A DNA stretch of 27,767 nt from a virus, in IMG/VR virus record IMGVR_UViG_3300032086_002391, positions 1 to 27,767 of that record. The stretch is one strand, 5' to 3'. The translations under genes were made by a program, and so were the position numbers. Below, in pieces: positions 1 to 27,767 of the stretch (its first letter is position 1; each line of letters begins with the position of its first letter). Under the pieces are notes generated by a model. The model did no database searches. It was not told where the DNA came from and saw only the letters and a list, made by a program, of their open reading frames with translations.

Positions 1-292
1 CAATGATCAGTTTTTGTAGAAAGATTGACATGTTATCCGCCCGTTCTTTAGAGGCGGAAATAATCATTATTTTTTTCTCAGCATCGTTAAACAAAGTCCA
101 AAGCACAAAAGCCCCAGTAATCCAGGACTTCCCAACACCCCGGAAGGCTTGGATTTGTAAACGCTTTGGACCGTGCTGAAGGTAATCAGCGATTGCATAT
201 TGTGCACGAGTAGGGTTAGGCAGATCAAGCTGCGCCCACAGAGCCTGCAGGAACAGCTTGAAATCATCTTTAAGTAAGTCTAGGGTGTTCAT
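1..292 (-). CDS. Terminase large subunit (T7 gp19-like), N-terminal part, cut by window edge
   Basis: The ATG at 292 opens a frame that runs off the window after 97 codons. It has no stop inside the window. The translation begins MNTLDLLKDDFKLFLQAL and contains a Walker A ATP-binding loop, FRGVGKSW, at about residues 51-58. This is followed by a beta strand and SASKERAD, all in the order seen in T7 DNA maturase B. The protein is the ATP-driven motor and nuclease that packages and cuts phage DNA at the portal; only the start of the ATPase domain is present here. It starts 3 nt after the upstream gene's stop, with no strong Shine-Dalgarno, so it is probably translated by readthrough of ribosomes from upstream. 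The identification is firm; the nuclease domain lies outside the window. Confidence 0.95.
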   Translation of the reverse strand, partial: MNTLDLLKDDFKLFLQALWAQLDLPNPTRAQYAIADYLQHGPKRLQIQAFRGVGKSWITGAFVLWTLFNDAEKKIMIISASKERADNMSIFLQKLII

Positions 293-295
293 AAA

Positions 296-937
296 TTAAG
301 GAACCATAATTGTTGATCCAGTACCAAACGGATCCATATCAACCCTTCTAGGCAGTGAATCTGCGCCAGTATAACCGCCAGTCATGTCTTGAAAACCCAA
401 ACGAACACTACCGTTCATTTGTTGTAATTTTTGTTGAACTTTAGCTTGTTGTTGACGTTTCAATTCATTAGTTTTAGCGCTAATAATTTGACGATTGTCA
501 GGACGATTTCCAAGCGGACCATAAGATTGTTCTAACTGTTGGATTTTTTGTTGTGCTTGTTCTGGAGACATACCTTCAACAGTTGAACGCAACAAACTTA
601 AATCAACCTTATGGTCAATTACAACTTTACCACCTTTAGCATTAATATTACGGCGAACGTTTTCTTGTTGCCTGTTTCTATTTACTTCCTCTTTTGTTTG
701 AGGTGGACGCAAACGCATTGATGCACGTCTATTAACGTTTCCAGCATCACCACGAGTTGCCAAACGAACAGAGCTACGCTTATCTGTTAAATTACCTTCT
801 TTAATTTTAAGAGGTGGTCCAGTATATCCTACAGCTTTATAAGCAGAAATTAAATTAGAACCTGGATTGTTTCTTAGATAAGTTTGAACTGCTTTAATTT
901 TGTCACCTTTAATCCGCTTAACGCGTCTTTTTGACAT
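296..937 (-). CDS. Basic hypothetical protein with a faint HNH-like segment
   Basis: A 213-aa, Arg/Lys/Gln-rich protein of unknown function. The N-terminal 40 residues are basic and helical (SKRRVKRIKGDK, then a segment ending AYKAVGYTG, which resembles a small helix-turn-helix). Around residues 103-165 there is VVIDHKVDLSLL, then GPLGNRPDNRQIISAKTN and a Lys/Gln-rich helix. The D-H, then N, then a basic or polar final position loosely resembles the DH...N...H skeleton of HNH nucleases, but the cysteine pairs and the last histidine are missing. The start overlaps the stop of the HNH gene by 1 nt, and the stop is 3 nt before the large terminase. A role near packaging is suggested by position only. 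Confidence 0.75.
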   Translation of the reverse strand: MSKRRVKRIKGDKIKAVQTYLRNNPGSNLISAYKAVGYTGPPLKIKEGNLTDKRSSVRLATRGDAGNVNRRASMRLRPPQTKEEVNRNRQQENVRRNINAKGGKVVIDHKVDLSLLRSTVEGMSPEQAQQKIQQLEQSYGPLGNRPDNRQIISAKTNELKRQQQAKVQQKLQQMNGSVRLGFQDMTGGYTGADSLPRRVDMDPFGTGSTIMVP

Positions 938-1266
938 TAGTGAATATACTCCATAATTAATTTTTCACGGAGTCTATTGACTCCAAATTTGTCTCTCATC
1001 CAAGAGAGCACGGGTGTACTTCCTTTGTCCTGATTACAACTGGTACAAGCACACACGACATTCGTTGCAATGTCTTCACCGCCACGAGAGCGAGGATGGA
1101 CATGATCGATAGATAATTGAGATAAGTCATAAGTCTTTCCGCAATAGATGCAAGTGTGGTCGAAATGTTCCTTAATGCTGCGCCTCCACAGGCGCTTAGC
1201 TTCTGGAGAGGTCATAACGATTAAGTTGTAGAGGTAGTCGTCAGGGGTAGGAAGTAGGGGAGTCAT
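937..1266 (-). CDS. HNH endonuclease
   Basis: A 109-aa protein with a complete HNH/McrA-like core. A first zinc pair CIYC lies near residues 39-42, the metal-binding motif SIDHVHPRSRGG at 52-63, an Asn in ATNVV, and a second pair CTSC near 74-77 followed by NQDKGS. These residues bind a divalent metal and cut DNA. It sits between the small and large terminase genes. HNH proteins next to terminases are known to assist packaging in some phages (HK97 gp74 type), while free-standing HNH genes can also be homing endonucleases. The sequence alone cannot decide between these. The ATG overlaps the preceding gene by 4 nt (ATGA). Confidence 0.92.
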   Translation of the reverse strand: MTPLLPTPDDYLYNLIVMTSPEAKRLWRRSIKEHFDHTCIYCGKTYDLSQLSIDHVHPRSRGGEDIATNVVCACTSCNQDKGSTPVLSWMRDKFGVNRLREKLIMEYIH

Positions 1267-1499
1267 GCGCGGCCTTTACGTGCTCGGTTTTTAGATGCTG
1301 CTTCGAGGAATGTTTTACCATTCTTTCTGTGGGATACATCTTTACCATCGCCATTACCGTAAGTGCCACGTTTACGATTCTCCTTATTTAATGCAGTACG
1401 TTTTTTAATCTGTAGTTTAGATGCGTCGTACTTTTTCTGATACGATTTGTAGTTACCGTTGGCGTATTTAGCGCCACTAAATTTAGACTTTCGGGCCAT
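1263..1499 (-). CDS. Small lysine-rich protein, cyanophage type
   Basis: I place the start at the ATG at 1499 (MARKSKFSGAKYANGNYK, 78 aa) because GGAG lies 5 nt upstream. An in-frame ATG at 1529 would add ten residues lying inside the preceding gene and has no such site. The product is very basic and rich in Lys, Asn, Gly and Tyr, with a Gly/Asp segment YGNGDGKDVSH and a basic tail NRARKG. It has no cysteine pairs, membrane segment or enzyme motif. From memory, similar short lysine-rich proteins occur in other cyanophages, but I cannot name a function. Nucleic-acid binding is a guess from charge. It overlaps the small terminase gene by 17 nt. Confidence 0.82.
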   Translation of the reverse strand: MARKSKFSGAKYANGNYKSYQKKYDASKLQIKKRTALNKENRKRGTYGNGDGKDVSHRKNGKTFLEAASKNRARKGRA

Positions 1500-1728
1500 A
1501 GAGTCTCCGTTGGACAAGTTCAGGGTCAACAGTAGGCATTACTGCTGCAAGTTTATCAAGGGGGCTGCCTTCAAAAGCGACCCCACTAATGTCATTAGTC
1601 TTCAGCCAATCACAAGCTGCTTTTAGGTCAGCAGTAGAAGCCTCGCCAGACTTAATTCTAGCCAAAAATTCTTTTGTAACAAGGTTGTGGAGTTCATTGA
1701 ATTGGTCTTCAGTTGCTTTCTTTTTCAT
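1483..1728 (-). CDS. Terminase small subunit (T7 gp18-like)
   Basis: An 81-aa protein beginning MKKKATEDQFNELHNLVT. The pattern LHNLVTKEFLARIKSGEAST, then ADLKAACDWLKTNDISG, matches the helical family of T7-type DNA maturase A. Its length is close to T7 gp18 (89 aa). This subunit recognises concatemer DNA and delivers it to the large subunit. I chose the ATG at 1728 because it forms a TAATG junction with the preceding stop, the rule at many junctions here; an in-frame ATG at 1737 would add three residues. Unusually, three genes lie between it and the large terminase gene. Confidence 0.78.
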   Translation of the reverse strand: MKKKATEDQFNELHNLVTKEFLARIKSGEASTADLKAACDWLKTNDISGVAFEGSPLDKLAAVMPTVDPELVQRRLYGPKV

Positions 1729-1931
1729 TAGTCCCAACTTCTCCTACGCATACGGTCAATAATGCGTTCCATTTGTGCTTCAGTTTTAGGTGTAAGACCA
1801 CCTTGTGAACGCATTTGGTCGAGGATTGCTTTATCTACCCTAAAATCTGATTCATCATAATTACCAGTAACACCAGCCATCAAAGTTTGACGCTTTGTTT
1901 TAGGTTTGTTTTTTTTAATGTTTCTGGCCAT
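1728..1931 (-). CDS. Small basic hypothetical protein
   Basis: A 67-aa protein starting MARNIKKNKPKTKRQ, with a lysine-rich N-terminus, then a segment ending in an Arg-rich helix (ERIIDRMRRRSWD). There is no cysteine, membrane segment or catalytic motif. It begins 2 nt after the preceding stop and ends in a 1-nt overlap with the small terminase gene, so it belongs to the same translated unit. I do not recognise a family. Confidence 0.75.
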   Translation of the reverse strand: MARNIKKNKPKTKRQTLMAGVTGNYDESDFRVDKAILDQMRSQGGLTPKTEAQMERIIDRMRRRSWD

Positions 1932-1933
1932 AA

Positions 1934-2254
1934 TTAAATAAATCCTTGTTCAGCTAATGATTTGTTTTTAGATTTAGGTTTCTGTGGAAAAAGTTTAAGA
2001 AATTTTTTTAAAACATCATCCATTTGTTTGACACCAGTAACTGGAGAAGTAGCTCCTGGCATTTGATCTAATGTACCGCTACCAGCGTATCCCATGGGAC
2101 CTTGATAATCAGCACTAGGACCACTACCCATTTTAGCTCGTTTTTCATAGCTAGCATAAGGTAAGATTAGCATCTGCCCTACTGCATTTTCAACTTGTCG
2201 TTGTTGAATGCTTAGCCTTTCTAGGGCAACGTCTTTTTTGTCACCTTTACCCAT
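1934..2254 (-). CDS. Hypothetical protein, 106 aa
   Basis: The product starts MGKGDKKDVALERLSIQQ with a charged helix. A Gly/Pro/Ser/Met-rich middle follows (residues about 45-75), and the tail is Lys/Phe/Pro-rich. No signal peptide or transmembrane segment is visible. It overlaps the upstream membrane/coiled-coil gene by 8 nt. I do not recognise it. The mix of an N-terminal helix and a flexible middle would suit a small virion or adaptor protein, but nothing in the sequence proves this. Confidence 0.75.
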   Translation of the reverse strand: MGKGDKKDVALERLSIQQRQVENAVGQMLILPYASYEKRAKMGSGPSADYQGPMGYAGSGTLDQMPGATSPVTGVKQMDDVLKKFLKLFPQKPKSKNKSLAEQGFI

Positions 2255-2480
2255 TTTTCAGAAGCATTTGATCAAGTTTGTTTTCGATGCGGATCATGTG
2301 AGATTCCATTTTATTAACGGCTTCACTAAATTGTTCTTGAGGAACATAGTTAGTTGCAACACGTAGTTCAAATGCGTCAACACGACGATCCAATTCAGTT
2401 ATTCTGTTGTGTAGTCGATTTGTAATAGCAGCACCGCCAGCAATTACTGCCACAAGCGCTGAGACACCAGCTTCAATCAT
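2247..2480 (-). CDS. Small membrane-anchored coiled-coil protein (possible spanin-like)
   Basis: A 77-aa protein from the ATG at 2480 (MIEAGVSALVAVIAGG). An in-frame ATG at 2495 would add five residues but lies further inside the upstream gene. One hydrophobic helix (about residues 5-23) is followed by a long charged amphipathic region (NRLHNRITELDRRVDAFELR, then EQFSEAVNKMESH and IRIENKLDQML) with heptad spacing typical of a coiled coil. An N-terminal anchor plus coiled coil is the layout of Rz-type inner-membrane spanins and of some holin accessory proteins. Its position in a cluster of membrane and exported proteins supports a lysis role, but no partner outer-membrane lipoprotein with a lipobox is visible. 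Confidence 0.8.
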   Translation of the reverse strand: MIEAGVSALVAVIAGGAAITNRLHNRITELDRRVDAFELRVATNYVPQEQFSEAVNKMESHMIRIENKLDQMLLKNG

Positions 2481-3111
2481 TGATAATAGATACAATAGGT
2501 ACGATGTCGTGGCATAACACCTCTACTCGACTACCGGGTCGAAATGTGAAGCCAGCTTTCATTATCTCAGTGCACTTCAATGCTCGGACAAGTTCGTAGT
2601 CCAGTCGCATCTTTTGTTCATGCCGTCGCGCAATTTGTTTACAGGTTTCTACCATACCACCATCTAGCGGTACAGAAAAGCCAACCTGCACTCCAAAATT
2701 ACTTGTACGTTGGTAACTATCGGTATGAACATCACCACCCATATAGAATGGTTGGAATGTCATAGTAGTCCCGTTACATGAGTTACCATTTACAAAATAT
2801 TGGCGGCTTGGTGCACCATTGTTTTGGAATTGTACAGCTTGATTAGTAACGTTACCCGTAGCAGCAGCTACAGGTGACGCACTGTTCTGTACCGTAGGTT
2901 CCTCAGCATACGCAGGTGTTACTGCGAGAAGACTGACAAGGAAGTAGTGGTAGAGACTTGTTGGATTGTTTCGGTGATGTCGATTGTTTCGATTACCCCG
3001 GCTGTCCGTTCTGTAATCTCCAGTTGAAAGGGATCGCCAGCAGTGGTTACTGAGAACGTTGTTGAAGAATCTTCGATTGAACCACTTGGTGTTACGTTGG
3101 TTCCAGACCAT
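2473..3111 (-). CDS. Exported cysteine-containing protein with out-of-frame N-terminal overlap
   Basis: The frame holds an export signal (FLVSLLAVTPAYA|EE, near residues 57-70). A mature part of about 140 aa follows, with four cysteines (in NSCNG, MVETCKQ, ALKCTE and VLCHD), FQPFYMGG, VGFSVPLDGG and a charged helix RRHEQKMRLDYELVRALK. The only in-frame ATG is at 3111. This gives about 55 very basic, Asn/Arg-rich residues before the hydrophobic core, all encoded out of frame inside the 116-aa gene upstream. The basic stretch looks like a shadow of that gene, so the real start may be an unusual codon, or the two frames may be joined by frameshifting. The mature part resembles exported proteins I recall from cyanophages; function is unknown. 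Confidence 0.72.
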   Translation of the reverse strand: MVWNQRNTKWFNRRFFNNVLSNHCWRSLSTGDYRTDSRGNRNNRHHRNNPTSLYHYFLVSLLAVTPAYAEEPTVQNSASPVAAATGNVTNQAVQFQNNGAPSRQYFVNGNSCNGTTMTFQPFYMGGDVHTDSYQRTSNFGVQVGFSVPLDGGMVETCKQIARRHEQKMRLDYELVRALKCTEIMKAGFTFRPGSRVEVLCHDIVPIVSIIND

Positions 3112-3269
3112 GATTTATAAGCTCCACCGTACACTTCAGTGGCAATCGTACGGTCAATATCGATTGTAGTTGTAGTAGTAGATTGCATACTACCTTGTGT
3201 AAAATTAGGTGTGACGGATTGAGCCGACACAGGTGCTGCCAACAGCATCAGCAGAATCAATTTCTTCAT
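2919..3269 (-). CDS. Exported Thr/Ser-rich protein, 116 aa
   Basis: A clear Sec-type signal peptide MKKLILLMLLAAPVSA is followed by QSV, with cleavage likely after residue 16. The mature protein of about 100 aa is rich in Thr, Ser and Ile (STTTTTIDIDR, SSTTFSVTT, VSTTTSLSV), which suggests beta structure. It has no cysteine and no C-terminal membrane anchor. The start overlaps the holin-like gene by 4 nt (ATGA). Its last 193 nt are shared, in another frame, with the next gene. The role is unknown; position suggests the envelope stage of infection or lysis. Confidence 0.78.
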   Translation of the reverse strand: MKKLILLMLLAAPVSAQSVTPNFTQGSMQSTTTTTIDIDRTIATEVYGGAYKSWSGTNVTPSGSIEDSSTTFSVTTAGDPFQLEITERTAGVIETIDITETIQQVSTTTSLSVFSQ

Positions 3270-3442
3270 TTGTTTTTTTCACGAGTGATTGAAAAAGTTG
3301 CCAAGGTACCAGATAAAATAGAAGCAACATAAGTCGGATCCATTTTACTCATCCATCCTGCGTATGATGCGGTGAGGAGTCCGGCGGACCAGACAAGGAC
3401 AAGGAATTTGATGAGTCCGTCTTTTTTGTTATCTTGTTCCAT
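3266..3442 (-). CDS. Small membrane protein, holin candidate
   Basis: A 58-aa ORF that starts MEQDNKKDGLIKFLVLVW. It has a charged N-terminus, one strong hydrophobic helix (about residues 11-29) and a second weaker hydrophobic stretch (VASILSGTLATF, about 39-50), with a basic tail ITREKNK. Size, two hydrophobic segments and a charged end are typical of small phage holins, which permeabilise the inner membrane for lysis. In T7 the holin gene also lies just after the fibre gene. The start lies 94 nt inside the preceding gene, in another frame, and the end overlaps the exported-protein gene by 4 nt. Holin identity is inference. Confidence 0.68.
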   Translation of the reverse strand: MEQDNKKDGLIKFLVLVWSAGLLTASYAGWMSKMDPTYVASILSGTLATFSITREKNK

Positions 3443-3849
3443 GCCTGTTTAAATACGGGTTTAAATAAACTAACTAGGTGTTTAAACAGTGAAGTAGCGG
3501 TTAGGGTGGCAGCAACTGAAACAAAAGCTGTTGTAGCGGCTGTAACCAAAACTTCTCCACTAGGTACCGGTAATGTAACATCAGTACCGGGTACATCAAA
3601 GGTTTGAACCTCAGGAATTTTTGGTGGAGGTGGGATTGGTATAGCGGGTGGTTTAGGTGTAGTAGATTTTGACTGTTCCTTAGCAGGATTAGACTTAACA
3701 CCAGGAGGAGGTCTAAGGTCGCTAGGAGGCACCACCAAGGGTTTGTAAGAAGGTATTTCAGCCCTTGGTACCTCCAGTACCGGAGCAGGTAATTGAAGCG
3801 GCTCAGGGAGCGTTATAGACGGGAATACCGGTGGTTCTCCCCATTCCAT
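3349..3849 (-). CDS. Proline-rich membrane protein, 166 aa
   Basis: The first half (residues about 4-90) is unusually rich in Pro (PSITLPEPLQLPAPVLEVP, later PPPGVK and IPIPPPPKIP) and should be extended and flexible. A hydrophobic helix follows (VLVTAATTAFVSVAATL, about 100-122), then a basic amphipathic part (FKHLVSLFKPVFKQAWNKITK) and a Ser/Pro tail. A proline-rich arm next to one membrane anchor could span a periplasmic gap. The family is not recognised. The ATG overlaps the previous stop by 1 nt (TAATG). Its last 94 nt also encode the start of the holin candidate in another frame, so the Ser/Pro tail may be constrained by that gene. Confidence 0.75.
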   Translation of the reverse strand: MEWGEPPVFPSITLPEPLQLPAPVLEVPRAEIPSYKPLVVPPSDLRPPPGVKSNPAKEQSKSTTPKPPAIPIPPPPKIPEVQTFDVPGTDVTLPVPSGEVLVTAATTAFVSVAATLTATSLFKHLVSLFKPVFKQAWNKITKKTDSSNSLSLSGPPDSSPHHTQDG

Positions 3850-4010
3850 TATTTGTTAGGAAAGAGACCGTTACGAATAAACTCAACTGCTTTGTCATCA
3901 ATGTCATTGTCGGTTGACTCAGCAAGTTTTTCTAGCATCTCAACGATTAACACTTTGACACGATCAGATTGCAAAAATTTGAAAAGAATTGGACGAATAA
4001 GGGTGATCAT
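3849..4010 (-). CDS. Small hypothetical protein, 53 aa
   Basis: The frame reads MITLIRPILFKFLQSDRVKV and continues through a helical, acidic second half (EMLEKLAESTDNDIDDKAVE) to a tail FIRNGLFPNK. The N-terminal segment is amphipathic and may touch the membrane, but it is too interrupted by charges to be a clear transmembrane helix. It fills what would otherwise be a gap between its neighbours and ends in a TAATG junction with the proline-rich gene, which supports real translation. I do not recognise a family. Confidence 0.68.
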   Translation of the reverse strand: MITLIRPILFKFLQSDRVKVLIVEMLEKLAESTDNDIDDKAVEFIRNGLFPNK

Positions 4011-4033
4011 AATTATTCTCCGATAAGGTTAAT

Positions 4034-4393
4034 TCAGGACCAAGGTTTACCACTGGCACGAGTAGGTGCAGCCTGTTCATTGATTTGTGCAGCAAGAGCA
4101 ACTTCAACTTGACCAACTGCCAGCGCAGTACGCTCTTCAGCAGTACGCTCGTTACCTTCTTCATCAGTTTCGTTGATTTCGTTGCCAAGTGCAGCTTTAA
4201 CCCAACCAACACAAACTTCTTCGGTCAGTTCACCGTAAGGAATAGTAACTTCACCGTTAACACCAACACTACCGTAAGCACCAGAATTATAGGTACCATC
4301 AGTTGCACTAACAGTGTAATGAACAGTGTTGACTGCACCATCAGCGGTAGTACGATCAAGGTTGTTAACAGCCCAAGTGTAAGTAATAGCCAT
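4034..4393 (-). CDS. Conserved-type cyanophage protein, 119 aa, downstream of fibre
   Basis: The protein starts MAITYTWAVNNLDRTTADGA and contains VHYTVSATDGTY, a Gly/Ser turn region and EEVCVGWVKAALGNEINE. It ends in a helix (VEVALAAQINEQ) and APTRASGKPW. The two-part layout, a beta-rich half of about 55 residues then a helical half ending in a Pro-Trp tail, matches a family I recall as common in marine phage genomes, with no established function. It is the first gene after the terminator that follows the fibre, so it needs either readthrough or its own promoter. I cannot see a clear Shine-Dalgarno upstream of 4393. Confidence 0.85.
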   Translation of the reverse strand: MAITYTWAVNNLDRTTADGAVNTVHYTVSATDGTYNSGAYGSVGVNGEVTIPYGELTEEVCVGWVKAALGNEINETDEEGNERTAEERTALAVGQVEVALAAQINEQAAPTRASGKPWS

Positions 4394-4420
4394 GATAAAT
4401 GATAAATGTGTTTGAGTGAA

Positions 4421-4450
4421 TAAAAAAAAGAGCCCCGACTAAGCGGGGCG
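4421..4450 (-). terminator. Rho-independent terminator after the tail fibre gene
   Basis: On the minus strand GCCCCG (4449-4444) and CGGGGC (4437-4432) form a 6-bp G+C stem around a 6-nt loop (CTTAGT). The stem is followed by TC and a run of eight T (4429-4422). It starts within a few bases of the fibre stop at 4456. This is a textbook intrinsic terminator and would stop or thin late transcription before the small-gene region. Confidence 0.9.
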
Positions 4451-4455
4451 TGTTA

Positions 4456-7400
4456 TCAGAGACCTGCAGCAGTTAGACGTGCTTCAAGATCATCGATCTT
4501 CGCAAGAGCTTCTTGCAACGCAGCGGTGAGGAGCGGGACCAGCTTTGCTTGGTCAATACCTTGGTACTCAGGATTTCCTTCATTGTCCACTGCATCCTTC
4601 TCGCCAGTAATAGCTTCAGGGACAATGGTCTGCACCTCATGCGCCAGGAAGCCGTCAACAGTCTTTGAGGCGTCTGCAATAAAATTAAAGCGACAAGGCT
4701 TAAGTGCTTTAACACGATCTGCAGCACCCACCATTGGGGTAATGTTTTCCTTGAGGCGGTAGTCGGAGGAGGTGCTGTAAACGGTTGCACTACCGTTGGT
4801 TGAGATTGTACCTACTTGACCATTTGGGTTATAAAAAGCGTGATGGTTACGTGAAGCGGTACTATCTCTAGACGACAGCATCACAACAGAGGTGCTATCA
4901 ATTCGTTTGGCGTTAGCAGCTCCAGTAGTTAGGTCACTTGACGACTCTGTACCAAAGAATACTTGACCTGCGAAGAAACCACCACCTCGATAACTGACAT
5001 TAAAAGTCTCTGTATTGTTTCCGTTAGTGACCTTGAAAGCTTTGTTTGTGTCAGTTGTTTGTGTGTTGGAGGCGTGACTGCGGATACCCGTAGCAGCCGT
5101 AGAATTGACATGCAGTGATGTTTGCGGATCGGTCGTGCCAATGCCGACGTTGCCGTTGGAAACGATATACATTCGCTCCGTCGGAGAGGACGCGCCATCA
5201 GCAGTAGTGGAGAACACAAGGCGGCCTGGCATGTCACTTGAGCCGGACGTACCATCAACGTGAGCTCTAATTGAAGCTGCAGCTATAGTATTGCTTCCAT
5301 CATGTTCGCCTTGCCACGTAATTTCTCCTAAATTTTTGCCATCAGAAACTGAGGTGCCGTCAGTATAACGTTGGAAACAAAAAGTAGCGCCCCTATCTGA
5401 TCCTGCGCCGGCAGAATTAAACCTTAACAAAATACCAACTTCTGCATCTGCATCGCTCGTGACTTGCAATAATGGATTTACAGTTGTACCATTAAAGTTT
5501 GGATAGCTTGATGTACTAGACCTCCCAACCAGCAGGCGACCCGATGTGTCGATTCGCATATGCTCATCAGCAGTTCCACCACCGGTTCCTTGGAAAATAA
5601 ATTGTCCGTTAGCTGCGTCGTTTCTGGAGGAAAGATAGAGATCGCCTGTTGCAGCTGCAACTTCACTATAGGTATTAGTCCCATCAGAATCTCTCAGTCG
5701 GATTCGTGGACTTGCATTGTTAATTTCAAGCGGCGCCCCAGGACTAGTCGTACCGATGCCGACGTTGCCAAGAAAGTGGGCATCACCACTGTTGGATTTC
5801 AGTAAAATCGCATTGTCACCAACGTTGACGTTGTCGTTGCCCTCCTTGGGGCTGAGGGTGTTGGTCGCAGCATCACGTTCCCAGTAGGACGTATTATCAA
5901 GATAATCCTTGGTAACGAGGGTCGTTCCAGCGTCAGATGCAACGGTGGAGTTGCTTCGTGCTTTGCCGCTGATGTCTAGCTTGACAGCTGGACTACTCGT
6001 CCCAATACCAACTTTACCAGTACCATTAGGTTTGATAATAATATTACCGTTAGAAGTACTTACAATTTCTTTGCTATTAACATCCAAATTACCACCAAGT
6101 TGTGGTGTCAAATCAGACAACAGGTTGAACGCAATAGAACCTTCAGGAATAGTAACAAAACCAAGTTGCTGATCTACTTCAAAGAATGGGTCGTCAGTTT
6201 GGTTACCACCAACGGTAAACTTACCGTTGTGATCAGTTACAGCAGTCCAAATTTTACCGTTGTTAAGTTCAATTTTTTGTTTGCTTTCATTAGGTACACC
6301 ACCATTTTCAGGTAATGCACGATAATCAGTACCACTACCAACGTATTCCATAGTATGACCGCTGGATGCGATCATAGAACGAAGATAAAACGACACAGCA
6401 GCATTATCACTTATTGCACCGTTAAGTCCAAGGTTTTCACTACGGTTACTAGGATTAGGTCTGCTAATAGTTACAGTCCAACCATTATTACCCTCACTAT
6501 CAGTTCTGGCAGTAGCAGACAAGATAGGATAAATAACACTGTTAACTTCAACCAACATGTTAGTTCCAGGTCGTTCGGCATCACCAAACCACCCAGTACC
6601 AGCAGTGGGTTCGTTAATGTTAAAGCTAGTGGCACCTGATGAAGCAGCTCCATCAACATTAGACGTAAAGATAGCAGAAGTAGATTTACCATCAGCAACC
6701 AATCCTTGGTCACCAAAATCAGTGGTAGATGCAGCCAAGTTAGCCTGACCACCATTTAAACACTTAATATGGTATTTGTTGAAAAATGCATAGCTACTGG
6801 TAATTTGAGTGTAACCATTATTAACTACAAGGATACCAGGACCATTAAGACCAACGTGTGTGTAACTATCTGCAACCATAGACCGCAAAGGGCTGGCACT
6901 GTTTAGCACAGCACCATCAACCAACATACCCCCACCAGTGGGTGCGGAATCAGTGTCACCAGCCAAACCACCAGCAGGTTGTTCAGCATTCAAATTACTG
7001 TTATCAATCTCACTGTCAGAAAAGTTAGTGCAATTTTGAATGTAAGGAGATTTATAAATTGTAGCGCCAGAATAAAACGCAAAGTTCCAACCTTGATTAG
7101 AAGGTAGAGTGGAATCTAAAGTATTGGTTCCTGAGTTGTTGGCTTTCATACCAGTCAACGTCAGGTTCTGAATAAATGAACCACTGTTCAGTTCAAACAA
7201 GGCATGGTTTCCACCACTTTGGTCGCCTTGAGATGCAACAGTTGGGTGCACAACACAACTACGTAGTGCTTGTCCAATGATAGAAACGTTTTTCTTTTGA
7301 ATTTGGATAGGTGCAGCTTCTTGGTACACACCAGCTGCAACAATTACAGTACTACCATCACCATAAGTAGAATCAGCATTGATTTGGTTAATAGCTGCTT

Positions 7401-8484
7401 TAATAGTACGTTTAGGGCGGCTAATACGGTGACCGTCGTTAGAGTCACTACCGTTTACATCTACATAAACAACTTTAGGTTGTTCAGTAAAGGTACCACC
7501 AGAAGCAATCGGTTGCCAAGCAGTACCATCCCAAACAGACAATGTTTTGTCGTCTGCAATATCAACCCATACCGCACCTTTACCTACACCAGTACCAGAT
7601 GGTGTACTGTTTTGCACATAATTTTCAAAACGACGGATAGCAGCAGAAGCAGTAAAAACTTTAGTATCACCACCAGTAAGGTCATAATCTGCTTCTTGAT
7701 CGGCTAATTGAACCTTATCAACACTTTTAATCCTGTCAAAATCAACAGAATTAGCACTAATACCAATGGTTACTTGACCGTTAGTAGTAGTTTTATTGAG
7801 ACCAGTATTATCAACTAAAATGTCATTTTCAATAACATGGTCCGTAAAGTTTTTAAGAGCACCAGTAGTAGGTACAGCATTGTCATTGTCAGGCATGACA
7901 TCAGATGCTGCAGCCAGTTCAGCCTTAGTAAAGGTGTCGTTTACCTCATCTTGGAAACGAGCATCCAATGCAGCAGTGGTTGCAATTTTAGTATCATTAC
8001 TTACCCACGTATCACCAGCATACAAAGTATTATCATACCTATCCCAATAATAATCTTTTAGGTATTGATCAACATCATCAGGAATGCCAGGACAATTAGA
8101 CTCTTGAATAGCATACTTTAGCTGTTCAAAGTTATTGTTTAGGTCATCAGAACGGATAGCTGATCCAGGGTTGAACAATGCACGAATGTCATCTATCTGA
8201 GTGATACGACGAATTTTAACATTATCAACAGTAGGTTCACCTGGATCAACAGGTGTAGCAGGAGCGGGTGGAGCCGTGCTTGTAAACTCTACAATAGTAG
8301 GGTTAGCATCAGTAATACGCCAAGGGTATGTCCCATCAGTCGTGAGCTTTTCGTCGTATTCTTTAGTTGTTGCGTTCCAAAAATAAACGTGAATCTCAGA
8401 TTTAAAAATATACGGGAAGTCAAAAGAAAATTGTGTCTTTGTCCCGTTTCCAGCTTGAATTGTTTGTACGTCAGTACACGACAT
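4456..8484 (-). CDS. Tail fibre with beta-helix-like middle and S74 self-cleaving chaperone
   Basis: A 1342-aa receptor-binding fibre. Residues 1 to about 130 match the T7 gp17-type tail-attachment domain (QTIQAGNGTKTQFSFDFPY, then RALFNPGSAIRSDDLNNNFE). From about 336 comes a pectin-lyase-like beta-helix region (VYVDVNGSDSNDG, RPKRTIKAAINQI, VIVAAGVYQE), suited to binding or trimming surface sugars. Glycine-rich VGIGT repeats occur near residues 825, 911 and 1115. The last 103 residues are an S74 intramolecular chaperone. SDYRLKEN carries the catalytic Ser1240 and Lys1245, and the tail ends in a trimerising helix. The chaperone should fold the trimer and then cleave itself off before Ser1240. 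It is more than twice as long as T7 gp17. Confidence 0.95.
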   Translation of the reverse strand: MSCTDVQTIQAGNGTKTQFSFDFPYIFKSEIHVYFWNATTKEYDEKLTTDGTYPWRITDANPTIVEFTSTAPPAPATPVDPGEPTVDNVKIRRITQIDDIRALFNPGSAIRSDDLNNNFEQLKYAIQESNCPGIPDDVDQYLKDYYWDRYDNTLYAGDTWVSNDTKIATTAALDARFQDEVNDTFTKAELAAASDVMPDNDNAVPTTGALKNFTDHVIENDILVDNTGLNKTTTNGQVTIGISANSVDFDRIKSVDKVQLADQEADYDLTGGDTKVFTASAAIRRFENYVQNSTPSGTGVGKGAVWVDIADDKTLSVWDGTAWQPIASGGTFTEQPKVVYVDVNGSDSNDGHRISRPKRTIKAAINQINADSTYGDGSTVIVAAGVYQEAAPIQIQKKNVSIIGQALRSCVVHPTVASQGDQSGGNHALFELNSGSFIQNLTLTGMKANNSGTNTLDSTLPSNQGWNFAFYSGATIYKSPYIQNCTNFSDSEIDNSNLNAEQPAGGLAGDTDSAPTGGGMLVDGAVLNSASPLRSMVADSYTHVGLNGPGILVVNNGYTQITSSYAFFNKYHIKCLNGGQANLAASTTDFGDQGLVADGKSTSAIFTSNVDGAASSGATSFNINEPTAGTGWFGDAERPGTNMLVEVNSVIYPILSATARTDSEGNNGWTVTISRPNPSNRSENLGLNGAISDNAAVSFYLRSMIASSGHTMEYVGSGTDYRALPENGGVPNESKQKIELNNGKIWTAVTDHNGKFTVGGNQTDDPFFEVDQQLGFVTIPEGSIAFNLLSDLTPQLGGNLDVNSKEIVSTSNGNIIIKPNGTGKVGIGTSSPAVKLDISGKARSNSTVASDAGTTLVTKDYLDNTSYWERDAATNTLSPKEGNDNVNVGDNAILLKSNSGDAHFLGNVGIGTTSPGAPLEINNASPRIRLRDSDGTNTYSEVAAATGDLYLSSRNDAANGQFIFQGTGGGTADEHMRIDTSGRLLVGRSSTSSYPNFNGTTVNPLLQVTSDADAEVGILLRFNSAGAGSDRGATFCFQRYTDGTSVSDGKNLGEITWQGEHDGSNTIAAASIRAHVDGTSGSSDMPGRLVFSTTADGASSPTERMYIVSNGNVGIGTTDPQTSLHVNSTAATGIRSHASNTQTTDTNKAFKVTNGNNTETFNVSYRGGGFFAGQVFFGTESSSDLTTGAANAKRIDSTSVVMLSSRDSTASRNHHAFYNPNGQVGTISTNGSATVYSTSSDYRLKENITPMVGAADRVKALKPCRFNFIADASKTVDGFLAHEVQTIVPEAITGEKDAVDNEGNPEYQGIDQAKLVPLLTAALQEALAKIDDLEARLTAAGL

Positions 8485-8492
8485 AATTAGAA

Positions 8493-11400
8493 TTACCTAC
8501 GAATGTTTAAGTTTTCATCCAAAGTTCGGCCCATTTGTGAAGCCCTAGAACGCAGACGTGCTTCGATTTCTGCATTCTTAATTTCTCCAAGTAGCATTGG
8601 ATCCAGTTCTCCATAAGCAGCCCGCTCAGCAACACGTTGTGCTTGCCCAAGTCTGATATGGATACGATCAAAGTCATCAATACTGACTTTATCAGATGTA
8701 ATACCTTGCTTTCTAATATCACGCAACCGTGTAATAGTTTCAAAGTTACCAGCATCACGCATGATGTCTTGAATAGCAGCTTTAAAAATACCTTGTTCTC
8801 CCATAATGCGGAACAATTCGGAGCGTAATTGTGGCTTTAATTTAACACCATTTTTAGTCCTAAACGTAGAAGTAACATCGTACTCCATTTCTTGTAGGAA
8901 CTTTTCTTCAATAGACTGTTCACTATGAACTTTCATGGGACTATAAGCATTCCACAAACGTTGCATAAATGTATAGCCATTAGGTTTCACACCAGTAACA
9001 GGGCTGTACACATAAGGAGTATTGGCACCTTCTGTCAACATAAACGTGTTACGGTTAGCAATTGTTTGTGCAAAACCTGAGTCAAGCTCAAGCATACCTT
9101 CCCTAAAGATCTTATTCCACTCACCACGTTGAGAAGCAAGGGGACCAAGAGAGTTAACCAATCCACCAGCCCAACGTTCAAGAGAACCAGGGTTTCTAGA
9201 TGCAATGTCAAACAAAGGTTTCATGCTAGACAAGGCAGTTCTGTCAGAAACAGAAGCACCAATAACAAACGCCAGTTTATTAAGCCGGTTTTCAACAGCA
9301 GCTTCACCAAGCATATCAAAGTTATCGGCTACATTGACAGTCATTGCCAGCCAATCAGCCAAAGGTCCAAGTGCTTCATAACTATACCACTTACCATCTA
9401 AACCTCTAATGCTACGTTTTTGCCAGATAGAGTTTTTCTCTCGTGATGCTTGTACTTCTTTGTCATAAATACCGTCGCCAGTAATATTATCATTCATGAC
9501 CAAGAATATAGCACTGGTAACTGCAGCAGTACCAATAGCTTTACGACCCATTGTTGTGTACTTTAGGTCAGTAATCCGTTGCTGTTTTGCAAAAGAATCC
9601 ATCTCATCAGGATTAATATTGCGAGCACGCAGTAGGTCATCAATATGATCTTCGTTAGAAAGTAGATCTTTGAGAGGAGTAAAAGCTAGTTCATTAACAT
9701 CACGTTGGAATGGCGCCCAAGGTGCGTATTTACCAACCATTTCAATAGCATTCATACCCGTAGTGGGGAAGAACAAGAAAGGTCGGACTGCAGGGAATCT
9801 CTCTACCAAACCACTGATTGTATCAGCCAGTGGAGTATCGAGGTTAAGTGCCATTTCATCTGTAGCATACTTAACTGAGTCATCCCTCAAGATACCATTT
9901 TTATCAAACATTGCCTTATAATATTTATCAGCAATTGGTTTGACATTTTCTTTGGTTATGGGCAAACCTGATTCTGCAAGTTCATCCATTGCTCTAAACC
10001 TAGACTCAGCAGTAGCATTAAAGACAGCAGTAAAGCCATCAGTTGCAGTCAAAGCATTAGAACCAAAACGCAATACAGGGTCTTTACTGAATGCTTGAAG
10101 CATCTCAATTTGGTTTACAATATACTGTAGACCCATTTCACCTTCAGATGCTTTGGTATCAGCAGCCTCACGTAAAAATTCCATCTCTCGCTCTTGGGTA
10201 AGCAAAAGGTCAAGACGTGTTTCTCTACGTACAGCATTAGGATCAGCACTAGCTTTTCTAAACAATTCACCAGCATAAGGCATTGCTTTAGCCAGTGTGT
10301 CGTTGATAGAGCTATATGCAATAAAACCACGTTGAATAGTTTTAAAGTCACCGTGTGCAAGAGCACCAGCAAAGTGTGCAATTGGTTGGGAGATAATGCC
10401 ACCAAAGTTACCTGCAAGGGCTGCAATAGGAGTCTTAAAACCGGACAACATACTGTTGTACACATTAGACCATACGCCAGCCACAAGTTTGTTTTGTACT
10501 TCAGGGTTAGGATCAAAGATACCTTTACCCACGTTTACTGTCATATCAGCGATGTACTTATTCATCTTAACGATAGTATCAACGTTACCGTCGGTAAGTT
10601 CATAAGCCATCAAGAACTGATCCATCAACTTAGGTTGGTTGTCAGCAATCTGACGCATGGTATTAGCAAACCGTTGAGAGTCATTGAAGATACGTCGGGC
10701 AGTTTCACCAGCACCAATTACAGTAGCTTCGTTATAACCTTCAATGTTTTTAAAACCATTAGCAATCTGACGCATCAAACCCATCTTACGGTTTTTGTAG
10801 TACTTAGCAGAAGACGAAAGTTGAGTGACATATTGCATCATGTCAATGATTTTATCTTGTGCTTCACGTACTGCAGCAGTACCTTCCATCAAGCGGGAAC
10901 CTTCAGACAAGTCAGCAATACGACCAGACAAAGAACCAGCAAGTAATGATTGGGCACGTGCCACATTCATATTTGATAATTCATCACCATAGCTACGCAG
11001 TGCCCTAGAAGCAAGAGAAAACCCTTCTTCCATAAGTACTTCTTGCCCTGCTTCATTTCTAGTAATAAAAGGCTCCAACACTTGACGGAGGTCTTCTTTA
11101 CTCATACGAGGATCAAACAATTGAATTGCTAGATCTTCGTTTGCATCCAAAACGTCAGCATATGAAACAGTCCAATTGTTGCTTACCATGCCAATCTCAC
11201 CAGCTTCTTCAAGCTGTCTAGCAAGACCAAGTACAACATCTTGACCATTTTCAGTGCTAGTTAAAGCATATTTAAGAGCAGGCTCTGAGATCATGTTACC
11301 CAAACGACCATGAACAGTGTCAAGGTTACGGGCAATACGTGCACTGTCAATAGCAGCACCTACAACACCAAAATCATCCACAGTACGTACACCTACTTCA

Positions 11401-12644
11401 GTGTAGTCGTACATATCATGAACACCTTTAAGTGGGCGATCAAGGTTAGGGTTAAGTGAATAGTTATACATACCCACTTCATCCAAAGCTTCCTCTTGAC
11501 GCATTACAGAACGTGCAACAGCTTCCTCAGGAGACTCTTCTAAAACACCAGATTTCCTGTAAGTTTCAAGTAGCTGAGCTTGGTCGTCAGGAGCTAACTC
11601 ATCCCATGGTGTACGAGTACGTGTGGCTTCAGCTCTAAATTGTGGATCAAGGTTTTCTGCATTGTTCCAGACACGACGTGCCTTTGTGATTTCAGTAGCT
11701 TCAGGTTTGTTACTTTCTAACCATCTCCGTGCTTGATCTGTCTCACCAACCAGCTGGTCGGACTGCCGCAACGCAGCCTTAGATCCAGCTACTGCAGAGA
11801 CAAACCTGACACCACCAATAGCAAGGTCAGTAACAAAACCCATCCCAAGGTCTTCGTAAATATTCTTTTGACGCTTCATATCAGCGTCATCAGTTTCAAG
11901 GGTAGCAATGCTATCAGGAATAAAATCAAACGTTTTTGGGAATGATTGTTTAAGAGTACCAGTCAGGTTATCCTCTTCATATTCACTGCTAACAGCACCG
12001 ACAATAGCACCAGCACCTGCTTCAATACCGCGTTCACCAATCCATTGGACAAATTTATTGTTACCAATGGACCAACCAACACGACTTTGTGCAGAACCAC
12101 CTAGCGCTTTACCGGTACCACCAATCATAAGAGTAGGTGTTACAACAGCTGAAATTGATCGTACTGATTCAGCAACTTCGTCTTCAAATTTAGTAGCCTT
12201 AGGGATGTTAACGCCAGGAATAATGTTAAGGAGATCAACGCCAAAGTCAAGAAGACCTTGACCAACAGCGCTTGTACGTTCCTTAACTTGCTGTGCATAT
12301 TCACCTATATCTTGACCAAGGATGTTACCTTGACCTTCACCATACTTAGCGTTGGCTCCAGGCTTGACAAATGGAACACCATTACGATATTCAATGTCTT
12401 CTACATCATACGTTTTGCCGTTATTAAATGTGATAGTTTCACCAGAATATGCTTCTTCCGTAGAAGTAGCTTGGGGTTGAGGTTGTTTAGATTCCTCTTC
12501 CGTAGAAGCTGGATCAGGTGTTTCAGCAACTGGATCAGGCATCTCAACATTATCAGGGTCTACCTGAAGCTGTTGACGATACTCTTGTGTTAGTTCTAAC
12601 TCACCTGGATCCTCTCTAAAAATCTCACTAGGATCGTATGCCAT
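8493..12644 (-). CDS. Internal virion protein, gp16 position, 1383 aa
   Basis: Its length (T7 gp16 is 1318 aa) and its place as the last core gene before the fibre identify it as the large ejected core protein, which T7 relatives use to build the channel across the cell envelope. The first 90 residues are acidic and Pro/Glu/Thr-rich. Ala/Gly-rich hydrophobic stretches occur near 130-215 (LLDFGVDLLNIIPGV, MIGGTGKALGG, GAGAIVGAVSS). The rest is mostly helical and charged. I see no N-terminal lytic transglycosylase motif of the kind T7 gp16 carries; the peptidoglycan enzyme seems to be on the neighbouring protein instead. It follows its upstream neighbour after only 3 nt. Confidence 0.85.
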   Translation of the reverse strand: MAYDPSEIFREDPGELELTQEYRQQLQVDPDNVEMPDPVAETPDPASTEEESKQPQPQATSTEEAYSGETITFNNGKTYDVEDIEYRNGVPFVKPGANAKYGEGQGNILGQDIGEYAQQVKERTSAVGQGLLDFGVDLLNIIPGVNIPKATKFEDEVAESVRSISAVVTPTLMIGGTGKALGGSAQSRVGWSIGNNKFVQWIGERGIEAGAGAIVGAVSSEYEEDNLTGTLKQSFPKTFDFIPDSIATLETDDADMKRQKNIYEDLGMGFVTDLAIGGVRFVSAVAGSKAALRQSDQLVGETDQARRWLESNKPEATEITKARRVWNNAENLDPQFRAEATRTRTPWDELAPDDQAQLLETYRKSGVLEESPEEAVARSVMRQEEALDEVGMYNYSLNPNLDRPLKGVHDMYDYTEVGVRTVDDFGVVGAAIDSARIARNLDTVHGRLGNMISEPALKYALTSTENGQDVVLGLARQLEEAGEIGMVSNNWTVSYADVLDANEDLAIQLFDPRMSKEDLRQVLEPFITRNEAGQEVLMEEGFSLASRALRSYGDELSNMNVARAQSLLAGSLSGRIADLSEGSRLMEGTAAVREAQDKIIDMMQYVTQLSSSAKYYKNRKMGLMRQIANGFKNIEGYNEATVIGAGETARRIFNDSQRFANTMRQIADNQPKLMDQFLMAYELTDGNVDTIVKMNKYIADMTVNVGKGIFDPNPEVQNKLVAGVWSNVYNSMLSGFKTPIAALAGNFGGIISQPIAHFAGALAHGDFKTIQRGFIAYSSINDTLAKAMPYAGELFRKASADPNAVRRETRLDLLLTQEREMEFLREAADTKASEGEMGLQYIVNQIEMLQAFSKDPVLRFGSNALTATDGFTAVFNATAESRFRAMDELAESGLPITKENVKPIADKYYKAMFDKNGILRDDSVKYATDEMALNLDTPLADTISGLVERFPAVRPFLFFPTTGMNAIEMVGKYAPWAPFQRDVNELAFTPLKDLLSNEDHIDDLLRARNINPDEMDSFAKQQRITDLKYTTMGRKAIGTAAVTSAIFLVMNDNITGDGIYDKEVQASREKNSIWQKRSIRGLDGKWYSYEALGPLADWLAMTVNVADNFDMLGEAAVENRLNKLAFVIGASVSDRTALSSMKPLFDIASRNPGSLERWAGGLVNSLGPLASQRGEWNKIFREGMLELDSGFAQTIANRNTFMLTEGANTPYVYSPVTGVKPNGYTFMQRLWNAYSPMKVHSEQSIEEKFLQEMEYDVTSTFRTKNGVKLKPQLRSELFRIMGEQGIFKAAIQDIMRDAGNFETITRLRDIRKQGITSDKVSIDDFDRIHIRLGQAQRVAERAAYGELDPMLLGEIKNAEIEARLRSRASQMGRTLDENLNIRR

Positions 12645-12647
12645 AGT

Positions 12648-15317
12648 TTAGTTCAATAATGATTCGAGTTTGTCGATGTCTTCTTGTGTAATTGGTCGCA
12701 TCAAACCGCCCAAATGTAGGTGAGTTTCATGCTTGGGGTCACCATCACCAGGACCAATAATTTCTTCAAAAAGATCCATGGATCTAATTGCTTCTTTAAG
12801 TTGACGAGTTTTTTCAATTGAGGCATTGTACTCACCAACTTGGTGTGTAATGTCAAAAGCCTCACCATAGCCATGATAGCTGTTACCTGCATGTACAGGT
12901 GCAACACCACCAAAGTCAGGATGCTCTGCTACTTTAAAACCAAGTTTTTCAATTAAAGTACCTGCCAAAACATATGGTTCACGGTTATCTCGATAAGTCA
13001 GTGCACCAGTAAATGAGCGTTTAAAGTTATCACGCAATACTGCAGGACGTTGAAGCCTTTCCGGGTTAACACGGCGTGCACGAATTTCCTCAAGTGCTCG
13101 CATCCTACTTTTTTGTCCACCCAATTTGTTGTAAATAATCTGACGAAGACGTGGGTCTGCTTCAGCATTAAGGTTTTGAACAAATTCTGGTATTTTAAGT
13201 TCACCTTGACCGTTAGCTTTAAGTGCCCTGTTTGCTACAACAAAGGGGTCCATTTTACCACCAGTTGTTCCTACAATGTAATCAACCATTACAGGAAATT
13301 TAAATCCAGGTTTACCAAAGTTTTCAAGTAAATACTCACCTTCTTCCTTAGTCAAAACTCTGTAAGGTGTGTTCAAAGCTTTATTCATGGCAGTCTTGTT
13401 GCCACCCCAATTTCTAACAAAGGTGTCGAAATCTTTAATTCGACGCATACCAACTACAGAAGAGTTAGCTGTACCTGTTACCAATTTTGGAAACGTGGGG
13501 TTATTGCTAGAAGTATTTAAATCACCTTTATAGTATTTGTTGCCAGGGTCGCTTACATCAACTTCACTTTGAATTTTAAGAGCAAGTTCAGGAATCAATG
13601 CATCCAAGTTAACATTAGGATCAACTGCTTGTGCAGCTTGAATCTGTGCCTTAAGTTCTTTTTCAAGTGCATTGCTAAGGAAAAATGCAGCACCAGAGGA
13701 ATCAGCTGGATCCAAGAACCCAAGCTGTTTACCTGCAAGTTTACCTAGAGATTTAACTGCATCTTTATACACATCAGATTTATAAACTGCATCATAAGCA
13801 TCTAACTGCCTTTGCAATGCAATACCAGTTTTATAGTCCAGCTCTAATGCAGAGTTAACCATTTGCTGATTAAGAAGACCTAGCTTAGCGTACTTAGAAT
13901 AAGCTTCTAAAGTCTCACGTTTGTTGACAGCTTCAAGAGTAAACTGTTCCTTAACCTTATGATACCATGACGGTACGTATTGAGGACCAATCTGAATTGT
14001 AATTTGTTTAATACCTTCTTCTACATCAGCCTTAGAAAGATTACCGTTGGCAATTCCTTCTAGAATAATTGCGCTAAAATTTTCTTCAATAAATGATTCT
14101 CTGTGTCGTGCGTCTTGAGCATCCATAAGACGCATACGGTTTTCTGATGCCTTTTCACGTGCCAACATCATTTCGCCATACCGACCCTTACGTTCTCCAA
14201 AAGTTGTTTCACCAGTCTGAATGGCAGCAAGTTCTTCAGGATCATAAAGGTACTCCCCTGTTTGGGGATCTGTCATTATACCAAGCTTTTTTAACTTGTC
14301 TAATGCACCTTCGTACCCAAGAATAGAAACATGAGTCATCCACCAACTTTGGGCTTGATTAGCAAAATCAACTGTACCTGCCGCTTGACTTAGCAAATAA
14401 TCTTCCCTAGCTAGTGTAGCTTCGTTATTGGTTTTGACAAATTTATCAACAGTTTCGTGCTCTTGAATAGCACGCCATTGCATATATTTTTCAATACCAG
14501 CTTTGTTATACTCACGTTCACTAAGGTTAATGTTATGCTCTTTAATGAATAGACGTGCATAAGCATCGTGAACTGCATTCGTATATTTAGGGTTAGCTAG
14601 TGCAGCCCTGATAGTCATCTCTTGACCATCAATATTAATCACACGGTCTTGGTTTTGTGCAACTGCATTTTTAATATACAAAGGCATCTCAACACCCAAC
14701 ATGTGGTTGTTGTTAGCTTTGTCTATCTTATGAGTAGTAGCTTGGTTAGCAACCCGCATCATAGAGATAGTTGCAGGGTCTTGCCCGTTAGCTTCCTCTA
14801 CATCAGCTTGGTGTCGTTCTATTTCTCCACGTTGATCTAACTGATTTTCAGCAAACTTGACTACAAGTGTTTCATCAGTCAAGACCAAGTTTGAGTATTC
14901 AAGTTGCGCTTGCCACTCTGCTGATTCTCGTTGCCTTTTTTGTTCAGCTTCTGCTGCTGCAGCAAGGGAGGTGCTGAACTTCATCAGCCCCTGCATTGTT
15001 TTATCTGCAACATCAGCATTTATTTGCATCTGTTGCTGCTCAACATCAGCTGCAAGCTGGCGGTTAATCTGCTCAGCACGCGCTGCTTCTTGTTGTGTTT
15101 TAAAATTCCTGGCAGCTACACGATCAGCATAGTCAGCGTCTTGTTTCATCTGAGACAATATCTCTTGTCTCTGATTGTACTCCCAGTTTTGTTGGAATTT
15201 TAAATTATTGATAACCCTATTACTTTCTTCTTCCATACGGGCAATGGAAGCCCTGCTAAGTTGAATAGGTTTAAAACCTACGTCAGCATCCTTAGGTCTG
15301 TGTCTTAGTCGTGCCAT
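12648..15317 (-). CDS. Internal virion protein, gp15 position, with C-terminal M15-like peptidase motif
   Basis: An 889-aa protein (T7 gp15 is 747 aa). Most of it is helical and Gln/Glu/Lys-rich, with a strong coiled coil in the first 150 residues. The last 110 residues are different: SYHGYGEAFD at 813-822 fits the M15 metallopeptidase pattern HxxGxAxD (His815, Asp822), and HETHLHLGG at 863-871 supplies the closing HxH (His866, His868). M15 enzymes are zinc peptidases that cut peptidoglycan stem peptides. An ejected core protein carrying such a domain would open the cell wall during DNA entry. Core-protein assignment comes from order and size; the peptidase call comes from the motif. Confidence 0.87.
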   Translation of the reverse strand: MARLRHRPKDADVGFKPIQLSRASIARMEEESNRVINNLKFQQNWEYNQRQEILSQMKQDADYADRVAARNFKTQQEAARAEQINRQLAADVEQQQMQINADVADKTMQGLMKFSTSLAAAAEAEQKRQRESAEWQAQLEYSNLVLTDETLVVKFAENQLDQRGEIERHQADVEEANGQDPATISMMRVANQATTHKIDKANNNHMLGVEMPLYIKNAVAQNQDRVINIDGQEMTIRAALANPKYTNAVHDAYARLFIKEHNINLSEREYNKAGIEKYMQWRAIQEHETVDKFVKTNNEATLAREDYLLSQAAGTVDFANQAQSWWMTHVSILGYEGALDKLKKLGIMTDPQTGEYLYDPEELAAIQTGETTFGERKGRYGEMMLAREKASENRMRLMDAQDARHRESFIEENFSAIILEGIANGNLSKADVEEGIKQITIQIGPQYVPSWYHKVKEQFTLEAVNKRETLEAYSKYAKLGLLNQQMVNSALELDYKTGIALQRQLDAYDAVYKSDVYKDAVKSLGKLAGKQLGFLDPADSSGAAFFLSNALEKELKAQIQAAQAVDPNVNLDALIPELALKIQSEVDVSDPGNKYYKGDLNTSSNNPTFPKLVTGTANSSVVGMRRIKDFDTFVRNWGGNKTAMNKALNTPYRVLTKEEGEYLLENFGKPGFKFPVMVDYIVGTTGGKMDPFVVANRALKANGQGELKIPEFVQNLNAEADPRLRQIIYNKLGGQKSRMRALEEIRARRVNPERLQRPAVLRDNFKRSFTGALTYRDNREPYVLAGTLIEKLGFKVAEHPDFGGVAPVHAGNSYHGYGEAFDITHQVGEYNASIEKTRQLKEAIRSMDLFEEIIGPGDGDPKHETHLHLGGLMRPITQEDIDKLESLLN

Positions 15318-15325
15318 AATTTAAA

Positions 15326-16630
15326 TTATTCAATGAATTTTTTTAGATTACTGTATACACCACCGGCTGCAGCGGAGCCTACCTTGCTAAGATCAGCGAC
15401 AACGTTACCTGGCTTTGATGCATAGTACTTAGAAAACCCTGTAGCTGCACCAATAACACCGCTAACAAGCGGACCCCAAGTGCTTTGTTGTGCAGGTGAT
15501 GGAGGAACGGCTGCATCTGGATCAGCTTCAAATGGAGGTGCAAAGACACGTTCAGGAGCTTTTTCAGGCTTGGGAGCATAAGCAAATCTCTCAGGTCGGA
15601 TCCCAAGGTTAGCAAACGCTTGCAGTTTCTTGCCATACTTCTCAAGGTCAACAGCACGAATGTCACGTTCTGCTTGAGAAATAGCACTTTCCAAGTCAGC
15701 GTCCAATACACGCAAGTTAAACTTAGCATCATAAGTAGCTTCCAACATGGCGTTATCAATTTGTTTCTTTTTAATGCCAAGTTGTTTAACTGCGGTTGCA
15801 GTATTAGCCTCTAGTTCTGCCAACTGGATAGCAGCTTGCTTACGCTTGCCAGACAACATATTAGAAAGTTCTGCAGTGTCTCGATAGTACTGAGCAAGGG
15901 TAGATTGCATACCTTTTTGACGTGATTTACCAGCTTGACGAAGAGCTGCGTCACCACGTTCTTGTAAACTTTTAACAAGGTTATCTTGCTTTTTTAAATC
16001 AACTTGCTCAGTAAGATTTTTAATTTCTTGATTAATATTAAGCTTACCAGTAATATTTTTATTAACGACTGATTCAAGCTCAAGGTCAGTCAATTGTCTA
16101 TTAAAAGCACCCTCTGTAAGAGCCTTTTTTAGGGTTGCAATTTGATCCTCCCGATCAAACATCTGGCTTTTAAAAGTGTTAGCCAGATTAGCTTCAATAT
16201 TGGTATTAGCTAAAGCAGCTGCTTGTTCAGCAAACTTTGTGTTTTGAGAGTAGATGTCAAGATCTTTATTATAACGCTTGAGTGCATTTAAGTACTCAAA
16301 ATCTTGAATTTCATTCTGACGTTTCCAAGTTGCAAGCGCAGTTTTATATTGAAAATCACGTTGTTTATAGTAATTTTCCTGATCTACTTTCCAAACTTGA
16401 CGATTGTAATTGTTTGTATTACGTACGGATTGTTTTGCAGCTTTCTTTTGCTTTTTGTACGCTTTCTTGGCAGCTTTGTTTGAAGAATTAGCAGAGCTTG
16501 AGCCCATGATACCACCAAGAAGACTGGTACCAGCGTTAATACCAGCAAGTACTAAACTTGGATCAATGCTCATCTCCAAGCCAGACTCAGCAAGCTGTTC
16601 TCCAAGGAGATCAAAATTTTTATTAATCAT
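15326..16630 (-). CDS. Internal virion protein, gp14 position, 434 aa
   Basis: It lies between tail tubular B and the gp15-position protein, as T7 gp14 does, though T7 gp14 is only 196 aa. Near the start is a short hydrophobic Gly-rich stretch (LVLAGINAGTSLLGGIMG, about 27-44), then a Lys-rich segment and a long Gln/Lys/Glu helical region. A second hydrophobic segment lies near 385-400 (GPLVSGVIGAATGF). A Pro-rich linker precedes it. Two membrane-active patches around a helical body fit a protein ejected into the outer membrane. It overlaps the upstream gene by 1 nt. Confidence 0.82.
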   Translation of the reverse strand: MINKNFDLLGEQLAESGLEMSIDPSLVLAGINAGTSLLGGIMGSSSANSSNKAAKKAYKKQKKAAKQSVRNTNNYNRQVWKVDQENYYKQRDFQYKTALATWKRQNEIQDFEYLNALKRYNKDLDIYSQNTKFAEQAAALANTNIEANLANTFKSQMFDREDQIATLKKALTEGAFNRQLTDLELESVVNKNITGKLNINQEIKNLTEQVDLKKQDNLVKSLQERGDAALRQAGKSRQKGMQSTLAQYYRDTAELSNMLSGKRKQAAIQLAELEANTATAVKQLGIKKKQIDNAMLEATYDAKFNLRVLDADLESAISQAERDIRAVDLEKYGKKLQAFANLGIRPERFAYAPKPEKAPERVFAPPFEADPDAAVPPSPAQQSTWGPLVSGVIGAATGFSKYYASKPGNVVADLSKVGSAAAGGVYSNLKKFIE

Positions 16631-19206
16631 TAAGCCCTCCTATAGAAACGTGGAGAATAGTTACCTTCCCACATCATTGACACCAACGACACAGGGTATG
16701 GATAGTTACTTGTCACTTTAAGTTCAAAATTAGTATTACGTTGGTGGATAGGTACATCAAACACTTCCTCGTCAGTTACAGGATTTGTGTCTCCAGCATA
16801 GCGATTAGCTTCAACTGTGTGTTGAATGTTACGCCACTCACTAGACCCATCTGCTTTTACTTTAAAGGTAACGGCACCACCTTTACCAGCAGAAAGTTTG
16901 ACTCTAGAAACGGTAAGGAGTGCAGTGTAGTCTGCTTCTTGTCTGTTATTACGGAAATAAAACTTGGGAAAAGTTGCCTCTAGTTCATAGTTATAACCAA
17001 CGATAATACCATCAGCATAACCAGAGAAGTCACCTTTCACTTCAAAATAACGATAACCTGTACTCGTTTCAGTACGTTCAGTAGCAACTGCCCAATAACC
17101 TTGATCAGAATCAATCACTGCATCTGTACCTACATCTGCTGTAGGGACTGCTAAAAGCATTACTGCTTCTTTATCTGTAATAGGAGTGTAAGGTACGTAG
17201 ATTTTAGTTAGGTCGTTTGTACTATCATAAACAACAGCATCAACTGAAGTGTGAGGTTTGACAGGACGTGTAGCCATGTCTAACAAAGGGTCACCATCAT
17301 AACTGCTGCTAGTTGCAATCACATCACCAGTAGGTAACTTGTCTAGAATTATCTTACCGAGAGTGTATTGATTCTCGTGCTGCATTACCAATACTACAGA
17401 GTCGTCAATGATCTGTGCGCTTTGGATAGTACCAGGCAGTTCCCATTTAGTCCAAGCTTGAAATAAATTTTCTTGCCCATTGTTGTAGTACTTGTAAACA
17501 TAGCAATTAGACGAGCCTCTATCTGAAAGTATGATTGTTGAGTTTGTTGGACTCACAGCTAGTGTGTCTACCGTATTAGGTATCCAATCTACTACAGTTT
17601 TACTGAAATCAACAACAACTGGTGGTTGCTCCCTATCACGTAACTCCATAGCAAACATTTTGCTATAACCAAGGACTTTACTAACAAACATACTAGCAGT
17701 ACCATCAGCAGCAGGAGCAATTGTAGTATCCATTTCGTAGTTAGACATTGAACGGATAGTTGCTGTTCCAGGTGTCAGTACACTACTTTCTGTAGCGTAT
17801 AGTTGAAACTGTTGACGTGCACTAAATAAGAGCAAACCTTGTGAAGAAGGTAACACGTCAGACAATATGACAGGAGTAACGCTAGATACATTTAAATCGA
17901 TAGGATCTGAATTAACTTGGGTAAGCGCTGATTTAGCAAACAAGTTATAGGTATCATTAGCTACACCAAGGGTTACATTATCTTCAGATAACAAACCAAA
18001 TCTGTTGTTGTAGAAAAATGTAGAAGTAATCTTTTTACCGCTATAAGTATGCGGGCTGACACTTGTGTTAACTTTAATAAAAGATGGTGGAGAATTGGTA
18101 ACATCGTCTCCTGCTAACCTACTTGGCCACGTAATAGGACCAAATGTAAAGGTAGTTGCACCAGTGTTAAGTAAAGCATGTGGCATTGTAGCCGGATTCA
18201 AGCCAGTAGAAACATCATGAGCTAGCGTTTCTTGCCAATAACCAGGACCACCTGGATCTAGGTACGCCTTAAATTTTACATAGTAATCATCAGCAGCTGC
18301 ATCAGTGTTAACAATTTTAACTACATGACCAGTATAAGATTCTAAAGGTAGTTTACTAACATCAGTAACTTCATCTTGAAATGATTCAAGCTGATCGTTA
18401 GTAATACCACCTTTAGCTTTTAATGTAAAGGCTACAGGAGTACCACCTGGAGTTGAGTAATCTGTTTTAACTGCATTAGATTCGTTAGTACGTCGGATAA
18501 CAATACTATTAGAATAACCTTCAAGGTACCAACGACCAGTGTAATCTGAATCATTAGCAGTGTGTTTGGCAAGAATATGTGCCCGTAGTTTATCAATTAA
18601 GTGATGGTTTGTGTTGACATCTGTTGAATCATATATCAACATATCATCAAAAGTTTCAGTAGTTTGAGGAGTTACTTTAACTTCATCACCTTGAAGTGTT
18701 ACAATATAAGGGGCATTGTTAACACCAGTAAGTTTAAGAGTACCTACTGAGTTGGCTACATGTGTACTACTAACACTTAACATATTAGTGTTAACAGTTT
18801 TATTAGTGATAATCGTAGTATCTTGAATACTACGGAAGTGGTAATCAGTTTGACTGGTACCAGTTAAATACGAAGTACCGGAGTTAGTTACTGTACAAAA
18901 TGCACCATCACTTTCCCTCCATACGTAAATGTTTGTACCTTTAATACAGCCAATATAAGAACCAGCTGTAGATCTATTAATAGTAAACCAAGCTGCATCT
19001 GCTAGTTCAGTTTTTGTAAAGGCAGTAGTACCATTAGCTTTATACAAAACCTTAGTATGCTTCATACTAGGTCTTTTAAGGAGACCAAAGGTAGGATCTG
19101 GGAACCCGTTTACACACTCAGTTAATTGGTTTGGGAGCTTTTGGGTATCATTTTGTGTGGATACACCACCAAGAAAGTTAGGAATTAGTTGAGTAAATGC
19201 TGGCAT
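16630..19206 (-). CDS. Tail tubular protein B (T7 gp12-like, nozzle)
   Basis: An 858-aa protein (T7 gp12 is 794 aa). The opening residues FTQLIPNFLGGVSTQNDTQKLPNQLTECVN are typical of the T7 nozzle family (LGGVSxQ.....LP.Q), as is FPDPTFGLLKRPSM a few residues later. The body is beta-rich with many Thr/Asp/Gly turns and ends in VSLVSMMWEGNYSPRFYRR. In the virion it forms the nozzle hexamer below the tubular A ring and closes the channel. The ATG overlaps the tubular A stop by 1 nt. Confidence 0.94.
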   Translation of the reverse strand: MPAFTQLIPNFLGGVSTQNDTQKLPNQLTECVNGFPDPTFGLLKRPSMKHTKVLYKANGTTAFTKTELADAAWFTINRSTAGSYIGCIKGTNIYVWRESDGAFCTVTNSGTSYLTGTSQTDYHFRSIQDTTIITNKTVNTNMLSVSSTHVANSVGTLKLTGVNNAPYIVTLQGDEVKVTPQTTETFDDMLIYDSTDVNTNHHLIDKLRAHILAKHTANDSDYTGRWYLEGYSNSIVIRRTNESNAVKTDYSTPGGTPVAFTLKAKGGITNDQLESFQDEVTDVSKLPLESYTGHVVKIVNTDAAADDYYVKFKAYLDPGGPGYWQETLAHDVSTGLNPATMPHALLNTGATTFTFGPITWPSRLAGDDVTNSPPSFIKVNTSVSPHTYSGKKITSTFFYNNRFGLLSEDNVTLGVANDTYNLFAKSALTQVNSDPIDLNVSSVTPVILSDVLPSSQGLLLFSARQQFQLYATESSVLTPGTATIRSMSNYEMDTTIAPAADGTASMFVSKVLGYSKMFAMELRDREQPPVVVDFSKTVVDWIPNTVDTLAVSPTNSTIILSDRGSSNCYVYKYYNNGQENLFQAWTKWELPGTIQSAQIIDDSVVLVMQHENQYTLGKIILDKLPTGDVIATSSSYDGDPLLDMATRPVKPHTSVDAVVYDSTNDLTKIYVPYTPITDKEAVMLLAVPTADVGTDAVIDSDQGYWAVATERTETSTGYRYFEVKGDFSGYADGIIVGYNYELEATFPKFYFRNNRQEADYTALLTVSRVKLSAGKGGAVTFKVKADGSSEWRNIQHTVEANRYAGDTNPVTDEEVFDVPIHQRNTNFELKVTSNYPYPVSLVSMMWEGNYSPRFYRRA

Positions 19207-20084
19207 TAGCGTTGCAGGGTATGGTACGGCTGATAGCTTTGATAATAATTTCCACTTTTCGGACTACCAAAGAAAGTGTAGTCACCTTGGTTGCACTCAT
19301 AATCCAGCGCTTGTGCCCGTGTAAACCCTTCCTTTTGTTGAAGTACTTGATACTGAGTACCATCCCCAATAATACGACTGGACACGATAGCTGCAGCACG
19401 TGCTACGATATATGCTTGGATAGGTTGTGGGATATGTTCCCATTCAAAATACCAAATAATATCAACGTAAAGTGTTTCATCAAGCCACGTGTAAGAGTGA
19501 GCCTTTTTGTCGTAGAGTTTACCTCCACGGTTAATAGCTTCCCTATCAATGTTTTGAGTATAAGTGGTATTCAAATCCATTTGAAGTACATTAGCAGCAA
19601 TCTGTACTTCGTTATCAGAATTAGGTGTAATAGGATAATCAAGTTCTTTATTGAAGGCCCAGCCTTCGCTCTGTACCTCACGTGAGACTTCCCTCAGGGT
19701 GTTGAGTGCAATCGCAACGTCCGGGTTGGTTTGAGTTTCAACTCTAGTTGTAGCATTAGATTGGGTCAGTGTACGTTCGGATACAGTCTGAGAAATGTTC
19801 AGAGTATATGTGTAGGTTACAGGTGTCGTAGATTGTTCTACACCACCAACAGCGATAGAAGTACCAGTTGTCACACCAACACCACCGATGTAGGTTCCTA
19901 CAGGGATGTTAGCAGTTTCAGTAGTTAGCGTTGTTCCGGAAATAGAACCAGTAAACCGACTGACTTCATTAATGATAATAGTGTCTTCAGTTGTCAACGT
20001 GGTTACAGGAGCCTGACCAACTGACGCCAGGATCTGATTAACAGCTTGTAGCTCAGTGTTGGAGCCAGTAGTAGGGAAAGGCAT
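19206..20084 (-). CDS. Tail tubular protein A (T7 gp11-like, gatekeeper) with inserted beta-rich domain
   Basis: The N-terminus (ELQAVNQILASVGQAPVTTL) and the part from residue 119 on (TNPDVAIALNTLREVSREVQ, SEGWAFNKE) match T7 gp11, the ring that joins portal and nozzle. The protein is 292 aa against 196 in T7. The extra length lies mostly at residues about 43-115, a Thr/Gly/Val-rich stretch (TGSISGTTLT, then IPVGTYIGGVGVTTGT) that interrupts the helical fold. Such Gly-Val-Thr motifs recur in phage tail proteins as small surface beta domains. The gene starts about 30 nt after the capsid-gene terminator, so it needs readthrough or a promoter in that gap. Confidence 0.93.
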   Translation of the reverse strand: MPFPTTGSNTELQAVNQILASVGQAPVTTLTTEDTIIINEVSRFTGSISGTTLTTETANIPVGTYIGGVGVTTGTSIAVGGVEQSTTPVTYTYTLNISQTVSERTLTQSNATTRVETQTNPDVAIALNTLREVSREVQSEGWAFNKELDYPITPNSDNEVQIAANVLQMDLNTTYTQNIDREAINRGGKLYDKKAHSYTWLDETLYVDIIWYFEWEHIPQPIQAYIVARAAAIVSSRIIGDGTQYQVLQQKEGFTRAQALDYECNQGDYTFFGSPKSGNYYQSYQPYHTLQR

Positions 20085-20114
20085 AGTTGCAAATGAGTTT
20101 TATTCTCAATAAAG

Positions 20115-20147
20115 AATTAAAAAAAAGGAGCCCCCGAAGAGGCTCCC
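20115..20147 (-). terminator. Rho-independent terminator after the major capsid gene
   Basis: On the minus strand GGAGCC (20146-20141) pairs with GGCTCC (20132-20127) around an 8-nt loop containing CTTCGG. A run of T follows (20126-20117). It begins 14 nt after the capsid stop codon. Terminators directly behind the capsid gene let T7-type phages make far more capsid transcript than tail transcript, and this one probably does the same. Confidence 0.92.
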
Positions 20148-20160
20148 AAGAAAAGATAAA

Positions 20161-21282
20161 TCAGAATGCAGAAGGCTTGACGTTGGTAGCATAAAGCTCA
20201 ACGGCAGCAGCAGGATTCAGGTAGTCAGCGCCCATGGCGAGACGACCCAGGATCACGTCACCCTGATAGATCACGGAGACATCGCCGCTGGTGACTTGCA
20301 CCTGAGGAGCGATAGCTTCGACACAACCAGCAGCTTCACGCTGGAAGATCAGACCACAGGAGGTAGCGCCCACTTCCAAAGCAGTACCATAATCATTGTT
20401 GATACCACCTTGTGCAGTATCAGCATCCTCAAGGGAGTTACCAATGAAGGAGCCAGTGTTGCCAGGATCAGCAACAGCACCGCCGTAGTTCACACCATAC
20501 TTACCGAAGAACGGAATGTTCATCGACTTGTAGATCTTAATACCGGCGATTTCCACGATGCCCTCGCCGCCTTGCAGAGCGGTACCTTGGACATCACGGT
20601 TCACCAAACCATTGGAGCCAACAGCTTGGATCAGTTCGTAGTACTGACGGGGGTTCAGGACGGCAACACGGCCATCGGTAGACACACCCTTCTCGTCCAG
20701 AGCAGCAGCGGCATCATAGAATGCAGCAACCAGCTTGGCAGAGTCATAAGCATCAGCTTCAGAGCCGGTACCGGTGCCCACCTGAATCTGAGTACCACCG
20801 GGCTCAACGTAACCGGTAGCAGAGATTGGGGAGGCATGACGTGCACCACGAGTGATGGCACGGAAGATGTAACGGTCATACTTCTCAGCAAGAGCGTAAC
20901 CGATCTTACGAGAGATTTCAGACCGCAGGTCATAATGAGAAAGAGTCTCATCAAGGTCATAGACGAATGCGCTGGAGATCAGCAGATCATCGACCGTGAT
21001 GGTCTTCTCAGCCACCGGAGGTGCATTGTTGGTATCACCCAGGATGCTGTTACCAGGAGTATGGAACTCACTCTTGGTACGACCGGTGTAGATGAACTGG
21101 AGAGATTTGCCGTTCTTAAGGGTACGCTTCATCACCAGATCGCGAGCGATGGTGTTGTGCTGGAAGCCCTTGAACATCTCACCACTAAAAAGCTTGAGAT
21201 AAAGAGCGCGGGTATCGCCCGCAAGGTTAGCCTGACCCAGCTGAGTAAGCTGAGCGGGGTTCACCGAAGATTGAAAAGCCAT
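20161..21282 (-). CDS. Major capsid protein (T7 gp10-like)
   Basis: A 373-aa protein with the T7 gp10 pattern: LGQANLAGDTRALYLKLFSG at the start, TGRTKSEFHTPG, VDDLLISSAFVYDLDE with ETLSHYDLRSEIS, GRVAVLNPRQYYELI, and a C-terminal LGRLAMGADYLNPAAAVEL. It has the HK97-like coat fold and forms the icosahedral shell around the scaffold. Length is close to T7 gp10A (345 aa). It is preceded by a spacer of about 150 nt with several inverted repeats and lacks a strong Shine-Dalgarno. A terminator follows. This arrangement points to its own transcription or RNA-level control. Confidence 0.97.
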   Translation of the reverse strand: MAFQSSVNPAQLTQLGQANLAGDTRALYLKLFSGEMFKGFQHNTIARDLVMKRTLKNGKSLQFIYTGRTKSEFHTPGNSILGDTNNAPPVAEKTITVDDLLISSAFVYDLDETLSHYDLRSEISRKIGYALAEKYDRYIFRAITRGARHASPISATGYVEPGGTQIQVGTGTGSEADAYDSAKLVAAFYDAAAALDEKGVSTDGRVAVLNPRQYYELIQAVGSNGLVNRDVQGTALQGGEGIVEIAGIKIYKSMNIPFFGKYGVNYGGAVADPGNTGSFIGNSLEDADTAQGGINNDYGTALEVGATSCGLIFQREAAGCVEAIAPQVQVTSGDVSVIYQGDVILGRLAMGADYLNPAAAVELYATNVKPSAF

Positions 21283-21313
21283 TGTTTTTTATAAAGAGGT
21301 TTAAGCAAGTTCC

Positions 21314-21325
21314 TCTGGATCCAGA
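21314..21325. repeat. Perfect 12-bp palindrome in the capsid leader
   Basis: TCTGGATCCAGA is its own reverse complement. It lies about 32-43 nt upstream of the capsid start. Next to it, AGAGG (minus strand 21315-21311 side) and CCTCT near 21298 can also pair, so alternative folds of the capsid leader are possible. It could be a protein-binding site or an mRNA stem; the sequence does not decide. Confidence 0.6.
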
Positions 21326-21355
21326 AGTATTTAGTTTTTATTGTGGTCTATCCCA

Positions 21356-21367
21356 CCGTCTAGACGG
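21356..21367. repeat. Second perfect 12-bp palindrome in the capsid leader
   Basis: CCGTCTAGACGG is its own reverse complement and lies 31 bp from the palindrome at 21314. Two perfect 12-bp palindromes in one short leader are uncommon in this otherwise compact genome. An AT-rich stretch (ACAATAAAAACTAAATAC on the minus strand) sits between them and could hold a promoter, but I cannot match it to a known one. Confidence 0.6.
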
Positions 21368-21401
21368 CTAGAGGTATCGGCGTACCGGCTCTAACCAATA
21401 A

Positions 21402-21434
21402 GTGAGGAGGGGAATCGAACCCCTCCCAAGTCAC
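21402..21434 (-). other. Strong hairpin resembling a tRNA T-arm, after the 33-aa ORF
   Basis: On the minus strand GGAGGGG and CCCCTCC form a perfect 7-bp stem around the loop TTCGATT. An outer GTGA/TCAC pair is separated by four unpaired bases. The loop and stem match the T-arm of a tRNA, but no acceptor, D-arm or anticodon arm can be found around it, so it is not an intact tRNA. It begins 5 nt after the stop of the 33-aa ORF and lacks a following T-run. It may be a transcript-end stabiliser, a weak terminator, or a remnant of a tRNA 3' end. Confidence 0.65.
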
Positions 21435-21438
21435 CAGA

Positions 21439-21540
21439 TCACTTCTTGTATTCAACACCGCGATAGCGGAGCGCATCAACATGATAACGCTCAGCACGAC
21501 GACGTTGGGCTTCAAGGAAACGAATAAGATTGATAGACAT
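21439..21540 (-). CDS. 33-aa ORF between psbA and capsid
   Basis: The frame reads MSINLIRFLEAQRRRAERYH and ends VDALRYRGVEYKK. The ending LRYRGVEY resembles the short RYRG-type motif found in small cyanobacterial proteins of unknown role. A charged, Arg-rich helix precedes it. There is no clear Shine-Dalgarno. The ORF is framed by a structured element upstream and a strong hairpin downstream, so it may be a small protein with regulated expression, perhaps of host origin. A 75-codon ORF in another frame (21587-21360) overlaps it; I prefer this one for its protein-like composition. Confidence 0.5.
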   Translation of the reverse strand: MSINLIRFLEAQRRRAERYHVDALRYRGVEYKK

Positions 21541-21542
21541 AG

Positions 21543-21612
21543 TTCGTACAAGATAAACCTAGCCCCCGTTCCATGACTAGGCGACATGCGACCCGAAGGT
21601 TGAACGTACGAA
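21543..21612 (-). promoter_or_regulatory. Candidate structured RNA element upstream of the 33-aa ORF
   Basis: On the minus strand TTCGTAC (21612-21606) can pair with GTACGAA (21549-21543), closing a domain of about 70 nt. Inside it, CCTAG (21581-21577) pairs with CTAGG (21562-21558) around a loop containing TCATGGAACGGGGG. The closing stem ends 2 nt before the ORF's ATG, so folding could hide or expose the start. The stems are visible in the sequence; a regulatory role is inference. Confidence 0.45.
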
Positions 21613-21616
21613 TTAA

Positions 21617-21748
21617 CTATTTACCAAGCAGTTTTTTGTAAGCTTCGTTCTGCTTTTGACGAGTGTCAGGAGCTTTACCAGCGGGGGTTCCACCAAAGAA
21701 CCCACGAAGGAAATCACCAACATTGTCTTTCTTTTTCTTGTTAGGCAT
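21617..21748 (-). CDS. Small hypothetical protein, 43 aa, after psbA
   Basis: The frame begins MPNKKKKDNVGDFLRGFFGG and continues through TPAGKAPDTRQKQNEAYKKLLGK. It has a lysine-rich start, a short amphipathic helix with a Gly-Gly end, and a charged C-terminal helix. There is no membrane segment or cysteine. It starts 5 nt after the psbA stop, which is typical of co-translated genes here. I do not recognise a family; the size and composition resemble other tiny basic phage proteins in this window. Confidence 0.65.
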   Translation of the reverse strand: MPNKKKKDNVGDFLRGFFGGTPAGKAPDTRQKQNEAYKKLLGK

Positions 21749-21753
21749 AATTT

Positions 21754-22830
21754 TTAACCAATAGAAGGAGCTTGCAGAGCCACAGGAGTGGACTCAGCGG
21801 ACGCGAGGTCCAGGGGGAAGTTGTGCGCGTTGCGCTCATGCATCACCTCAAAGCCAAGGTTAGCACGGTTAAGAATATCAGCCCAAGTGTTAATGGTATG
21901 ACCTTGACGATCAACAATAGATTGATTAAAGTTGAATCCATTCAAGTTAAATGCCATAGTGCTAACACCAAGAGAAGTGAACCAAATCCCCAGGACGGGC
22001 CAAGCAGCAAGGAAGAAATGAAGAGAACGACTATTATTAAACGACGCATATTGGAAGATAAGCCTTCCAAAGTAACCATGCGCTGCAACAATGTTATAAG
22101 TCTCTTCCTCTTGGCCGAACTTGTAGCCATAGTTTTGAGACTCATTCTCAGTTGTCTCACGTACGAGAGAACTGGTGACAAGACTACCATGCATCGCTGA
22201 GAACAAAGCCCCACCAAATACACCGGCAACACCAAGCATATGGAAAGGATGCATAAGGATATTATGTTCAGCTTGGAAGACAAGCATGAAGTTGAATGTA
22301 CCGGAAATGCCAAGAGGCATCCCATCAGAAAAAGAACCTTGGCCGAATGGGTAGACCAAAAAGACTGCAGTCGCTGCAGCAACAGGAGCAGAATACGCAA
22401 CAAAGATCCAGGGCCTCATCCCAAGTCGGTACGAAAGTTCCCATTCTCGTCCCAAGTAAGAGAAGATACCGATAAGGAAGTGGAACACGACGAGCTGATA
22501 GGGTCCGCCGTTGTAGAGCCATTCTTCAAGGGTATTGGCTTCCCAGATCGGGTACAAATGTAGTCCAATTGCGTTACTGCTAGGCACCACGGCACCAGAG
22601 ATGATGTTGTTTCCGTAGAGCAGTGAGCCTGCGACTGGTTCACGAATGCCATCGATGTCAACAGGAGGAGCGGCAATGAATGCCAGAATAAAACAGGTAG
22701 TTGCAGCAAGCAGACAAGGAATCATCAGCGTACCGAACCACCCAACATAAAGACGATTGTTAGTCGAAGTCACCCAGGAACAAAACTCTTCCCAGGTTGA
22801 CTCCTGACGGGTAAGTACAGAAGTTGCCAT
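21754..22830 (-). CDS. psbA: Photosystem II D1 protein
   Basis: A complete 358-aa D1 with no intron. All key residues are present (canonical numbering, one above local): Tyr161 (FLVYPFGQG), Asp170 (SFSDG), Glu189 and His190 (FQAEHN), the QB region, and the manganese ligands His332, Glu333, His337, Asp342 and Ala344 in [15 protein letters not shown]. The tail after Ala344 ([15 protein letters not shown]) is the usual CtpA-cleaved extension. Canonical residue 130 is Glu (LGREWELS), the high-light D1:2-type state, where many constitutive forms have Gln. In cyanophages this gene replaces photodamaged host D1, keeping electron flow and energy supply going during infection. It lies downstream of hli in the same strand run. 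Confidence 0.99.
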
Positions 22831-22852
22831 AAAAATTTTGTGTTAGAAATTG

Positions 22853-22866
22853 CCGACCCACCCACC
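22853..22866 (-). promoter_or_regulatory. G-rich tract in the psbA leader
   Basis: The 50-nt leader between the upstream stop (22881) and the psbA ATG has no Shine-Dalgarno. It contains GGTGGGTGGGTCGG on the coding strand: four G-runs with 1-2 nt spacers. These could form a two-tier G-quadruplex in the mRNA or act as a protein or RNA binding site. An AT-rich stretch (TAAATTAAATAT) directly upstream could hold a -10 element. Both readings are inference from base composition. Confidence 0.4.
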
Positions 22867-22880
22867 ACATATTTAATTTA

Positions 22881-23231
22881 TCAGAAGCTGTACTTCACGC
22901 CAGCCTTAGTACCATAGGAGTTGGTAGCATCAAAGGCAGCAGACAGCTCACCATACACAGAAAGCTTTTCAGTAGCTTTCAGAGAACCACCAACCTTTCC
23001 AGTCAGTTTAGTATCGGCTTCACCGTTGTCAGGAGAGAACACAGTAGGACCACCTTGGACATACCAGCTGCCGGTAGCACCAGCACCTTCGTAACCAACG
23101 TGGAAATCAGTTGCATGACCGTTGAAGTCAGAACCAGTAAAGCCTGCATTGTTCTCAATGTTGACATAAGGACCAGCCAGAGCAGGTGCAGCAGCCATCA
23201 GGGTTGCAGGGAGGATAGCAAGAATTTTCAT
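22881..23231 (-). CDS. Exported outer-membrane-like beta-barrel protein, 116 aa
   Basis: A signal peptide MKILAILPATLMAAAPALA is followed by GPYVN (cleavage likely after residue 19). The mature 97 residues alternate polar and hydrophobic positions in short strands (FHVGYEGAG, GSWYVQGG, TKLTGKVGGSLKA, SVYGELSAAF) and end in GTKAGVKYSF. A C-terminal Phe after alternating residues is the classic signal for outer-membrane barrel insertion. Its length would allow only about eight short strands. Similar short proteins, as I recall, occur in other cyanophages. It may modify the host outer membrane or block re-infection; no function is established. The start overlaps the lysozyme-like gene by 4 nt. 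Confidence 0.82.
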   Translation of the reverse strand: MKILAILPATLMAAAPALAGPYVNIENNAGFTGSDFNGHATDFHVGYEGAGATGSWYVQGGPTVFSPDNGEADTKLTGKVGGSLKATEKLSVYGELSAAFDATNSYGTKAGVKYSF

Positions 23232-23680
23232 TTGAGTTTGTTAAGGAAAGAATAGGTGTAATAACCGCGATTACCATAGACACCCCAACCCAACCAATAG
23301 TAGGCAGAGTTCATATAGTATTCAACGGTTTGGTGTTTCAATTGAAACGCATGGAGATCATCTCTGAACTCCATTTCATTAATCATGTAGCGTGTCTGCC
23401 CCTCCAACGAGGATGGGTCACAACGCCATTGTTTACAGAACGTACCCAATCCATCATAACGATGTTTGGAGGTCCATTGTATGAGCCCGTAGCCCCCTCT
23501 CAGGCACTGATCGTAGGGCACGATGGCCCCACCCTCACATACCTTAGGTCGGAAGTTAGACTCTTGTTCGATGTTGCCCAGGAGCACAGCCAGGGCAGTC
23601 TTGTCGGTAACTTCAGCACGAGTCTGCAGTTGCTCCAGAACATACTGCTGGGCTGGCGTGCAATCAGGGCAAGTAATCAT
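23228..23680 (-). CDS. Lysozyme-like peptidoglycan hydrolase
   Basis: A 150-aa protein with the lysozyme-fold pattern of phage tail-lysin type enzymes: LAVLLGNIEQESNFRPKV with the likely catalytic Glu40 before Ser-Asn-Phe, GGYGLIQWTS at 62-71, and RYDGLGTFCKQW. The glycosidase should cut the sugar backbone of peptidoglycan. Six cysteines (CPDC, VCEGG, QCLRGG, FCKQWRC) suggest disulfides outside the cytoplasm, yet no signal peptide is visible, so export would depend on a holin or on virion location. T7 uses an amidase (gp3.5) for lysis; none is visible here, so this may be the endolysin. It overlaps the upstream micro-gene by 4 nt. Confidence 0.85.
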   Translation of the reverse strand: MITCPDCTPAQQYVLEQLQTRAEVTDKTALAVLLGNIEQESNFRPKVCEGGAIVPYDQCLRGGYGLIQWTSKHRYDGLGTFCKQWRCDPSSLEGQTRYMINEMEFRDDLHAFQLKHQTVEYYMNSAYYWLGWGVYGNRGYYTYSFLNKLK

Positions 23681-23826
23681 TTTTTCTTAGCAGTTTTAGC
23701 AGCTCGTTTGAAGTTGGCAGCCGTGGGAGCGCCTTTGCTCCCAGGCTTACGCATCTTCTCGCCAGAGCCCTTGGCGATACGCATTCGTTTTGCGTGGATG
23801 TTAGCGTAGAGACCTTGTTTAGCCAT
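23677..23826 (-). CDS. 49-aa basic small protein
   Basis: The frame reads MAKQGLYANIHAKRMRIAKG and continues SGEKMRKPGSKGAPTAANFKRAAKTAKKK. The central pattern KQGLYANIHAKR...I..GSGEKMRKPGSKGAPT is one I recall from many small phage proteins of unknown function. It is strongly basic, without cysteines or membrane segments. It overlaps the upstream 22-aa ORF by 1 nt and the lysozyme-like gene by 4 nt, which strongly supports real translation. DNA or RNA binding is possible from charge only. Confidence 0.82.
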   Translation of the reverse strand: MAKQGLYANIHAKRMRIAKGSGEKMRKPGSKGAPTAANFKRAAKTAKKK

Positions 23827-23894
23827 TACTTTTTGCCCCCTTTCTTAGGGGGACGACCTTTCTTGGTACCGTAAGTTCCTTTACCTTGTGGCAT
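23826..23894 (-). CDS. 22-aa basic micro-protein
   Basis: The frame reads MPQGKGTYGTKKGRPPKKGG and ends in two Lys. It sits exactly between hli and the 49-aa gene, with a 1-nt overlap at each end (TAATG twice). The peptide is Gly/Lys/Pro-rich, with the look of a minimal nucleic-acid-binding peptide or a translational coupler. Starting MPQGKGTYG, it resembles tiny GKGTYG-type proteins I recall from cyanophages. Its reality rests on the perfect junctions; its function is unknown. Confidence 0.62.
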   Translation of the reverse strand: MPQGKGTYGTKKGRPPKKGGKK

Positions 23895-24088
23895 TACCAT
23901 ACTCCAGGAATAATTTGACCAGTTAGTGCGTACGCTCCAAGCGCAGCCATCACACCCAGCATAGCCAGGCGACCGTTAAGCATCTCAGCTTTTTCGTTGT
24001 GAGTCACAGTGTAGTTGTCGTCAGTGTACATGGTGGGTTCTTTTGCAAAGAGGTTTTGTTGTCCGTGTTCGTTGGTGGTAACGGTCAT
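23894..24088 (-). CDS. hli: High-light-inducible protein
   Basis: A 64-aa protein with a polar N-terminus and one transmembrane helix bearing the chlorophyll-binding motif ExxNGRxAM (Glu35, Asn38, Arg40, AEMLNGRLAMLG). It continues as MAALGAYALTGQIIPGVW. Hli proteins sit in the thylakoid, bind chlorophyll and carotenoid, and dissipate excess light energy around photosystem II during assembly and repair. Phage copies protect photosynthesis in infected cells and usually accompany psbA, as here. The start overlaps the scaffold stop by 1 nt. Confidence 0.96.
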   Translation of the reverse strand: MTVTTNEHGQQNLFAKEPTMYTDDNYTVTHNEKAEMLNGRLAMLGVMAALGAYALTGQIIPGVW

Positions 24089-24729
24089 TAGAATTGTACG
24101 TCAGAGTTTTCAAGTTTGCGAATCACATCACGTCGATACGCAGGGTCACGGTCATAACGAGGATCACTCATAGCCGCCACCAACTCTTGTTGACTACGGA
24201 ATGATTCATCTTTTGATGCAGATCCACGACCAGTTAGCAGTTGACCGTCGTTACCGACTGAATCGCTGTAACGTGCTTGCAATGCTTGCACTGCAAAAAA
24301 GATAGAATCAGGGTTACCGCTAGCCATAACCTTGTCGTACATTTCAATCTCAGTTTCACTGAAATTGTCACCAGCCCATTGAATCATAGACTGGTAAGCT
24401 TTTTCACCACCAACCATTTCAAACAATTGACCGGCTTGTTCTTCAGAAAGAAGTTCGACTTCTTCATCTTCAGAAGTTTCTTCTCCTTGCTCTTCTTCTA
24501 CTGGCTCACCTTCGTCTTCAGATTGTTGGTCTTCTTCACGAGGCTCACCCAGTTTTTGTTGTAGTTCAAGGTATGCTTTTTCAAGGTCGTTTTGATCCTT
24601 GAATTTACCAGCAAGTAGCGGTTGCTCTTCACCCTTAAGAGACTCAGCAACCTGCAGGGAGTCTTGCTCATCAGCATTAAATTGAGGCTGATCAGCTGGT
24701 GTTTCATTCATTGTAAGTGTTTCAGACAT
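24088..24729 (-). CDS. Capsid assembly scaffolding protein (T7 gp9-like)
   Basis: A 213-aa, very acidic protein between portal and capsid genes, as T7 gp9 is. LAGKFKDQNDLEKAYLELQQ at about 39-58 is typical of the family, followed by a Glu/Asp-rich linker (62-95) and helices (LSEEQAGQLFEMVGGEKAY). The C-terminal part (DPRYDRDPAYRRDVIRKLEN) is basic and suited to docking on the coat protein. It is shorter than T7 gp9 (307 aa). It guides procapsid assembly and leaves before DNA filling. It overlaps the portal gene by 8 nt. Confidence 0.93.
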   Translation of the reverse strand: MSETLTMNETPADQPQFNADEQDSLQVAESLKGEEQPLLAGKFKDQNDLEKAYLELQQKLGEPREEDQQSEDEGEPVEEEQGEETSEDEEVELLSEEQAGQLFEMVGGEKAYQSMIQWAGDNFSETEIEMYDKVMASGNPDSIFFAVQALQARYSDSVGNDGQLLTGRGSASKDESFRSQQELVAAMSDPRYDRDPAYRRDVIRKLENSDVQF

Positions 24730-26311
24730 CTTCTTCTGGTGGTTCTTCTTCTTCTAATTGTTCTTGTGGATTTTGAGCCATTAATTGCTCACGTTTTTGT
24801 TCAATAGCCGCGAATTGTGGCAGTTGCTGTTGTTCAATTAGAGCTTGCTCCTGTTCCATTGCTTGCTGTTGCTCTGCCTGTTGTTCTTCCAAAGTCTTCA
24901 CAAGATTAAGTGAATCGATGCCAGAAGCAGCAGCCAAACGTTTAATTACTTCGTCAGTATTAATATACTTAGCAATGGCGTCTGGTCCAACAGTTTGTGC
25001 AATAACAGTAAGGAATTGTGCAAGACTTTCACGGTCTTGTCCGCGACCAAGGGCATTGATACCTGCTACAATAGTAGGTTTAACAATGTCACCTTTAGGT
25101 AAGCGAGGAATGTCCCCCGTCTTTTGTGCAACATTAAGTTTACGATTTAGATAAGGCACAAGGAACTCAACAGTCAGCAGGGAAAATAACCCGCCAAGTT
25201 GTTGTTCCAATTCGAGTTGCGTCATCCTCACCTCTTCAGCTGTAGTGCGTTCCGAGTCCCTAACATTAAGGATAAGGAATGCTTCGCTGAGACGTTGAGT
25301 CAGAGAGCCAATCATTTGATAAGCAGTCTGAAAGTCAGCTGTCTTCCCAACCTGTACCACACCAATGTCATCAGGTCGTCCCTGAATAATAGCACCGTTG
25401 CCTGCGTTAGCAAGTGTCTGAGGCTTGGTGGTACTGCTTGGGCTGACAGTGAACACTACCTTAGCAGCTGCAGCGGAGCCTTCAACAATGGCTTGTGACA
25501 GTGCTTCAAGTGACTTGAGATCACCGATGAACTCCTCAACTCTACCACGTCCGTAGACCTCTCCGTCTACGTGGTTAAATCGTAGCACCAACCAGGGGTT
25601 GCTGTCAACAGGAGCCTTACCCATGGACTTGGGTAGCATTTGATCATATACTTCCTGATGCCAGATCCATCTGTTGTTATCCAAGGTGACGTGTGTGTAA
25701 ATATCACATTCATCATCTCGGCCAGAAGTGTCATCAACTACTGAGGCATATTCACTTTGTTTGAAATCGGGATAAAATTTTTTAAGTAATTTTTTCGAGA
25801 TTGTTTCTTTTGTTACGATTTCAATAACATTACCGTTACCATCTCTATCAATCACATAGCGGTTAAGGGGATAGAGTTTGAGTCCATCCTTACCCATGAA
25901 GATAAGAGCATTACCAGCAACTACCAAATGCTTTAGTGCTTGATGAACGACAACACGATCATCAGAAGCCGCAATGGATTCCATGATAGTGCGTTCAATT
26001 TTAGCAAACGACAAGTCAAGTTCTGATCTAATCTGCGGTCCTAACTCTTCAGGAAGATTAATGTCGTTAACCTGGAGTTTAAAAAAGCTGGTTTGTGGTG
26101 GTAGCAATGCAAGCATAAGTTTACTTGCAAGCGTCACCACACCTTTAGCTCCAGTAGACTGCCAGGGTGTAATAAGTTTAAGAGCACCTTTAGTAAAGTG
26201 CTCATCTTCTCTGATAAGATAAGGTAGGGTTAGATCTGCTGCTTGTCTAGCAGAATTTAGAAACTGTGAACGGCTTGAAGACAATCTGTCATAACGAGAT
26301 TTAGCAGTCAT
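24722..26311 (-). CDS. Portal protein (T7 gp8-like head-tail connector)
   Basis: A 529-aa protein, close to T7 gp8 (536 aa). Recognisable parts are the opening RYDRLSSSRSQFLNSARQAADLTLPYLI, TPWQSTGAKGVVTLASKLMLALLPP, VAGNALIFMGKDGLKLYPLNRYVIDRD and a conserved-type ERTTAEEVRMTQLELEQQLGG. The C-terminus is Gln/Glu-rich. Twelve copies form the ring through which DNA is packaged and ejected, contacting the terminase and tubular A. The ATG overlaps the preceding stop by 1 nt. Confidence 0.96.
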   Translation of the reverse strand: MTAKSRYDRLSSSRSQFLNSARQAADLTLPYLIREDEHFTKGALKLITPWQSTGAKGVVTLASKLMLALLPPQTSFFKLQVNDINLPEELGPQIRSELDLSFAKIERTIMESIAASDDRVVVHQALKHLVVAGNALIFMGKDGLKLYPLNRYVIDRDGNGNVIEIVTKETISKKLLKKFYPDFKQSEYASVVDDTSGRDDECDIYTHVTLDNNRWIWHQEVYDQMLPKSMGKAPVDSNPWLVLRFNHVDGEVYGRGRVEEFIGDLKSLEALSQAIVEGSAAAAKVVFTVSPSSTTKPQTLANAGNGAIIQGRPDDIGVVQVGKTADFQTAYQMIGSLTQRLSEAFLILNVRDSERTTAEEVRMTQLELEQQLGGLFSLLTVEFLVPYLNRKLNVAQKTGDIPRLPKGDIVKPTIVAGINALGRGQDRESLAQFLTVIAQTVGPDAIAKYINTDEVIKRLAAASGIDSLNLVKTLEEQQAEQQQAMEQEQALIEQQQLPQFAAIEQKREQLMAQNPQEQLEEEEPPEEDV

Positions 26312-27459
26312 TAAAGGTTAACCAAATTTGAATTACCAATTGCTAGACCACGGGCGACTTTTGCCCCATAACCAGTAAACTGGTTTTTCCTGGCCTTGAA
26401 CCCTTGAGTTCCAGCGGTTTCAGGTGCATAACTTGCAGGTTTGATTTGAATAGTAGCTGCCTGTCTAGCACGTTCAGCGTTAGCTGCATTAGCTTCTTGA
26501 GTTTTACGAATTTGCTCAAACTTAGCCAGCTGTGCTTTTTGCGCTTTTGTAAATTTAGATTGTTGTGCTTTCAAACTTTTTGAAAATTTGGATTGTTGTA
26601 TACCAAGTTGTTTTTTAAAAGATTTCTGTTGAGCAGCACGTAGACCTTCGGAAGTTTTAAGGTTAGCTTGGTGTTTTTCCTGTTGTTGAGTAATTATGTT
26701 TTTAAAACTTTGTGATTGCTTATTTAACGCTTTCAAATAAGAAGATTTTTGGGTTCCAAGAAGTTTTGTGTAATAATTTCGTTGCTTTTTAGTGTTTTTT
26801 CGAAGAAGTAAATTTTGTCTTTTAAAAGCAGCGCTTTGCCTTTTAAAAGCAGCGCTTTGTTTTTTAAAAGCACTTGTTGTTCGTTGGTTCCTTTTAAGAG
26901 CAGCTTGTTGCCTCTTTTTTAAGTTACCAATTGACAAACCATACTTTTTAGTTAAAGTTCTAAGTTGCTTTTGGTACTTAGCCCGCATTGCCTTAAAAGT
27001 TTTCTGGTTTGAAGCCCTAAAACCCTTAAGTTTAACTTCTCTGGCTTTAACTTCTTTCTTACGTTCAACCTGAATTTTTTTTGCTGTCGGAATCTTACGC
27101 TTATTAATTTTTTTTGTTAATTTCTTAATTCTTTTAGAATAAGAAGTAGTAACTGGTTTGCGTTTAGGTTTAGGTTTAGGTTTTTTAACTGGACCACGGC
27201 CTTGACTAACCAGAGAAGCTAGTCGTCGTCTGTTAAGAGTACCACCATGTTGGTAACCAAAATAAGTACCAGCTTTATGCCAAGCAGCTTGGAGGGTATT
27301 TCCTGCAAATGTTGTACCAGTACCTGAACTCTTACTAGAACCTCTATAACCATAGAAGTCGCTATGTGATTGATTCCAATTTTTACCGCCACGTACTGAT
27401 TGGGCCATTTTCTTACGTAGGGCGGCACTAATACCAGGAATCTTATATTTATAAGCCAT
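26311..27459 (-). CDS. Very basic coiled-coil protein upstream of portal, 382 aa
   Basis: After 85 Gly/Ser/Tyr-rich residues (MAYKYKIPGISAALRKKMAQ) come a Lys-Pro repeat (KKPKPKPKRKP) and about 220 residues of Lys/Gln/Ala helix. These include AFKRQSAAFKRQSAAFKRQ-type heptads and KSFKKQLGIQQSKFSKSLKA. The tail is KNQFTGYGAKVARGLAIGNS. The overall charge is strongly positive. In T7 the small ejected virion proteins gp6.7 and gp7.3 occupy this position, and gp7.3 is also Lys-rich with a short Ala/Arg/Gly tail. A DNA-contacting virion protein is therefore plausible, but this one is nearly four times longer. The call is positional, not a domain match. Confidence 0.82.
   Translation of the reverse strand: MAYKYKIPGISAALRKKMAQSVRGGKNWNQSHSDFYGYRGSSKSSGTGTTFAGNTLQAAWHKAGTYFGYQHGGTLNRRRLASLVSQGRGPVKKPKPKPKRKPVTTSYSKRIKKLTKKINKRKIPTAKKIQVERKKEVKAREVKLKGFRASNQKTFKAMRAKYQKQLRTLTKKYGLSIGNLKKRQQAALKRNQRTTSAFKKQSAAFKRQSAAFKRQNLLLRKNTKKQRNYYTKLLGTQKSSYLKALNKQSQSFKNIITQQQEKHQANLKTSEGLRAAQQKSFKKQLGIQQSKFSKSLKAQQSKFTKAQKAQLAKFEQIRKTQEANAANAERARQAATIQIKPASYAPETAGTQGFKARKNQFTGYGAKVARGLAIGNSNLVNL
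26819..26860 (-). repeat. Two tandem 21-bp repeats inside the coiled-coil gene
   Basis: CTTTTAAAAGCAGCGCTTTG plus one base occurs twice in a row (26819-26839 and 26840-26860), differing only at the last base. A third diverged copy follows. Each unit encodes the seven residues AAFKRQS, one heptad, so the repeat adds whole turns of coiled coil. Near-identity at DNA level implies recent duplication by slippage or recombination. Confidence 0.85.
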
Positions 27460-27641
27460 TACGTTTCTTCCTCCATATAATTAACGACCCACTCAACGAC
27501 GCTACGCTGACCAGATCGGTACATGATTTTTTCCATTGTATCTTCAGGTGTAGGATTGGTGGGTGGAAAGGTTTCTTGAAGTTTAGCGAGCATGGCGTTA
27601 GCAGTCATACCGCGAACGTCAAGAAGACTTAGATCAGGCAT
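27459..27641 (-). CDS. Small conserved-type phage protein, 60 aa
   Basis: The protein starts MPDLSLLDVRGMTANAMLAK, has a Pro-rich turn (FPPTNPTP), then IMYRSGQRSVVEWVVNYMEE. The helix YRSGQRSVVEW is a pattern I recall from small proteins upstream of the portal in several T7-like marine phages; no function is assigned. It overlaps the end of the partial gene upstream by 8 nt and the coiled-coil gene by 1 nt, so it is part of the same coupled run. Confidence 0.8.
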   Translation of the reverse strand: MPDLSLLDVRGMTANAMLAKLQETFPPTNPTPEDTMEKIMYRSGQRSVVEWVVNYMEEET

Positions 27642-27767
27642 ATTGGGGGAGGTTTACGTTTGAATGCTCAAAGAATGCAGGCATTCTAGCAGACTTAGTT
27701 TCGGAAAGCTCAGGAGCTTTACCCTCATACATTAGCCGATCGCTAGAATCAAGCCAAAATTTTTTGT
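27634..27767 (-). CDS. C-terminal fragment of an unknown gene, cut by window edge
   Basis: A frame open from the window edge (first full codon at 27765) runs 43 codons to TGA at 27636-27634. It ends KSARMPAFFEHSNVNLPQYA. The end overlaps the next gene's start by 8 nt, which is consistent with a real upstream gene in the same operon. The visible part carries no motif I can assign, and the rest lies outside the window. Confidence 0.65.
   Translation of the reverse strand, partial: KKFWLDSSDRLMYEGKAPELSETKSARMPAFFEHSNVNLPQYA

Follow-up and report, generated by a model that had tools for sequence, protein, structure and literature searches.

A predicted glutamine-II riboswitch and a conserved capsid-leader RNA lie side by side between psbA and the capsid gene of a T7-like cyanophage

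The T7-like cyanophages and pelagiphages belong to the most abundant viruses of the sea. They lack recognisable T7-type late promoters, and by what means they increase capsid output is an open question. T7-type promoters occur as repeats in the genome. mascRNA and menRNA are tRNA-like elements that RNase P and RNase Z release from longer transcripts. RNase P cleaves acceptor/T-arm hairpins, and also phage M3 RNA and some mRNAs (PMC11143913). Type 2 glutamine riboswitches are, among cyanobacteria, confined to marine picocyanobacteria; they are associated with DUF4278, and glutamine binding turns expression on, both the binding of L-glutamine and the change in expression having been demonstrated for host members (PMC6316151). 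Phage-borne glutamine riboswitches are already known from T4-like cyanophages, pelagimyophages and the methylophage Melnitz (PMC9602691, PMC9964418, PMC9004378). In the open-access literature, to which the search was confined, we found neither a description of a glutamine riboswitch in a T7-like cyanophage nor any report of the capsid leader presented here.

The window analysed is a virus record of 27,767 bases. Its minus strand carries, in this order, psbA, a 43-aa ORF, the riboswitch, a 33-aa ORF, a tRNA-like fold, the leader, a second palindrome and the capsid gene. psbA (photosystem II D1; 21754-22830, minus strand) was recognised from its ORF and translation and is annotated at the same place in relatives. 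The major capsid protein gene (20161-21282, minus strand) encodes a protein 95% identical to that of Synechococcus phage S-RIP1. The 471 bp between them (21753 to 21283, minus strand) hold two adjacent RNA modules. An earlier note had singled out this spacer for its two small ORFs, a 7-bp stem just before the ATG of the second, a T-arm-like hairpin after its stop and two perfect 12-bp palindromes, all of which are present at the positions given below. It had suggested a host-derived regulatory cassette or an RNA setting capsid expression. The cassette takes the form of a host-type glutamine-II riboswitch with a YRG/DUF4278-like peptide, a pairing known from marine picocyanobacteria. The RNA corresponds to a conserved structured leader whose structure and position are well supported and which may control capsid expression. 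The hairpin after the stop and the first palindrome belong to this second module, the capsid-leader region, apart from the cassette. The 43-aa ORF (21617-21748, minus strand), beginning MPNKKKKDNVGDF, is possibly coding and poorly conserved: two partial homologues were found among the fetched loci (L077 and L150; 56% over 27 aa), Pfam gave no match, and by sequence comparison it is almost an orphan.

We consider it fairly probable that the whole stretch is explained by a riboswitch controlling a peptide, followed by a processed capsid leader; it would be transcribed with the late genes and carry two successive RNA control modules. The contrary reading, an ordinary spacer in which ORFs and repeats arose by chance, is of practically negligible probability. 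It draws on how common small ORFs and short repeats are: the window has 250 ORFs of at least 30 aa, those of 30-45 aa being very common, so that a small ORF alone proves little, and folding is just modestly better than in shuffled sequences (z of -0.9 for the closed domain and -1.1 for the T-arm). It is refuted by the Rfam match, the conservation of the peptide and of the spacer features in isolate phages, the covariation and the fixed position across hundreds of contigs.

The first module begins with an aptamer (21557-21609, minus strand) that matches the glutamine-II (downstream-peptide, type 2) model RF01704 over its full length, 1-60, at 48.6 bits against an Rfam cut-off of 33 (E = 4e-9). 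Both conserved pseudoknot strands, CGUUCA and CAUGGAACGGG, are found in the window's alignment and in relatives, and the 33-aa ORF starts 16 nt 3' of the aptamer, the short-peptide-leader position seen in RF01704. By its sequence, the element is a further member of the known glutamine-II class, and by analogy with host members it would respond to glutamine in this phage too. Of 17 related isolate or fosmid genomes, 15 carry one copy of RF01704 above the cut-off, while S-SBP1 gave a partial match and 7B11-B no match; among 20 IMG/VR relatives, 13 have the family. The neighbouring photosynthesis gene, which the earlier note had mentioned, is no essential partner: S-TIP28 and S28-C3 keep the riboswitch although the regions read have no annotated psbA, and in 7B11-B the riboswitch has been lost and the leader kept. 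In this last phage (L085), an endolysin gene lies between psbA and the capsid gene. A loose pattern search also returned a candidate second glutamine-II-like core about 1 kb further upstream in five relatives (L015, L016, L022, L073 and L092).

The 7-bp stem is formed by TTCGTAC (21606-21612, minus strand), which adjoins the pseudoknot strand CGTTC, and GTACGAA (21543-21549, minus strand), which ends 2 nt before the ATG and is likely the start-site-sequestering arm of the expression platform. As RNA, the stem (UUCGUAC/GUACGAA) shares one base with the pseudoknot strand CGUUC. It was considered as a covarying helix and set aside as neutral evidence, because it is unchanged in about 20 relatives, with no covariation; other clades have a GGAG Shine-Dalgarno sequence there. 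We infer from this layout that the stem blocks the start site when glutamine is absent. Since the pseudoknot strand adjoins, and by one base overlaps, the stem closing over the ORF start, glutamine would favour the pseudoknot, the start site would open and the YRG peptide would be made at high glutamine.

The 33-aa peptide (21439-21540, minus strand) ends in LRYRGVEYKK, is YRG/DUF4278-like and is conserved in cyanopodoviruses, the YRG core being present in 121 of the 139 distinct peptides encoded 3' of the switch. These phage peptides have 13-42 aa and one copy of the core; often they are just 13-20 aa long, and in other lineages they are extended at the N terminus. Codons are conserved, which the note had named as support for a protein: within the window's peptide class, pN was 0.069 versus a synonymous pS of 0.226 (ratio, 0.30). 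The ORF is coding and under purifying selection. The YRGxxY core of DUF4278 occurs in the window's peptide as YRGVEY. We call the peptide DUF4278-like and not a member of the family because the Pfam score was not reached: the window's peptide had no match to DUF4278 (PF14105), and those of relatives scored 14.4-21.6 bits, below the Pfam gathering threshold of 25.3. Peptides encoded after the same switch in the three Synechococcus genomes with matches end in LTYRGVSYAK, LVYRGVGYTR, LTYRGLQYVRCS or LKYRGVSYEAMRANWL. By analogy with what is suspected for DUF4278 small proteins, the phage peptide would act on host nitrogen metabolism. Nearly all cyanopodoviruses tested have the switch with its peptide, which suggests that the phages sense the nitrogen state of the host during infection. 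It is very unlikely that the riboswitch mainly controls whether transcription continues into the capsid gene, which would put virion production under the control of glutamine and make the peptide a by-product. In most of these phages the riboswitch does precede the capsid gene, but the peptide is under purifying selection, Tangaroavirus has several genes between switch and capsid, 7B11-B keeps the leader without the switch, and no intrinsic terminator (a GC-rich hairpin followed by a T run) was found in 21250-21800.

The second module centres on the capsid-leader RNA (21340-21400, minus strand), which consists of hairpin 1 (21366-21396), with a UACG tetraloop (21381-21384) and an internal loop of C opposite AUAC, a palindromic linker, and hairpin P4 (21343-21356), with the loop GAUAGA. 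Positions 21335-21400 have counterparts in many cyanopodoviruses, and the aligned capsid upstream regions combine fixed with covarying parts. Scanning IMG/VR with the two halves of the leader gave 230 contigs, eight of which end within 135 nt of the element; in all 222 readable downstream, the capsid gene follows the leader, at a distance of 57-126 nt with one exception at 443. The window has a single copy of the leader's 3' half, as does every one of the 13 genomes in which this half was found with up to three mismatches. A covariance model, R1, built from 22 verified sequences, scored 82.8 bits on the window and found exactly one copy in 99 of 100 loci; its alignment has pairing in 91% of cells and 242 two-sided changes, compared with 89 after shuffling. 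Compensatory changes of the kind the note had suggested looking for were evident in hairpin 1, where four pairs reached E < 0.004, with 8, 11, 5 and 13 pair-to-pair double changes, as judged with our own R-scape-like implementation on a structure-fitted alignment, with a null in which parsimony substitutions are re-dropped on a tree of that same alignment. The sole other significant column pair was the fourth pair of the same helix, and RNAalifold on an alignment made from sequence only returned the same structure. Hairpin P4 had five double-change events, too little variation for significance alone. The leader matched none of 4227 Rfam models at permissive thresholds, and a search of three host Synechococcus genomes, run without a positive control, turned up nothing resembling it. 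The leader and the tRNA-like fold next to it exist as conserved elements, hold their position and covary; a function of the leader in capsid expression is the role that our model would give it.

The linker contains the first of the two perfect 12-bp palindromes, CCGTCTAGACGG (21356-21367, minus strand), which relatives retain with the centres CTAG, CATG, TCGA and CCGG. The second, TCTGGATCCAGA (21314-21325, minus strand), has many counterparts: 195 of the 250 distinct spacers contain a perfect palindrome of 10 bp or more, where shuffling leads one to expect 31, and these palindromes have 59 different sequences. In relatives, these second palindromes change in sequence while the centre stays self-complementary, and they mostly lie 26-40 nt before the capsid start. 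Such varied sequences disfavour the binding site of one protein, and the perfect centres disfavour a plain RNA hairpin; a fixed palindrome with a perfect centre, which a simple RNA hairpin does not explain, also counts against our model as a whole. The palindromes may reflect RNA dimers, a role at the DNA level or template-switch correction. A general repeated phage promoter is ruled out for the palindrome by its single copy, in the window as in the 13 genomes searched with three mismatches. The perfect palindromes, centres included, and the little variation of the leader half GTCTAGACGGTGGGATAGACCACA would suit another reading, in which this near-invariant half is a DNA element, either a late promoter of the phage RNA polymerase or the site of a dimeric protein, and hairpin 1 alone is RNA. 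This half resembles, by eye, the T7 phi10 start TATAGGGAGACCACAACGG, found at the same place before the T7 capsid gene; as a promoter, it would place the transcript start at GGTGGGATAGACC. We regard this reading as quite unlikely, because the element has one copy per genome, unlike the repeated T7-type promoters, because the pairing of P4 survives two-sided changes in five relatives (L054, L068, L073, L278 and L321), and because three other phage groups have hairpin 1 without the GTCTAGACGGTGGGATAGACCACA half.

Directly 5' of the leader lies the tRNA-like fold (21400-21444, minus strand), in which an acceptor stem (21439-21444 with 21400-21405) is joined to a T-arm (21406-21426) with the T-loop UUCGAUU. 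A complete tRNA was considered for the window and rejected, as ARAGORN calls no cloverleaf there. The 225 distinct cyanopodovirus sequences 5' of the leader have mainly either such a T-loop hairpin or a hairpin with a fixed loop. Upstream acceptor strands with at least five Watson-Crick pairs occur in 65 of the 91 distinct T-loop cases (permutation mean, 18.7; maximum, 28), and in nine relatives a complete tRNA, seven times Gly(UCC), once Trp and once Met, adjoins the leader so that the end of the tRNA is the start of the leader. The alternative hairpin, present in about half of the relatives, combines a covarying stem with a 15-nt loop, CACCUCAGAGUCGGA, that hardly varies. The same two alternatives, T-loop or CACCUCAGAGUCGGA hairpin, precede the leader in the Syn5-like group. 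Loci in which the CACCUCAGAGUCGGA hairpin replaces the tRNA-like element include L037, L039, L087, L091, L440 and L452, with the variants CAGUG and CAAUG; no Rfam match was obtained for this hairpin, which occurs in two separate phage groups. The divergent cyanopodovirus contig L278 has a complete tRNA-Met (8162-8237, minus strand) just 5' of the capsid leader, and an abiF RNA (8242-8278, minus strand; Rfam, 52.4 bits against a cut-off of 37) likewise just 5' of the leader.

The position and fold of the tRNA-like element point to a predicted RNase P/Z processing site that would leave the leader at the 5' end of the capsid mRNA. In our model, host RNase P and/or RNase Z would cut at this fold, so that psbA and the peptide would be on one message and the capsid on another; the capsid mRNA would begin with the leader RNA, and the leader would stabilise this mRNA or govern its translation. 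Against the model as a whole stand the CACCUCAGAGUCGGA hairpin, which replaces the fold in about half of the relatives and has no known link to RNase P, and the fold of the window itself, which is uncalled by ARAGORN and far below any Rfam cut-off: the mascRNA model RF01684 gave 15.7 bits for the window and 23.4 for Syn5, against a cut-off of 42.5. Phages often acquire tRNAs, and the differing tRNA identities (Gly, Trp, Met), as well as the many lineages that retain a T-arm only, would fit a fossil, left by captured tRNA genes or a former integration site, that no longer serves in processing. We judge this unlikely: decay would not maintain the acceptor complementarity that shortened forms keep (65 of 91 versus 18.7 permuted), nor would it keep the fold adjoining the leader in two deeply separate groups.

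Syn5, P-SCSP1b and the SAR11 phage HTVC019P have hairpin 1 in their capsid leaders as well. A descriptor of this hairpin was made from its closing pairs, a single C opposite AYAM, and a stem of 3-5 pairs capped by a UNCG-type loop. Of 285 loci from four marine T7-like groups, SAR11 phages included, 275 have a match to the descriptor no more than 300 nt 5' of the capsid gene (88/90, 36/43, 73/74 and 78/78). Elsewhere it matched 13 times in 1.19 Mb of the same strand and 10 times on the opposite strand, and shuffled upstream regions of the three new groups gave 0.1, 0.2 and 0.0 expected matches. Loci inside one group are homologues and not independent draws, so that stems which change and yet stay paired are stronger evidence than these counts. 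T7 has no such hairpin, and R1 finds nothing there. We tentatively propose, as a possible though doubtful reading, that the leader hairpin (C opposite AYAM, UNCG-type loop) and the tRNA-like or CACCUCAGAGUCGGA hairpin before it form an undescribed RNA system of marine cyanobacterial and SAR11 T7-like phages, in which tRNA-processing enzymes of the host cleave the late transcript, so that the capsid mRNA acquires a 5' end of its own that is protected or regulated; the system would stand in for the T7 phi10 promoter. A directly testable answer to the question of capsid output is offered by a structured RNA that four separate groups keep in front of the capsid gene, beside a tRNA or a tRNA mimic.

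Among described systems, the switch of the window resembles RF01704 members in its above-cut-off sequence and structure, its site before a small YRG peptide ORF and its marine cyanobacterial setting. It differs in lying in a T7-like phage genome, between psbA and capsid, in its shorter 5' hairpin and, in the window's clade, in a 7-bp stem instead of a Shine-Dalgarno context. The peptide shares the YRGxxY core and similar host peptide ends with picocyanobacterial DUF4278 proteins, which are related to the N terminus of IF17, whereas phage peptides have a single core in 13-42 aa and the best one tested scored 21.6 bits against 25.3. T4-like cyanophages, pelagimyophages and Melnitz also bear glutamine riboswitches; these, however, are large myoviruses, and the Melnitz switch is tied to a tmRNA gene, not to a YRG peptide beside the capsid gene. 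With mascRNA and menRNA (RF01684), the tRNA-like fold has in common an acceptor and T-arm, a reduced middle and a place inside a longer transcript, but it belongs to a phage mRNA, scores far under 42.5 and is a putative cleavage site. The leader, finally, lies ahead of the major capsid gene, where T7 has its phi10 promoter and the leader of gene 10; the T7 promoter is sequence-specific and repeated, whereas the marine phages have a single-copy element whose stems vary with pairing kept.
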